Source: Oscillospiraceae bacterium
Lineage (GTDB): Bacteria; Bacillota; Clostridia; Oscillospirales; Oscillospiraceae
DNA length: 55,160 nucleotides
Assembly: GCA_017516925.1 (NCBI GenBank)
Contig: JAFXAQ010000016.1
Span: 1 to 55,160 of the forward strand
Direction: 5' to 3'
The notes below the pieces were generated by a model, which was given only the letters and a program-made list of their open reading frames with translations, did not search any database and was not told the DNA's origin. Below are positions 1 through 55,160 of this stretch, piece by piece; the first letter of the stretch is position 1; each line of letters opens with the position of its first letter. The position numbers were made by a program, and so were the translations under genes.

Positions 1-324
1 ATACAGCACCGTTTCCAGGGGCGACTGATTCATCGCGACGCCGTACCATAAATTTGCCGTCAGCAGAACAAGCAGCGGGATGTAAAACAGCATCTTTGCG
101 GCAGGCAGCTGGGACTTGCAAAGGCCGTATTTTTCCGTCAGACCGTTCTTCTTCACAAAGAAATACAGAATTGCAGACAGCGTGATCAGGATGGGCAAAG
201 TCACGATCTTTTCAATGCCCAAATCTGCCGAAATATTATCGCCTGCGGATGCAAGGACAACATAGGCAATGATCCAGGCTGCCGCAAACCAAATTTCGCT
301 TTTTGCATATAGCTTTTTGAGCAT
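1..324 (-). CDS. CPBP-family intramembrane metalloprotease, N-terminal part (cut by window edge)
   Basis: The frame is open from an ATG at 324 to the window edge, giving 108 residues with no stop. It begins MLKKLYAKSEIWFAAAW and contains at least two hydrophobic segments (about residues 10-30 and 42-58), with a third starting near 85. This arrangement, ending near NQSPLETVLY, resembles the N-terminus of clostridial CPBP (CAAX protease/bacteriocin-processing) membrane proteases. The catalytic EExxxR and His motifs would lie beyond the edge, so activity cannot be judged. A ribosome binding site AAAGGAGGG (331-339) precedes the ATG at 6-nt spacing, and a near-consensus promoter lies just upstream. 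The gene is separate from the hexuronate operon, whose terminator precedes it. Confidence 0.72.
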   Translation of the reverse strand, partial: MLKKLYAKSEIWFAAAWIIAYVVLASAGDNISADLGIEKIVTLPILITLSAILYFFVKKNGLTEKYGLCKSQLPAAKMLFYIPLLVLLTANLWYGVAMNQSPLETVLY

Positions 325-350
325 ATGTATCCCTCCTTTGCCTTGAAAAC

Positions 351-379
351 ATTATATCGCATTTTTCTGCTGTTCGCAA
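351..379 (-). promoter_or_regulatory. Sigma-A-type promoter of the CPBP gene
   Basis: On the minus strand TTGCGA (379-374) and TATAAT (356-351) are separated by 17 bp. The -10 is perfect, and the start codon at 324 follows after a short leader with a strong ribosome binding site. Confidence 0.7.
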
Positions 380-380
380 C

Positions 381-412
381 AAAAAGCCTCGAAACCTGCT
401 GGTTTCGAGGCT
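381..412 (-). terminator. Rho-independent terminator of the uxa operon
   Basis: A perfect 12-bp stem (AGCCTCGAAACC, 385-396, with 401-412) and a 4-nt loop are followed on the minus strand by a T run at 384-381. It lies just after the araC stop at 418 and just upstream of the CPBP promoter. Confidence 0.85.
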
Positions 413-417
413 TAGGG

Positions 418-1191
418 TCATTGTCCGTATTCCTCCCGGTATCGGGAGGGGGTCATGCCCATAATTTTTTTGAAGACACTGCTGAAATAGGCAGCAGAAT
501 GGTAGCCGCACAGCTGGGCAATTTTTCCCATATCCCGCTGGGTGAAGCACAGCATCTGGCAAGCATTTTTGATTTTTATCTGGTTTAAGTAATCAATGAC
601 CGTCATTTTCATAGCATTTTTGAAAATGTGGCACAGGTGATACTTGGAGATAAAAAACTCCTCCACAATCCGGTCAATGCCGAAAATGGTGCTGTAGTTT
701 TTATTGATGTAGGACACAATTGCGCTGACGGTATCCTCCTCAATTTCCTGGGTGGTGCATTTGGAAAGCTCCAGAAGCAGCAGCCCCAAAAGCAGTGCCG
801 CCTCGTTGTCCGGCGGATTGGCAGACAGCTTTTTCAAAAGCTCCACGCAGGTCCCCCGCCGGGCAGCGTCCGGGGTAATCTTCATATGACAGAAGCACTG
901 GGTCAGCTGGTTTGCCATCTGGGGCGTATACACGCTTTCCAAAAAATCCTGGGTGAAATTGACCAGAATCCGCTCTCCGTATTCGCCGCCGGTGCGGTGG
1001 AGGGTTTTAGGGGGAATCAGCACGAAATCCCCCACCGCCACGGAAAACAGCTTATCTTCCACAAAGTACTCCCGGCTTCCAGCCGTCAGATAATACAGTT
1101 CAAAAGAGGCGTGGTAATGCATAGAGGGCATTTTGAAGCTGCTGGAAGCAACATTGATATAGTAGCTAGGAGTTGCGCAAAAGCTCTGCAT
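418..1191 (-). CDS. AraC-family transcriptional regulator of the hexuronate operon
   Basis: A 257-residue protein with a cupin-like sensor half (about 1-110; the His-rich MHYHASFELYYL stretch near residue 24 is the typical AraC_binding start) and a C-terminal double helix-turn-helix (about 160-257, ending GMTPSRYREEYGQ). The start is ATG at 1191, because AGAGGTG lies 9 nt upstream; an in-frame GTG at 1203 falls inside that ribosome binding site. It is the last gene of uxaB-uxaA-uxaC-araC, 15 nt after uxaC, so it probably senses a hexuronate or pectin sugar and controls this operon and the divergent glycosidases. Family assignment is firm; ligand and targets are inferred from position. A regulator at the operon's 3' end would rise with the operon and could give positive feedback. 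Confidence 0.85.
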   Translation of the reverse strand: MQSFCATPSYYINVASSSFKMPSMHYHASFELYYLTAGSREYFVEDKLFSVAVGDFVLIPPKTLHRTGGEYGERILVNFTQDFLESVYTPQMANQLTQCFCHMKITPDAARRGTCVELLKKLSANPPDNEAALLLGLLLLELSKCTTQEIEEDTVSAIVSYINKNYSTIFGIDRIVEEFFISKYHLCHIFKNAMKMTVIDYLNQIKIKNACQMLCFTQRDMGKIAQLCGYHSAAYFSSVFKKIMGMTPSRYREEYGQ

Positions 1192-1206
1192 ACCACGTTT
1201 CACCTC

Positions 1207-2625
1207 TTACTTTACAAATTTATCAAAGCCGAAATAGCGCAGGGTGTTATTGTAGCTGATGTTTTCCACCAGGCTTCCCAGAACCTTCCAGTCCTGAGGG
1301 AACTCCCCTTCTTCCACCATTTCGCCCAGCATATTGCACAGGATTCTGCGGAAATACTCGTGGCGGGTGTAGCTTAAGAAGCTGCGGGAGTCTGTGAGCA
1401 TTCCGTTGAAGGAGCCGAAGGCGCCCAAGTTCATCAGGCTGCGCATCTGCTCTTCCATGCCCTGCTTGTGGTCGTTGAACCACCAGGCAGCGCCCTGCTG
1501 CACCCGACCGGCGATGGGACTGTTTGTCTGGAAGGCGCCCATCACGGAGCCAATCACACCGTTGTCCACCGGGTTGAGGGAGTACAGCACCGTCTTGCCC
1601 AAGGCTTCCTTTTCCTCCAGAACGTTCAGCAGCGCAGCCAGACCGGCAGCATTGGACACATCGTTCATGGAATCGAAGCCGGTGTCCGGTCCCAGCTGAC
1701 GGAACAGCTTCTTGGAATTGTCACGCAGGCAGCCGAAGTGCAGCTGCATCACCCAATCCCGCTTGTAGTACTCCTGTCCAACCGCAATCAGCAGGTTGGT
1801 ATGGTAAGCCAGCTGCTCCTGCCAGGTAATCTTCTGCCCTGCCTTGGCACGGGCAAAAATATCGTTGAGGGTTTCCTCATCTGCCAGCTCGCAGAAGCAG
1901 TAATCCAGCGCATGGTCACTGACACAGCAGCCCATATCCGCAAAGTAAGCAATCCGGTCAGCCAGCGCCTTGCGCATATCCGCCACGGTGTTGATGGGAT
2001 AGCCCACCACCTGCTCCAGCTGGGCAACGTATGCCGGGAAAGTCTCCTTATCGGCACGCATTGCCTTGTCCGGACGGAAGGCAGGCAGCACCACTGCCGG
2101 TACCGTGGGGTCATCCCGCAAAAGTGCGTGGGCATGCAGATCGTCCACCGGGTCGTCGGTGGTGCAAATCAGCTTCACTCCGGATTTGCGGATAATGCCC
2201 CGGACACCCATATCCGGCTGCGCCAGAACTGCGTTGCACTTATCGTAAATTTCCATAGCATTGCCGCCGTTCAGGGGCTCCTCAATGCCAAAGTACCGTT
2301 GCAGCTCCAGATGGGTCCAGTGGTACATCGGGTTACCAATCAGACTGGGCAAGCATTCCGCCCATTTCTGGAACTTCTCCCGGGGGTCCGCATCTCCGGT
2401 GATGTACTTTTCCGGCACACCGCAGGAGCGCATTCCGCGCCACTTGTAGTGGTCGCCACCCAGCCACACCTCTGTGATGCTGGAGTAGTGCTTGTCCTCA
2501 TAGATTTCCATAGGGTTAATGTGGCAGTGATAGTCCAGAATAGGCATCTTTGCCGCATATTCGTGATAAAGCTTTTTCGCCGTCTCAGTTTTCAGCAAAA
2601 AGTCCTTGTCCATAAACTGTTTCAT
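1207..2625 (-). CDS. uxaC: Glucuronate/galacturonate isomerase
   Basis: UxaC (472 residues, normal for the family) isomerises D-galacturonate to D-tagaturonate and D-glucuronate to D-fructuronate, the first cytosolic step of hexuronate breakdown. The amidohydrolase-like barrel begins with MPILDYHCHINPMEIYED near residue 28, whose HxH is the expected metal-binding pair, and continues with CTTDDPVDDLHAH near 154. The ATG at 2625 is preceded by AGGAGG. It lies 18 nt after uxaA and 15 nt before araC in one transcription unit. Together with UxaB and UxaA it would take galacturonate to 2-keto-3-deoxygluconate; KDG kinase and aldolase are not in this window. Confidence 0.95.
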   Translation of the reverse strand: MKQFMDKDFLLKTETAKKLYHEYAAKMPILDYHCHINPMEIYEDKHYSSITEVWLGGDHYKWRGMRSCGVPEKYITGDADPREKFQKWAECLPSLIGNPMYHWTHLELQRYFGIEEPLNGGNAMEIYDKCNAVLAQPDMGVRGIIRKSGVKLICTTDDPVDDLHAHALLRDDPTVPAVVLPAFRPDKAMRADKETFPAYVAQLEQVVGYPINTVADMRKALADRIAYFADMGCCVSDHALDYCFCELADEETLNDIFARAKAGQKITWQEQLAYHTNLLIAVGQEYYKRDWVMQLHFGCLRDNSKKLFRQLGPDTGFDSMNDVSNAAGLAALLNVLEEKEALGKTVLYSLNPVDNGVIGSVMGAFQTNSPIAGRVQQGAAWWFNDHKQGMEEQMRSLMNLGAFGSFNGMLTDSRSFLSYTRHEYFRRILCNMLGEMVEEGEFPQDWKVLGSLVENISYNNTLRYFGFDKFVK

Positions 2626-2643
2626 TACAATTCCTCCTGTATT

Positions 2644-4116
2644 TTACAGCACAACGCCGTCTTTCCAAATCGATATTTCCCGGAAGCCCTGTCTTTCCGA
2701 TTGGGTCTGTTCCCCGGAAGCAGTGGAGAGCACCTTGTCAAACAGCGCCTGCGCCGCTTCGGTAAGGGTTGCGCTGCCGTCTGCCACCACCCCGGCATTG
2801 AAATCAATCCAGTTCTTTTTCCTCTGCGCAAGCGGGGTGTTGGTGGACACCTTCAAAGTAGGTGCCGGCGCCCCAAAGGGAGTGCCCCGTCCTGTGGTGA
2901 AAATCACAATTTGCGCACCGGCGGCGGTCAGCGCCGTCGCTGAAACCAAATCATTTCCCGGACCGCAGAGCATATTGAGCCCCTGGGTTTTCACCTGCTC
3001 ACCGTACTGCAGCACATCCACCACCGGGGCGCTGCCACCCTTTTGCACGCAGCCGCAGGACTTGTCCTCCAGGGTGGTGATGCCCCCCGCCTTATTGCCG
3101 GGGCTGGGGTTTTCGTATACGGTTTCGTGGTGGCTTGTAAAGTAATCCTTAAAGCCCTGAAGCATATCCGCTGCCTTTTGGAACACCTCCGGAGTGACAC
3201 AGCGGCTAAGGAGAATATCCTCAGCGCCGAACATCTCCGGCACCTCAGTCAGCACTGTGCTGCCCCCCTGGGCAACCAGCATATCGGAAAACACACCGGT
3301 AACCGGATTGGCGGTAATGCCGGACAGTCCGTCAGAACCGCCGCACTTCATACCGATCACCAGCTTTTCCGCAGACAGGGTCTGCCGGGTAAAGCCTGCG
3401 GCATATTGGGCCAGCTCTTTCAGCAGCTCGCTGCCCGCTTCCATTTCATCCTCTACCTGCTGGCAGGTCAAGAATTTGATTCGTCTAGGATCAAATTCGC
3501 CCAACTCTTCCCGGAACTGCTCCTGGGTCAGGTTTTCACAGCCCAGGCTCAGCACCAGCACACCGGCTGCGTTGGGATGATTCGCCAAGGCAGCCAAAAG
3601 CTTTCGGGTCTGGGCGTGGTCCTCTCCGGTCTGGGAGCAGCCAAAGGGGTGGCAGAATGCGTACACGCCGTCCACAGAGCCTGCAGCCAGGTGACTGTTT
3701 TCCCGGGCCAATGCCTTGGCAACGTCGTTGACGCAGCCTACTGTAGGGATAATCCACAGCTCGTTACGCACACCGGCTCTGCCGTCTTCACGCAGAAAGC
3801 CCTGAAAGGTTGCAGGCGTTTTCGGCGCCAGAAAATCAAAATCCGGGCGATAAACATAGTCCGATTCCCCGGACAGATTGGTTGCCAGATTGTGGGTATG
3901 GACCCACTGTCCCGGCGCCACCTTTTGGGTGGTGTGACCAATAGGGAAGCCGTATTTGATTACCTGGGCATCCTTCGCCGCCGGGGTCAATGCCATTTTA
4001 TGTCCCTGGGGAATTGCCTCCAAAGCGGTAACCCCCAGAAATTCCGTACCCGCCGGGATATCCCGCAGCGCCACCGCCACAGTGTCCCGGGGATGAATTT
4101 GAATAAAATCCGCCAT
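2644..4116 (-). CDS. uxaA: Altronate dehydratase
   Basis: A 490-residue UxaA: D-altronate is dehydrated to 2-keto-3-deoxy-D-gluconate. The N-terminal SAF domain (about 1-70, IHPRDTVAVALRDIPAG) is fused to the large catalytic domain, which keeps HPFGCSQTGEDHAQT near residue 155 and a Cys/Gly-rich GMKCGGSDGLSG near 256, typical of the metal-dependent altronate/galactarate dehydratases. The start is ATG at 4116, 9 nt after the uxaB stop, with only a weak ribosome binding site, which suggests translational coupling. Second gene of the operon. Galactarate dehydratase is the closest alternative, but the uxaB/uxaC neighbours favour altronate. Confidence 0.94.
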   Translation of the reverse strand: MADFIQIHPRDTVAVALRDIPAGTEFLGVTALEAIPQGHKMALTPAAKDAQVIKYGFPIGHTTQKVAPGQWVHTHNLATNLSGESDYVYRPDFDFLAPKTPATFQGFLREDGRAGVRNELWIIPTVGCVNDVAKALARENSHLAAGSVDGVYAFCHPFGCSQTGEDHAQTRKLLAALANHPNAAGVLVLSLGCENLTQEQFREELGEFDPRRIKFLTCQQVEDEMEAGSELLKELAQYAAGFTRQTLSAEKLVIGMKCGGSDGLSGITANPVTGVFSDMLVAQGGSTVLTEVPEMFGAEDILLSRCVTPEVFQKAADMLQGFKDYFTSHHETVYENPSPGNKAGGITTLEDKSCGCVQKGGSAPVVDVLQYGEQVKTQGLNMLCGPGNDLVSATALTAAGAQIVIFTTGRGTPFGAPAPTLKVSTNTPLAQRKKNWIDFNAGVVADGSATLTEAAQALFDKVLSTASGEQTQSERQGFREISIWKDGVVL

Positions 4117-4125
4117 AGGTTTGCC

Positions 4126-5619
4126 TCACAGACAGCTTGCAAAGACAGCCAGCGTACCCTCTGCGCGGATGCGCTTCAGGTTTTCCACCGTTGCCGCCTG
4201 CAGACCGGGAACCTTTGTCAGGTCCGCATCCCACATCCGGGTATTGGTCATAACAGCTTGGACCAATTCCTCCACGGTGTCGTTTCTGTGGTCATAGTAG
4301 AATTCCAGCGCCCAACGGTCGTCTACGCAGGTATATTCCTGACCGTCGCTGCGACGGCACACCAGACCGGCCTCGGTCAGCGCCTGAATATCCTGACTGT
4401 AGAAGGCAATGTAGCAGGCAAAGGCTGCGCACAGGCAAGGAGGCAGCTTGCCTTCCTTTTCTGCATAATCCAGCAAGCTGGGCAGATTTCTTGCCTGGTA
4501 TTTGGAAGTAGAGTTCAGACAAATGCTCAACAGTGCGTGGTCAATAAAGGGGTTCTGGAAACGGTCCTGCACAGCAGCGGCAAAGGCTGTCAGGTCATCC
4601 TTATCCAGAGGCAGGGTGGGGATAATTTCCTCGTAGAGCATTTTGTTCATAAAGTCCCGGACAGTATCGTTTTCCATACAGTCCCGGACAATGGAGAAGC
4701 CAGCCAGATATGCGCCGGGGACAAAGCCGGTATGGGCGCCGTTGAGAATGCGAACCTTCCGCTTCTTATAGGGGGTAACATCCGGAACCACCGGGCAATT
4801 CAGTCCTGCCTTCTTGAAGGGCAGCTTTTCCTCCAGCCAGTCCGGTCCTTCAATGTTCCAGACGCCGAACACCTCGCCCACGTCCATCAAATCGTCCCGG
4901 TAGCCGTTTTCTGCCTCCAGCCGGGCAAGCTCTTCCGGGTCACGGATGCGACCGGGCACAATTCTGTCCACCAATGTGGAGCAGAAGGTGCAGTCATTGC
5001 GGACGTAATTCAGGAAGCCCTGGGGCAGGTTCCACTGCTGAATGTACTTTTCCACACAGGCAAGCAACGCCTTGCCGTTGTTGTCAATCAGCTCGCAGGA
5101 CAGCACCACCACACCGGGCTTGCCTGCCTGATACCGGGCATACAGCACCTGGGTCATCTTGCCGGGGAAGGATGCGCAGGGCATATCCTCCAAAGAGCAC
5201 TGGGGGTCATAGGCAATGCCTGCCTCGGTGGTATTGGAAACGATGTATTCCAGTTCGTCGGAGGTTGCAACCTGCATCATCGCCTCAAAGCCCTCCTTCT
5301 CGTAGGGGTTCAGGCAGCGGGACACAGAGGAAATCACACGCTTATAGCTAACCGCCTTGCCCTGTTCCATTCCCCGGAGGTACAGGGTGTACAGACCCTC
5401 CTGCTTGTTAATCAGCTCTGCCAAGCCCGGGGCAATGGGCTGCACCAGGCAGCATTTGCCATTCCAGCCTGCCTTTTCGTTGGCAACATCAAACCAGTAG
5501 TCTGCAAAAGCACGAAGGAAATTGCCCTCGCCGAACTGCAGGACCTTTTCCGGCGCCTGCTCCAAAAGATAACCCTCATAGTTCATTTCTTTCAGGGTTT
5601 TATAATTTAATTGCTTCAT
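4126..5619 (-). CDS. uxaB: Tagaturonate reductase (altronate oxidoreductase)
   Basis: A 497-residue member of the mannitol dehydrogenase-type polyol dehydrogenase family. It reduces D-tagaturonate to D-altronate with NADH. The nucleotide-binding motif LQFGEGNFLRAF lies near residue 28 and the C-terminal half keeps RILNGAHTGFVPGAYL, a signature of this family. The start is set at ATG 5619, because AAAAGGAG (5627-5634) is 7 nt upstream; the alternative ATG at 5625 is only 1 nt from it. First gene of the operon. Fructuronate reductase (UxuB) is the main alternative; linkage to uxaA rather than a mannonate dehydratase supports UxaB. Confidence 0.92.
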   Translation of the reverse strand: MKQLNYKTLKEMNYEGYLLEQAPEKVLQFGEGNFLRAFADYWFDVANEKAGWNGKCCLVQPIAPGLAELINKQEGLYTLYLRGMEQGKAVSYKRVISSVSRCLNPYEKEGFEAMMQVATSDELEYIVSNTTEAGIAYDPQCSLEDMPCASFPGKMTQVLYARYQAGKPGVVVLSCELIDNNGKALLACVEKYIQQWNLPQGFLNYVRNDCTFCSTLVDRIVPGRIRDPEELARLEAENGYRDDLMDVGEVFGVWNIEGPDWLEEKLPFKKAGLNCPVVPDVTPYKKRKVRILNGAHTGFVPGAYLAGFSIVRDCMENDTVRDFMNKMLYEEIIPTLPLDKDDLTAFAAAVQDRFQNPFIDHALLSICLNSTSKYQARNLPSLLDYAEKEGKLPPCLCAAFACYIAFYSQDIQALTEAGLVCRRSDGQEYTCVDDRWALEFYYDHRNDTVEELVQAVMTNTRMWDADLTKVPGLQAATVENLKRIRAEGTLAVFASCL

Positions 5620-5866
5620 CGTCATACTCCTTTTCTAAATTTGTATAGAAGCATTATATAACAAGATTTCTATCGCGTGATACGGAAATATTGCGTTGCG
5701 CTGCTTTTTTTATTAAAATATTGTTATAATCTGTCAGCACGCCGCAAAACACAGACACAGCAATATTTTAATACAAAACCGGAAGATTGGCAAGATATTC
5801 CGTTTATCTTTTTAATATTTTGTTCTATAATAACGCCATCTGAAAAATAAGAAAGGCGGTTTCTTT
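5620..5866. promoter_or_regulatory. Divergent control region between uxaB and the GH4 gene
   Basis: This 247-bp AT-rich gap separates the two divergent pectin units. Candidate -10 boxes are TATAAT 5658-5653 on the minus strand and TATAAT 5826-5831 on the plus strand; neither has a good -35 at 17 bp, which would suit activator-dependent promoters. Between them lies a perfect 13-bp inverted repeat: TATTAAAATATTG (5711-5723) and its reverse complement (5761-5773). It is a plausible operator for the AraC protein encoded at 418-1191. Operator function is inference. Confidence 0.5.
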
Positions 5867-7240
5867 ATGAAATACGAAAACGGCATTGCCAAAAATGTAA
5901 AAATTGCTTATGTGGGCGGTGGCTCCCGGGGCTGGGCGTGGAATTTGATGAACGACCTGAAAAAGGCGGAGGACATCTCCGGAACGGTGTATCTGTATGA
6001 CATTGATTTCCAGGCGGCGCAGCACAACGAGATTATCGGCAACAAGATTGACGGCGAAAGCTGGAAATACAAGGCTGTGGAAACCGCCGGCGAAGCGCTC
6101 ACCGGCGCCGACTTTGTGATCATCTCCATTCTCCCCGGCACCTTTGACGAGATGGCAGTGGACGTACACACCCCGGAAAAGTACGGCATCTGGCAGTCCG
6201 TAGGCGACACCGCCGGTCCCGGCGGCTTTATCCGCGCCCTGCGAACAGTGCCTATGATGCGGGAAATCGCAGCAAACATCCGTACCTACTGTCCCAATGC
6301 CTACGTAATTAACTTCACAAATCCCATGGCGGTTTGTATCGGCGCCCTGTACCGGGAGTTCCCACAAATCAAGGCCCACGGCTGCTGCCACGAGGTCTTC
6401 GGTACCCAGAAGCTCCTCATCTGCGCCCTGAAAGAGATGGAGGGTCTGGAGCCCCCGCAAAAGGATATTTGCGTCAATGTTGTTGGCGTCAACCACTTCA
6501 CCTGGTTTACTGAGGCACACTATAAAAATATGGACTTGTTTGAGGTATACCGCCGGTTTGTGGACAAGTTCTATGAGGTGGGCTATGACCATAAGGGTCT
6601 GGGTAACTGGATGAACAACTCCTTTACCTCCAACTCCCGTGTGCGCTTAGATTTGTTCCGCCGGTTTGGCTACATTGCCGCTGCCGGGGACCGGCATCTG
6701 GCAGAGTTTATGGACAGTGACGAGTATCTGGCATCCCCGGAAACCGTGAAGCACTGGACCTTTGGTCTGACTACAGTGCAGTGGCGCAAGGAGGATTTGA
6801 TAAAGCGACTGGAACGAAGCGCCCGGCTGATGTCCGGCGAGGAAGTCTATCAGCTGCGGAACACCGGTGAGGAAGCCGTGCAGCAAATCCGGGCGATTTT
6901 GGGCTGTGGCGATACAGTCACCAACGTGAACCTGCCCAACCGGGGTCAAATTTCCAACCTGCCTATGGGCACCATCGTAGAAACCAACGCCGCCTTCCGG
7001 GACAGTACCGTACAGCCTGTATTCGCAGGTGCTGTGCCGGAGAGCATCTACCCGCTGATTTCCAGAGCTGCCCGGGAAAACGACGACATCCTGGACGCCG
7101 CCTTCAGCGGCAGCCTCAGCTTTGCCTACGAAAAATTCCGAAGCCTGAATATGCTCAAAGCCCTTACTGAGGTGCAGAAAAAGGCGCTGTTTGACGAGAT
7201 GGTTGCCGGTACCGCCAAGTACCTGACAAGCTTTGCATAA
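5867..7240 (+). CDS. GH4 glycosidase, alpha-galacturonidase-like (LplD type)
   Basis: A 457-residue family 4 glycoside hydrolase. GH4 enzymes use NAD+ and a divalent metal in an oxidation-elimination mechanism. Visible are the Rossmann motif VGGGSRGWAWNLMNDL near residue 17, NFTNPMA near 148, the metal-binding Cys/His of HGCCHEVFG near 170, and GVNHFTWF near 205. The sequence resembles Bacillus LplD alpha-galacturonidases more than maltose-6-phosphate enzymes. Next to the hexuronate operon it would release galacturonate from short alpha-linked oligogalacturonides inside the cell; no signal peptide is seen. The ATG at 5867 follows GAAAGGCGG. It is 22 nt upstream of the GH127 gene, probably co-transcribed. 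Alternatives are alpha-glucuronidase or alpha-galactosidase activity. Confidence 0.85.
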   Translation: MKYENGIAKNVKIAYVGGGSRGWAWNLMNDLKKAEDISGTVYLYDIDFQAAQHNEIIGNKIDGESWKYKAVETAGEALTGADFVIISILPGTFDEMAVDVHTPEKYGIWQSVGDTAGPGGFIRALRTVPMMREIAANIRTYCPNAYVINFTNPMAVCIGALYREFPQIKAHGCCHEVFGTQKLLICALKEMEGLEPPQKDICVNVVGVNHFTWFTEAHYKNMDLFEVYRRFVDKFYEVGYDHKGLGNWMNNSFTSNSRVRLDLFRRFGYIAAAGDRHLAEFMDSDEYLASPETVKHWTFGLTTVQWRKEDLIKRLERSARLMSGEEVYQLRNTGEEAVQQIRAILGCGDTVTNVNLPNRGQISNLPMGTIVETNAAFRDSTVQPVFAGAVPESIYPLISRAARENDDILDAAFSGSLSFAYEKFRSLNMLKALTEVQKKALFDEMVAGTAKYLTSFA

Positions 7241-7262
7241 CCTGTTTTTGGGGAGGAAAATT

Positions 7263-9149
7263 ATGGTTTCTTATGTAAAACCCAACGTGATAGATACGCT
7301 CCCTCTGGGGGACCTCCGCTTTGACGGCGCCATTGCCCAGCAGGTGGAAGCCTTCTTCACAGAGCGTCACCGTTCCGATTTTGCCAGGGAGGTCATCTAC
7401 GCAGAGACAGAAGAGCAGTTTCGCCTGCGGCTGGATGACACCCTCCACGTAGGCTACTGGCGGGGCGAATTCTGGGGCAAGTGGGTGATCTCCTCCTGCC
7501 GCATTGCCCGCTATTGCCACGACGAGAAACTCAAGGAATTTTTGCACAGGGCTGCCCTGAACCTCATTGCCACAGCAGACGAGGACGGCTACATCGGCAC
7601 TTATAAAAATCCGGAAAACGTGCTCCCCTGCCCCCCGGAGATTGCCATGCAGGAGGTGGGCTGGGCAAGCGAGTGGAACTGGAATGTCTGGTGCCGCAAG
7701 TACACCCTATGGGGACTGCTGGAATGCTACGAGCTCACCGGCGACGAAAAAATCCTCACCGCAGCCATCCGCTTTACGGACCAGCTGCTTTCTATGCTGG
7801 ACCGTCTGGGTATTCGCATCACCGACTGCGGCACCTTCTTCGGTCTGGCAGCAGGCTCCATTATCAAGCCCTTGCTGATCCTCTACCGCCACACCGGCGA
7901 CAAAAAATATCTGGATGCCAGCTTGTCCATTGCCGGAGATTTTGAACGTGAAGACGGCAGAGCAACCGCCATTATCGCCAAGGCGCTGGCTATGAAGCCT
8001 GTGTTTGACTGGTATCCTATGGAAAAGAAATGGGCAAAGGTGTATGAGCTTCTGTCCTGCCTGGACGGTCTTTTGGAGCTGTACCGCTTCACAGGAACAG
8101 AAAATTACCTGAAAACCGCAGAGAATATGTACACCCTTTTGCTGGACGGGGAGTTCAACACCCTGTTCTCCGTGGGCTTTAACGACTTGTTCCTGGGCGG
8201 CGCATCAAAGCCCAATGCCATCTCCGAGCCATGCGACGTAATCCACTGGATTCGTCTTTGCGCCGAGCTTTACTGCCTCACCGGCAACGTGAAGTACATC
8301 AATACCATTGAGTTGGCGTTCTACAACCCTATGCTGGCCTCCTTCTTCCGGGATGGCAAATGGGGCGCTCGGGGTGTCCGCACCACCGGACGGCACATGG
8401 TGGCGCACGGTCAGTCCTTTATGGAGCACAGCCACTGCTGCGTCAACAATATTCCCCGGGGCGTTCTGAACGTTGCGGAGATGTTTGTTCTGCGTCAGAA
8501 TGACGGGGTGATTATCAATCTGTACAGCGATTTTACCGCAAAGATAGGTAGTGCAACCGTTACAATCTCCGGCTCCTATCTCACCGACGGAAAGGTCACT
8601 GTCACCATTGCTACCCCGGCGCCAATGACACTGAAGCTGCGCATTCCCCCCTGGGCTTCCTTTGCAAAGCTTGACGGCGCAGTCATCACAGCCGCAGAGG
8701 GCTATCACAGGGTTACGGTCGGTGCCGGTGTCACCACGCTGAACCTTGCCTTCGGTATGACAATTCTTCTGCGGGAGCTTGCCGAAAAGCCTGAGTACTT
8801 CCCTGAGGATAACGTCTTCAACCGCCGCTTTACCGTAAAGGGAAGCAACTACGTAGACCCATCCCTGATGACCTGGGATGCCCGGGCAACCCTGGTTTAC
8901 GGACCTCTGCTCCTGACACGCTCCAAGCTCTGCGGCAACACCGAGGCGGAGCTGTACAACAGCGAAACCGTTGCCCACCGGGGCTATACGGTCAGCGTCG
9001 AGCCCATAGCAAGCGAAAATGTCCGGGCAGCCTTCAAGGTCACATTTCAAAACAGTGAAAAAACTGTAGAAACGGTGATGTGCGACTATGCCAGCGGCAC
9101 CAACATCGAAAGTCCGGAGGATATGAAGCTGTTTAACGTTTTTATCTGA
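7263..9149 (+). CDS. GH127-like beta-L-arabinofuranosidase (DUF1680 family)
   Basis: A 628-residue cytosolic protein with the helical-barrel then beta-sandwich layout of GH127 (DUF1680). GH127 enzymes use a zinc-bound cysteine nucleophile. The ExC motif (E322-P-C324) and the cysteine pair C392-C393 in HSHCCVNN match three of the expected catalytic or zinc positions; the second glutamate ligand usually found about 18 residues before the first cysteine is not evident. The start is ATG 7263, preceded by GGGGAGG; an upstream in-frame codon at 7233 would overlap the GH4 gene. The pairing with an alpha-galacturonidase and uxa genes suggests trimming of arabinose side groups from pectic fragments. 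Family is fairly sure; linkage specificity is inferred. Confidence 0.8.
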   Translation: MVSYVKPNVIDTLPLGDLRFDGAIAQQVEAFFTERHRSDFAREVIYAETEEQFRLRLDDTLHVGYWRGEFWGKWVISSCRIARYCHDEKLKEFLHRAALNLIATADEDGYIGTYKNPENVLPCPPEIAMQEVGWASEWNWNVWCRKYTLWGLLECYELTGDEKILTAAIRFTDQLLSMLDRLGIRITDCGTFFGLAAGSIIKPLLILYRHTGDKKYLDASLSIAGDFEREDGRATAIIAKALAMKPVFDWYPMEKKWAKVYELLSCLDGLLELYRFTGTENYLKTAENMYTLLLDGEFNTLFSVGFNDLFLGGASKPNAISEPCDVIHWIRLCAELYCLTGNVKYINTIELAFYNPMLASFFRDGKWGARGVRTTGRHMVAHGQSFMEHSHCCVNNIPRGVLNVAEMFVLRQNDGVIINLYSDFTAKIGSATVTISGSYLTDGKVTVTIATPAPMTLKLRIPPWASFAKLDGAVITAAEGYHRVTVGAGVTTLNLAFGMTILLRELAEKPEYFPEDNVFNRRFTVKGSNYVDPSLMTWDARATLVYGPLLLTRSKLCGNTEAELYNSETVAHRGYTVSVEPIASENVRAAFKVTFQNSEKTVETVMCDYASGTNIESPEDMKLFNVFI

Positions 9150-9159
9150 GCCGTACGTA

Positions 9160-9188
9160 TTGCCTTTTACCTGAAGCCGTGGTACAAT
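9160..9188 (+). promoter_or_regulatory. Sigma-A-type promoter of the threonine aldolase gene
   Basis: TTGCCT (9160-9165) and TACAAT (9183-9188) are spaced by 17 bp, 11 bp after the GH127 stop. This indicates that ltaE is transcribed independently of the pectin genes. Confidence 0.65.
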
Positions 9189-9224
9189 GATGCCACATAT
9201 TCCTGTTTGAAAGGCGGAACCGCT

Positions 9225-10250
9225 ATGATCTCTTTTGAAAGCGACTATATTACCGGCGCCCATCCCAAGGTACTCCAACGTCTGATTGACACCAATTTAG
9301 AGGCCCAGTCCGGTTACGGCAGTGATGCGTATTGCGCATCCGCCGCAGAAAAAATCAAGGCAGCCTGCCAGTGTCCGGAGGCTGACGTCCGGTTTCTGGT
9401 TGGAGGCACCCAGACCAACGCTACCGTCATTGCCACAATGCTGCAGGACTTTGAGGGTGTGATTGCCGCCACCACCGGACATATTCACGCCCACGAATCC
9501 GGTTCGGTGGAGTACGCAGGACATAAGATTTTGGCTTTGCCCCACAAGCTGGGTAAGCTCAATGCCAAGGACGTGAAAAACTGCATCCAGACCATTCTGG
9601 CAGACGAGTCCTGCGAGCATATGGTTTACCCCGGTATGGTGTATATTTCCCACCCCACCGAATACGGCACGCTGTATACCAAGCAGGAGCTTACTGACCT
9701 GAGCAACGTGTGCCGGGAATACAACATCCCGCTGTTTTTGGACGGCGCACGGTTGGCTTATGGCATTATGAGCCGCCATACCGATGTCACACTGCCGGAT
9801 GTTGCAAGGCTTTGCGATGTGTTTTACATCGGCGGCACAAAGGTAGGCGCCTTGTGCGGCGAAGCTGTGGTGTTTACCCATAACAACACCCCGCCCCACT
9901 GGGTAAACCGTATCAAAAAGCGTGGTGCCCTGCTGGCAAAGGGTCGGCTTCTGGGTGTTCAGTTTGATGCGCTGTTTACAGACAACCTGTATTTTGAAAT
10001 CGGCAAGCACGTCATTGATATGGCAGAAAAGCTGAAGGCGATGTTCACAGCAAAAGGCTATCGCTTCTATCTGGATTCTCCCACAAACCAGCAGTTTGTG
10101 GTTCTGGACAAAGAAACCCTTGCCCGGATTCGGGAGCAGGTGGCTGTCAGCCTGTGGGAGTGGGTGGACGAAGACCACGCTGTAGTGCGCTTTGCCACCG
10201 CCTGGTCCACCACCGAGGCTGACCTGGCGCAGCTGGAAGCGCTGTTATAA
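9225..10250 (+). CDS. ltaE: Low-specificity L-threonine aldolase, PLP-dependent
   Basis: A 341-residue fold-type I PLP enzyme of the threonine aldolase/beta-eliminating lyase group, cleaving L-(allo)threonine to glycine and acetaldehyde. Motifs: FLVGGTQTNAT near 57, TGHIHAHESGSVE near 83 (the conserved His), FLDGARLAYG near 173 (Asp to the PLP pyridine nitrogen) and YIGGTKVGALCGE near 205 (the PLP lysine). The length fits the family. The ATG at 9225 is preceded by AAAGGCGG; the longer frame from 9207 would start inside that site. It is monocistronic by promoter evidence. A related beta-elimination reaction (for example on phenylserine) cannot be excluded from sequence. Confidence 0.9.
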   Translation: MISFESDYITGAHPKVLQRLIDTNLEAQSGYGSDAYCASAAEKIKAACQCPEADVRFLVGGTQTNATVIATMLQDFEGVIAATTGHIHAHESGSVEYAGHKILALPHKLGKLNAKDVKNCIQTILADESCEHMVYPGMVYISHPTEYGTLYTKQELTDLSNVCREYNIPLFLDGARLAYGIMSRHTDVTLPDVARLCDVFYIGGTKVGALCGEAVVFTHNNTPPHWVNRIKKRGALLAKGRLLGVQFDALFTDNLYFEIGKHVIDMAEKLKAMFTAKGYRFYLDSPTNQQFVVLDKETLARIREQVAVSLWEWVDEDHAVVRFATAWSTTEADLAQLEALL

Positions 10251-10350
10251 CTTTTAAATTTATCGTGAACTTTTTGTCCCGGACTTTTATTCCCAAAATT
10301 TGTGTGCTATAATAGGAAAATCATGGTAGGATATCCGGGGGGTGCCGTAT

Positions 10351-11247
10351 ATGCAAGAGAAGAAACTATTGTTGCTTGTCAATCCCAAGGCCGGGCAAAA
10401 GAAAGTTTTGAAGGCCTTATGGGAAATTATTGATATCTTTAACCGGGCGGGCTACAGCGTCATTACCCACATCACAGCCGGTAACAACGACGGACGTCAG
10501 GCGGTTGTGCAGTATGCAAAGGATGTGGACGTGGTGGTGTGCTGCGGCGGTGACGGTACCTTCAACGAAACCCTTTCCGGTGTCATTGAAAGCGGAAAAG
10601 CGCTCTCCATCGGCTATATTCCTGCCGGGTCTACCAACGATTTTGCCTGCAGTCTGAACCTGTCCGGGGATGTTGTGCAAGCCGCCCGGGACATTGCCGA
10701 GGGTGTTGCGGACGCTTTGGATGTGGGTAGCTTTGACGGACGCTATTTTTCCTATGTAGCCTCCTTCGGTCTGTTTACCAAGGCCAGCTATGCAACATCC
10801 CAGGAAATGAAAAACATTTTCGGTCATGCCGCCTATCTTTTAAGCGGCATTCAGGAAATTTCCCAGATTAAAACCTATCACCTGCGGTTTGTCCTGACCG
10901 ACGGCACGGAAATCGAAGACAATTTCATTTTTGGCGCTGTCAGCAACTCCACCCGCTTTGGCGGTGTGCTGAGCCTGTCCAAGGAATTGGTGGATTTGCA
11001 GGACGGAAAGCTGGAGCTGCTGCTTATCCGTGCGCCGAAGGACATTTTGGAATTGGCAGACTGTGTCCGGGCCTTGCAGCAGCAGACCTATGACTGTCCG
11101 ATGATTACCTTCTTAAAGGACTCTCACTTTAAAATCTCCACCCCGGAAAACATCACCTGGACGTTAGACGGAGAAAAGGAACCGGGCAAGCCGGAAATCG
11201 AAGTCACCTGCCTGCACAAGGGCATTTCCCTGATTCGAAAAAAATAA
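10351..11247 (+). CDS. Diacylglycerol kinase-type lipid kinase (DgkB/YegS family)
   Basis: A 298-residue protein of the DAGK catalytic-domain family. Such enzymes phosphorylate diacylglycerol or related lipids at the membrane. The N-terminal LLLVNPKAGQKK (near residue 7) and CCGGDGTFNETLSG (near 66) form the ATP site, and YIPAGSTNDFACSL (near 90) is the usual GTTND-like motif. ATG 10351 is chosen because GGGGGG (10337-10342) lies 8 nt upstream; a GTG at 10342 overlaps that site. An extended -10 (TGCTATAAT, 10305-10313) sits 37 nt upstream of the ATG, with only a poor -35. A strong terminator follows. The precise lipid substrate is not decided by sequence. Confidence 0.88.
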   Translation: MQEKKLLLLVNPKAGQKKVLKALWEIIDIFNRAGYSVITHITAGNNDGRQAVVQYAKDVDVVVCCGGDGTFNETLSGVIESGKALSIGYIPAGSTNDFACSLNLSGDVVQAARDIAEGVADALDVGSFDGRYFSYVASFGLFTKASYATSQEMKNIFGHAAYLLSGIQEISQIKTYHLRFVLTDGTEIEDNFIFGAVSNSTRFGGVLSLSKELVDLQDGKLELLLIRAPKDILELADCVRALQQQTYDCPMITFLKDSHFKISTPENITWTLDGEKEPGKPEIEVTCLHKGISLIRKK

Positions 11248-11260
11248 AGCAAGATATAAA

Positions 11261-11296
11261 AAAGGTGCTATCTCTTCAAAAAGATAGCACCTTTTT
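11261..11296 (+). terminator. Terminator of the lipid kinase gene
   Basis: AAAGGTGCTATCT (11261-11273) pairs perfectly with 11282-11294 across an 8-nt loop, followed by a T run. Confidence 0.9.
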
Positions 11297-11350
11297 ATGC
11301 AAAGATTTCTTGTAGTACGCTGTTAAATCTAAAACTTCGCACAGTAACAA

Positions 11351-11460
11351 AGCCTCCCCTGTGTAAGGGGAGGTGGGCAAAATCTCCGATTTTGCTCGGA
11401 GGGGTTGTCAATCCCTCAGTCACGCTGTTTGCGTGACAGCTCCCTTTGCACAAGGGAGCC
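11351..11460. repeat. Four-hairpin intergenic repeat element
   Basis: Four consecutive perfect hairpins lie in about 110 bp: arms 11353-11360/11366-11373, 11377-11384/11388-11395, 11419-11425/11431-11437 and 11439-11446/11452-11459, each 7-8 bp with 3-5 nt loops. There is no open reading frame of note. Elements of this shape are scattered between genes in gut Clostridia (general knowledge); only one copy is in this window. It separates the convergent lipid kinase and GH13/small-gene units. Confidence 0.6.
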
Positions 11461-11501
11461 AACGTGCTGCTGCACTGCGGTGTAGAAATTTAGCCTACTA
11501 T

Positions 11502-11525
11502 GTGGGACGGGAAACCCGTCCCCTA
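11502..11525. repeat. Half copy of the GTAGGGG/CCCCTAC hairpin repeat
   Basis: A GGGACGGG-AAA-CCCGTCCC hairpin ends in CCCCTAC, the same end as the complete element at 19849-19917. The TAG stop of the small gene at 11523 is inside this end. Bases 11297-11350 and 11461-11501 around the repeats show nothing recognisable. Confidence 0.55.
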
Positions 11526-11696
11526 CGGTTTCAGCAGTTCTTCTATGCGTTTGCCAATGGGACAGTCTTCTGCATAACAGCAGTCCGGATAACAGCAATC
11601 TGCCTCTGTCAGCGTGCCACCCTCTGTGACCACCGCCACCGTTCTTGCGCTGTCCAATTGCCGGCAATAGCCGGTGAAAAAGCTTTCTTTTTCCAT
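11523..11696 (-). CDS. Small cysteine-rich protein (57 aa)
   Basis: A short gene starting at ATG 11696, one base after the GH13 stop (11698), so it is almost certainly translated with it. The product starts MEKESFFTGYCRQLDSARTV and has a cysteine cluster DCCYPDCCYAEDCPIG (residues 33-48), five Cys in that stretch plus one at residue 11. The spacing suggests a small metal-binding or disulfide knot. I recall similar tiny proteins in Clostridia, sometimes mislabelled as UbiE, but their function is unknown to me. Its stop codon lies in a hairpin repeat, so the natural C-terminus may have been altered. Confidence 0.65.
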   Translation of the reverse strand: MEKESFFTGYCRQLDSARTVAVVTEGGTLTEADCCYPDCCYAEDCPIGKRIEELLKP

Positions 11697-11697
11697 A

Positions 11698-13524
11698 TTA
11701 CACCCTCATAATGCAGTAGCCCATCGGCGCCAAACAATTGCCAGCACAGTTATGGCTTAGCAGCACTTCTCCTTGGGGAATTTCCCAGACTTCCGCTCTT
11801 TGGTTTACATAAATCTTAATATCTGTCTGCCCGTCTTTTCGGGAGAAGCACAGTTTTCCCTGTTCTGCGCAGTGAAATTCCGTGTCGCCGGTTCGCAGGC
11901 AGCTGCAGGTTTTCCGCAAATTGCCCAGGCTTTGGTAGTGATTGAGGATGTCCCGGTTTTCACGTCCCCAAGGGTAGGTGCGGCGGTTAAAGGGGTCTTT
12001 TGCGCCCTCGCATCCGGCTTCATCCCCGTAATAAATACTGGGGCTGCCCGGCAAAGTATACTGCAGCACCGTTGCCAGCAGCAGCCGGGCTTGCGCCAAA
12101 GCCGTTTGCTCCGGAGACAGAAATCTTCGGGCTGCCTGTTCCCGGCTGCCGTCAAAGTCATCCACCAAAGCCGTTAAAATCCGGGGGGTATCGTGGGTGC
12201 CCAGCAGATTCATATTGCAAAAAACCACCTGCCTGGGGTAGTTTTCCAGCACCGTCATCACGGTGTTTTCCAAAGCTCTGCCATCGTCCCTGCCCCGGAC
12301 ATAATTCATAATTGCGGTACGGAAGGGGTAGTTCATCACGCTGTCCAGCACCCCATCCACAAAATAACGGCAGCGGGTATTGTAGGCGATTTTATTGGAG
12401 GCATCCTCCCAGACCTCACCCATTAAAAGGGCATCCGGTCTTATTCTTCGCAGACTTGTTTTCAGCTTTAACAGGAATTCTCCCGGCAATTCATCTGCCA
12501 CATCCAGGCGGAAGCCATCTGCCCCGGCTTTCAGCCAGTGGGCAATGACACTGTCCTGCCCGTCAAAAATGTAGTCCATAAAGCCCTTGTCCAGCTTATT
12601 GACTGTGGGCAGCGTATCAAAGCCCCACCAGCTTTTATACCGGTTGGGATAGTCCGCAAAATCATACCAGCTTCTGTAGGGAGAACGGGGGTCCCGGAAT
12701 GCGCCGCCGACGCCAAAGCTGCCGTATTTGTTAAAATACAGGCTGTCTGCCCCGGTATGGGAGTACACCCCATCCAAAATCACCTTGATGCCGTGGCTGT
12801 GGGCAATTTCGCACAGCCGGGAAAAGTCCTCCATGGTGCCCAGCATTGGGTCCGGGGTTTTGTAGTCACCGGTGTCATACCGGTGGCTGGAAAAAGCCTT
12901 TCCTATGGGGTTGAGGTACAAAACGGTGGTGCCCAAGGAGGCGATATAGGGAATTTTCTCCGCTATGCCCCGGAAGTTGCCGCCGTAAAAATCGTTGTTC
13001 AGCACTTCTCCTTTTTCATTGGGCTGCCAGCACACTTCCTCATCCCAATTCTGGTGGACGGTATACGGCGCTAATTTTCCGGTGAGGTCACATTCCCCGG
13101 ACTTATGAAACCGGTCCGGGAATACCTGGTAGATTATGCCGCCCTTTGCCCAGTCCGGTGTGGTAAACGCCTCCGGAACACAGCTGACCTGCCAGCAGGC
13201 GCCGTCCTCCATATTGGTATCGTTGCCGTACTTGAACAGGCGGAAGGTGCCGGTGTGTCCGGCAATCCGGAAATAGTAGAAATACAATCCCGGCTGGCTG
13301 AAGCAGAACGTCCCTTTCCAGATGTCATAGGGGTCTTTTTGCTCTGCAAACGTCATTGGCACTTCCTGATAAGGACTACCATCCTCCCGGGTAATCACCA
13401 GCGTCACCGCAGATGTTTTTACCGTGCTGGGAATTTGGATATGCAGGGTGCAATTCTGCCCCGGTGTCAGGCAGCCAAAGGGATTTTTATATTCAATTTT
13501 CTTGGAATCGAACAAAATACGCAT
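11698..13524 (-). CDS. GH13 neopullulanase/cyclomaltodextrinase-like alpha-glucan hydrolase
   Basis: A 608-residue GH13 enzyme: N-terminal immunoglobulin-like domain (about 1-115), catalytic barrel from IIYQVFPDRFH (near 130), and a C-terminal beta domain. The GH13 regions are present: DGVYSH (region I, the usual Asn replaced by Ser), GFRLDVADE with nucleophile D341, GEVWED with acid/base E370, and GTHDTPR with D445. No signal peptide is present, so it acts on alpha-glucans or maltodextrins in the cytosol, matching its place after glgC-glgD-glgA and suggesting glycogen trimming. The ribosome binding site AGGAG lies directly after the T run of an intergenic terminator, so expression depends on read-through or a further promoter. 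Subfamily specificity is not certain. Confidence 0.88.
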   Translation of the reverse strand: MRILFDSKKIEYKNPFGCLTPGQNCTLHIQIPSTVKTSAVTLVITREDGSPYQEVPMTFAEQKDPYDIWKGTFCFSQPGLYFYYFRIAGHTGTFRLFKYGNDTNMEDGACWQVSCVPEAFTTPDWAKGGIIYQVFPDRFHKSGECDLTGKLAPYTVHQNWDEEVCWQPNEKGEVLNNDFYGGNFRGIAEKIPYIASLGTTVLYLNPIGKAFSSHRYDTGDYKTPDPMLGTMEDFSRLCEIAHSHGIKVILDGVYSHTGADSLYFNKYGSFGVGGAFRDPRSPYRSWYDFADYPNRYKSWWGFDTLPTVNKLDKGFMDYIFDGQDSVIAHWLKAGADGFRLDVADELPGEFLLKLKTSLRRIRPDALLMGEVWEDASNKIAYNTRCRYFVDGVLDSVMNYPFRTAIMNYVRGRDDGRALENTVMTVLENYPRQVVFCNMNLLGTHDTPRILTALVDDFDGSREQAARRFLSPEQTALAQARLLLATVLQYTLPGSPSIYYGDEAGCEGAKDPFNRRTYPWGRENRDILNHYQSLGNLRKTCSCLRTGDTEFHCAEQGKLCFSRKDGQTDIKIYVNQRAEVWEIPQGEVLLSHNCAGNCLAPMGYCIMRV

Positions 13525-13534
13525 AGAAACTCCT

Positions 13535-13561
13535 AAAAAGCCCCCAGATTGGGGGCTTTTT
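13535..13561 (-). terminator. Terminator/attenuator between glgA and the GH13 gene
   Basis: AAAAAGCCCCC-AATCT-GGGGGCTTTTT on the minus strand (perfect 11-bp arms, 5-nt loop) lies 5 nt after the glgA stop. The downstream ribosome binding site AGGAG starts at once after the T run. Confidence 0.85.
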
Positions 13562-13566
13562 GCTAA

Positions 13567-15009
13567 TTAACCAAGCATTTTCCGGAACAATTCCAAATAT
13601 CTGGCAGCAGGCTTGTCCCAGCTGAAATCCTGTTCCATATCGGTTTTTTGCAGGGCATAGAATTTGTCCGGGTGGTTGTGGTACAAATTCAGCGCCCGCT
13701 GGATTGCCCAGTAAAAATCGTCTGCATTGTAGCTTTGGAAGGTAAAGCCCAGACCGCCCTGCCCCATTTCATCCACACCGGGCACCGTATCCTTCAAGCC
13801 GCCGGTAGCGTGGACCACCGGCACTGTGCCGTAGCGCATAGCGTTCATCTGGCTTAAACCGCAGGGCTCGCTTTTCGACGGCATCAGGTAAATGTCGCCG
13901 CCGGCATAAATCCGGGAGGCAAGTCCCAAATCAAAGCGGATTTCCGCAGCCACCTTCTGGGGGAAGGCTTCTGCCAAGTCCCGGAAGAACTTCTCAAACT
14001 GAGGCTCTCCGGTGCCCAAAATCAGCAGCTGACAATCCTGCTCTTTGAGCATTCTCTCTGCAATATAGCAAAGCAAATCCAGACCCTTATGTCCTGCCAG
14101 CCGGGTGACCATCACCATCAGGGGAACCTCCGCCTTTTGAGGCAGACCTACTTCTTCCTGCAGCAGCTTTTTGCACTTGGCCTTGCCGTTTCCAAAGCTG
14201 GTCACATCATAATGACAGCCCAGCGCCGGGTCGGTGGCAGGATTAAAGGTGTTCACGTCAATGCCGTTGGTGATGCCGGTAAGCTTTCCGGCAGCATTCT
14301 GCAAAATTCCCTCCATACCGTGGGCATAATAGCTTTGCATCAGCTGACCGGCATAGGTCTCCGACACCGTGGTGACCAGATGCGCCGTTTCAATGGCGCC
14401 CTTCATCACGTTGATACCGCCGTTCAAGTCCAGACAAGCCCGCCAGTTCCCCGGCAGCGCCAGCACGTCGTCAAAGAAATAACCGTCTGCCCATCCCTGG
14501 TATTCCACATTATGGATGGTGAACATACACTTGGTTCCCGGGAATTTGGGATAGTACTCCGCCGCCAGATATACCGGCACCAAGCCGGTCTGCCAGTCAT
14601 TGCACTGGATCACATCCGGAATAAAATTCAGGTGCAGCAGCGCTTCCAGACAAGCCTTGGAAAAATAGGCAAACCGTTCTCCATCGTCCAGCTGTCCGTA
14701 AATGGCACCAGGACGATGACCGAAATAATACAGATTATCCAGAAAGTATACCTGCACGCCGTCGGTGCGGTTTTTCAGCTTCAAAATTCCGGTGTACTGC
14801 TGGCGCCAGCCCAGCTGAGTGTCAAAGCAAGTGACAAACTCCACCGGATACCGGTCATCCTCCAGAATTTTTTTGTAGTAGGGCAAAATCAGCGCCACTT
14901 CATTGCCACTAATCCTTTGCAATGCCGCAGGCAGTGCCTCCATCACGTCTCCCAGACCGCCGGATTTGATATACGGCGCGCCCTCAGAGGCTAAGATGGC
15001 AATTTTCAT
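13567..15009 (-). CDS. glgA: Glycogen synthase (ADP-glucose dependent)
   Basis: A 480-residue GT5 glycogen synthase, transferring glucose from ADP-glucose to growing alpha-1,4-glucan. The N-terminal KSGGLGDV motif (K15-V22) binds ADP-glucose, and the C-terminal retaining-GT signature SKSEPCGLSQMNAMRYGTVP carries the conserved acidic residue. Length matches bacterial GlgA. Its ATG (15009-15007) overlaps the TGA of glgD (ATGA), showing translational coupling. Third gene of glgC-glgD-glgA. No branching enzyme gene (glgB) or phosphorylase is in the window. Confidence 0.96.
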   Translation of the reverse strand: MKIAILASEGAPYIKSGGLGDVMEALPAALQRISGNEVALILPYYKKILEDDRYPVEFVTCFDTQLGWRQQYTGILKLKNRTDGVQVYFLDNLYYFGHRPGAIYGQLDDGERFAYFSKACLEALLHLNFIPDVIQCNDWQTGLVPVYLAAEYYPKFPGTKCMFTIHNVEYQGWADGYFFDDVLALPGNWRACLDLNGGINVMKGAIETAHLVTTVSETYAGQLMQSYYAHGMEGILQNAAGKLTGITNGIDVNTFNPATDPALGCHYDVTSFGNGKAKCKKLLQEEVGLPQKAEVPLMVMVTRLAGHKGLDLLCYIAERMLKEQDCQLLILGTGEPQFEKFFRDLAEAFPQKVAAEIRFDLGLASRIYAGGDIYLMPSKSEPCGLSQMNAMRYGTVPVVHATGGLKDTVPGVDEMGQGGLGFTFQSYNADDFYWAIQRALNLYHNHPDKFYALQKTDMEQDFSWDKPAARYLELFRKMLG

Positions 15010-16115
15010 ACAACCTCACCTCGTTTAACCACGATGGGATTGGTGGCTGTTCCGATAAGCTTCGTGCCGGGTCGCACCACCACGTCCTTATCCAAAATCA
15101 CATTTTCCAGACAGGCATCCTCCCGCACCACCGTGTCGTTCATAATCACGCAGTTCTTCACGCTGGCGCCGGGGTACACCGTCACCTGCCGGAACAGCAC
15201 AGAATTTGCCACAGAGCCGCCCAGCATACAGCCGTCTGCCACGGAGCAGTTTTTCACAAGGCTGTTCTCGCCATAGAAGGTAGGCACCCGGTCCCGGACC
15301 TTGGTGTAAATGGGATGGTTCCGCCCAAACAAATCCTCCCGGATTTCCTTTTGGGTCAGCGCCAGATTGTTCTGGAAATACTCCAGCACCGTATCGTTAC
15401 AAAGGGCAACACCGCCAAAGCGGTATACATTCAACGTTGCCTGTTTCTTCTTCCACAGACCCAGCACCAAATCCCGGTCCATATGATACAAATTCCGGGC
15501 AATGTGCTCCTTGACCTGGGTAATCAGCCATTTCCGGGACAGCACAAAAATGTCCATAGAGGCCTCATAGTCACTGGGGGCAGCGTAGTCCACCGCCACA
15601 TCCTTCACTTCGCCCTTGCTGTCCAGTTTGATTGCCAGGTCCAGCTGCCGACGACCGTCGGCAATGCCGGATTTGGTCACCACGGTAATATCCTTGCCGC
15701 TTTCCACGTGGGCGTTTATTACCTTCAGCAAATCCACATTGCTCAAAATGGCAGCGTCGATCATAATCACATAATCATCGTTACCGTATTCCAAAAAGCT
15801 CATAGCCGCATGCAGAGACTCCAGCTTGCCCCGGTAGTCCGAAGTGCGGGAGGAGGAATAAGGTGTCAGGTACTCCAGACCGCCTTCTTCCATCTCAAGA
15901 CCCCATTCCTCACCGGAGCCTACGTGGTTCATCAGACTCTGGTAATTATGCCGGGTGACAATGCCTACCCGGTGAATTCCGGCGCAGGCAAGGTTGGAAA
16001 GGGCAAAATCCACCTGACGATACCGACCGCCATAAGGAAGGCTGGCCATTGTACGCTTTTCTGTCAGGTCACCCAAGGTGCCGTCATTGGCAAATACAAT
16101 ACCGGTTACGTTCAC
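15006..16115 (-). CDS. glgD: Glucose-1-phosphate adenylyltransferase regulatory-type subunit
   Basis: A 369-residue GlgC paralogue. In Firmicutes GlgD is a modulatory partner forming a heteromer with GlgC. The nucleotidyltransferase signature of GlgC (GGQGSRL) is replaced here by FANDGTLGDL at residues 8-17, so the glycine-rich catalytic loop is lost, while PYGGRYRQVDFALSN (near 28) and the C-terminal left-handed beta-helix (about 270-369) remain. This fits a non-catalytic subunit. It starts with GTG at 16115, supported by AAAGGAGGG 6 nt upstream. It lies 14 nt after glgC and overlaps glgA by 4 nt. Confidence 0.93.
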   Translation of the reverse strand: MNVTGIVFANDGTLGDLTEKRTMASLPYGGRYRQVDFALSNLACAGIHRVGIVTRHNYQSLMNHVGSGEEWGLEMEEGGLEYLTPYSSSRTSDYRGKLESLHAAMSFLEYGNDDYVIMIDAAILSNVDLLKVINAHVESGKDITVVTKSGIADGRRQLDLAIKLDSKGEVKDVAVDYAAPSDYEASMDIFVLSRKWLITQVKEHIARNLYHMDRDLVLGLWKKKQATLNVYRFGGVALCNDTVLEYFQNNLALTQKEIREDLFGRNHPIYTKVRDRVPTFYGENSLVKNCSVADGCMLGGSVANSVLFRQVTVYPGASVKNCVIMNDTVVREDACLENVILDKDVVVRPGTKLIGTATNPIVVKRGEVV

Positions 16116-16129
16116 GGTCTTTCCCTCCT

Positions 16130-17320
16130 TTACACCATTTCACCGGGCAAAAGCACGGCATTTTCTTCCAGCACCGTATCTTTTCCGGTAACACTGATTT
16201 TCTTCTTTTCTCCCGGCGCATAGGCACCGCCTACCACTGCGCCTCTGCCGATTTTGCTGTTTTCACCCAAAATTGCGTGACGGACAATGGCATTGGGGGC
16301 AATCACGGTACCGGGCATCACCACGCTGTCCTCAACCAGCGCACCCTGTCCCACCATACAGCCGGTGGAGATGATGCTGTGGCGGACAGTGCCGTAGATT
16401 TCCGAGCCCTCGGCAATAAAGCAGTTTTCCGTAACGGCGTGTTCATCCAGATAGGAAGATGGTAACGCACTGTTCCGGGCATAAATCCGGGTCTTCTCGT
16501 CGCCCCGGATATCAAACTCCGGGTCCTTGCCCAAAAGCTCCATATTGGCTTCCCACAAGCTGTCGATGGTTCCCACATCCTTCCAGTAGCCATTAAAGGT
16601 GTATGCCATTAGCTTATGACCTGCATTTAACAAGTTGGGAATGATGTTCTTGCCGAAGTCATTGGAGGAAGCTTCGTCCTCCTCGTCCGCAATGAGAAAT
16701 TCCCGCAAAATCGTCCAGTTAAATACGTAAATACCCATAGAGGCATTGGTGGACTTGGGGTGCTTGGGCTTTTCCTCAAACTCGTAAATAGAGCCGTCAG
16801 GGTTGGTGTTGAGGATACCAAAGCGGCTGGCCTCCTCCAGCGGTACATCCCGCACCGCGATGGTGCAGGCGGCACTGTTTTTCTCGTGGAATGCCACCAT
16901 ATCCGCATAATCCATCTTATAAATATGGTCACCGGAGAGCACCACCACATATTCCGGCTCATACCGATCAATAAAGGCAATATTTTGATAAATGGCATTG
17001 GCGGTACCCTTATACCAGCCGTTTTTCTTGTCATTTCGCTCGTAGGGGGGCAGCACCTGGGCGCTTGCCTGAGATTTATTCAGGCCCCAGGGCTGACCGT
17101 TGCCGATGTATTCATTCAATTCCAGGGGCTGATACTGGGTCAGGATGCCCACCGTATCAATACCGGAGTTTACGCAGTTGGACAGTGGGAAATCGATAAT
17201 CCGGTATTTCCCGCCAAAGGGAACCGCGGGCTTGGCAGTGTTCTGAGTCAGCACCTTCAGGCGGCTGCCCTGACCACCGGCCAGCAGCATAGCAATGCAG
17301 CGTTTTTTCTGGAAGTACAT
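16130..17320 (-). CDS. glgC: Glucose-1-phosphate adenylyltransferase, catalytic subunit
   Basis: A 396-residue ADP-glucose pyrophosphorylase, the committed step of glycogen synthesis. [14 protein letters not shown] near residue 12 is the intact nucleotide loop, [19 protein letters not shown] follows, and YEFEEKP near 190 holds the glucose-1-phosphate-binding Lys. The C-terminal quarter is a beta-helix. ATG 17320 is chosen: AAAGGAG lies 9 nt upstream and the protein start [12 protein letters not shown] fits the family, whereas the longer frame to 17395 adds sequence without a ribosome binding site. First gene of the glycogen operon, divergent from the M23 gene. Confidence 0.96.
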
Positions 17321-17495
17321 GGTATTCAGCTCCTTTAAACGTTTCGTGAGGGGAACGGACAATTTGTCCATAATTCTCCACAAATAGCATAACACATTTT
17401 AAACCATAAGGAAAGTACCAATTTGCCGAAAACACCACGAAAAAAATTCTTTTTTTAATATTTTTTTGCGTTATAGGTTTATTTTTCCAGAACTG

Positions 17496-17505
17496 GGTAA
17501 TAATG
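17496..17505 (+). promoter_or_regulatory. Possible forespore sigma-F-like -10 element
   Basis: GGTAATAATG, 21 nt upstream of the M23 ATG, matches the B. subtilis sigma-F -10 pattern GGnnAnAnTR. The -35 is unclear (GTTTA at 17477-17481, 14-bp spacing, four of five bases). The rest of the 205-bp gap between glgC and the M23 gene is AT-rich without other clear signals. Confidence 0.3.
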
Positions 17506-17525
17506 CACTATGGAGGTGTTAACCA

Positions 17526-18170
17526 ATGCAAAAGAAAAATTCAAGCGGGAATGTCAGTGGCAAAGGCTACTACATAGCCCTGGTGCTATGTGCCGTTGCC
17601 ATTGGTCTTGCGGGCTTCCTGTACTACCGAAATGCCGGTGTTAAGGACGTAATTCTGCAAAACCCCACCCAATCTGTTGTGGGAACGCAACCAAATTCCG
17701 ATGTGCAGGCTGTGGCGACACAGCCCAACGAACAGGCTCAGCCAACCACCCTTCCCCAAAAACCCTCGAAGGTGCAAGCCCCGGTAGAGGGAAAGACGGT
17801 GGCAGAGTACTCTATGGACGCACTGAGCTACAACCAGACCACCCGGGACTGGCGGGTGCATGACGGTGTGGATATCGCCGCAGAGGCCGGTACCTCCGTC
17901 AGCGCCGCCGCAGACGGAGAGGTCTACACGGTCTATGAGGACGAAGCTATGGGTATGACGGTCGTCATCCGCCACGATGAGGGCTACACCACAAAATATG
18001 CCTGCTTATCTCAGGAGGTAGCCGTCAAGGCCGGGGATGCGGTCACCGCCGGGCAAAAAATCGGCACGGTAGGCGATACCGCCCTGCTGGAAAGCCAGCT
18101 TGGTGCCCACGTGCACTTTTCCGTCAGCTGTAACGGTACGGTTCTGGACCCGGCAGATTTTCTAAGCTAA
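17526..18170 (+). CDS. M23 (LytM) domain membrane protein, SpoIIQ-like
   Basis: A 214-residue protein: short basic N-terminus, one membrane segment (about 15-33), a Pro/Gln/Thr-rich linker (about 45-85), and a C-terminal LytM domain (about 105-214). The domain keeps HDGVDIAAEAGT (His and Asp of the zinc site) and GAHVHFSVS (the HxH), so endopeptidase activity is possible. Phrases such as RVHDGVDI and the single-pass layout resemble SpoIIQ, the forespore protein that partners SpoIIIAH across the intermembrane space during engulfment. ATG 17526 has GGAGGTG 7 nt upstream. A terminator follows directly. A general cell-wall hydrolase is the alternative. Confidence 0.78.
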   Translation: MQKKNSSGNVSGKGYYIALVLCAVAIGLAGFLYYRNAGVKDVILQNPTQSVVGTQPNSDVQAVATQPNEQAQPTTLPQKPSKVQAPVEGKTVAEYSMDALSYNQTTRDWRVHDGVDIAAEAGTSVSAAADGEVYTVYEDEAMGMTVVIRHDEGYTTKYACLSQEVAVKAGDAVTAGQKIGTVGDTALLESQLGAHVHFSVSCNGTVLDPADFLS

Positions 18171-18188
18171 CTTTTTCTTCCTTCTTGC

Positions 18189-18222
18189 AAAAACACCGCA
18201 CACTTCCGTGTGCGGTGTTTTT
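18189..18222. terminator. Terminator of the M23 gene, usable on both strands
   Basis: A perfect 15-bp stem (AAAAACACCGCACAC, 18189-18203, with 18208-18222) and a 4-nt loop, A-rich on one side and T-rich on the other. Confidence 0.9.
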
Positions 18223-18267
18223 GCCGCCTTTTCCTACAGGAGAAGGCTTATTTATCTTCTATTTGTT

Positions 18268-18360
18268 TGTATTTTGACGGTTTTGGGGTTCCTTGTCCCT
18301 TTGGCAGATTATGACTATAATATTAATTGTGTTTTGACGGTTTGGCGGTTCTTTGGTCCT
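18268..18360 (+). repeat. Two-unit dispersed repeat overlapping the MATE 3' end
   Basis: Two related units start at 18268 (TGTATTTTGACGG) and 18328 (TGTGTTTTGACGG), a 60-bp period. The second 28-bp block, 18328-18355, matches the reverse complement of 54932-54959 at 27 of 28 bases. GGCAGATT also recurs upstream of the block in both places. The stop codon and last residues of the MATE gene lie inside the second unit. Confidence 0.75.
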
Positions 18361-19711
18361 CTGAAAGGCCGCATTTTTTCTTCCAGCTACCACCAAACCA
18401 GCGCCAGCTGAAGCAGATGGCACGGCAGACCCAGTCTGCAGGCATAGCCCACCAGACGCCCCTTGCGCCCCAGCCCAGATTGACACAGAGAATTTGCGCC
18501 AGCGTCAGTCGGAAGATTGCCATAGATATGATACTGACCCACATGGGGAATGCGCTGTCGTTGGCAGCACGAAGCGGACCGGTGAGGAAAAAGGACAGAG
18601 GGTAGATAAAAATACTTGCACCTAAACAGATGCATATCAGCTCTGCTGCAAGCTCGATTGTTTCCTCTGAGAGCTTCGAATAAAGCCCCAGCAGCGGATA
18701 GCGCAGCAAAATCACAGCAACTGCCGCCAGTGCATTGCAGACATATTCCGCGACGAGCAGCTTTCTGCTGTTTTCCTTGATTTGCCATAAGTCCTTTGCG
18801 CCCACGCATTGTCCAATCACCGTCATAGATGTCATACGGCAGGCAGTTGTAATACACACCACAAGACTGCAAAGGGTGTTGGCGGTGGAGTTGGCGGTAA
18901 TCTGGTAGGTGCCAAAGCCAGTAATCATGCTCAGTGTCATAATCCGCCCCAGCTGGAACAGACTGTTTTCGAAAGCGGTGGGCAGACCGATGCGCAGCAC
19001 TCTGCTCATAAGCCTGGGCGCAATATGGAAGATATCCGAAGCGGCAGGACGAAGCTTCTGCTTCTTATTCATCACCACCAGCATAATGGCAATTGCACCA
19101 ACCACACGGCAAAGAGCAGTGGGGATAGCAACACCTTCCACACCCATACCCAGACCAAAGATGCAAATCGCATTACCGCCTAAATTGACAGCGTTGCGCA
19201 GCAGGCTTACATAGAAAGCCACCCGGCTGTTACCCTGGGCACGCATAATGGCGCCACCGGCACTGCATACCGCCAGGAAGGGAAAGGACAGGGCATTATA
19301 GAAGAAGTATGTAACGGCGTTGTCCATAACATCCGCTTCCACCTTGCCGAAAACCAAGCTCAGCAGCTGTCTGTTAAACAGGCAGCACAGAAGTCCCAGC
19401 AGAGAACTGACTGCGACAGTCATGGTAATCACCTGACCGGCAGAACGACGGGCCTTGTTCATATCGCCCGCACCAATCAGCTGGCTGGTTACGATAGCGC
19501 CGCCGGTTGCCAGCGCCGCAAACAGGTTGAGTATGACAGCGCTGATGTTGCCTACCAGAGAAACGGCTGCAATGGCTGCTTCGTCCACGGAGGACACCAT
19601 AATCCCATCCACCATGCCTACCAGCGTGTTCAGCAGCTGCTCCAAAAACAGCGGAATGAACAGCCAGACCAGCGCTTTGTTCGTAAAAAGTTGCCTTCGG
19701 GGAAGTTCCAT
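18323..19711 (-). CDS. MATE-family multidrug/cation antiporter
   Basis: A 462-residue, 12-segment MATE transporter. Evidence is the two-bundle hydrophobic pattern and motifs such as FLEQLLNTLVGMVDGIMVSS near residue 16 and NAVNLGGNAICIFGLGMGVEGVA in the first half. It probably exports cationic drugs or metabolites using a Na+ or H+ gradient. The start is ATG 19711 (ribosome binding site GGAGG); a longer frame to 19780 is excluded because the promoter lies within 19746-19774. The last dozen residues (SEDQRTAKPSKHN) and the stop codon are encoded by a dispersed repeat, so the native C-terminus has apparently been replaced. Confidence 0.88.
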   Translation of the reverse strand: MELPRRQLFTNKALVWLFIPLFLEQLLNTLVGMVDGIMVSSVDEAAIAAVSLVGNISAVILNLFAALATGGAIVTSQLIGAGDMNKARRSAGQVITMTVAVSSLLGLLCCLFNRQLLSLVFGKVEADVMDNAVTYFFYNALSFPFLAVCSAGGAIMRAQGNSRVAFYVSLLRNAVNLGGNAICIFGLGMGVEGVAIPTALCRVVGAIAIMLVVMNKKQKLRPAASDIFHIAPRLMSRVLRIGLPTAFENSLFQLGRIMTLSMITGFGTYQITANSTANTLCSLVVCITTACRMTSMTVIGQCVGAKDLWQIKENSRKLLVAEYVCNALAAVAVILLRYPLLGLYSKLSEETIELAAELICICLGASIFIYPLSFFLTGPLRAANDSAFPMWVSIISMAIFRLTLAQILCVNLGWGARGVWWAMPADWVCRAICFSWRWFGGSWKKKCGLSEDQRTAKPSKHN

Positions 19712-19745
19712 ACCCTTACCTCCAAAATCCGCAGGTTCTTTGGTG

Positions 19746-19774
19746 AGTATAGTCCCATCCCATTCCGAAGTCAA
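19746..19774 (-). promoter_or_regulatory. Sigma-A-type promoter of the MATE gene
   Basis: TTGACT (19774-19769), a 17-bp spacer, TATACT (19751-19746) on the minus strand. Its position fixes the MATE start at 19711. Confidence 0.8.
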
Positions 19775-19848
19775 GGGCAAATGTGCACAAAAAACAGCTG
19801 AAATTTTGTGTAACTTGTCGGTTCCCGTCCCCTGTCTTATTTGGAATT

Positions 19849-19917
19849 GTAGGGGACAATGCCCACATTGTCCCGAATGGAAATATTTATCGGGCGGATG
19901 TAGGCATCCGCCCCTAC
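19849..19917. repeat. 69-bp repeat with GTAGGGG/CCCCTAC ends and two hairpins
   Basis: Terminal inverted repeats GTAGGGG (19849-19855) and CCCCTAC (19911-19917) enclose two perfect 9-bp hairpins with 4-nt loops: 19853-19861/19866-19874 and 19892-19900/19905-19913. It contains no gene. Related half-units occur at 11502-11525 and, degenerate, at 26792-26819. Apart from two flanking promoters, the MATE-DUF6062 gap holds only this. Confidence 0.7.
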
Positions 19918-19948
19918 TATCCGGTATTATATGCCCTTTTGTTTTTTC

Positions 19949-19978
19949 TTGACCTGACTACCGGTTATATGGTAGGAT
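19949..19978 (+). promoter_or_regulatory. Promoter of the DUF6062-AEC unit
   Basis: TTGACC (19949-19954), an 18-bp spacer and TAGGAT (19973-19978). Confidence 0.55.
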
Positions 19979-20002
19979 AAGGAAAGAAAGGTTGTGAAAA
20001 AA

Positions 20003-20749
20003 ATGAAGGAACATATCGATACCATACCGGTTACGGATGCGTTTTCCAAGGATGATGAATGTCCGTTTTGCTATCTGGAACGGCAGGCTGAGCAGCGCGC
20101 TATCCGCTATATTGCCGGTCCCGAGGCCAGCTATATGGAGCCGGATGTCCGGGCAGTCACCGACGCCCAGGGCTTCTGCCGGCATCACTACAAGGCGCTG
20201 TATGACTACGGCAACGCTTTGGGCAATGCCCTGATGATGCAGACCTATTATGTGGGACTGCAAAAGGAATTCCAGGCGCAGCTGGGAAGCTTTGAATTAC
20301 CGGACAAAAAAGGGCTTTTTGCCAAAAAGCACCCCTCCCTGCCCATTACCCAATGGGCAAAGGAAAAGGAAAGCACCTGCTTTTTGTGCAGCCGGCTGGA
20401 ATATAATATGCGCCGGTATTACGCCACCTTCTTCCATCTGCTGAAGGAGCCGGAGTTCCGGCAGAGCGTGGAAAACAGCAAGGGCTTTTGTATGCACCAC
20501 TTCCGCCAGCTTATGGAAATGGCTGAAGAATACTTACCCAACAACCAGATTTCCTGGTTCTATCCCACAGTGCTGGCGCTGATGGAAAACAGCCTGGCCC
20601 GGGTACAGACGGACATCGACTGGTTTATCGAGAAGTTCGATTACCGCAATGCCGATGCCCCTTGGAAAAACTCTATGGACGCAGTGCCCAGAGGTATGCA
20701 GAAGCTCAAGGGCAGCTACCCTGCTGACCGTCCCTTCAAACAAGATTGA
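20003..20749 (+). CDS. DUF6062 family protein with duplicated CxxC...CxHH module
   Basis: A 248-residue soluble protein of a family I know only as DUF6062; function unknown. It contains two copies of one pattern: C20-P-F-C23 with GFCRHH (C59, H61, H62), and C126-F-L-C129 with GFCMHH (C163, H165, H166), 36 and 34 residues apart. Such spacing suggests two zinc sites or zinc-ribbon-like folds. Charged, helix-rich segments separate the modules and there is no signal peptide. ATG 20003 is preferred, since AGAAAGG (19985-19991) is 11 nt upstream; the GTG at 19994 is too close. It lies 21 nt upstream of the AEC transporter gene, so the two probably work together. Confidence 0.75.
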   Translation: MKEHIDTIPVTDAFSKDDECPFCYLERQAEQRAIRYIAGPEASYMEPDVRAVTDAQGFCRHHYKALYDYGNALGNALMMQTYYVGLQKEFQAQLGSFELPDKKGLFAKKHPSLPITQWAKEKESTCFLCSRLEYNMRRYYATFFHLLKEPEFRQSVENSKGFCMHHFRQLMEMAEEYLPNNQISWFYPTVLALMENSLARVQTDIDWFIEKFDYRNADAPWKNSMDAVPRGMQKLKGSYPADRPFKQD

Positions 20750-20770
20750 CATTAGAAAGGCTGTGATGAT

Positions 20771-21700
20771 ATGGATGTTGCGCTTTTGGTTGCCAAGCAA
20801 ATCCTGATTATGTTTTTGTATATGCTCTGCGGTTATGTGCTGTTCCGCACAAAGAAAATCACCAAGGAGGGCAGTGGCTCTCTGGCAAGCCTGCTGGTTT
20901 GGCTGGTCATTCCTGTGGTTTTGGTGAAAAGCTTCTGCGTGGAGCCCACCCGGGAACGGATTATTGGGTTGGGACTGAGCACGTTAGCCGCCATTGCCGC
21001 CCAGGGCTTATCCATTTTGGTATGCCGGGTGGTATTTAAAAAGCGACCGGTGGACCACTTTGCCGCCGCCTTCTCCAACGCAGGCTTTTTGGGTATTCCC
21101 CTGGTAACCGCTACCTTGGGCGGGGACTGCGTATTCTACATTGTTTTCTTTGTGGCTATGCTCAACATTCTGCAGTGGCTGTACGGTGTTGCCGTCATTC
21201 AGGAGACCAAAATGCAGTTTCACGGAAAGACCTTGCTGCACCCCCTGATTTTGGGTACCGGCTTGGGTCTTGTGCTGTTCTTTACCGGCTGGGGTGTGAA
21301 GCTTCCCCAGATCATTACCGGCACAATGGCAGGAATTGCCGCTGTCAACTCCCCCATTGCCATGCTGGTGATGGGTGTGTATCTTGCCCAGGCAGATATG
21401 AAGACCCTCTGGACAGATAAGCACCTGTATGTGCTCAGTCTGGTACGGCTGGTGGTTATCCCCCTGCTGACCTTGGGTGTTTTCTGGATTTTGCAGGTTT
21501 TGATTCCCGGCTTCACCTCTGATATTTTATTGGCTCTGCTTCTTGCTGCCATTTGTCCCGTGGGCGCAAATGTGGCGGTATATGCCCAGCTGCATAACAA
21601 GGACTATGTGTATGCCAGCAAAACCGTGGTGATTTCCACCCTGCTGTGCCTTGTGACGATGCCCTTTATCGTCCTGCTGGCGCAAACCTTACTGAAATAA
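20771..21700 (+). CDS. AEC (auxin efflux carrier) family transporter
   Basis: A 309-residue membrane protein with about ten hydrophobic segments in the two-half layout of AEC/Mem_trans permeases. These transport organic anions such as malate or malonate. Family-like features are an early LVWLVIPVVLVKSF (near 40), AFSNAGFLGIPLVTATLGG (near 97) and late ICPVGANVAVYAQLHNKD (near 260). It follows the DUF6062 gene by 21 nt and is closed by a strong terminator. The substrate cannot be told from sequence. Confidence 0.86.
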   Translation: MDVALLVAKQILIMFLYMLCGYVLFRTKKITKEGSGSLASLLVWLVIPVVLVKSFCVEPTRERIIGLGLSTLAAIAAQGLSILVCRVVFKKRPVDHFAAAFSNAGFLGIPLVTATLGGDCVFYIVFFVAMLNILQWLYGVAVIQETKMQFHGKTLLHPLILGTGLGLVLFFTGWGVKLPQIITGTMAGIAAVNSPIAMLVMGVYLAQADMKTLWTDKHLYVLSLVRLVVIPLLTLGVFWILQVLIPGFTSDILLALLLAAICPVGANVAVYAQLHNKDYVYASKTVVISTLLCLVTMPFIVLLAQTLLK

Positions 21701-21703
21701 CAG

Positions 21704-21736
21704 AAAGCGAGGTGTCGTACTGACACCTCGCTTTTT
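21704..21736 (+). terminator. Terminator of the DUF6062-AEC unit
   Basis: AAAGCGAGGTGTC (21704-21716) pairs perfectly with 21722-21734 across a 5-nt loop, then T's. The stem reaches the stop of the convergent PHP gene. Confidence 0.88.
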
Positions 21737-22391
21737 ATACGAGATTTGTTATTCTTTGGGCAATTTCCGTGCCCAGCTTTTTCTCAATCACCCTGACAGC
21801 CTCGTCGTATCTCGGCGCCCGGTCCGTCAGGTTATGGGTGTCGGTACCCAAAAACTGCACATAGCCTTTTTTGACCATGGAAAGCGCCCAGCCCCGGGTT
21901 CCGGCAGACAGGAATGCTTCGGCATTACATTGCATCGCTACCTGCTGACCGGACAGCTCCGCCAAAAATTTCGGCAGCTGGCTCCGGTACCGTTCCACGT
22001 GGGCCAACAGCGGTGTCAGCCCCTGCTCCATAGGAATGCGAATCAGCTCCTCCATCATCCGACCGGTCCACTTCCCAAAGGGCATTTCCACCAGTAAAAG
22101 CCCGGTGTCCCCGATTTGCAGTTCCTTCAGCTCCCGGCACCGGCTCATTCCGTCAAAATATGCCACCTCTGCCCCGGGCAAAAGGGACAGCTCCCAGGTG
22201 TCCCGGGCAAGGCTCTCCTCCCGGCGGCGCAGAAAATCCTCCGGGTTATCCTTATACGCATAAAAATGGGGGGTCGCCGCCACCGTAGTGACTCCCTGCT
22301 GCCGGAGCATCTGTAGCATTTTGTGGGTAGTCTCTACGCTGTCGCTGCCATCATCCATATTGGGCAGGATGTGACTGTGCATATCTATCAT
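21735..22391 (-). CDS. CpsB/CapC-type PHP-domain phosphatase
   Basis: A 218-residue PHP-fold protein. Motifs are DMHSHILPNMDDGS near the N-terminus, VAATPHFY, LLVEMP, LLAHVERY and LGTDTHN, the metal-binding set of manganese-dependent tyrosine phosphatases (CpsB/CapC/YwqE). These dephosphorylate bacterial tyrosine kinases that control exopolysaccharide synthesis. The start is ATG 22391, with AAGGGAAGCG upstream; the longer frame to 22415 would begin right at the stop of the cytidylyltransferase gene. It follows that gene by 24 nt. No cognate kinase is in the window, so the substrate is inferred from family. Confidence 0.82.
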   Translation of the reverse strand: MIDMHSHILPNMDDGSDSVETTHKMLQMLRQQGVTTVAATPHFYAYKDNPEDFLRRREESLARDTWELSLLPGAEVAYFDGMSRCRELKELQIGDTGLLLVEMPFGKWTGRMMEELIRIPMEQGLTPLLAHVERYRSQLPKFLAELSGQQVAMQCNAEAFLSAGTRGWALSMVKKGYVQFLGTDTHNLTDRAPRYDEAVRVIEKKLGTEIAQRITNLV

Positions 22392-22415
22392 ACCAACGCT
22401 TCCCTTTATAAACAC

Positions 22416-23111
22416 TTATTCCGCACAATCCAAGTTAAGCTTCATCCGGTACATATCCGACGGCGTGGTCAGCTTGAAGTTTTTGTCCTCGCCCGAAATC
22501 ATACCAACCTTCATACCGTATTTGAAAGCCAGCTCGCAGCCGCCCCGAATGGTCTCCAGCTCCTGCTGGGGCGTCTGCAGGTTCAGCTGCAAATACTTCC
22601 GCAGATTGAAAACCTCCGGAGACTGTCCGCAGAACAATACGCTCCGGTCTGCAAAGTCCGTCACGGTCTTGCCGTCGGTGCTGACATAAATCATATCCTT
22701 CATTTCCAGCACCGGCAGCACGCAGTCATATCCCGGCAAGGCTTCCACGCAGCGGGAAATCAGCTCCACGCTGACTAAGGGTCTTGCCGCATCGTGCACC
22801 AGCACCACATCCTCTTCGCCGGCTTCCTTACAGGCTTTCAGCCCGCTGAGCAAAGACTCCTGCCGGGAAGGACCCGGGTCTGCAATGGTTGTCAGCTTGG
22901 TAATTCCATACTGCTTTGCCCAGGACCAAATCTGGCTATCCCAATCGTGGTTCGCCACAACAACAATCTCATCTACCTGAGGACAATTCTGGAATTTTTC
23001 CAGCGTATAGGCTAATACCGACTTGCCCTTGACCTCCATATACTGTTTGGGCAATGCCGCATTTTCCATTCTCCGACCGACACCGCCGGAAAGAATCACT
23101 GCATAATTCAT
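22416..23111 (-). CDS. IspD/TarI-family cytidylyltransferase
   Basis: A 231-residue CTP-dependent nucleotidyltransferase. Visible motifs are LSGGVGRRM near residue 7, LPKQYMEVKGKSVLAYTLEKF near 20, and VHDAARPLVS near 104. These are shared by IspD (2-C-methyl-D-erythritol 4-phosphate cytidylyltransferase, isoprenoid pathway) and TarI/Bcs1 (ribitol-5-phosphate cytidylyltransferase, teichoic acid or capsule). LSGG instead of AAGG, and the link to a CpsB-type phosphatase, lean toward a surface-polymer role, but IspD cannot be excluded. Upstream bases 23112-23237 contain TATACTA twice, 14 bp apart (23185, 23199), and nothing else clear. Confidence 0.82.
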   Translation of the reverse strand: MNYAVILSGGVGRRMENAALPKQYMEVKGKSVLAYTLEKFQNCPQVDEIVVVANHDWDSQIWSWAKQYGITKLTTIADPGPSRQESLLSGLKACKEAGEEDVVLVHDAARPLVSVELISRCVEALPGYDCVLPVLEMKDMIYVSTDGKTVTDFADRSVLFCGQSPEVFNLRKYLQLNLQTPQQELETIRGGCELAFKYGMKVGMISGEDKNFKLTTPSDMYRMKLNLDCAE

Positions 23112-23237
23112 CTTGTTCTCCTCTTAAGCAGCTACTTATGGGACTGCGATTTTCTGCCGCTATTTTTTGCATTTTCTGGCAGGATATACTACGAAAAGTA
23201 TACTATAGGTGGTCCCATAAATCAAGGAGTTTTTTCG

Positions 23238-23912
23238 CTACTGCAACGCTTGCCTTAGCTTTGCCAGCGCTCGCTTTTCAATGCGGGATACATAGCTGCG
23301 GCTAATTCCGGTCAGCTGCGCCACCTCCCGCTGACGCAAAGGCTTTCCGGTACCCAAGCCGTACCGGGCAACAATCACCTGCCGTTCCTGCTCCGACAGC
23401 ACTTCATCCACCGCCTGACACAGCTTCTGCTGCATTTGGCGGCTGCTGACCTGCTCCAGAAGGTCCGTATCGTCGCTGACCACGTCCATCAGCTCCAGTG
23501 CGCCACCGTCACTGCTGGTTTCAATATAATCGCTGAGTGATACATCCTGACTGGACTTTTTTTGGCTGCGGAAGTACATCAGAATCTCGTTTTCCACGCA
23601 CCGGGCGGCATAGGTGGCAAGCCTTGCTCCCTTGGATTTATCAAAGGTGGTCACCCCTTTAATCAACCCGATGGTTCCAATAGAAATCAAATCCTCCTGA
23701 TCGGCGGTCTGGGCATAGTACTTTTTCATAATGTGGGCAACCAGGCGCAGGTTCCGTTCAATCAGTATATTCCGCGCCTGAATATCCCCCTGGGCGCTGC
23801 GCTCTAAGTAATATTCCTCCTCCTGGGCGGTCAGGGGTTTGGGGAAAGAGCCGGTGGATAGCTGCAGTGAGTACATCAGTCCGCTGAGCATCAGCCAAAC
23901 GGCGGCGAACAT
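23238..23912 (-). CDS. sigK: Sporulation sigma factor sigma-K precursor
   Basis: A 224-residue sigma-70 family factor directing late mother-cell transcription in sporulation. The hydrophobic start MFAAVWLMLSGLMYS is the pro-sequence that tethers pro-sigma-K to the membrane until SpoIVFB cleavage, followed by the characteristic GSFPKPL. Region 2 is DLISIGTIGLIKGVTTFD and region 4 ends ISRSYVSRIEKRALAKL. The start is decided by the ribosome binding site: GGAGG (23925-23921) is 8 nt before ATG 23912, while the ATG at 23918 is only 2 nt away and that at 23927 lies upstream of it. The gene is continuous, without a skin-type insertion. It is followed by short intergenic DNA and then ispD-like. Confidence 0.95.
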   Translation of the reverse strand: MFAAVWLMLSGLMYSLQLSTGSFPKPLTAQEEEYYLERSAQGDIQARNILIERNLRLVAHIMKKYYAQTADQEDLISIGTIGLIKGVTTFDKSKGARLATYAARCVENEILMYFRSQKKSSQDVSLSDYIETSSDGGALELMDVVSDDTDLLEQVSSRQMQQKLCQAVDEVLSEQERQVIVARYGLGTGKPLRQREVAQLTGISRSYVSRIEKRALAKLRQALQ

Positions 23913-23967
23913 CGCCATCACCTCCATAGCTTAACTCTATGAAGCGCTGCAAGTCCACTTTCCGCAA

Positions 23968-23999
23968 AAAAGCACATCCCAAATTTGGGATGTGCTTTT
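23968..23999. terminator. Terminator of gdhA (perfect 32-bp palindrome)
   Basis: AAAAGCACATCCCAAA (23968-23983) is immediately followed by its exact reverse complement (23984-23999). It lies between the gdhA stop and the sigK start, with T or A runs on both sides. Confidence 0.85.
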
Positions 24000-24016
24000 C
24001 AGTCAGCCTTATTGAA

Positions 24017-25528
<1,512 letters not shown>

Positions 25529-25540
25529 TCATTCGCACCC

Positions 25541-25569
25541 TTGACTTTTTTATTCTACGGAAGTACAAT
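25541..25569 (+). promoter_or_regulatory. Sigma-A-type promoter of the serine hydrolase gene
   Basis: TTGACT (25541-25546), a 17-bp spacer, TACAAT (25564-25569); the start codon is 31 nt downstream of the -10. Confidence 0.78.
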
Positions 25570-25600
25570 AGGTTAAATTCCAGAAAAGGAGAGGAACATT

Positions 25601-26713
25601 ATGTTTGAAAAGACAAAAGCCCTGTGCGACAGCTTTTTAGAGCAAGGCTTGATTGGCTTTGATTTGATGATTTGCAAGGACGGAAAGTGCGCCCTCCGGC
25701 ATATGGGCGGCTATGCGGACCGGGAAAATCAAATTCCGGTAAAAGGCGATGAGCTTTACGACATTTACTCCTGCTCCAAGCTGATTACCTGCACCGCCGC
25801 CCTGCAGCTGTGGGAAAAGGGTCTGTTCCGGCTGGAGGATAAGCTGAGTGACTATATGCCGGAATTTGCGCATATGACGGTCAAGCAGGAGGACGGTTCT
25901 GTCGTTCCTGCGAAAAATCCCATTTACATCCACAATCTGTTCTCTATGACCGCCGGTATGGATTACGATTCCGCTGCCACCAAAAAGCGCTGCCTGGAGG
26001 AAAATGACGGTCGCTGCCCCACCCGGGAATTCATCCGGTTGCTGGCAGAAAAGCCGTTGGTATATGAGCCTGGCACTTCCTGGAGATACAGCCTTGCGCA
26101 CGACGTCATTGCCGCTTTGGTGGAGGTGGTTTCCGGGCAGAACTTCAACGATTACGTGACAGAAAACATCTTTAAGCCTATGGGTATGACCCGTTCTACC
26201 TATCTGCCCACACCGGAGCAGGAGGCGCAGATTGTGCCTTTGTACGAATTCAAGAAGGATTTGAACGATTCTGTGCTGCGCCCCAGAAATAACATCTACC
26301 GCTTTGGTCCGGAATACTGCAGCGGCGGCGCAGGCTGCACCTCCACCGTGGAGGATTATATGAAGTTTCTGGAGGGCTTGCGTACCGGTAAGCTCCTGAA
26401 GCCGGAAACCGTGCAGCTGATGCAGACCAACCGGCTGACCCCGGAGCAAAGTAAGGGCTACTCTGTGGAAAAGCGTGGCTACGGGCTGGGTGTCCGCACC
26501 CCCTTCCCCGGCAACCCCTACACGGACTTTGGCTGGGGCGGCGCCGGCGGCGCTTATCTTGCCGTGGATGTGCCCAACGGTATGACCCTGTTTTTCTGCC
26601 AGCATATGTTCTTTACCCCCATCCCCAAGGCGCTGACCTACGGCTATGCCTTTGACGAGGTCACGGGTACCCACACGGTCATCAAGGAAGATGCCGTAAA
26701 CGCTCTGTATTGA
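25601..26713 (+). CDS. Class C beta-lactamase-family serine hydrolase
   Basis: A 370-residue protein of the beta-lactamase/penicillin-binding-like hydrolase superfamily. The SxxK catalytic motif is SCSK in LYDIYSCSKLITC (near residue 58), the second motif is YSL in WRYSLAHDVIAAL (near 163), and a GWGGAGGAYLAVD segment near 308 corresponds to the third strand. No signal peptide is visible, so it probably acts in the cytosol on an ester or peptide (EstB- or D-aminopeptidase-like) rather than as a secreted antibiotic-resistance enzyme. ATG 25601 has GGAGAGG upstream. Monocistronic by promoter evidence. Confidence 0.85.
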   Translation: MFEKTKALCDSFLEQGLIGFDLMICKDGKCALRHMGGYADRENQIPVKGDELYDIYSCSKLITCTAALQLWEKGLFRLEDKLSDYMPEFAHMTVKQEDGSVVPAKNPIYIHNLFSMTAGMDYDSAATKKRCLEENDGRCPTREFIRLLAEKPLVYEPGTSWRYSLAHDVIAALVEVVSGQNFNDYVTENIFKPMGMTRSTYLPTPEQEAQIVPLYEFKKDLNDSVLRPRNNIYRFGPEYCSGGAGCTSTVEDYMKFLEGLRTGKLLKPETVQLMQTNRLTPEQSKGYSVEKRGYGLGVRTPFPGNPYTDFGWGGAGGAYLAVDVPNGMTLFFCQHMFFTPIPKALTYGYAFDEVTGTHTVIKEDAVNALY

Positions 26714-26716
26714 TGA

Positions 26717-26873
26717 AAAGGTGCTGTCTCAAAATGCATATGTCGGGAATGACCTATGTGTCATTCCGAAAAAATTACAGAATAAACACTTTAGGAACAG
26801 CACATAGGCCGTTCCCTACAAATAAATATTTATTTTTGGGGGTGTCTCATACATTTTGAGACACCCCCTTAAT
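26717..26873. repeat. MITE-like element between convergent genes, carrying a terminator
   Basis: The gap of about 160 bp between the two convergent genes is a composite. Its ends are inverted copies of a motif containing TGTCTCAAAATG (26724-26735, and on the minus strand 26865-26854). Inside are a GGAATGAC/GTCATTCC hairpin (26746-26767), a degenerate GTAGGG-type half unit (26792-26819), and a strong GGGGGTGTCTCA/TGAGACACCCCC hairpin (26838-26871) that can terminate both genes. It contains no gene and looks like a small non-autonomous repeat. Confidence 0.55.
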
Positions 26874-28427
26874 TTATTGTTCAATGCCCACCACAACATT
26901 CTGGTGGTCAAAGAGGAAGCACGCTGTTTCCATACCGGCAATGGTTTCTGCCAGAGCAGTATCTTTCACCAGCAAAAGCTTCTGTTGTCCATCTTCCCGA
27001 ATGCCCGTGAACTGGTAAAAATCATTTTTCACCGACTTCATCACACTGCCGTCTTCACGCTGGACGATGGTGTAGGTATGACCATCGGTCACCGGCACAA
27101 ATTCGCCCCGCACATAGCCCTCCGGCTTTTCTGTGGGGGTCCGTTCCGTTCCAAAAAGCTCGTCCAGGATACGAAGCTGCTCATTCTGCACCGCCTCCGC
27201 AGCGCCTTTTGCGCCGGGAGAACCGCTTACCTCATAGGAGGTGGTCCACTCGAAACACTCCGGGGTTGCCAGATACTGGTTGGCGCCGTTGGTGCAGGAG
27301 GCATAGAAGGTCATTTTGTAGGGAGAGTTCTCCCGAACGTACATTGCATTGGTGTCGAAAATCTCAAAGGGCGCGGAAACCATGGCAAAATCGCCGATAG
27401 CAAAGACGTTGAGATAGGCCTTCAGCTTGCCGCCGTCTTTGGTATCCACCAGCATCATTTGCTCTTTATGCTGGATGTTTTCTATGGCAATGGGGGTGAA
27501 ATTGGCTGCGGCTGCCACCGCATCTGCACCTAAGGTACGACCCAGCTGAGCATAGTCACTGCTGCTGGCGCGCATCGTTTCTTCCTCCAGCATCGTGCTT
27601 GTTGCCAGATTTCCGCCACCACCCTGAATAAACATAGACTGGCAATTCAGCTCTGCTTCCACATAATTCCGCATCACGCCGGCATAATCCGAGGTGGCTG
27701 TGGTTTTTGGAATGTTGGCCGCACACAGATGGCCCTGATAATTCATCATTACCACATCTTTGCCGCCCTCACGGGTGAATTTTACCATCTGAAGCAGATC
27801 GTCCGCAACCGTGGTATGTCCGTACCAAGTCACATCCTCGGCAAGCTTTGCCTTATTGGAAGTCAGGTACTCGCCGTCAGTGACCAGATAGTGCCGCACG
27901 GTATTGCAGCCCTCTGCCCGGGTGAAGGTAGTGGAAACCTCCGTCACCGGCTTCCGGTCCTGCATAGCCACTTTTGCTGCAGTCCTGACGTTGTAGGTCA
28001 GCTCCGTGATATAAGTGACTACCTTAACATCTGTCTCACGAATGGCCACACCATTGTGATTATGGGTGCAGTGAAAGAAGATATTCTCTTCCGGAATTCC
28101 CGTTTCGCTACGGATAGCATCGCGCATAGCATCTGCCATAAAAGCCGTCAGCATATCCAGCGCCACGATCATCACCGTGTTGTCGTTGGCGTCGGTAATG
28201 GCAATGGCGATGGCCTTCAGCGGACAATCCACCGCCTGCGACCAACGTTTCGACGGCTCCCACTGCGTACCTGCATACCCATCCAAGGGCAGTGATATAT
28301 TCGGGCTGATATCCAACACAGCATATCCTACAGACAAGCCCACCTTATTTCTCCCGCTTATTTTACCACAAGCCGTAATGCCAAACAGTAGCACCAGCAC
28401 TAACAGTATCGATACTACTTTTTTCAT
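26874..28427 (-). CDS. Neutral/alkaline ceramidase-like lipoprotein
   Basis: A 517-residue exported lipoprotein: signal MKKVVSILLVLVLLFG with lipobox ITAC (Cys20). The mature part resembles the N-terminal catalytic domain of neutral/alkaline non-lysosomal ceramidase: VGYAVLDISPN near 33, FHCTHNHNG at 118-126 (zinc-site THxH), a further His in NYQGHLCAAN, and QGGGGNLATS near 271. Ceramidases hydrolyse the amide bond of ceramide; bacterial homologues in the gut are mostly of unknown substrate. It lies 9 nt after dapF, so it may be co-transcribed with lysine genes, with no obvious metabolic link. It is anchored on the outer face of the membrane. Family 0.8, activity uncertain. Confidence 0.8.
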   Translation of the reverse strand: MKKVVSILLVLVLLFGITACGKISGRNKVGLSVGYAVLDISPNISLPLDGYAGTQWEPSKRWSQAVDCPLKAIAIAITDANDNTVMIVALDMLTAFMADAMRDAIRSETGIPEENIFFHCTHNHNGVAIRETDVKVVTYITELTYNVRTAAKVAMQDRKPVTEVSTTFTRAEGCNTVRHYLVTDGEYLTSNKAKLAEDVTWYGHTTVADDLLQMVKFTREGGKDVVMMNYQGHLCAANIPKTTATSDYAGVMRNYVEAELNCQSMFIQGGGGNLATSTMLEEETMRASSSDYAQLGRTLGADAVAAAANFTPIAIENIQHKEQMMLVDTKDGGKLKAYLNVFAIGDFAMVSAPFEIFDTNAMYVRENSPYKMTFYASCTNGANQYLATPECFEWTTSYEVSGSPGAKGAAEAVQNEQLRILDELFGTERTPTEKPEGYVRGEFVPVTDGHTYTIVQREDGSVMKSVKNDFYQFTGIREDGQQKLLLVKDTALAETIAGMETACFLFDHQNVVVGIEQ

Positions 28428-28436
28428 AACTCACCC

Positions 28437-29216
28437 CTAAATGTTCGTATATTCTCTCCACAAAAGGGCAGGACCCTCCAGATAGATTTTTTCCACCTCC
28501 GGAGCCTTGCCTGCAATCTCTATCTTCAGCAAACCGCCTTGGTTTTCTGCCTCCAGAACACCGCCGGGCAGCTGCCCTGTTGCCCACAGCACCACCGCAA
28601 CGCTGGCGCTGCCGGTACCGCAAGCCAGGGTGAAATCCTCCACCCCTCGCTCATAGGTCAAAACACGGATACGGTTTTCCCCCAGATGGCTGTAAAAATT
28701 CACATTTACCCCCTTGGGGAACACCGGGCTATGTCGCAGCTGCAGAAACCGCGCCCGCAATTCTTCCTTCTGGGAAAAGTCCAGTCCTTCCCGCTTTGTC
28801 ACACTATGGGGAACACCGGGCTTGCCCAGCTCCACATAAGCGGTTTCCCCCAGCCGGTGCAAATCCAGCACCTGTGGATTATTCAGCCGAACACGGTAGC
28901 GTTCACTGTCTATCCGCTGTCCGTAAACCAGACCCGCATCGGTTTGTACCGTCATTTTCTCTCCGGCAATGCCCCTGTCAAAGGCAAATTTGCACACGCA
29001 CCGGGCGCCGTTACCGCACATTTCACCCCGGGTACCGTCAGAATTATAAAAGTGCAGGCGAAAATCCGCAATTTCCGAGGTATCCACAGCCAAAAGCCCG
29101 TCCGCCTTCAACCGGGCGCACAGGCTTTTGGTCAATTCCGGAAAATCCAGAGCAAGCCCCCGGGCATCCAGCACAGCAAAGGTGTTTCCTGCACCGCTCA
29201 TATGCCAAATGTTCAA
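28437..29216 (-). CDS. dapF: Diaminopimelate epimerase
   Basis: A 259-residue PLP-independent epimerase turning LL- into meso-diaminopimelate for lysine and peptidoglycan. The two catalytic cysteines are in MCGNGARC (C67) and ACGTGSASV (near 205). It starts with TTG at 29216: AGGAGGG (29229-29223) is 6 nt upstream and the product begins MNIWHMSGAGNTF as the family expects. A 164-bp palindromic element separates it from dapB and ends at the base beside this ribosome binding site, so it may influence dapF translation. Length is slightly short of 270-280 residue homologues. Confidence 0.95.
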   Translation of the reverse strand: MNIWHMSGAGNTFAVLDARGLALDFPELTKSLCARLKADGLLAVDTSEIADFRLHFYNSDGTRGEMCGNGARCVCKFAFDRGIAGEKMTVQTDAGLVYGQRIDSERYRVRLNNPQVLDLHRLGETAYVELGKPGVPHSVTKREGLDFSQKEELRARFLQLRHSPVFPKGVNVNFYSHLGENRIRVLTYERGVEDFTLACGTGSASVAVVLWATGQLPGGVLEAENQGGLLKIEIAGKAPEVEKIYLEGPALLWREYTNI

Positions 29217-29229
29217 ATCTTGCCCTCCT

Positions 29230-29393
29230 GAGTAACCGATGATGACATCGGCAAGTAGTAGTGGCGAGAGGTTTTGTCACAAGTTAAAGTTTGGGAAACG
29301 GAGGAATACTTCGTGTATTTCCCGTTTTCCAAGCTGAAAAGTTGGGGCAAAATATCCGCCAATAACCGACGACGATTTCGTCATCGGTTACTC
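29230..29393. repeat. 164-bp full-length imperfect palindrome (MITE-like) in the dap operon
   Basis: Both ends read GAGTAACCGATGA inward (29230-29242 and, on the minus strand, 29393-29381). The two halves match along their whole length, by eye about 70 percent, centred at 29312 with a small hairpin AATAC-TTCGT-GTATT (29305-29319). Blocks such as TTTTG, TTGG and AAACGG recur symmetrically. It has no coding capacity. The dapB stop (29390-29388) lies in one end and the dapF ribosome binding site abuts the other. As RNA the whole element would fold as one long hairpin. Confidence 0.75.
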
Positions 29394-30107
29394 TAATAGC
29401 TGGTCCATATTGTAAAGGCCGGGCTTTTGTCCCACAATAAACCGGGCGGCATCCACAGCGCCCTGGGCCAGCATCTCACGGCTGCCTGCCTCGTGGCGCA
29501 GCGTCAGGGACTGATTGGCTGTGGTAATATGCACCTCGTGAACACCTACCACATTGCCCATCCGCAAGGAGGAAATTCCAACCTCACCGGGCTGGCGCTT
29601 GCCCTCTCCTGCCCGACCGCAGTGCTCATACAGCTCAGGTCTGGCAGATTTCACCGCCTGAAACAGCATTTTTGCCGTTCCGGAGGGTGCATCCACCTTC
29701 CGGTTATGATGAATTTCCACAATTTCGATATCCGCCTCCGGGAAGCAGGCTGCCGCCTGTTTTGCAAGTTTACATAACACCGCAATTCCCAGGCTCATAT
29801 TTCCGGACCAGAACACCGGAATTTCCTCGGCAGCATCATAAATCAGCTGCTTTTCCTCCCGGGTATGCCCGGTGGTGCCAATCACCGCGGCGCAGCCCAG
29901 CCCTCTGGCGCAGGCAAGCACATCGGTAACAGCGCTATGGTGAGAAAAATCAATCACCACGTCCGCCGATATCCGCCCAAGCTCCTGAAAGGTTCTGGCA
30001 ATGCCGTTTTCGCCGTCAATACTCACCCGGGCAACAATTTCCTCACCCAGAAGATTATCAATCAGCTTTCCCATGGCGCCATTGGCGCCCCACAGCAGGG
30101 CCCTCAT
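29388..30107 (-). CDS. dapB: 4-hydroxy-tetrahydrodipicolinate reductase
   Basis: A 239-residue reductase of the diaminopimelate pathway. The NAD(P)H-binding N-terminus MRALLWGANGAMGKL, the GTTGHT loop and the signature EIHHNRKVDAPSGTA (catalytic His and Lys) are intact. ATG 30107 shares one base with the dapA TGA (TGATG), indicating coupled translation; a GTG one codon upstream is the alternative. The stop codon is provided by the end of a palindromic repeat, directly after the expected C-terminus YNMDQLLE, so little or nothing seems lost. Confidence 0.94.
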   Translation of the reverse strand: MRALLWGANGAMGKLIDNLLGEEIVARVSIDGENGIARTFQELGRISADVVIDFSHHSAVTDVLACARGLGCAAVIGTTGHTREEKQLIYDAAEEIPVFWSGNMSLGIAVLCKLAKQAAACFPEADIEIVEIHHNRKVDAPSGTAKMLFQAVKSARPELYEHCGRAGEGKRQPGEVGISSLRMGNVVGVHEVHITTANQSLTLRHEAGSREMLAQGAVDAARFIVGQKPGLYNMDQLLE

Positions 30108-30991
30108 CACAGGACACCCAGCTTCTTCATCTGGGCAAAAAGGTTTGCCCTGGTTGCCGGCTCCATAGGTGTCAGGGGCATCCGCAGGTATTCCTCCCCA
30201 AAGCCCATTTCCGCCACCGCTGCCTTGGCAGGGATGGGGTTCACTTCACTGAACAGTGCGTCAATCAGCGGTAGCATCCGGCATTGCAGCTTGCCTGCCC
30301 CTGCCACGTCACCGGCAAAGAACTTGTCGGTCATCTCCACTGCCTGCTTCGGCGCCACATTGGACAGCACACTGATACAGCCCAGACCGCCCACGGACAT
30401 CATCGGCACCGTCAAAGCATCCTCGCCGGAATAAATCGCCAGCTTGTCTGCGCATCTGGAGGCGATTTCCACCACCTGCGCCATATTGCCGGAGGCTTCC
30501 TTCAAGCCGCAGATATTGGGGTGCTCTGCCAGCTTTTCCACGGTACCCGGCTGGAGATTACAGCCGGTACGGCTGGGAACATTATACATAATCAGGGGCT
30601 TTGTGGCAGCGTCCGCAATCATGGAAAAATGCTTGTACAAGCCGCCCTGGGTAGCTTTATTATAGTAGGGAGTTACTGCCAGAAGGGCATCTGCGCCGGC
30701 AGCGCAGGCATCCTTGGCAAAATCCAGAACGTGCTCGGTATTGTTGGTGCCTACACCGGCAATCACAGGCACTCTGCCATTTACCCGGTCAATGGTAAAG
30801 CGGATGACATCCTTTCTCTCCTGGGGAGAAAGGGTTGCGCTTTCGCCGGTGGTGCCCACCGCAACCAGTGCGTTAATTCCGTTTTCCAGCTGAAAATCAA
30901 TAAACCGGGCAAAGGTTTCATAGTCCACCCCGGTAGAAGTCATGGGGGTGACCATAGCCGTTGCCATACCCTTAAAAACAATTTCCTTCAT
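30107..30991 (-). CDS. dapA: 4-hydroxy-tetrahydrodipicolinate synthase
   Basis: A 294-residue class I aldolase condensing pyruvate and aspartate semialdehyde. GVGTTGESATL near residue 45, the Tyr of YNVPSRTGCNL near 135 and the Schiff-base Lys of CGLKEASGN near 163 are present. ATG 30991 has AAAAGGAGG upstream. First gene of dapA-dapB-dapF. The 205-bp divergent gap to the GH20-like gene shows a possible -10 TAGAAT (31030-31025) without a clear -35, and no recognisable lysine riboswitch. Confidence 0.95.
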   Translation of the reverse strand: MKEIVFKGMATAMVTPMTSTGVDYETFARFIDFQLENGINALVAVGTTGESATLSPQERKDVIRFTIDRVNGRVPVIAGVGTNNTEHVLDFAKDACAAGADALLAVTPYYNKATQGGLYKHFSMIADAATKPLIMYNVPSRTGCNLQPGTVEKLAEHPNICGLKEASGNMAQVVEIASRCADKLAIYSGEDALTVPMMSVGGLGCISVLSNVAPKQAVEMTDKFFAGDVAGAGKLQCRMLPLIDALFSEVNPIPAKAAVAEMGFGEEYLRMPLTPMEPATRANLFAQMKKLGVL

Positions 30992-31196
30992 AAAAGGTTC
31001 CTCCTTTTACTTTTTTTCAAGTATATTCTACCATACTCCTCGCAAAAAAGAAACACCTAATTTTCGGCAGTATTCCATGCCGGCTTTTATGGTTCTGTTC
31101 TTTTATTTCCTTGTTTTTTATTTTATTTTTTGCCTTGCCATATAATGGTGAATGTGCTACTATTTGAGGTGTATATTTTAGACAGGAGGTTTTTCT

Positions 31197-33416
31197 ATGT
31201 ATACAATTGACGAAATTCGCATTCAGATTCAGCCGGTCCCCCAAAAAGTAACCGCACTGGAGGGCGCAAACCTGAAGATTGTTCCTTCCGGAAAGGTTCA
31301 CCTTACGGTTCCTGCCGATGTAAAGGGCCCTGCCAAGACCGCTGTAGAGGATATGAAAGCATACTGGATGTCCAAATTGGGTGAGGACTGCTTTGCAGAG
31401 GACGGCATTGCCATTACTTTGGCGCTGGCAGAAAAGCCGGAAGAAGTGAAAAGCGAAAACGAAGGCTATCGGATTACCGTGGGTACCAACGGTGTTACCA
31501 TCGAGGGCTTCGGTGAAAGCGGCTTGTTCTATGGCGTGATTTCCTTCCGCCAGATGGCCGATTGGAATCAGTATGGGCTGGAGCTTCCTGCCGTGGAGGT
31601 GCTGGACTGGCCGGATTATCCCTTCCGCGGTATGAAGGAAGAGTGCCGCTACGGCTCCAACGTGATGGAAAAAGCCGATTGGTTTGCCATGATTGACGAT
31701 CTTTCTTCCAAGAAGTTCAATAAGGCTTGTATTTCCCTGTATGGCTGCTGGGTGGTGCAGTATGACGGCAAGGTGGCAGAATACCTGTACACACCCATCA
31801 AGGACTATCCCCAGCTGAAAACGCCCCAGACTGTGAAGTACTACTCCCCCTCCGAGGGAAAGTGGTACAACTACGAAACCTTGCCGCCTATGTTCCGGGA
31901 TGATTTCCTGGGAGAAGTGATCGTCTATGCCAAGAACCACGGTATCGATGTGGTCCCCGGCATCAACTCCTTTGGTCACAACACCCTGTTCCCGGCGCAA
32001 ATTCCGGCAGTCTCCCCTGTAGACGAGGAAGGCAACCCCACCAAAACCGGCTTCTGTACATCTTCCGAAGAGACCTATAAGCTGCTGTTCTCCTTCTACG
32101 ATGATATCATCGACAACTACTTGTTGCCCAACAATATTACCACCTTCAACATTATGCTCGATGAAGTGCGGGATCAATTTGGCGCCAACGCAGAAATGCC
32201 CAACAAAGAACTGTCCGCCTGGTGCAAATGCGAAAAGTGCAGCAAGAAGGACAGAGCAGATATTTTCTTTGACCACGCATTCAAAATCATCCGCCACCTG
32301 AAGGAAAAGGGTATGAAGTCCATTTTGATGGCAAACGATATGTTCGTCCGGGAAAGCTCGCAGATGGGCGACAATATCGGCAAGCGGATGCTGGCAAAGG
32401 TTGCGGAATATGATGTAGCAGATGTGCTGGTGCTGGACTGGTGGCGGTATACCGATCTGGTGAGCACCATTGGCTTCAAAATTTTGCCGGACGAACTGAA
32501 TATGCGAAGTGTTTTTGCTCCCTGGAATGGCTACTACATTTGGAGCTCTTTGACCACCCCCTTGCGCAATATTAAATGGCAGGCAGACCTGATGCACAAT
32601 TCCAAGACGGCAGAGGGTCTTTACGCCTATGCAATGTGGGACAAGAGCTATGACCTGATGCACGATTGCCACACTGACCTGTGCTGGAACCACGACGGTG
32701 CCGGTGAGTTGGAGGATGTGGTGCGCCGCTATGTGCTGCGGCACTTTGCCCCTATGGCGGATGAAGTGGAACATGCATATACGCTGCTGCAATGGATGAA
32801 TGAGGATCGCAAAGAAGTTCGGGATCCCCAGAACCCCCTTGGCAACATCATCAGCCACCGTCTTTTGATGACTGCCCGTTTAAGCTACTATAATTTCTGT
32901 TATTATAAGCCGGATCAGCCGTATCCCCGTCACTTCCCCGCCCAGGCGCTGAAAAGCCTGTTCGCCTACGGTTCCCGGATGGATAGCGAGCGCGCCATTT
33001 ATGCGATCAGTTCTATGGCAAAGGAAGCGCTGGCTATCTTTGAAAAGGCAGCCATCACGCCCGGCTGTGATCAGGAAATGGCACGGCGGATGGTCTATGA
33101 GTTCCGCAATTATGTGACCCAAACCGAGGACTGGATTGCGCTAATAAAGATCTACGACATTACACAAAAGGGTGGCGACCAGAAGAAGATTGCGCCCATC
33201 GCCAAAGCACGGAAAGAAGCACGTCTGGCACTGATGCTCTGCTGCGAGCAGACCAAGGAAGACTGGGTGTGCAAGGCTGCCACGATGCGGAACCACTCTG
33301 TGTTTATGCAGACCTTTACAGATATTGAAAATTATATCAACACCACCGACGAACCCCAGCTGGACCTGATGGATATCACGCCCATTATGAGCAAAGAAAA
33401 CTTTATGGTCCGCTAA
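31197..33416 (+). CDS. GH20-like glycoside hydrolase with zincin-like N-terminal domain
   Basis: A 739-residue cytosolic protein. Residues about 20-135 look like the GH20b (zincin-like) domain, and about 140-480 form a TIM barrel beginning LDWPDYPFRGMKEECRYG. GH20 hexosaminidases use a neighbouring Asp-Glu pair with substrate-assisted catalysis; D322-E323 in IMLDEVRDQFG fits. Unusually, W342-C343-K-C345-E-K-C348 follows shortly after, a CxCxxC cluster like those in DUF4838-type proteins, perhaps metal binding. About 250 C-terminal residues are helical and unassigned. The ATG has CAGGAGG upstream, with TATAAT at 31141-31146. It is co-transcribed with the MFS gene 35 nt downstream. N-acetylhexosaminidase activity is inference. 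Confidence 0.72.
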   Translation: MYTIDEIRIQIQPVPQKVTALEGANLKIVPSGKVHLTVPADVKGPAKTAVEDMKAYWMSKLGEDCFAEDGIAITLALAEKPEEVKSENEGYRITVGTNGVTIEGFGESGLFYGVISFRQMADWNQYGLELPAVEVLDWPDYPFRGMKEECRYGSNVMEKADWFAMIDDLSSKKFNKACISLYGCWVVQYDGKVAEYLYTPIKDYPQLKTPQTVKYYSPSEGKWYNYETLPPMFRDDFLGEVIVYAKNHGIDVVPGINSFGHNTLFPAQIPAVSPVDEEGNPTKTGFCTSSEETYKLLFSFYDDIIDNYLLPNNITTFNIMLDEVRDQFGANAEMPNKELSAWCKCEKCSKKDRADIFFDHAFKIIRHLKEKGMKSILMANDMFVRESSQMGDNIGKRMLAKVAEYDVADVLVLDWWRYTDLVSTIGFKILPDELNMRSVFAPWNGYYIWSSLTTPLRNIKWQADLMHNSKTAEGLYAYAMWDKSYDLMHDCHTDLCWNHDGAGELEDVVRRYVLRHFAPMADEVEHAYTLLQWMNEDRKEVRDPQNPLGNIISHRLLMTARLSYYNFCYYKPDQPYPRHFPAQALKSLFAYGSRMDSERAIYAISSMAKEALAIFEKAAITPGCDQEMARRMVYEFRNYVTQTEDWIALIKIYDITQKGGDQKKIAPIAKARKEARLALMLCCEQTKEDWVCKAATMRNHSVFMQTFTDIENYINTTDEPQLDLMDITPIMSKENFMVR

Positions 33417-33451
33417 TTTATTCCCAGCTGCAAGAAAGAAGGCCCCTTTTT

Positions 33452-34693
33452 ATGAAAGCAATGCTACGAAAACATTATCACTGGATTATTGCGGCTATCA
33501 TATTCCTTGAGATACTCGTATATGGAGGCATCGTCACCAGCATTGGCATTTATACAGTCCCCATTACAGAGGGTCTTTCCGTCGGTCGGGGTCCATTCAC
33601 TCTGGCAGGCCTGCCTTATGGCGTGCTTTCCTTTATCAGCTCAATGTTTACCGGCGTTTTGCTTCGCAAGTTTGGCTATAAGCAGCTTACCGTCGGCTCG
33701 CTTATTCTTACCTCTGCAGGTCTGGTTGTGATGGCAGTTGCCCCGGATTTGTGGTGGTTCGGTGTTGGCAGAGGTCTCACCGGTCTTGGCTATGGCGCCT
33801 GCTTTACCGCAGGCTCCGTATGGATCATTAAGCAATGGTTTCGAAGCCGACTGGGATTGGTGCTTGGCGTCGTCTCTATGGCATCCGGTTTTGGCGGCAG
33901 TCTGATGTCCCTTGCGTTTTCCCGGATCATTGTAGCCTTTGACTGGCGCACAGCGCTGCTGGTGGAAGGCGCCTTGCCCATTGTGATTGCCTTTCTGTAC
34001 CTGCTGGTCCATAATACTCCGGAGAAAATAAACCTGAAGCCCTATGGCACAGGAGAAAAAGCCATCAAAAGAATTCGCCCGGAAAGCGACTGGGAAGGTC
34101 TGTCCATAAAGCAGCAGTACCGCCATCCCCTATTTTATATTATGTGCGCTGCAACGCTATTGAGCACCATGTGCGTTTATGCAACCAACGCAGTTATGAA
34201 CCCGCATTTTCAGGATAACGGCTATTCACAAACGGCTGCAGCAAGCTATGACAGTGCGCTTATGCTAATCGTTGCGTTTGTAAAATTGCTCTTAGGGTGG
34301 ATCAGCGATCGCTATGGCGCAAAGCCGGTGGCACTTCTGTGTCTGGGATGTGCCGCAGCCGGCCAATGGATCCTGGCAGATGTATCAAACCCTGTGTTGT
34401 CCTACATAGGCGTTGCATTGTTTGCCGTGGGTCTTTGCTTATCCACCATTGCCATACCGCTGATTGCCCTCCCCTTGTTTGGATATCGGGGAAGCGCAGA
34501 AATCAACGGTATCATCGTGGGAATGTCTGCCCTTGCAGGTCTGATAACCGCACCCATCTGCAATTTTATATTTGACCGTGTTGGAAGCTACAGCCCCTCT
34601 TTTAAGGTTGCCTCAATATTGGAGATTTGTCTTGTAGCAGTCTATCTTTTAATGTTCTCTATGGCAGATAAAGTAAGAAAAAGAAACACATAA
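33452..34693 (+). CDS. MFS transporter
   Basis: A 413-residue major facilitator permease with twelve hydrophobic segments and a central cytoplasmic loop (about 190-215). GRGLTGLGYGACFTAGS near residue 108 and LLGWISDRYGAKPVALL near 278 (the loop motif between helices 8 and 9) are typical of the anion/monocarboxylate-like MFS groups. Following the GH20-like gene by 35 nt and ending in a terminator, it presumably imports that enzyme's substrate or exports a product. The substrate is unknown. Confidence 0.88.
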   Translation: MKAMLRKHYHWIIAAIIFLEILVYGGIVTSIGIYTVPITEGLSVGRGPFTLAGLPYGVLSFISSMFTGVLLRKFGYKQLTVGSLILTSAGLVVMAVAPDLWWFGVGRGLTGLGYGACFTAGSVWIIKQWFRSRLGLVLGVVSMASGFGGSLMSLAFSRIIVAFDWRTALLVEGALPIVIAFLYLLVHNTPEKINLKPYGTGEKAIKRIRPESDWEGLSIKQQYRHPLFYIMCAATLLSTMCVYATNAVMNPHFQDNGYSQTAAASYDSALMLIVAFVKLLLGWISDRYGAKPVALLCLGCAAAGQWILADVSNPVLSYIGVALFAVGLCLSTIAIPLIALPLFGYRGSAEINGIIVGMSALAGLITAPICNFIFDRVGSYSPSFKVASILEICLVAVYLLMFSMADKVRKRNT

Positions 34694-34697
34694 AAAC

Positions 34698-34733
34698 ATC
34701 GGCAATCCTTAAAAAGGATTGCCGATATTTTTT
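34698..34733 (+). terminator. Terminator of the GH20-MFS unit
   Basis: A perfect 13-bp stem (34698-34710 with 34714-34726, loop AAA) followed by seven T's. Confidence 0.92.
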
Positions 34734-34804
34734 TATCAAATTTTATCAACCAGTCTGGCCTTGCATATTGCTTTGACCGCCAAAAATAATCACATCTATG
34801 TTTT

Positions 34805-36703
34805 TCATTTTGCATCAAGCTCCTCGATGGCCAGCATCATCCACATCAGGCGGCACATTGCGCTGACGTTGGGGCTCCAGGGTACGTAGTAGGGCTGACC
34901 GATTACGATACGCTCCATCATACAGTACTCCTCCGTTACGGTGTACTGCCGCTGGGTGCGCAGAATCTCACGAGCCTTTTCGTAATCGCCAATCTGCATC
35001 CACAGCTGGAACCAGGAAATCTCCGCAGCGGAAATGTACCACACACCGCCCTCCTTCAGCACCGGGGTACGACCGTAGAAAACGCCGTTGGAACGGTTGG
35101 AATTGATCAGCCAACGGTAGATCTTATCGCTGTACGATACATCCAGGGCGCCAATCAAAATGAACTTGGGATAATGGTACATAGGGTAATCGTCCCTGAC
35201 CAATTCCTTGTCATTGCCATCCGGACGCAGCGGAATGTACAATTCATCAGAATCCTTTTGTTCATCCAGATAGGGCTGCAGATGGAGCTTGATTGCGCCT
35301 ACATACGCATCCATTTCCTGCTGCACTTCGTCAGCCCGGGAATCCCCAAACAGTCTTGCCGCTTCCAGATAGGGCTTCATATTCATAACATTGTAGCAGT
35401 CTGTAATCTGCCAGTTCTGATAGACCTGCTCATAGTCGCAGGCACGCAGGGGCGGGAACAAGCCTCTTACCAGGGTGTCGCTGTTCTCTGTTTCGGCACG
35501 GGTGTTTTTAATCCACAAAAAGCCTGCATAGGCCTTATCCTTATATTTGTGATAGAAGCGCTCTCCGGCTTCGCCGCTATGTTTGCAATAGTTGCCGAAG
35601 GAGGACAAAATGGTGGAGGTAATCATCGCCCAGTAGATGCCGATGTTGACAATTTCGCCGCTTTCCTGCTGCATCACATTAAAATAGGTATCAAACAAAG
35701 GCTCAATATAGTCCGCAAAATCACCAATTCTGGGAAGTACATCGTATACCCACATGGTATCACCGGGGAAGCCAATGCAGCGCAGACCGCCCTGACGGAT
35801 AAACAGATAGTCCTTACCCTCGTTATAGGTGATATGCTGCAAAATCTGGGCTACCATATGGCGAACCATTCTCAGGGTTTCCGGGTCATTTTGCCAGGAT
35901 GCCGGCAGCTTGTTCAGCCGGGCGAGCTCCTTGCGCCAGAACTTCTCCGTAATCTCTTTTTCTGCGTTGTAATCTCCGGTGCTGGGTTCGCCCTTGTTGA
36001 TAACAAAAATCAACGCCTTGGCCTCGCCCGCCTCCAGGGTCAGCTCCCAGTCAAGAACGCCATCTGCGGTGTTCAGCACCGGCAATTTCTCACCGGAAAC
36101 CGTCATAATATGGGTACCGTCAGTGAAACGGTCACCCTCTGCGCGCCAAGTGTTGGGGGCTTGTTCCTTCCAGCGCTGCATATGCCGATGAGGCGCATAA
36201 GAATGGTACTGGTCAGGAGAGATAATCAGCAGAGGCTCTTTGGCAGTACGGAGCATAAAGCCAAATTTCCGGGTTTCCTTCGTTGCGCCTGTGTTTTTTA
36301 CGTTTACCTTCAGGAAACAGTTGCATTTGCGCTGCGTATCGCAAAACGCTTCCATCTCAATGGCAAAAGAATCCAACCGATGCTTCAAGCCGTGAACGGG
36401 AACACCATCTTCGGTAGTAACGTTTTCCGCATCGTGGAAATCGAACTGCTCCCGGTCATTGCCGTGGAGCATCCAGATACCGAAGGTCTCCTCGTCATTC
36501 CAATATTCGTGACCGTTCTTCTTGTCCTCCACATCACTGCCGTCATAGACTCTGCCAAACAGCAGCTTACCGTCAATCCACAGAGAAACCAGTCGCTCAG
36601 ACTTGGGCGGCTGCAGATTTCTGTGGGTGGTTCTGGGCTTTTCCCACAAGCTGGGGTCCAGGTCCTTATCGTCCAGGGGACGCAGCTTAGAATACTCGTA
36701 CAT
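34805..36703 (-). CDS. Putative helical-barrel (six-hairpin-like) carbohydrate-active protein, family not recognised
   Basis: A 632-residue soluble protein I cannot place in a named family. The N-terminal third (about 40-245) looks beta-rich, the remaining two thirds alpha-helical with many aromatic residues (GFPGDTMWVYDVLPRIGDF near 316, QNWQITDCYNVMNMKPYLEAARLFGD near 434, EGGVWYISAAEISWFQLWMQIGDY near 560). Beta-sandwich plus helical barrel is the layout of several glycosidase and phosphorylase clans. No signal peptide. ATG 36703 has AAAGGAG upstream. Last gene of araC-GHL6-like-this gene, 18 nt after its neighbour, which supports a role in sugar breakdown. Catalytic acids cannot be assigned by eye. 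Confidence 0.6.
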   Translation of the reverse strand: MYEYSKLRPLDDKDLDPSLWEKPRTTHRNLQPPKSERLVSLWIDGKLLFGRVYDGSDVEDKKNGHEYWNDEETFGIWMLHGNDREQFDFHDAENVTTEDGVPVHGLKHRLDSFAIEMEAFCDTQRKCNCFLKVNVKNTGATKETRKFGFMLRTAKEPLLIISPDQYHSYAPHRHMQRWKEQAPNTWRAEGDRFTDGTHIMTVSGEKLPVLNTADGVLDWELTLEAGEAKALIFVINKGEPSTGDYNAEKEITEKFWRKELARLNKLPASWQNDPETLRMVRHMVAQILQHITYNEGKDYLFIRQGGLRCIGFPGDTMWVYDVLPRIGDFADYIEPLFDTYFNVMQQESGEIVNIGIYWAMITSTILSSFGNYCKHSGEAGERFYHKYKDKAYAGFLWIKNTRAETENSDTLVRGLFPPLRACDYEQVYQNWQITDCYNVMNMKPYLEAARLFGDSRADEVQQEMDAYVGAIKLHLQPYLDEQKDSDELYIPLRPDGNDKELVRDDYPMYHYPKFILIGALDVSYSDKIYRWLINSNRSNGVFYGRTPVLKEGGVWYISAAEISWFQLWMQIGDYEKAREILRTQRQYTVTEEYCMMERIVIGQPYYVPWSPNVSAMCRLMWMMLAIEELDAK

Positions 36704-36721
36704 AGCGGTTACTCCTTTATT

Positions 36722-38785
36722 TTAGTAGTGAATGTGTAACATATCAAACCGTTCCAGTTTGTCGATGGTGAAGTGTAACAATCTGCCTTCTTTTTGCCAG
36801 CGAACCTTTGCACCGCCGGTTGTGAACACTTCGGTGGGTTCTATGTCCAGCTTTAAAGAGAATGTTACATCGTAAAGCGGAACAAGCTTTTGCACATTTT
36901 GGCTGTTGAGAAGCGATACGGTATAGCAGCGTTTTTCTGCATTATGGCGCAATACGTGGGACAGATATTCCGTTTCCTCACACTGCATTGTCAAGCCGCC
37001 CACTTCCTCCAGCAAGGAAAGAATCCAGGTGTTAAAAACTTCAACATTGCAATCCATCTTGTTTTTCTCAATGGGGGCGCAGCTATATAAACAAGCGCCC
37101 TTTCCGTAGCGGTGATACACCACTGCGGGGATATTTGTTGCCTTGCCGGGCGGATTGCTGATGGCAGAGGAATATGTATGGGAATCCCGTGCATCAGAAA
37201 AGGGATAGGTCAGCGTTGCCAGCACCTGCGCAGCATCAGCGTTTTGCTTGACAGTTGGTACTGCAAAGGGCAGCATTTCCGGATATTCGGCAGTAAAGCC
37301 GGGGAACCAAGCTTCTCCCGCTTTGGTGGGCGCCAGATAAACCGGCTGCATATCCACAAAGGCATCGTATTCCACGCCCATCAACTCAGAGAGCATAAAG
37401 CGGTCTTTGGTTGTGCCGTCTGTGGACAAAGCGCTGGATGCGCCGCTGATATACAGACGGCCGCCTTGCGCCACATAGGCTGCAATTTTTTCACATTCCG
37501 ATTGGCTCATCCGGTACAGGTCAGAAACCACTACGACCTTATATTCAGACAACCGGTGGATATTTTTCTCGGTTAGAATATCGTAATCAATATGCGCCCG
37601 GGCGAAGTTGAAATTGATTTGCTCCAAATTCAGGGCAATATCCCGGTAATCGCCGATACGATGGCTGGGCTGACCTTCCGCTTCCCGTTGCGTGTAAGAA
37701 TCGAAATTCATATAGACAGCCACATCCCGAAGGATTTTGGCATCGTGGTCCACTGCCTTGTGGAACGGTGCCAACTCTTTTTTAATTTCACCCATAGTGT
37801 GATACAGCGCTTCGTGCAGCTTGCCGCTGGGGTCAATGGCATCAATAAACAGGAAGCTGCCACCGCAAAGCAGGGCGGTACAGGCTTGGTGTAAGAGCTC
37901 ATTTTTGCTCTTTAAGCCGGTATGATAAGACAGGTGCGGTGCCCGGGAGATCATATACTCGAAGGGCATATTCTCACTGAGGTTCGGCAAAATGCGGCAA
38001 ATTACCTCGGTTTTATGCCGGGATGCATAAAAATCACCGGACACATAATCCATCGTGCGGTAATAGTCATCGTGCAAGCCGTAATCCATCGCCCGGTTCC
38101 AGCCTGCGCATTGGAAGGAGACACTGATGCCGGGACGTGCTTTTTTTGCCGTTTCAGAAACCGCTTTTGCGTATTGGGTAACGCTGTCAAATTTGAAACG
38201 GATGTAATTGATAAAATTGGGGTCTGTCCAGTTGATTGTGTCCGGTATTTCCTGCCCTGTCTGGGCTTTGTACTTTTCCCGGCACCATTTGCAGGTACAG
38301 TCCGGCGCAAAAAAGCCAATCATATCCACCCAGAAGCCGTCAATGTCATAGGTGGACACCATTTCGTGAACCATAGCCAGAAAATAGTCCCGGAAGGGGC
38401 TGTTGGGACAGCAAGTGCCAAAACGGGTATGCTCGCCACGGACAAATCCGTTACTGGAGACAATCTGCCAGTCCGGATGACGCTTGGCAGCTTCGGTATT
38501 CCAGCTGTTAAGATAGCCGACCACACCAATACCGCGCCTGCGCAGCGCCTCCACAGTTTCCCCGAAAATATCTCTTTTTTCAGCAATGCTGTGGCGGTAC
38601 CCCACCTCAGTAGGATACAAGCACAAGCCCAAACAGTTGGACGCATAGACATAGGCCGTTTCTACCCCGGCAAGCGCCATACATTTGGCATACTGCTCCG
38701 GGTCAAACTGTTCCAGATAGCCCTCTCCGCTGGGAATATGCATATCCACAAGGTTGCGGAACATACTGCGCTTATACCAAGACAT
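36722..38785 (-). CDS. GHL6-like TIM-barrel hydrolase with beta-galactosidase-trimerisation-like domain
   Basis: A 687-residue protein. The N-terminal barrel (about 1-330) resembles hypothetical glycosyl hydrolase 6 and neighbouring alpha-amylase/alpha-fucosidase-like families: RNLVDMHIP near 8, GIGVVGYLNSWNTEAAKRHPDW near 90, and DIDGFWVDMIGFFAPDCTCKWC near 150, where WVD supplies a likely catalytic Asp and CTCKWC a small cysteine cluster. Residues about 380-560 (VVVSDLYRMSQSECEKIAAYV, GGRLYISG) look like the trimerisation domain of GH42 enzymes. ATG 38785 is chosen because GGGAGG is 8 nt upstream; other Met codons at 38791 and 38809 do not fit. It lies 20 nt after araC. The activity is unknown. 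Confidence 0.68.
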   Translation of the reverse strand: MSWYKRSMFRNLVDMHIPSGEGYLEQFDPEQYAKCMALAGVETAYVYASNCLGLCLYPTEVGYRHSIAEKRDIFGETVEALRRRGIGVVGYLNSWNTEAAKRHPDWQIVSSNGFVRGEHTRFGTCCPNSPFRDYFLAMVHEMVSTYDIDGFWVDMIGFFAPDCTCKWCREKYKAQTGQEIPDTINWTDPNFINYIRFKFDSVTQYAKAVSETAKKARPGISVSFQCAGWNRAMDYGLHDDYYRTMDYVSGDFYASRHKTEVICRILPNLSENMPFEYMISRAPHLSYHTGLKSKNELLHQACTALLCGGSFLFIDAIDPSGKLHEALYHTMGEIKKELAPFHKAVDHDAKILRDVAVYMNFDSYTQREAEGQPSHRIGDYRDIALNLEQINFNFARAHIDYDILTEKNIHRLSEYKVVVVSDLYRMSQSECEKIAAYVAQGGRLYISGASSALSTDGTTKDRFMLSELMGVEYDAFVDMQPVYLAPTKAGEAWFPGFTAEYPEMLPFAVPTVKQNADAAQVLATLTYPFSDARDSHTYSSAISNPPGKATNIPAVVYHRYGKGACLYSCAPIEKNKMDCNVEVFNTWILSLLEEVGGLTMQCEETEYLSHVLRHNAEKRCYTVSLLNSQNVQKLVPLYDVTFSLKLDIEPTEVFTTGGAKVRWQKEGRLLHFTIDKLERFDMLHIHY

Positions 38786-38805
38786 AACCATAACCTCCCG
38801 GGTAA

Positions 38806-39663
38806 TCACATAAGCGTTTTCTTATATTCTGTCGGTGTCATATGCACATATTTTTTGAACACCTTCGTAAAGTACGTGGAGCTTTCGAAGCTTAATTGGG
38901 CAGCCACATCTGCTACCGTCATATTTCCCCGCAGCAATCTCTTCGCTTCGTGAATCTTCATCATCGTGTAATACTTCATAATGGGAAGACCGATGCTTTT
39001 CTTGAAAATGCCGTTTAGGAAGGTTTTGCTGTAATAAGTCTGCTGGCTGATTTCTTCCAGAGTAATATTATCATAAAGGTGCGCTTTGAGCAGATTGTAA
39101 ATATCATTGCTGAGGCTGTGCTCCAACTCCATACTGCTCATCATGAACACGATCTCACGATTTTTACTGACCCGGGCACGAATCAGGTGTATCAGGAGCT
39201 TCTCAAGCTCGTTGCATACCATTTGCTGTGCGCCAATGGTGGGCTTGGACAAAAGCTTCAGCTTTTTCTCAAAGGGGAAGACAAACGCGTTTTTCGCCTC
39301 CACAATAATTTGGGAAACAATGTGCTTTGCGTCCTGATTTAAGGTAATTTTTTCATCCAGAATAGATAAATACTCAGAACGTCCACAGAAGCAAATCACA
39401 AAAAGGGTTGCCGTTTGGTTGCTGGCGGTGCTGTAAGCGTGGGGCTGCAGGGGCGGAATGAGCAGAAAATCCCCTTGCTGAAGCTCGGTTATTTCCTCGT
39501 TCCTGTTGCAGAGGATTGTGCCGGAATCCACATATGCCAGCTCATAGAACTCGTGGGTTTCTTCCGGGTAGGAAAAACCTGATGATATATCCAGCATTTC
39601 AATGGTGACCAGGCTTTGCACAGTCACTTCTTTTTTGACTTGGTAGCTATGATATTCCCGCAT
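38806..39663 (-). CDS. AraC-family regulator of the glycosidase/peptidase locus
   Basis: A 285-residue regulator: cupin sensor half (about 20-100, with HEFYELAYVDSGTILCN and QGDFLLIPPLQPHAY) and C-terminal AraC DNA-binding domain (about 185-285, YSKTFLNGIFKKSIG and FESSTYFTKVFKKYVHMTPTEY cover the two HTH units). The start is ATG 39663, 4 nt after GGAGGTG; the longer frame to 39696 runs upstream of the ribosome binding site. First gene of its operon, and divergent, across 163 bp, from the M81-M24-ASRT operon. It is therefore the natural candidate to control both. The ligand is unknown, presumably a sugar. Confidence 0.88.
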   Translation of the reverse strand: MREYHSYQVKKEVTVQSLVTIEMLDISSGFSYPEETHEFYELAYVDSGTILCNRNEEITELQQGDFLLIPPLQPHAYSTASNQTATLFVICFCGRSEYLSILDEKITLNQDAKHIVSQIIVEAKNAFVFPFEKKLKLLSKPTIGAQQMVCNELEKLLIHLIRARVSKNREIVFMMSSMELEHSLSNDIYNLLKAHLYDNITLEEISQQTYYSKTFLNGIFKKSIGLPIMKYYTMMKIHEAKRLLRGNMTVADVAAQLSFESSTYFTKVFKKYVHMTPTEYKKTLM

Positions 39664-39826
39664 ACGGCACCTCCTTTTTTGCTTATCATAGCACAAAACA
39701 AAAAGAAAGAATAGGTAAAAAAGAACTATTATATGGTTTTATTTTTTATCATTTTCCCGTTGTTTTCTGCCTTGTTGCAACAGGAGATTATGTTATCATA
39801 AGATTGAAAGTATAAGGAGGTTTGCC
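39664..39826. promoter_or_regulatory. Divergent control region, araC versus M81 operon
   Basis: AT-rich 163-bp gap. On the plus strand TTGTTG (39772-39777) and TATCAT (39794-39799), 16 bp apart, could be the promoter of the M81 operon; TTGTTGCAACA (39772-39782) there includes the palindrome TGTTGCAACA. The minus-strand promoter is unclear (TATGAT, 39689-39684). Confidence 0.4.
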
Positions 39827-41221
39827 ATGAAAATTCTCGTTGCATCTTTTCAGTGTGAATCCAATACAAGGGCGCTTTTGCACCCGGGAAAAAGCGATTT
39901 TGAGTACTTTGCCGGAGAGGATATTTATAAGAAATTGGTGGTTAAGGATATCTTCACCGAAAACGGCTTTGCAGTCATACCTTCTATTTACGCAAACGCC
40001 CTGCCGTCGGCAACGGTGGAACAGGAGGTTTACGATTTTTACAAAACGCAAATTCTCGATACCGTTCGCGCCAATCCGGATGCGGCAGGCATTTATCTGT
40101 ATGTCCACGGCAGTATGGAAGTGGAGGGAATCGGCAGTGGTGAGCTGCAGCTGGTCAAAGAAATCCGGCAGATTGTCAGCCGGGATTGCCTGATTGCCCT
40201 TACAATGGACTTGCATGCCAACATCACAGAGGAGCTGGGGCAGTATGTGGACATTGTTTGCGGCTATAAAACAGCGCCGCATACTGACCAGGAGGAAAGT
40301 CAGCGCCGGGCAGCGGGTGCGTTGGCATATTGCCTGAAAAACCGTATCAAGCCGTACACCTTTGTGCAGAAAATCCCGATGCTGGTCAAGGGGGATACTA
40401 TGCTGACACAATATGAACCCCTGCGTTCCCTCGAGGCAGAAACGGTTCAGCTGGAGCAGCAGGCGGATATCTTTGGCGCCAATCTGTTTTTTGGCCATTG
40501 CTGGATTGATGCGCCCAACACCAGCGCTTCTGCCGTAGTCAGCGCCGCAAGCCCTGCTGCAGCAAAGCAGTGGGCGCAGACCCTTGCCAACAAGCTTTGG
40601 TCCACCCGAAAGGAATATCAATTCCGGATTGAGGCAGAGCAGCCGGAGGAATGTGTCCGGCGGGCTTTGGCAGGTAAGGAAAAACGCATTTTCATCACAG
40701 ACAGCGGCGACAACACCACCGCCGGTGCTGAGGGAACAACCCAGGAGCTGTTAAAGCTTTTCCTGCAGGCTGACCCGGAAAAGAAAACCTGCGTAGCCGG
40801 CATCACCGCTTACGAAACAGTAAATTCCCTCTGGGAGCAACCGGACGGCGCAGCTGTCACAGTGCCCGGACTGGAACGCAAAGGTGTCATAAAGACCCAC
40901 GGAGAGATTTTAGGCTGGGCAAAGGAAATCATAGGCAGATGCCTGACGGTCTCCTTTGGCAACGTGGATGCTATCTTTACCGAGAAACGAAGCGGCTTTA
41001 TTGAAAAAGGAAACTTTGATAAGGCGAATGTGGACTTGCTTGACTATGAAATTGTGGTAGTCAAGTTAGGTTATCTGTTTGAAGAACTTAAACCTTATGC
41101 AGACCGGGAGCTGTTTGCCCTGACCGATGGCGCCAGCTGTGTGGAATTGTCCCGGTTAAACCTGAAAAACATTGTACGTCCAATGTATCCCCTTGAGGAC
41201 TTTGCTTGGCGTGCAGAATAA
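39827..41221 (+). CDS. M81 (MlrC-like) metallopeptidase
   Basis: A 464-residue protein of peptidase family M81, named after MlrC, which cleaves linearised microcystin. Conserved features are the N-terminal FQCESNT (Glu10), MDLHANITEEL with D128 and H130, and GYKTAPHTDQEES with a further His/Asp, which together form the expected metal site. The C-terminal domain carries SGDNTTAGAEG in place of the common DNPGGG-like loop. No signal peptide. Natural substrates of most M81 proteins are unknown; small peptides or amides are likely. AAGGAGG precedes the ATG. It starts an operon with the M24 (21 nt) and ASRT genes. Confidence 0.85.
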   Translation: MKILVASFQCESNTRALLHPGKSDFEYFAGEDIYKKLVVKDIFTENGFAVIPSIYANALPSATVEQEVYDFYKTQILDTVRANPDAAGIYLYVHGSMEVEGIGSGELQLVKEIRQIVSRDCLIALTMDLHANITEELGQYVDIVCGYKTAPHTDQEESQRRAAGALAYCLKNRIKPYTFVQKIPMLVKGDTMLTQYEPLRSLEAETVQLEQQADIFGANLFFGHCWIDAPNTSASAVVSAASPAAAKQWAQTLANKLWSTRKEYQFRIEAEQPEECVRRALAGKEKRIFITDSGDNTTAGAEGTTQELLKLFLQADPEKKTCVAGITAYETVNSLWEQPDGAAVTVPGLERKGVIKTHGEILGWAKEIIGRCLTVSFGNVDAIFTEKRSGFIEKGNFDKANVDLLDYEIVVVKLGYLFEELKPYADRELFALTDGASCVELSRLNLKNIVRPMYPLEDFAWRAE

Positions 41222-41242
41222 AATAAGAAGGAGTATATCATT

Positions 41243-42421
41243 ATGGCTTACTACAACGAACAGGAAACCAAAAACAGAATTCAGAAGGTCGTAAACCTGC
41301 TGAATGAAAAGGATGCAGACATTGCCGTTATCTATTTTGACGAACTAAACATTGCCAACGGCTGGTATTTGACCGGTTGGTGCGGTCAGTTTGAAAAAGG
41401 TGCGGTTCTGGTGGGCAGAGATGGCACCACCATGCTGCTGGGCGGTCCGGAAAGCGAGCCCTTTGCCAAGCAGTCCTCTGCCATCAGCGATACTCGCTGT
41501 TTTAAAGTATTTATGGTTCCGGACGAAGAATATCCCCTGGCTACCATTATCGGTTTTCCGGAGCTGTTTGCAGAGCTGAACCGGAAGTTCCCGGTAAAAA
41601 AGGTTGCCCTGGTTGGCACTACCGATATGCCCTATGCGGTACATCAGGACCTGGTTGCCGGCTTCAGCGGCTGTGAAATCATCGACCTGACCGAGGAGTA
41701 TTTGCAGTTCCGCTATGTCAAGAGTGACTGGGAAGTGGAGCAGGCAAGAAAGGCAACGATGCTCTGCTACGATGCCTATAAGGCTATGGCAGAAAAGGTC
41801 AAGGCTGGCGCAAAGGAATATGAAGTAGCTGCCGCCGGTGAGGCTGTTTGCCGCGCCAACGGCGCCAACAGCTTTGCATATCAGACCATTGTTGGCAGCG
41901 GCATTCGCTCCAATGCGGTTGTTCCCACGGCTACCGATAAGGTGATGGAAAACGGCGAAATGGTTATGCTGGGTATTGCGCCCCGTATCAACGGTTATGC
42001 CGGCACCTTCGGTCACACCGTCCCTGTCAGCGGCGAGTACACACCGGAGCAGAAGAAGTGCCTGACCGATATGATTGAAGTGATGCAGGTAGTCAAGGGA
42101 ATGCTGAAAATCGGCAATACCGGCAGACAAATCGACGCTGAGGGTCGAAAGCTGTATGACAAGGGCGGTTACTTAAAATATATTGTTTGCCCCTTTGCCC
42201 ATACCATGGGTCTTATGGAAGCAGAAGCACCCTTCTTCGGTCCCAACAGTGATGACGTGCTGGAAAAGAATATGATTGTCAATGTGGACGTCTCCTTCTT
42301 CGGTCACCCCACCCTGAACGGTCTGCGTGTGGAAACCTGCTACGTAATCACCGAAAATGGCGCAGAGCCTCTATGTCCTGCGTTCGAAAAAGAATTGTTT
42401 GACTATGTACAAAACCACTAA
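41243..42421 (+). CDS. Creatinase/prolidase-fold M24 protein with degenerate metal site
   Basis: A 392-residue M24-family protein: N-terminal creatinase domain (about 1-150) and C-terminal pita-bread domain (about 165-392). Of the five usual metal ligands, His320 (FAHTMGL), a Glu in EAEAPFF and Glu364 (RVETCYV) remain, but the two Asp positions are Gly244 (MLGIAP) and Thr255 (GYAGTFGHT). The catalytic His of the PHA motif appears as Thr229 (VVPTATD). Creatinase is a metal-independent M24 relative, so a non-peptidase hydrolase acting on an amidino or amide bond is as likely as a dead peptidase. It is 21 nt after the M81 gene and 13 nt before the ASRT gene. Confidence 0.82.
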   Translation: MAYYNEQETKNRIQKVVNLLNEKDADIAVIYFDELNIANGWYLTGWCGQFEKGAVLVGRDGTTMLLGGPESEPFAKQSSAISDTRCFKVFMVPDEEYPLATIIGFPELFAELNRKFPVKKVALVGTTDMPYAVHQDLVAGFSGCEIIDLTEEYLQFRYVKSDWEVEQARKATMLCYDAYKAMAEKVKAGAKEYEVAAAGEAVCRANGANSFAYQTIVGSGIRSNAVVPTATDKVMENGEMVMLGIAPRINGYAGTFGHTVPVSGEYTPEQKKCLTDMIEVMQVVKGMLKIGNTGRQIDAEGRKLYDKGGYLKYIVCPFAHTMGLMEAEAPFFGPNSDDVLEKNMIVNVDVSFFGHPTLNGLRVETCYVITENGAEPLCPAFEKELFDYVQNH

Positions 42422-42434
42422 GGAGGAAGAGAAT

Positions 42435-42797
42435 ATGTACGGTAAAAAGAATTGGGTGTTTTGTGACGGCGACCTGCCTCCTGCAGGCAACAATCCGGAT
42501 TTTCCCGGTCACGAAGCGTTAATGATTACCAACGTTTCTGATGTGGATGCCAACATCCGTATCAAAATTTTATTTGTGGACAAGCCTCCCTACGACAAAA
42601 TTACTATGGAGCTGAAGGCAGAGCGTACCAGCTGTCTGCGGCTGGATCACCCCATCGGCAACGAGGGGTACCAAATTCCCTTCGGTCAGTATGCCATTCA
42701 CGTTATTTCTGACGTTCCGGTGGTGGCTTGTTTCGGCAGACTGGATGTGCGCCAGAGCAACATGGCATATTACAGCCTTGCCGGCTACGGTTTTTAA
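42435..42797 (+). CDS. ASRT-family (sensory rhodopsin transducer-like) small-molecule-binding protein
   Basis: A 120-residue single-domain protein. WVFCDGDLPP at the N-terminus, GHEALMITNVSDVDANIRIKILF, the turn ERTSCLRLDHP and AIHVISDVPVVACFGRLDVRQ match the Anabaena sensory rhodopsin transducer family. That fold is a small tetrameric beta-sandwich; comparative work has proposed that the superfamily binds small molecules, probably sugars, and most members are in organisms without rhodopsin. No opsin gene is here. AGGAGG (42421-42426), overlapping the M24 stop codon, precedes ATG 42435. Third gene of the M81 operon, so a carrier, sensor or auxiliary subunit for its substrate is the likely role. 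Confidence 0.8.
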   Translation: MYGKKNWVFCDGDLPPAGNNPDFPGHEALMITNVSDVDANIRIKILFVDKPPYDKITMELKAERTSCLRLDHPIGNEGYQIPFGQYAIHVISDVPVVACFGRLDVRQSNMAYYSLAGYGF

Positions 42798-42810
42798 TGC
42801 AACAACAAAC

Positions 42811-42846
42811 AAAAAAGCACGGGTGCAAATGCACCCGTGCTTTTTT
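42811..42846. terminator. Bidirectional terminator between the ASRT and rqcP genes
   Basis: A perfect 16-bp stem (42811-42826 with 42831-42846, loop AAAT) between two convergent genes, with A/T runs at both ends. Confidence 0.93.
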
Positions 42847-43084
42847 ATATTTCTTTGTACATCGTGACAGCATCGTCCTTACGGACATTTTCCGCCACCT
42901 GCACAACCTCCACCGCCACGGTTCTTGCGCCCATAGCGATTTCGATTTTATCGCCTACCTTGACCTCGTAGCTGGCCTTGACAACACGACCATTTACACT
43001 GATACGGCCATTGTCACAGGCTTCGTTGGCAACCGTCCGACGTTTAATCAGACGGGATACCTTCAGATACTTGTCAAGTCGCAT
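42845..43084 (-). CDS. rqcP: S4-domain RNA-binding protein RqcP (YabO)
   Basis: A 79-residue protein consisting almost only of an S4 domain (MRLDKYLKVSRLIKRRTVANEACDNG). RqcP/YabO acts with RqcH on obstructed 50S subunits, adding C-terminal alanine tails in ribosome quality control. It lies 11 nt after hup, a common order in Firmicutes, and the stop overlaps the bidirectional terminator. Confidence 0.9.
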   Translation of the reverse strand: MRLDKYLKVSRLIKRRTVANEACDNGRISVNGRVVKASYEVKVGDKIEIAMGARTVAVEVVQVAENVRKDDAVTMYKEI

Positions 43085-43095
43085 AAAAGAATTCC

Positions 43096-43371
43096 TTACT
43101 TAGCGACAGCGTCCTTCAGAGCCTTGCTGGCCTTGAAAGCGGGCAGACGGGTTGCGGGAATCTGGATGGTCTCCTTGGTGCGGGGGTTGCGGCCTACGCG
43201 AGCCTCGCGAGCCTTGACCTCGAAAATGCCGAAGCCGGAAATCTGAACCTTATCGCCAGCGACCATGCTTGCGGTAACGGTTTCCAGGGTAGCGTTGATG
43301 ACGCGCTCTGCGTCCTTCTTGGTCATGCCGGTCTTCTCTGCAACAGCGGCGATCAGTTCTGTCTTGTTCAT
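43096..43371 (-). CDS. hup: HU-type nucleoid DNA-binding protein
   Basis: A 91-residue HU protein, with MNKTELIAAVAEKTGMTKKD at the N-terminus and the DNA-wrapping arm GRNPRTKETIQIPATRLPAF. It compacts the nucleoid as a dimer. A near-consensus promoter lies 43 bp upstream, consistent with high expression. It is co-transcribed with rqcP. Confidence 0.97.
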   Translation of the reverse strand: MNKTELIAAVAEKTGMTKKDAERVINATLETVTASMVAGDKVQISGFGIFEVKAREARVGRNPRTKETIQIPATRLPAFKASKALKDAVAK

Positions 43372-43414
43372 AAAAATAATTCCTCGTTTCTTAATTATTT
43401 ACATATGGGATTTT

Positions 43415-43443
43415 ATAGTAACACACTTATTTTCAAATTGCAA
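43415..43443 (-). promoter_or_regulatory. Strong promoter of hup-rqcP
   Basis: TTGCAA (43443-43438), a 17-bp spacer and TACTAT (43420-43415) on the minus strand. Confidence 0.8.
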
Positions 43444-43472
43444 GCGTTTTTGTATTTTTTGTTAAATTTTTC

Positions 43473-43516
43473 AAGGGTTTTTTTTCGTTTTTTCAGGCAA
43501 AACGCAGAAAACCCTT
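43473..43516 (-). terminator. Probable terminator after the spoVB-like gene
   Basis: On the minus strand AAGGGTTTT pairs with AAAACCCTT, with an inner CGTTTT/AAAACG pairing, starting within the spoVB-like stop codon. It is imperfect and has no long T run directly behind it, but it separates the seven-gene unit from the hup promoter. Confidence 0.45.
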
Positions 43517-45119
43517 ACAATTTTAACAGTTTTGCAAGCTTGTCGCCCTTGGGAAGCAGCTGGCAATCCTCCCGGGTAATCACCTTAAACAGCACCACTG
43601 CGACGCAATAAACTGCCGCGCCTGCCCCAATGGGCAACCCGCAAAGCAGCACCCGGCTGCCCTCTGCCCCGAGCAGCGCAAGGACCCCCCGGTGCACGCT
43701 ATAAACCGCCAGTCCCATAATGCCCGCAGGCAAAACCGGGCGCAAAAAATTCCTGAGAAGGGCAGGCTTTTGGGGCACCACCCGGGAAATCGCCACCAGG
43801 TTCATTGCGGCGATGGCAGTATAGCCCAGCACCGAGCCCAAGGGAGCGCCTATAATCCCCAGCTGAGGATTTCCGGTGAGCAAGTACACCACACCCAGCT
43901 TCACCACACCGGCAGCCAGCATATTCACAACCGGAATGTAGGCATAGCCGTGGGCCTGCATCAGGGCATTGGTATACTGGATAATCGCATACAAGAAAAC
44001 GCATACGGATAAAATTCGCATCAAATTGGTGGCAAGCACCAGCTTTTCGCCGGTGTAGCCCCCAAGCAGGGACATAATGGGCTCTGCCAGCAGTCCCAAA
44101 CCCACAGCACAGGGCAAACTGATAAGTCCTGCAATCCGGGCGGCAGACTCCTCTGTTTCCCGGACACCGTCATTCTTTTGTAAGGTCAGCTGGTTGGTGA
44201 TGGCAGGAATGACGCTGATGGCGATAGGCACAATGAAGGAACAGGGCATATTGTAAATGGTCATAGTCATAGAGTAAATGCCCTTCATGGTGTCTGCCGT
44301 GTCCTGCGAAAAGCCGCAGGCCGTCAGCAGCTGCCCCATATAAAGCTTCTGCTCCAACACCGTTAAAAGCTGCAAACCCGCAGAGCCCACCGTAATGGGC
44401 ACCGCTATGGCAAGCAGGCTTTTTGCCGTTGCCCCAAAGGAACGGGGCGTATCCTGCCCCAAGGGCAGCTCCCGGTAAGCCGGGCGGAATTTGCTATACA
44501 AAAATACCGCACTGAGCAAGCAGCTGCAGGTCACGCCTAAAATAGCGCCGGCCGCTGCCACTGGGACGCTTTGGTACCGTCCCATAAGAAACCACGCAAG
44601 ACCCAGTCCTATCAAAAGCTTGATGCCGGCTTCCAGCATCTGACTGGAGGAGGTGGGTCGCATATTGCCGTGACCCTGAAAAAAGCCCCGGAAGGTAGAG
44701 ACCAAGCCCATAAACAACGCACAGGGTCCCAGCGCTGCAATGGCATATGCCGCATTGGGCTGCTCCAGATTTTCTGCCAGCCAGGTACTGCACAGCACCA
44801 TAAACAAGCTGCTGACAAGACCCAGACCCAGGAAAATAGCTCTGGCGGTTTTATATACCCGGCGTACCTGATTGTAGTTGCCCAGAGCGTTTGCCTGACT
44901 GATCATCCGGCTCATTGCCACGGGCAAGCCAGCTGTGGAAACCAAAAGCAGCACGGAGTATACATCATAGGCGGTCATAAAATAGCCGTAGCCCTGGTCG
45001 CCGATGATGCCCTTTAGGGGGATTTTATAAAAAGCGCCGATGAGCTTCACCACGGCAGTTGCCATTGCCAGCAGGGCTGCGCCGTGGAGAAAGGTTTGCT
45101 TTTTGGTGTTATCGGACAT
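43515..45119 (-). CDS. SpoVB/MurJ-type polysaccharide flippase
   Basis: A 534-residue membrane protein with about fourteen hydrophobic segments, of the MOP superfamily polysaccharide-transport group. The N-terminus GAALLAMATAVVKLIGAFYKIPLKGIIG and AGLPVAMSRMISQANALGN near 63 are characteristic of SpoVB/YabM/YkvU. These flip lipid-linked precursors for spore cortex or wall. In B. subtilis yabM and rqcP (yabO) flank mazG; here hup-rqcP follow but mazG is absent. It is the last gene of the long recJ unit, 3 nt after the amidohydrolase. Confidence 0.85.
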   Translation of the reverse strand: MSDNTKKQTFLHGAALLAMATAVVKLIGAFYKIPLKGIIGDQGYGYFMTAYDVYSVLLLVSTAGLPVAMSRMISQANALGNYNQVRRVYKTARAIFLGLGLVSSLFMVLCSTWLAENLEQPNAAYAIAALGPCALFMGLVSTFRGFFQGHGNMRPTSSSQMLEAGIKLLIGLGLAWFLMGRYQSVPVAAAGAILGVTCSCLLSAVFLYSKFRPAYRELPLGQDTPRSFGATAKSLLAIAVPITVGSAGLQLLTVLEQKLYMGQLLTACGFSQDTADTMKGIYSMTMTIYNMPCSFIVPIAISVIPAITNQLTLQKNDGVRETEESAARIAGLISLPCAVGLGLLAEPIMSLLGGYTGEKLVLATNLMRILSVCVFLYAIIQYTNALMQAHGYAYIPVVNMLAAGVVKLGVVYLLTGNPQLGIIGAPLGSVLGYTAIAAMNLVAISRVVPQKPALLRNFLRPVLPAGIMGLAVYSVHRGVLALLGAEGSRVLLCGLPIGAGAAVYCVAVVLFKVITREDCQLLPKGDKLAKLLKL

Positions 45120-45122
45120 AGC

Positions 45123-46448
45123 TTACTCCTTATTTTCCATCAAACGGGGAATGGCATACTCCATCATTTCCTGCACCACACTGCCCAAATCCAAGGTGGG
45201 GAAGCTGCCGTTTTGGTACAGAATTTTGCCGTCAACCATGGTCATTGCCACGTCGCCACCCTTGGCGGAAAACACCAACGCATTCATTACGTCGTGGCAA
45301 GGCATCAGGTGTGGCGCAGAAAAGTCCACCAGAATAATATCCGCAGCCATTCCTTCTTTCAGCATACCGGTCTGCTCCCCCCGCCCTTGCGCCCGGGCGC
45401 CGCAGGTGGTCGCCATCATCAAAATGGCAGAGGCAGGCATTGCGTTGGCATCGCCGCCGGAAAGCCGGGCCTGCATTGCCGCCCAGCGCATCACTTCAAA
45501 CATATCCAGATTGCCGCACTCGTTGGCGCCGCCGGTGCCCAGCGCCACATTCATTCCTGCCTTTACGGTCTCCAGAATGGGGGTGGCAGGCATCCCCGCC
45601 TTGGCATTTGCCACCGGGGTGGACACGGCAGAAACCTTGTGCTCCCCCAAGCGCTTTCGCTCATGCTCCTCCAGCGCTACACAGCCGGTTGCGGTGGTGC
45701 CGGGGACAAAGAGGTGATGGGCATCCAAAAGCTCCGCTACCCCTAAGCCTGTTCTGTCCAGACAGTCTTCCTGCTCCTGCGCCGTTTCCGCCAGATGCAG
45801 CTGCAAGCCGATGTCTTTCTCCCTTGCCCAGGCAGACAAACCCTCCCAGAGCTGATAATTGCTGGTGTATTCCGCATACAAGCCCGCATCAATCCGGATG
45901 CGTCCGTCATCAAAGCCGTTCCACTTTTCGTAAAGGCGGCACTGCTCCTGACACTGGGCATCCTTTTCAAAATCAAACTCCTCGTTCTGGTCCTCAAACC
46001 GGTAGGCAGACAGTGCCAGATTGGCCTTGATGCCGCTTTGGGCTACCGCCTGGGCCGTGGCTTCCGTATAGTAATACAGGTCAGACACAGAGGTGGTGCC
46101 AAAGCGCAGACACTCGGCAATGCCCAACAGCGCACTGGCTCTGGCACTGCGCTCGTCCAGCTTATCCTGCAATTTCAGCTGCTGCTCCAGCGCCTCTGCC
46201 CGGGAGGCGTCATCGGTGATATTCCGCAGCGCCGTGGTTGCCAGATGGGTATGGCAGTTGACAAAGCCGGGCATTGCCACCATGCCGGTGCCCTCAATGA
46301 TGGTTTTGGGCTGCTCCTCCGGAGGCGTTTTGCCAATATAGGCTATTTTGCCGTCCTGCACACCTAAGTATGCGCCAAACAGCACCTCCATCTTTTCATT
46401 CATTGTCACCAAAGTGACATTGGCTATCAAGGTATCCAAATTTATCAT
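45123..46448 (-). CDS. MtaD/SAH-deaminase-like amidohydrolase lacking two active-site residues
   Basis: A 441-residue member of the TRZ/ATZ amidohydrolase branch that includes 5-methylthioadenosine/S-adenosylhomocysteine deaminase. The first metal pair H66-T-H68 (GFVNCHTHLA) and HLAET are kept. The usual HCV is here TGCV, and the usual LGTDG, whose Asp is both metal ligand and proton shuttle, is LGTGG in NVALGTGGANECGNLDMF. I checked these codons on the nucleotide sequence. Classical deamination is therefore doubtful. ATG 46448 overlaps the hemZ TGA (ATGA), so the gene is coupled to hemZ, and the frame is intact along its length. Confidence 0.85.
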   Translation of the reverse strand: MINLDTLIANVTLVTMNEKMEVLFGAYLGVQDGKIAYIGKTPPEEQPKTIIEGTGMVAMPGFVNCHTHLATTALRNITDDASRAEALEQQLKLQDKLDERSARASALLGIAECLRFGTTSVSDLYYYTEATAQAVAQSGIKANLALSAYRFEDQNEEFDFEKDAQCQEQCRLYEKWNGFDDGRIRIDAGLYAEYTSNYQLWEGLSAWAREKDIGLQLHLAETAQEQEDCLDRTGLGVAELLDAHHLFVPGTTATGCVALEEHERKRLGEHKVSAVSTPVANAKAGMPATPILETVKAGMNVALGTGGANECGNLDMFEVMRWAAMQARLSGGDANAMPASAILMMATTCGARAQGRGEQTGMLKEGMAADIILVDFSAPHLMPCHDVMNALVFSAKGGDVAMTMVDGKILYQNGSFPTLDLGSVVQEMMEYAIPRLMENKE

Positions 46449-47872
46449 TCCTTTCCCAGCAAACGGAACATTTCTTCCTTTTGCCTCAGAACGCTGTCAA
46501 TCTGTTCAATATACTGCTCCGGGAATTTGGGGTTGTGAAACCGTTCCAAGGTTCCGTCCGGAAGGTTCACCTTGGTCATACCGCCACCGCCCAAAGAGAG
46601 GATGGTGTGCAGCTCTTCCATCATATAGATGTTGTACAGGCAGTCCCTGCCATCCCGGCTCCAGCCCACATTTTCAAAGCTGCCGGACATATATTTCTGC
46701 CGGTAGAGATAATAGGGCTTATAGCCTAAGCTTCGCAAGGTTCGGTTGGTATAGTCCACCATCTGGGTCACCGCCTCTGCCGTGGGCAAAGCTACCTTTT
46801 TCTCAAACAAGTCTGCGCCCTTTTTTAGCGCCAGAGTGTGCACCGTAATATTGGAAGGCTCTAATGCTGCCACCGTATCCAAAGAGTGGCAAAAGCCCAC
46901 AACCGTATCCCCGGGCAGCCCGGCAATCAGGTCCATATTGATATTCTCAAAACCTGCCGCCACCGCCTGTCGGTAGCTACGCAGCACATCTTCCGCCTTG
47001 TGGGGTCTGCCGCTGGCACGGAGCACGCTGTCCACCATAGACTGGGGGTTGATGCTCATACGGTCAGCGCCAAGGTCAAAAATTGTCCGGAGCTTTTCTT
47101 CGTCCAGCGTGTCCGGACGACCGCCCTCTACGGTAAACTCCAGACACCGGGACAGGTCAAAGGTTTCCTGTATCCGCCCCAAAAGGGTTGCCATTTGGGC
47201 AGAGGACAGGGTTGTGGGGGTGCCGCCGCCTATGTACAGGCTGCGAATATGCTTTCCCGCCTTTTTCAGCAGCCGTCCTGTAAGCTCCAGCTCCCGGTAA
47301 AGCGCCTGCAAATAAGGCTCCAGCAGCTCCGTACGCTTGCCTACGCTGCGACTGACAAAGCTGCAGTAGGCGCAGCGGGTAGGGCAAAAGGGAATGCCCA
47401 CGTACAAAGAAATGTCATCCTTCTGCAGCAAGCTTTGCGCCTGTACCGTTGCCCGGGAGCAATCCACTGCCAAATCCCGGCGGGGCTGGGTTACAAAATA
47501 TACGTCTTTTAGAAGCTTATGCGCCGACTGCTCCGAATTGCCCTGAAGCAAGTGCTTCGTTGTAATTTTTGTGGGACGTACCCCCGCCAAAGCGCCCCAG
47601 GCAGGAACATTTTCCAAATGGGGCAGCGCAGCCCGGTACAATCCCTGCTGCAGCATACGGCGGCGCAGCCGTACATCCTCAGCCTTTGCCTGCAGCCGCC
47701 GGACGGACCGGCTGGTTTTTTCGCCCACAGTCACTGTGGTTACCCCGGTCAGCCAGCTTTTGCCACGGTAAAGCTTAGAGACAATCTGCGCCGGGGAATC
47801 CACCCCAAACAAAGACATTGCCAGCTGCTCCACCGCATAACGGTCCTCGTGACCTTGTAAAATAACCTGCAT
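46445..47872 (-). CDS. hemZ: Coproporphyrinogen III oxidase-like radical SAM protein HemZ
   Basis: A 475-residue radical SAM protein. The 4Fe-4S motif is CPTRCAYC in YVGIPFCPTRCAYCSFVS (near residue 175), followed by IGGGTPTTL and the HemN-type C-terminal region. The extra N-terminal 150 residues are typical of HemZ, the oxygen-independent coproporphyrinogen dehydrogenase group found in Firmicutes. Many organisms carrying it do not make haem, so the reaction is not assured. It starts 5 nt after the MBL gene and overlaps the amidohydrolase by 4 nt. Confidence 0.9.
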   Translation of the reverse strand: MQVILQGHEDRYAVEQLAMSLFGVDSPAQIVSKLYRGKSWLTGVTTVTVGEKTSRSVRRLQAKAEDVRLRRRMLQQGLYRAALPHLENVPAWGALAGVRPTKITTKHLLQGNSEQSAHKLLKDVYFVTQPRRDLAVDCSRATVQAQSLLQKDDISLYVGIPFCPTRCAYCSFVSRSVGKRTELLEPYLQALYRELELTGRLLKKAGKHIRSLYIGGGTPTTLSSAQMATLLGRIQETFDLSRCLEFTVEGGRPDTLDEEKLRTIFDLGADRMSINPQSMVDSVLRASGRPHKAEDVLRSYRQAVAAGFENINMDLIAGLPGDTVVGFCHSLDTVAALEPSNITVHTLALKKGADLFEKKVALPTAEAVTQMVDYTNRTLRSLGYKPYYLYRQKYMSGSFENVGWSRDGRDCLYNIYMMEELHTILSLGGGGMTKVNLPDGTLERFHNPKFPEQYIEQIDSVLRQKEEMFRLLGKE

Positions 47873-47877
47873 AGTTC

Positions 47878-48459
47878 TTACAAATACGGATTGCTCCGCT
47901 TTTCCTCATCCAACGTGCTGTCTTCTCCGTGACCGGGAAAAATCCGGTAATTTTCCGGAATTTGGGTCAATCTTTTCAGGGATTGCGCCATCTTTTCCTG
48001 GGAACTGCCGGGGAGATCCGTTCTGCCAATGGTCCCGGCAAACAGGGTGTCGCCCGTAAAGAGGGCATCCTCACACTGCAGGCACACACAGCCGGGAGTA
48101 TGTCCCGGGGTGTGCAGCACCGCAAAGCGCAGCCCCGCCAAGGACAGCTTGTCCCCCTCCTGATAGTTGTGGGTGCAATACAGCTCGCCGCCGGTCATTC
48201 TGGGCGGCAAAGCCAAATCTTCCTGACACAAATATACCGGGCAGGCGTACTCCGCCACCAAATCCCGTACCGCGCCCACGTGGTCAAAATGCCCGTGGGT
48301 CAGCAAAATGGCATCCGGGGTCTTCTCCAGCTTTTCCAGCGCCTCCTGCACCCGGTAAGCCTGGTCGCCGGGGTCAATCACCACACAGCTGCTGCCGCTG
48401 CCCCATACCAGATAGCAGTTGGTCTGGAGCATACCTAATTGTAAAACTTCAATTTCCAT
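47878..48459 (-). CDS. MBL-fold hydrolase, glyoxalase II-like
   Basis: A 193-residue metallo-beta-lactamase fold protein. THGHFDHVGAV (HxHxDH), HTPGHTPGCVCL, LFTGDTLF and FPGHGEDSTLDEEKRSNPYL are the metal-ligand set of the glyoxalase II/YqgX group, which hydrolyse thioesters such as S-lactoylglutathione or related substrates. Its ribosome binding site AGGAG lies in the last codons of dtd. Position between dtd and hemZ is common in Clostridia. Substrate is unknown. Confidence 0.88.
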   Translation of the reverse strand: MEIEVLQLGMLQTNCYLVWGSGSSCVVIDPGDQAYRVQEALEKLEKTPDAILLTHGHFDHVGAVRDLVAEYACPVYLCQEDLALPPRMTGGELYCTHNYQEGDKLSLAGLRFAVLHTPGHTPGCVCLQCEDALFTGDTLFAGTIGRTDLPGSSQEKMAQSLKRLTQIPENYRIFPGHGEDSTLDEEKRSNPYL

Positions 48460-48461
48460 AC

Positions 48462-48926
48462 TTATCTCCTGGGTGTTTCCATCAGCTGCTTGGTGTCCAG
48501 AATCAGGGTCACCGGTCCGTCATTGACGGAGGAAACCTGCATATCCGCACCAAACTCACCGTGCTGGGGCGGGAAGCCCAAATCGGCACAGTCCTTCAAA
48601 AACTGCTCATAAAGCTTATTTCCCAGCTCCGGATTGGCAGCGTCGGTGAAGCTGGGTCGGCGACCCTTCCGACAGTTGCCGAACAGGGTGAATTGACTGA
48701 CCACCAGCACTTCACCACCCACATCCGCAAGACCCAGATTCATTTTCTCGTTTTCATCCTCAAAAATCCGCAAGCCCAGCGCTTTTTCTGCTAAGTACCG
48801 ACAGGTTTTCTCATCATCCTCCGGTCCCACTCCCAGCAAAATCAAAAAGCCCTGACCGATTTTTCCCACAAGCTCTCCGCCGATTTCCACCGACGCAGAC
48901 TTTACTCTCGTCAAAACCGCCCGCAT
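48462..48926 (-). CDS. dtd: D-aminoacyl-tRNA deacylase
   Basis: A 154-residue Dtd, which removes D-amino acids (and glycine) wrongly attached to tRNA. Conserved are MRAVLTRVKSASVEIGG, the SQFTLFGN motif and the C-terminal NDGPVTLILDT with Thr. ATG 48926 is preceded by AAAGGGAG; the longer frame to 48956 is not family-like. Downstream of rel, upstream of the MBL gene, as in many Firmicutes. Confidence 0.94.
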   Translation of the reverse strand: MRAVLTRVKSASVEIGGELVGKIGQGFLILLGVGPEDDEKTCRYLAEKALGLRIFEDENEKMNLGLADVGGEVLVVSQFTLFGNCRKGRRPSFTDAANPELGNKLYEQFLKDCADLGFPPQHGEFGADMQVSSVNDGPVTLILDTKQLMETPRR

Positions 48927-48977
48927 AACCGTTCTCCCTTTCTGTCGAAAATGCATAATTCATAATGCACTTTGCAT

Positions 48978-51167
48978 TTAATTTTTACCTCGTCTGGAGC
49001 CAAGCACATCCCGGACATTTAAAAGTTTGTTCCGGATATCCTCCAGCTCCGCCACATTCTTGACTTCAAAGCGCACCGTGAACACACTGTGTCCCCCGGG
49101 CATATCCTTACCGGACAGCTCCTTTACCCGCACCCGGGCGGTGGTCATCACCATAGCCACGTCCAGCAACAAGCCGTCTCTTGTCAGGCAGTCCAGCTCC
49201 AGTGTGGTTTCAAAGGGCTGCTCCTCCACATTGTCCCAACGGACCCGGACCCAGCGGGCTGCCTGCTCCGGGTCGTGCATACCAATGGTGTTGGGGCAGT
49301 CCATCCGGTGAATGGACACGCCAAAGCCCTTGGTGATAAAGCCCACAATGGCATCTCCGGGCACCGGGGTGCAACACTTGCTGAACTTAATCATACAGGA
49401 GTCGATATCCTCCACAATCACACCGTTGACTGCGTGGCGATTGCGCTTTGCCGCCTCATTTTCCGGCATCGTGCGCAGCGGGTTCACGTTTTGGTTCTGC
49501 TGATAGGCTTTGGCTGCCTTGTTGATGTCGTCACGGATACGACCCACGGCTTTTACCGCAGTTAAGCCGCCGTAGCCGATGGCTGCATACATATCGTCCC
49601 AGCTGTCAAAGGCCAGCTTTTTAAGCAGGCTCTTTTGCAGCTCCTCGTCCATTTTTTCCGGCAGCGGCAGCAGCAGCCGCTTCATTTCTCCTTCAAAGCT
49701 GGACCGTCCGTGGACAATATTTTCTTCCCGCTTTTCCTTTTTAAACCACTGCTTGATTTTGGTTCTGGCCTGGTTGGACTGACAGATGTTCAGCCAGTCA
49801 CGGCTGGGACCCTTGGCGGTTTTGGAGGTAATTACCTCCACAATGTCGCCGTTTTTCAAAGCAGCGTCAATGTTGACGATTCTGTTGTTGACCTTTGCGC
49901 CGGTCATAGAGTTGCCGACACCGGAGTGAATGGCATAGGCAAAGTCAATAGGGGTGGAACCGGCAGGCAGGGACACAATTTTACCCTTGGGGGTGAACAC
50001 AAACACCTCGTCATCGAACATATCGATTTTCAGAGAGTTCACATAGTCCTCTGCGTCGGTGTCCTGCTGGCTTTCCAGAAGGCGGCGCACCCACTCAAAA
50101 TCCTTCTCCGTACCGGCGCCGCTACCCTGCTTGTATTTCCAGTGGGCTGCGATACCGTACTCAGCTGTCTGATGCATTTCCCAGGTGCGGATTTGCACCT
50201 CAAAGGGAATGCCCTGGGAGCCAATCACCGTGGTGTGCAAGCTCTGGTACATATTGGGCTTGGGGGTGGAGATATAATCCTTGAACCGTCCGGGCACCAG
50301 ATTAAACAGGTCGTGAACGTGTCCCAGCACATTATAGCAATCGGGAATGCTGTCCACCACCACCCGGAAGGCATAAATATCATAAAGCTCCTCCAGGCTC
50401 TTCCCCTGCTGCTTCATTTTCCGGTAAATGGAATACACATGCTTGATACGTCCGTAGGTTTTGCCGTGGATGCCCATATCCGTCAGCCGGTTTGTGATTC
50501 GTTCCTGAATCGCCCGCATAAAGGCCTCGTCCTGCTCCTTATGCGCCTTTAAGTAGGCCATAATATCCTCATAGCCGGCAGGGTCTAAGTACCGCAGGGA
50601 AATATCCTCCAGCTCCCATTTCATCTTCTGCATACCGAGCCGGTGCGCCAGAGGCGCATAGATATCCATCGTCTCCCGGCACTTCTTCACTTGCTTTTCC
50701 GGGGTCTGATACTGCATGGTGCGCATATTGTGGAGCCGGTCCGCAATTTTAATCAGCACCACCCGGATGTCCTTGGACATTGCCATAAACATCTTTCGCA
50801 GATTTTCCATCTGCTGCTCCTCGGAGGAGGAGAAATTTGCCCGGGTCAGCTTGGTGACGCCCTCCACCAGCTCCGCAGTTACCGTGCCGAATTGCTTGGC
50901 AATCTCGTCAAAGGAGGCATCGGTGTCCTCAATGCAGTCGTGGAGTATTGCTCCCAGCACCGCATCCACATCCAGCCCCATCTCCGCCACAATCTGGGCG
51001 CAGGCTAAAGGGTGGATAATGTAGGGGGAGCCGTCCTTGCGCTTTTGCTCCTTATGCTTGTCCTGGGCATAGGCAATTGCCTGCTCCACAATGGACAAAT
51101 CCTTGCCGGGCATATGCTTTTGCAAAGCGCTTTGCAATTGCTCGTAATGTTCTTCAAAACTTTCCAT
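48978..51167 (-). CDS. rel: Bifunctional (p)ppGpp synthetase/hydrolase
   Basis: A 729-residue long RelA/SpoT homologue controlling the stringent response. The HD hydrolase domain (about 35-190) has ILHDCIEDTDAS intact. The synthetase domain (about 230-350) has VPGRFKDYIS, where RFKD fits the RxKD type of bifunctional Rel enzymes, and KPNMYQSLHTTV. TGS (about 385-450, VFVFTPKGKIVSLPAGSTPIDFAY with spacing), a linker and a C-terminal ACT domain follow. It starts 2 nt after recJ. Both activities should be present. Confidence 0.96.
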   Translation of the reverse strand: MESFEEHYEQLQSALQKHMPGKDLSIVEQAIAYAQDKHKEQKRKDGSPYIIHPLACAQIVAEMGLDVDAVLGAILHDCIEDTDASFDEIAKQFGTVTAELVEGVTKLTRANFSSSEEQQMENLRKMFMAMSKDIRVVLIKIADRLHNMRTMQYQTPEKQVKKCRETMDIYAPLAHRLGMQKMKWELEDISLRYLDPAGYEDIMAYLKAHKEQDEAFMRAIQERITNRLTDMGIHGKTYGRIKHVYSIYRKMKQQGKSLEELYDIYAFRVVVDSIPDCYNVLGHVHDLFNLVPGRFKDYISTPKPNMYQSLHTTVIGSQGIPFEVQIRTWEMHQTAEYGIAAHWKYKQGSGAGTEKDFEWVRRLLESQQDTDAEDYVNSLKIDMFDDEVFVFTPKGKIVSLPAGSTPIDFAYAIHSGVGNSMTGAKVNNRIVNIDAALKNGDIVEVITSKTAKGPSRDWLNICQSNQARTKIKQWFKKEKREENIVHGRSSFEGEMKRLLLPLPEKMDEELQKSLLKKLAFDSWDDMYAAIGYGGLTAVKAVGRIRDDINKAAKAYQQNQNVNPLRTMPENEAAKRNRHAVNGVIVEDIDSCMIKFSKCCTPVPGDAIVGFITKGFGVSIHRMDCPNTIGMHDPEQAARWVRVRWDNVEEQPFETTLELDCLTRDGLLLDVAMVMTTARVRVKELSGKDMPGGHSVFTVRFEVKNVAELEDIRNKLLNVRDVLGSRRGKN

Positions 51168-51169
51168 AC

Positions 51170-53218
51170 TTAACTCTCTTTCACAGCCAACAGCCGCCGC
51201 ATCGTGCGGCTTTGGTTCAGGTCTGCCTTCTGCTGTGTGGGTACCAGCTGTACGATAATATGCTTATGTAGCCGCCGGGTCTGTAAAAGACCCACATCGG
51301 AAAAAATATCCACACAGGTTAACAACTGCTCCAGGCTTAAGGGTTGGTTTGCCCAACGCACAATTTTCCGGCACAGGCAGGCAGGGTTTTCCTGCAGCTG
51401 ACCACCGGGCATCTGCGCAAAATACCGCCAGACAATGGCAAGGGTTTCCCGGGTGGGCAGCAGCATACCGGCAGATTCCGGGGTCAGCCCTCCAAAGCGA
51501 AGCGCCCGGTAGCTGGCCATTTCCATAGAACACCCTGCCTTGCAATGGGGTCGGATATCCAGCACATTCATCTGCACGGAACACTCTCCCCGATACTCGT
51601 TGATTTGGGGCACAAAGGCCACATCCACCACGTCTCCCACCTCCACTGCCGAGGTTTCCAGATCGGTGCAAAACCAAATCGCCTGGAATGTATGGTGCCC
51701 TGCATTCAGGCGGAAACGAATATGCCGTCCTCCGCCTACCGGGCAGATTCTATCCACCGTCAGCGCCTGCATACTCAGCACCGGCTTGGGGCAGCCGCTG
51801 CCGCAGGGCTCCAGCCGGGACAGCGTCTCCACATTGGGAAGGGTCAGCAGCTCCGGGGGGATATTGCAGTCCACGTCCAACGTGGTGCGGGGGGTATCAT
51901 CCCGGTAAAACTCTCTTGCCAGCGCACCGATTTTCTCCCGGAACACCGGGATGTTCTTCCGGGAAATGGTAAAGCCTGCCGCCAGCTCATGACCGCCGTA
52001 GCTCTCCAAAAGCCCGGACAGGGTTGTTAGAGAAGAAAACAGATTGAAGCCGCCATAGCTTCTGGAGCTGGCCTTGCCGTGGTCTCCATCCAGACAGATC
52101 AGGAAGGTGGGGCAGCAGTACTCCTCCGCAATCCGGCTTGCCACAATGCCCACCACGCCCTGATGCCAGGTTTCGTCCGCCAGCACAATGGCATCCGGCA
52201 TTTCTCCCTGGGGGAGCATCTGGACAACCTGTTGATAAATCTCCGCCTCTACACCCTGACGCTGCTTATTCAGGTCGCAAAGCGCCTTGGCAAGCGCCTG
52301 TCCCTTCTGGAAATCGTCCGTCAAAAACAGCTCTACCGCCAGGTCAATCTGTCCCATACGTCCGGCTGCGTTAATGCGGGGCGCAAGGGTATAGCCCACC
52401 GTGGAGGCAGTCAGAGCTTCCCGTTCACAGCCCGCCTCCTCCATCAGCGCAAGCAATCCCGGTCTCTGGGAGTGGCGCAGGGCCTCCAGACCCCGGGAAA
52501 CAAACACCCGGTTCTCTCCCTGCAGCAGCATCACATCTGCCACAGTTCCCAGACACACCATATCTGCATATGCCTCCAGAACCGCCTCCTGGCTGCCACA
52601 CAGGGCGCTCGCCAGCTTAAAGGCCACACCCACACCGGAAAGTTCCGTATGAGGGTAGGTGCAGTCCGGTCTGTGGGGGTCCACCACCGCAACCGCTTCC
52701 GGCAGCTCCTCTTTACATTCGTGGTGGTCGGTAATCACCAAATCCATACCCAGCTGCTTACAAAGCAAAGCCTCGCTGACCGCAGTAATCCCGCAATCCA
52801 CCGTCACAATCAGCTGGACGCCCTCCCGGCGAAGGTAACGCAATGCAATGGGATTCAGACCGTAGCCCTCCTCCAGTCTGCCGGGGATATAGGGCACACA
52901 GTTGCCACCCCGGGAACGAATAAAATCCGCCAGCAGGCAGGTGGCAGTAATCCCATCCACATCATAATCGCCAAATACGGCGATTTTCTCCCCCCGGGCC
53001 AGCGCCAGACGCACACGGTTCGCCGCTTTTTCCAGATCCCGCATTTGAAACGGGTCCACAAGAGGGGCATTGCAATCCAGGTAATCGTCCGCCTGCTTTG
53101 CATTTTCTATTCCCCGGGCAGCCAAAATCATCGCCGTCAGCGGTCCATAACCACCGGCTGTCAGATGATTGACTGCTGTCATTTTCGGTTCCGCAACATT
53201 CCACATTCCGTATTTCAA
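51170..53218 (-). CDS. recJ: Single-stranded-DNA-specific exonuclease RecJ
   Basis: A 682-residue DHH/DHHA1 exonuclease degrading single-stranded DNA 5' to 3' in repair. Motifs: FGDYDVDGITATCLL near 84, VDCGIT, ITDHHECKEELP (the DHH) near 160 and VDPHRPDC. A DHHA1 domain and an OB-type domain follow; the last 130 residues are less conserved. It begins at TTG 53218: GGAAGTG (53232-53226) is 7 nt upstream; ATG 53206 is a weaker alternative. First gene of the seven-gene unit. The frequent recJ-apt-rel order lacks apt here. Confidence 0.94.
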   Translation of the reverse strand: MKYGMWNVAEPKMTAVNHLTAGGYGPLTAMILAARGIENAKQADDYLDCNAPLVDPFQMRDLEKAANRVRLALARGEKIAVFGDYDVDGITATCLLADFIRSRGGNCVPYIPGRLEEGYGLNPIALRYLRREGVQLIVTVDCGITAVSEALLCKQLGMDLVITDHHECKEELPEAVAVVDPHRPDCTYPHTELSGVGVAFKLASALCGSQEAVLEAYADMVCLGTVADVMLLQGENRVFVSRGLEALRHSQRPGLLALMEEAGCEREALTASTVGYTLAPRINAAGRMGQIDLAVELFLTDDFQKGQALAKALCDLNKQRQGVEAEIYQQVVQMLPQGEMPDAIVLADETWHQGVVGIVASRIAEEYCCPTFLICLDGDHGKASSRSYGGFNLFSSLTTLSGLLESYGGHELAAGFTISRKNIPVFREKIGALAREFYRDDTPRTTLDVDCNIPPELLTLPNVETLSRLEPCGSGCPKPVLSMQALTVDRICPVGGGRHIRFRLNAGHHTFQAIWFCTDLETSAVEVGDVVDVAFVPQINEYRGECSVQMNVLDIRPHCKAGCSMEMASYRALRFGGLTPESAGMLLPTRETLAIVWRYFAQMPGGQLQENPACLCRKIVRWANQPLSLEQLLTCVDIFSDVGLLQTRRLHKHIIVQLVPTQQKADLNQSRTMRRLLAVKES

Positions 53219-53252
53219 GGTATAACACTTCCAATTATATCATTTTCCTTAT

Positions 53253-53281
53253 ATTATAGCAAAAACCACCGGATTGTACAA
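53253..53281 (-). promoter_or_regulatory. Promoter of the recJ-rel-dtd-MBL-hemZ-amidohydrolase-spoVB unit
   Basis: TTGTAC (53281-53276), a 17-bp spacer and a perfect TATAAT (53258-53253) on the minus strand. The following genes have gaps of -4 to 51 nt, so one transcript of about 9.7 kb is possible. Confidence 0.8.
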
Positions 53282-53307
53282 TAGGAAGTTGCAAATTTCT
53301 CCATAAA

Positions 53308-54324
53308 TTAGCCCCGGAACAGGTTTGCCGTCGCAGAAGCCAATATCGGCGCGAGCAGCATTCCCGGAATGCCCCAGAAACGGTACCCCAAATACAGCGC
53401 CATCAACGTCAGCAAAGGGTCCAGACCCAGCTGCTTTCCCACCAGCCGTGGCTCCAGAACCGTCCGGGTTAAAAAAGACGCACCGTAAACGCACAAAAGA
53501 CCAATTCCCTGGAGGGTTTGCTTTTGCAAAAAACAGACCAGCGCCCAGGGCAGCAATACGGTTCCGGTTCCCAAAATCGGAACCGCATCCACCAGCGCCA
53601 CCAGCGCCGCCCACATCGGCGCATGGGGTATCCGTAACACCCAAAAGCCCACCAACAGAATAATTGCTGTGATAGCGGTCAGCTTCAGCTGCGCCTTCAG
53701 CCAGCCGCCCAGTCCCTTTTTTATCCGGGAAAACACCGCATTTTCGCCCAGCTGGGGCAATCTGCTTTTCAGCGCTTCCTTGAGCTGGGGCAACCGGGCA
53801 GAAATCAAAAAGGCAGACAGCACACCGGTTCCCACCCCAACAGCCCCATCTCCCACCCGGGTCAGGGTAGACCCCACAAAGCCGGGAATGCGCTGGGTCA
53901 GCTGCTGTACCAGAACCGTTCCGTTATCAAAAAATGCCAGCACCGTTTTTTGGAGCATGGGACGCACCTCCTCCGGCGCCCGGTCCGACAGCTGAATGAA
54001 AAAATCCTGCGCCAGCTGGGTTGCCTGGGTGGCGGCATTTTGCAAATCCGGCATAAGACCCGTCAGCTTTTTTAGCTGCCTGAAGGCAACCATCCCGGCA
54101 AAATACACCAAAACCGCCACCGCAACCAGCGTAACCGTCACGCCGAAGCCGGCAGAAACACCCCGGGGCAGCCTGCCTGCCATCCGCCCTACCAAGGGCT
54201 CCGCCGCCAATGCCAGCGCCGCCCCTAACAAAAAGGGCAGCGCCACCGGAAGCAGGTATTTCAGCCCCAGCCACACACAGACTGCCCCCACCGCAACCGG
54301 CAAAATTTTTCTTACAAAAGCCAA
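53308..54324 (-). CDS. AI-2E family permease (YtvI-like)
   Basis: A 338-residue membrane protein of the AI-2E/PerM family: three hydrophobic segments at the N-terminus, an amphipathic central region (about 85-205) and four or five C-terminal segments, with PILGTGTVLLPWALV near 248 as family signature. In spore-formers the YtvI subgroup is linked to sporulation; others export autoinducer 2 or ions. It starts with TTG 54324, with AGGAG 11 nt upstream (54340-54336); the nearer ATG at 54334 is out of frame. The product is divergent from the ACT gene. Confidence 0.8.
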   Translation of the reverse strand: MAFVRKILPVAVGAVCVWLGLKYLLPVALPFLLGAALALAAEPLVGRMAGRLPRGVSAGFGVTVTLVAVAVLVYFAGMVAFRQLKKLTGLMPDLQNAATQATQLAQDFFIQLSDRAPEEVRPMLQKTVLAFFDNGTVLVQQLTQRIPGFVGSTLTRVGDGAVGVGTGVLSAFLISARLPQLKEALKSRLPQLGENAVFSRIKKGLGGWLKAQLKLTAITAIILLVGFWVLRIPHAPMWAALVALVDAVPILGTGTVLLPWALVCFLQKQTLQGIGLLCVYGASFLTRTVLEPRLVGKQLGLDPLLTLMALYLGYRFWGIPGMLLAPILASATANLFRG

Positions 54325-54351
54325 ATTTTTTCATTCTCCTCTCCAGAGGGC

Positions 54352-54379
54352 TTGATTTTTAGAAAATTTATGATACAAT
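54352..54379 (+). promoter_or_regulatory. Promoter of the ACT-domain gene
   Basis: TTGATT (54352-54357), a 16-bp spacer and TACAAT (54374-54379). Confidence 0.6.
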
Positions 54380-54428
54380 TGTCCGTAACCGACAGACATC
54401 TGTCCTATTACACAGGAGATTATGCATT

Positions 54429-54866
54429 ATGAAAGTTCCGAAGTATTATATTGTGGAAGCCTCTGCGCTTCCCGAAGTATTCTTAAAGGTTGCCGAAGCC
54501 AAGCGTCTGCTGCAGACCGGTGAGGCTACCACCGTCAACGACGCAACCCGGCTTACCGGCATCAGCCGAAGCGCTTTTTATAAGTACCGTGATGCGGTGC
54601 TTCCATTCCAGAATATGATGCACGGACGGATAATAACCTTCCAGTTCCTGCTGCACGACAGGAAAGGCCTGCTTTCCTCGCTGCTGAGTATTTTTGCAGA
54701 GCACAAGGCGAACATCCAGACCATCAACTCCATTGTCCCCACCAACGGAAGCGCCGTGGTAACCATTTCTGCCGAAACCATTGACTTGACCGTGCCACTG
54801 GAGGAGCTTTTGTCCGATGTCCGCCAGCTTTCCGGCGTTATCAAGGCCGAGGTTCTTGCAGGCTAA
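54429..54866 (+). CDS. ACT-domain protein, PheB-like (UPF0735)
   Basis: A 145-residue protein. The N-terminal half (about 1-65) contains an HTH-like stretch NDATRLTGISRSAFYKYRDAV, the C-terminal half (about 70-145) an ACT domain starting IITFQFLLHDRKGLLSSLLSIF, which in this fold binds amino acids. This layout is that of PheB/UPF0735 proteins, implicated in aromatic amino acid control or homoserine pathways; the biochemical role is not settled. AGGAG lies upstream of ATG 54429, and a terminator follows. Monocistronic. Confidence 0.88.
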   Translation: MKVPKYYIVEASALPEVFLKVAEAKRLLQTGEATTVNDATRLTGISRSAFYKYRDAVLPFQNMMHGRIITFQFLLHDRKGLLSSLLSIFAEHKANIQTINSIVPTNGSAVVTISAETIDLTVPLEELLSDVRQLSGVIKAEVLAG

Positions 54867-54895
54867 GAAACAGTATTCCCCAATATAGACAAATT

Positions 54896-54922
54896 AAAAC
54901 CGGGTGCATCGCACCCGGTTTT
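54896..54922 (+). terminator. Terminator of the ACT-domain gene
   Basis: AAAACCGGGTGC (54896-54907) pairs perfectly with 54911-54922 across a 3-nt loop. The downstream arm ends in four T's. Confidence 0.85.
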
Positions 54923-54924
54923 CC

Positions 54925-54983
54925 AGAGTGTCAAAGAACCCCCAAACCGTCAAAACACAACGATATTGAAAAAGCAATCTGCC
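54925..54983 (-). repeat. Second copy of the TGTGTTTTGACGG dispersed repeat
   Basis: On the minus strand this matches 18313-18360: GGCAGATT, a variable spacer, then a 28-bp block (54959-54932) differing by one base from 18328-18355, then CTCTG. Like the first copy it directly follows a terminator. Confidence 0.75.
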
Positions 54984-54989
54984 GATATT

Positions 54990-55035
54990 AAGCTGTCATT
55001 GCGAAACCAGTCCGCAGATTGGTTGTGGCAATCCG
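54990..55035. repeat. REP-like GTCATTGCGA repeat
   Basis: The stretch beginning GTCATTGCGAAACCAG and ending GTGGCAATCCGT resembles a dispersed repeat I know from many Clostridia; there is one copy here and CCAGTCCGCAGATTGG is an internal imperfect hairpin. Confidence 0.5.
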
Positions 55036-55041
55036 TTTGCT

Positions 55042-55069
55042 AAAACACCTTGCTATCGCAAGGTGTTTT
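55042..55069. terminator. Hairpin resembling a bidirectional terminator
   Basis: AAAACACCTTGC (55042-55053) pairs perfectly with 55058-55069 across TATC. No gene ends directly beside it in the window, so it may belong to the repeat cluster or to a convergent gene beyond the right edge. Confidence 0.55.
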
Positions 55070-55079
55070 GACTTACTAC

Positions 55080-55127
55080 GCAACTCGAACCTTACCGTAC
55101 CGATGTACGCCTACAGGTTCGAGTTGC
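55080..55127. repeat. 13-bp perfect inverted repeat at the right end
   Basis: GCAACTCGAACCT (55080-55092) and its exact reverse complement (55115-55127) flank a 22-bp core that itself contains GTAC-CGAT-GTAC. No gene is visible from 54867 to the window end; the gap holds only the terminator and these repeats. Confidence 0.6.
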
Positions 55128-55160
55128 TTGTCTTTGGCGCTTCTTTGACCTCTGTCCGTC

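Follow-up and report, generated by a model that had tools for sequence, protein, structure and literature searches.

What function does a protein of the ASRT family, known from a partner in cyanobacterial light signalling, serve when no rhodopsin accompanies it? De Souza, Iyer and Aravind posed the role of such stand-alone ASRT proteins as an open question in 2009 (in the passages of PMC2739507 that treat them), and our literature search found no answer to it. The question arises again on a stretch of 55,160 nucleotides of an Oscillospiraceae contig, referred to here as the window, from a genome that is 84% complete. Here an ASRT gene closes an operon shared with an M81 metallohydrolase gene and an M24-like creatinase-fold gene, and a search with the rhodopsin profile PF01036 gave no match in this genome, but none in any of 14 control genomes either, so that its silence carries little weight. 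The operon and its surroundings comprise:

31197..33416, plus strand: GH20-like glycoside hydrolase (PF02838 1.6e-14, PF00728 5.5e-07), at the edge of a lower-GC stretch
33452..34693, plus strand: MFS transporter gene (PF07690), module neighbour
34805..36703, minus strand: 632-aa protein, named GHx here, with relatives in loci L002 and L003
36722..38785, minus strand: GHL6-type glycoside-hydrolase-like gene (PF14871 6.3e-25), downstream of AraC
38806..39663, minus strand: divergent AraC-family regulator with a cupin-like N-terminal domain (PF12833, PF02311)
39664..39826, no strand: shared divergent intergenic region of 163 nt, read in sequence
39827..41221, plus strand: M81 (MlrC-like) metallohydrolase gene, 464 aa (PF07364, PF07171)
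41243..42421, plus strand: M24-like creatinase-fold gene, type A, 392 aa (PF00557, PF01321)
42435..42797, plus strand: ASRT-family gene, GHE subfamily, 120 aa (PF07100; signature GHEALMITN)
42811..42846, plus strand, also called on the minus strand: intrinsic-terminator-like hairpin at the operon end

The three core genes share the plus strand, with gaps of 21 nt between M81 and M24-like and 13 nt between M24-like and ASRT. The listed ASRT open reading frame opens at 42357, and the start that follows a ribosome-binding-site-like stretch is 42435. Strand, gaps, strong hairpin and divergent AraC gene were all found where the initial annotation had placed them. The hairpin forms 16 pairs on the plus strand and 18 in the minus-strand call, and therefore reads as bidirectional; it is exceptional by stem length alone, since terminator-like sites in the region (8 against a mean of 8.5 in shuffled sequences) show no excess. 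No sigma-70-like site is listed in the divergent intergenic region, and the GHx protein matched nothing in Pfam or NCBIfam profile searches. In the closest relative (L002), a GHL6-type gene again stands downstream of AraC, and the MFS transporter gene is placed downstream of ASRT.

The neighbourhood is conserved beyond this contig. In a first set, scanned on ASRT alone (56 ASRT genes; same-strand neighbours up to 3 kb away), 50 genes have an M24-like neighbour, immediately upstream in 46 of these 50, and 38 have an M81 neighbour. In a sample of the class, with lists compared by hand, an M24-like gene is present in every one of the 31 genomes with an intact ASRT of the weaker-scoring (GHE) type, the window's own genome included. 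Chance adjacency is rejected by these counts, and the M81, M24-like and ASRT genes grouped by the initial annotation were found adjoining in related genomes rather than dispersed. Linkage persists despite reordered genes at five loci (L023, L042, L096, L100 and L113). ASRT lies beside the M24-like gene, and in many cases the two reading frames overlap or almost touch; of 25 type-C loci, 16 show an overlap of 8 or 11 nt, with starts as assigned here. No fusions between core families were found among the ORFs searched. Many carriers in the ASRT-selected scan are metagenome-assembled genomes from ruminant guts. Locus L052 belongs instead to an assembly bearing the name Amazonia massiliensis, for which an isolate may exist; ASRT and the M24-like gene stand about 4.6 kb apart at this locus, and M81 was not found.

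ASRT is not strictly needed, because the M24-like gene also occurs without it: 20 of 20 extra loci of the same superclade, some near contig ends, have no ASRT nearby, and 11 of the 42 class-sample genomes with an M24-like gene have no ASRT of GHE type. Pairs of M24-like and hydrolase genes likewise exist without ASRT nearby. The role proposed for ASRT in the initial annotation, presenting or sensing the substrate, is one possibility. In the first set 6 of 56 ASRT genes have no M24-like gene within 3 kb, and the second set has 8 such genes among 46 of GHE type; contig ends cut 4 of these 14. On plasmids, the window M24-like protein had no match at E 1e-30; a type-C query matched 232 plasmid records weakly, all under 60% identity, and among the matches listed those with names are Xaa-Pro peptidase, aminopeptidase P or M24 (names only). 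The ASRTs in four plasmid regions are of the SHE..C type and stand without M24.

The M81 protein (PF07364 8e-73, PF07171 7.7e-22) keeps its zinc-ligand positions E11, D128, H130 and H152 in all 39 aligned rows (38 distinct). D128, H130 and H152 align with chain 7ylq of MlrC, whose ligands are taken from the description in PMC9982164, and the pairing of E11 with E39 of MlrC is by motif only. For type-A M24-like genes, an M81 partner is present in 37 of 44 cases (first set) and in 5 of 7 (second set). A PTE-family partner occurs with type B (6 of 6 and 3 of 6, respectively), and a creatininase-family partner with 20 of 25 type-C genes. The one creatininase-family protein tested clears PF02633 (95.6 vs 31.3 bits) and falls below the true creatininase profile TIGR04448 (55.6 vs 235 bits). 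M81 thus stands as a conserved partner but not as the defining one that it had first seemed, because PTE-family or creatininase-family hydrolases occupy its place; a module restricted to M81 is accordingly rejected. The most constant pair is the M24-like protein with ASRT; the hydrolase is exchangeable, M81 being one type of three. These loci together show a conserved accessory operon of Clostridia, combining the M24-like gene, a distinct ASRT subfamily and one metal-dependent hydrolase drawn from three families.

The M24-like protein matches PF00557 (2.1e-32) and PF01321 (4.2e-07). Its five metal-ligand positions read G244, T255, H320, D349 and E364; the 15 canonical M24 proteins used for comparison all have D, D, H, E, E. 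The initial term 'metal-site-deficient' suits two of these ligands (Asp to Gly244 and Asp to Thr255), but His320 and Glu364 are kept and Glu is exchanged for Asp349. Among relatives (106 distinct rows aligned, 105 readable), both metal-ligand Asp residues are absent from all 105, His320, Glu326, Glu328, Arg362 and Glu364 are kept in all 105, and position 349 is Asp in 104. Glu326 is found in none of the 15 canonical proteins. Where canonical M24 proteins have His, the relatives carry Val, Met, Ile or Leu, and in 84 ASRT-linked copies (over 370 aa) both Asp ligands of the metal and both His of catalytic type are missing. The invariant residues hold across clades sharing about 21-26% identity, and the active-site residues pair in the same way when the profiles of types A and C are aligned with each other; the tree uniting the deficient M24s carries long-branch warnings. 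Deficient does not mean inert, because part of the active site is kept together with a new invariant Glu326. We read the protein as a putative rebuilt creatinase-fold enzyme, with which ASRT may be associated as a subunit, on a catabolic route connected with sugars.

The small protein belongs to the ASRT family, as had been proposed: residues 3-118 of 120 match PF07100 (1.7e-25; 89.8 bits vs a cut-off of 25). The family's ligand signature SHEshChhN is not kept and reads GHEALMITN in the window. All 91 M24-linked rows begin with Gly and lack Cys, and no M24 gene stands beside a SHE..C-type ASRT at the 38 distinct SHE..C loci inspected. By its sequence signature, GHE without Cys, this ASRT type is a separate subfamily, and any ligand may therefore differ; many forks of the ASRT tree stay unresolved because its columns are too few.

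The M24-like gene is under constraint. Across three relatives (a further one was not computable), dN/dS is 0.009-0.029 for M24-like and 0.067-0.074 for M81, rough ratios because dS is near saturation. Over 24 loci, mean identity is 85% for M24-like, 81% for ASRT, 68% for M81 and 48% for AraC; the M24-like protein is the operon's most conserved. A plain pseudogene is rejected for most copies, which have open frames in the slowest-changing gene of the operon; broken copies occur at L036, L041 and L107.

The linked divergent AraC gene is common, at 23 of 33 testable type-A loci, but not universal. The suggested sugar connection finds support in the sugar-related genes around the module; it draws on these neighbours and on the 2009 proposal, as worded in the stand-alone ASRT passages of PMC2739507. 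The flanking genes vary, none of the sugar enzymes among them recurs strongly, and a substrate read from the flanking glycosidases is only suggestive. For GHc4, the name used here for a recurrent flanking protein of ~710 aa, Pfam gave no match and the PDB none that convinces.

Our best overall explanation, held at about even confidence, is an AraC-induced catabolic operon in which a hydrolase acts before a rebuilt M24-like enzyme with an ASRT subunit. The hydrolase would act on a small molecule, probably derived from a sugar, by opening a ring or by cleaving an amide or lactone, and its product would then be the substrate of the M24-like protein. The rebuilt active site would comprise His320, Glu326, Glu328, Asp349, Arg362 and Glu364, with one metal or none; creatinase is a metal-free precedent, an M24 fold without the dinuclear metal site. 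ASRT, perhaps a tetramer by analogy with TM1070, would bind the M24-like protein as a subunit and hold or sense the small molecule, and the AraC protein would induce the operon in response to the substrate.

Other readings account for part of these data. M24-fold pseudoenzymes exist, Spt16 and Ebp1 among them, and the loss of both Asp and both His residues in the ASRT-linked copies would suit a scaffold or binding protein without catalytic activity that forms, with ASRT, a small-molecule sensor regulating the adjacent hydrolase. We consider this unlikely, as a pure scaffold need not keep five invariant residues across such divergent clades. It is also rather doubtful that ASRT is a cytoplasmic ligand sensor tuning the enzymes or AraC outside any enzyme complex. 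Sugar sensing by stand-alone ASRT was proposed from operon context and the TM1070 pocket (in that part of PMC2739507), and AraC is often linked; however, the published pocket signature is altered in every M24-linked row, and ASRT distances correlate better with those of M24-like (r 0.86) than with those of AraC (r 0.56), a comparison among genes that are all linked.

Going by the names of the M81 and M24 families, two peptidases might simply degrade (glyco)peptides, with ASRT as a passenger, which we judge very improbable: the M24-like copy is without canonical peptidase ligands, the partners switch to non-peptidase families, and the ASRT linkage is frequent and survives gene reordering. Hardly credible is a creatinine or creatine-like pathway in which a creatininase-family enzyme precedes creatinase. 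Type-C loci do pair a PF02633 protein with an M24/creatinase-fold protein, but the member tested scores far under the true-creatininase cut-off, M81 or PTE fills its place elsewhere, and the canonical M24 His position is occupied by aliphatic residues or Met.

Returning to the hydrolase and two-subunit enzyme, we tentatively propose a new kind of enzyme: a creatinase-fold protein that gave up the dinuclear site, bearing a new Glu and joined to a dedicated ASRT ligand subunit, may work with interchangeable ring-opening hydrolases from three unrelated families in an undescribed degradation pathway passed among Clostridia by gene transfer. Glu326, near the old ligand histidine, is a possible part of that enzyme, a detail offered with equal caution. 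The module suggests a breakdown pathway not yet described, in bacteria that often come from animal guts, and our literature search found no description of an ASRT/M24-like/hydrolase module. A whole ASRT subfamily with one nearly constant partner gene and an altered ligand signature makes the role of stand-alone ASRT testable, and the M24-like protein, classed among the peptidases by family name despite its lack of peptidase ligands, is a conserved candidate enzyme.

Among known systems, the ASRT-like operons of PMC2739507, from genomes without rhodopsin, are alike in having a solo intracellular ASRT near carbohydrate-related genes. The contexts named in its text on solo ASRT are isomerase/aldolase/kinase, monosaccharide ABC transporter, amylase and pyruvate decarboxylase/oxidase; unlike the module here, M24, M81, PTE and creatininase are not among them, and an inactive zincin-like metallopeptidase appears in that text only with a secreted actinobacterial family. 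The SHEshChhN signature of that ASRT-like family is lost in the module ASRT. Thermotoga maritima TM1070 (PDB 1nc7, E 2.6e-09) and Anabaena ASRT (PDB 2ii7, E 6.2e-14) match the window ASRT over nearly its full length, but the window protein has Met for the signature Cys and its partner genes differ. The window M81 is of the same family as MlrC microcystinase C (7ylq) and 3iuu, with zinc ligands conserved as the PMC9982164 description gives them, and scores 67.7 bits against a cut-off of 999 on the MlrC profile NF041767. The creatininase-type partner matches IolN 3-dehydro-scyllo-inosose hydrolase (NF041098, 51.1 vs a curated cut-off of 245 bits) and the PTE-type partner a phospho-furanose lactonase (NF045706, 68.1 vs 630 bits), each far below the cut-off and so kin, not member. 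Judging by their names, both reference enzymes have sugar-derived rings as substrates. Creatinase (PDB 1chm) is a weak match to the M24-like protein (3.4e-07). The M24 prolidases and aminopeptidase P (PDB 1pv9, 2zsg) share its two-domain family, and from them the M24-like protein differs by the loss of two metal ligands out of five and of both His of catalytic type, and by the presence of Glu326.

Re-reading of the open reading frames and sequence bore out the initial annotation of three genes spaced 21 and 13 nt apart, closed by a terminator-like hairpin and divergent from an AraC gene, and placed the ASRT start better at 42435. Pfam upheld the family calls M81, M24 and ASRT (PF07100), and gives the M24 protein an N-terminal domain of creatinase type. 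The genome that carries the window (1.65 Mb, 84% complete) contains a single ASRT match and two M24 matches, the second of which retains canonical ligands. The features are as follows.

28437-30991, - strand: consecutive dapF-, dapB- and dapA-like genes, adjoining the acquired-looking stretch
34805-36703: 632-aa protein, without a match in a Pfam and NCBIfam search; also linked to GHL6 and AraC genes in locus L002 of another genome
38806-39663, - strand: divergent AraC gene
39827-41221, + strand: M81 gene
41243-42421, + strand: M24-like gene
42435-42797, + strand: ASRT gene
43515-45119: flanking membrane-protein gene (MurJ/flippase-like by eye only)

Across genomes the module takes three forms: M81-M24-ASRT (type A), PTE-M24-ASRT (type B) and M24-ASRT-creatininase (type C). 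The linkage is unbroken under permuted gene orders in L023, L042, L096, L100 and L113, and 16/25 type-C loci have M24 and ASRT frames that share 8 or 11 nt, with starts as assigned here. One genome from each of 84,980 species was scanned with the ASRT protein alone as query, which leaves both M81 and M24 free of selection; because the scan uses short peptide patterns from the query, only close relatives are found. It yielded 55 loci (L002-L056) with 56 ASRT genes. For 50 of these genes an M24-like gene lies on the same strand no more than 3 kb away, and for 46 it is directly upstream, within 250 nt; none was found within 3 kb for the remaining six (L020, L044, L050, L051, L052 and L049, the last at a contig end). 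M81 is present with 38/56, and the order M81, M24, ASRT proposed for the operon is kept in related genomes with 35/56. Where a type-A gene has 3 kb of sequence available upstream, M81 is present in 36/38 cases and missing from L033 and L040. The proposed AraC linkage proved common but not universal, with a divergent AraC gene in 23 of the 33 loci that have M81 and 4.2 kb of upstream sequence.

In a sample of 391 genomes of the class, some of them shared with the ASRT-selected scan so that the counts are not additive, PF07100 occurs in 71. Regions were fetched for 46 weaker-scoring intact matches (Pfam score <118 bits) and 14 others; the weaker-scoring matches left unfetched were the window itself, a partial one in G345 and a G069 copy interrupted by four in-frame stops. 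From the 46 regions come 47 ASRT genes, including one (L114) of classical type that was already counted with the strong matches; an M24-like gene lies within 3 kb of 38/47, that is, of 38/46 GHE-type genes. Hydrolase partners of the same 47 genes are creatininase-family (20), PTE (7) and M81 (6). A separate alignment search (E 1e-60) recovered the M24-like family in 42/391 genomes. By hand comparison of the lists, every one of the 31 genomes that carry an intact weaker-scoring ASRT, among them the window's own, belongs to these 42, and a weaker-scoring ASRT is lacking in the other 11. The interrupted ASRT copy (G069:C86:17998-18321) belongs to a genome without an M24-like match at that threshold. 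A phylum-wide draw of 299 genomes gave two M24-like carriers beyond the window's own, both outside the class, which makes the family mainly a trait of the class.

No ASRT was found in any of 20 further M24-like loci, fetched as none adjoining a known ASRT, within the fetched stretch (short in some). Ten of these have a PTE or creatininase gene within that stretch. The M24-hydrolase pair can thus stand alone, and ASRT looks like a partner added to it. Elsewhere, type-B and type-A modules stand side by side (L036:3657-10363), where the type-A M24 gene, being in two frames, is probably broken or affected by sequencing error. A further M24-like clade with Gln at the first Asp position lies beside PTE-family genes (L199, L208-L210, L212, L214), with no ASRT in the fetched stretch and, in several of these loci, a small protein family, c12. 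On plasmid CP115910.1 (L217), a different M24 gene occurs with SIS-domain, PfkB-kinase and polyamine-type ABC genes.

The M24-like proteins share what looks like a rebuilt active site. We compared 106 distinct rows (110 in total), 105 of them readable at the site, with 15 canonical M24 rows. Both metal-ligand Asp are replaced in 105/105 but kept in 15/15 canonical rows, and Glu326 is present in 105/105 vs 0/15. At position 349, 104 rows have Asp and one has Cys, whereas all 15 canonical rows have Glu; His320, Glu328, Arg362 and Glu364 each occur in all 105. The same residue pairing came from PDB alignments and from profile-profile comparison of types A and C (probability 99.9). The unlinked copies read in seven genomes that also have ASRT-linked ones (12 of 28 matches) keep both Asp; one further copy, in a short locus with no ASRT (L172), lacks both. 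A tree splits canonical from deficient rows with support of 93/79, under a program warning of long branches meeting. Going by these sequences, the rebuilt site likely arose once.

M24-linked ASRT proteins carry G-H-E in 91/91 rows (87 distinct), and Cys at the signature in 0/91. The 61 rows not linked to M24 comprise 46 of the S..C type and 15 of the G type. With repeats removed, the S..C rows represent 38 distinct loci, a set that leaves out 12 further strong PF07100 matches of the class sample; an M24 profile search found none in their flanks (up to 1.5 kb in 30 loci, some less at contig ends; about 5-6 kb in eight where the contig allows). Among the papers listed in searches of open-licence PubMed Central, ASRT was treated only in PMC2739507.

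Mean identity over 24 type-A loci is 85% for M24-like, 81% for ASRT, 68% for M81 and 48% for AraC. For the window compared with three relatives, dN/dS is 0.009-0.029 in M24-like, 0.067-0.074 in M81 and 0.025-0.072 in ASRT; with a fourth relative, M24 and M81 were saturated. M81 of this type is absent from 36 further genomes of the same genus, and PF07100 occurs once among them, within a type-B locus (L143); the flanking membrane-protein gene is in 33 of the 36. GC is lowered over 31-43 kb, to 46-52% from about 53-56%. Together with the GH20-like, MFS and GHL6 genes, the operon resembles an acquired island.

Neighbouring genes lean toward glycan use. A GH20-like gene lies near the module in the window, L134 has a GH20b-like gene between M81 and M24, and L135 has its relative at that position; 85 flanking proteins include GH20 in four, Gfo/Idh in three and DUF4838 in three, the rest being mixed. 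A recurrent protein of ~710 aa adjoining the module (GHc4; L004:10428-12569), with no Pfam match and no convincing PDB match, is possibly a new glycoside-hydrolase-like family. Since its zinc-ligand positions are retained, M81 is probably active. Together with the hydrolase families and the glycan-leaning neighbours, this suggests a route in which the hydrolase would open a ring or cleave an amide, the M24-like protein would act next via its rebuilt site, and ASRT would serve as its ligand-binding subunit. The module's PTE and creatininase partners score far below the NCBIfam models of ring-opening enzymes, and their families include, going by NCBIfam names, openers of sugar-derived rings.
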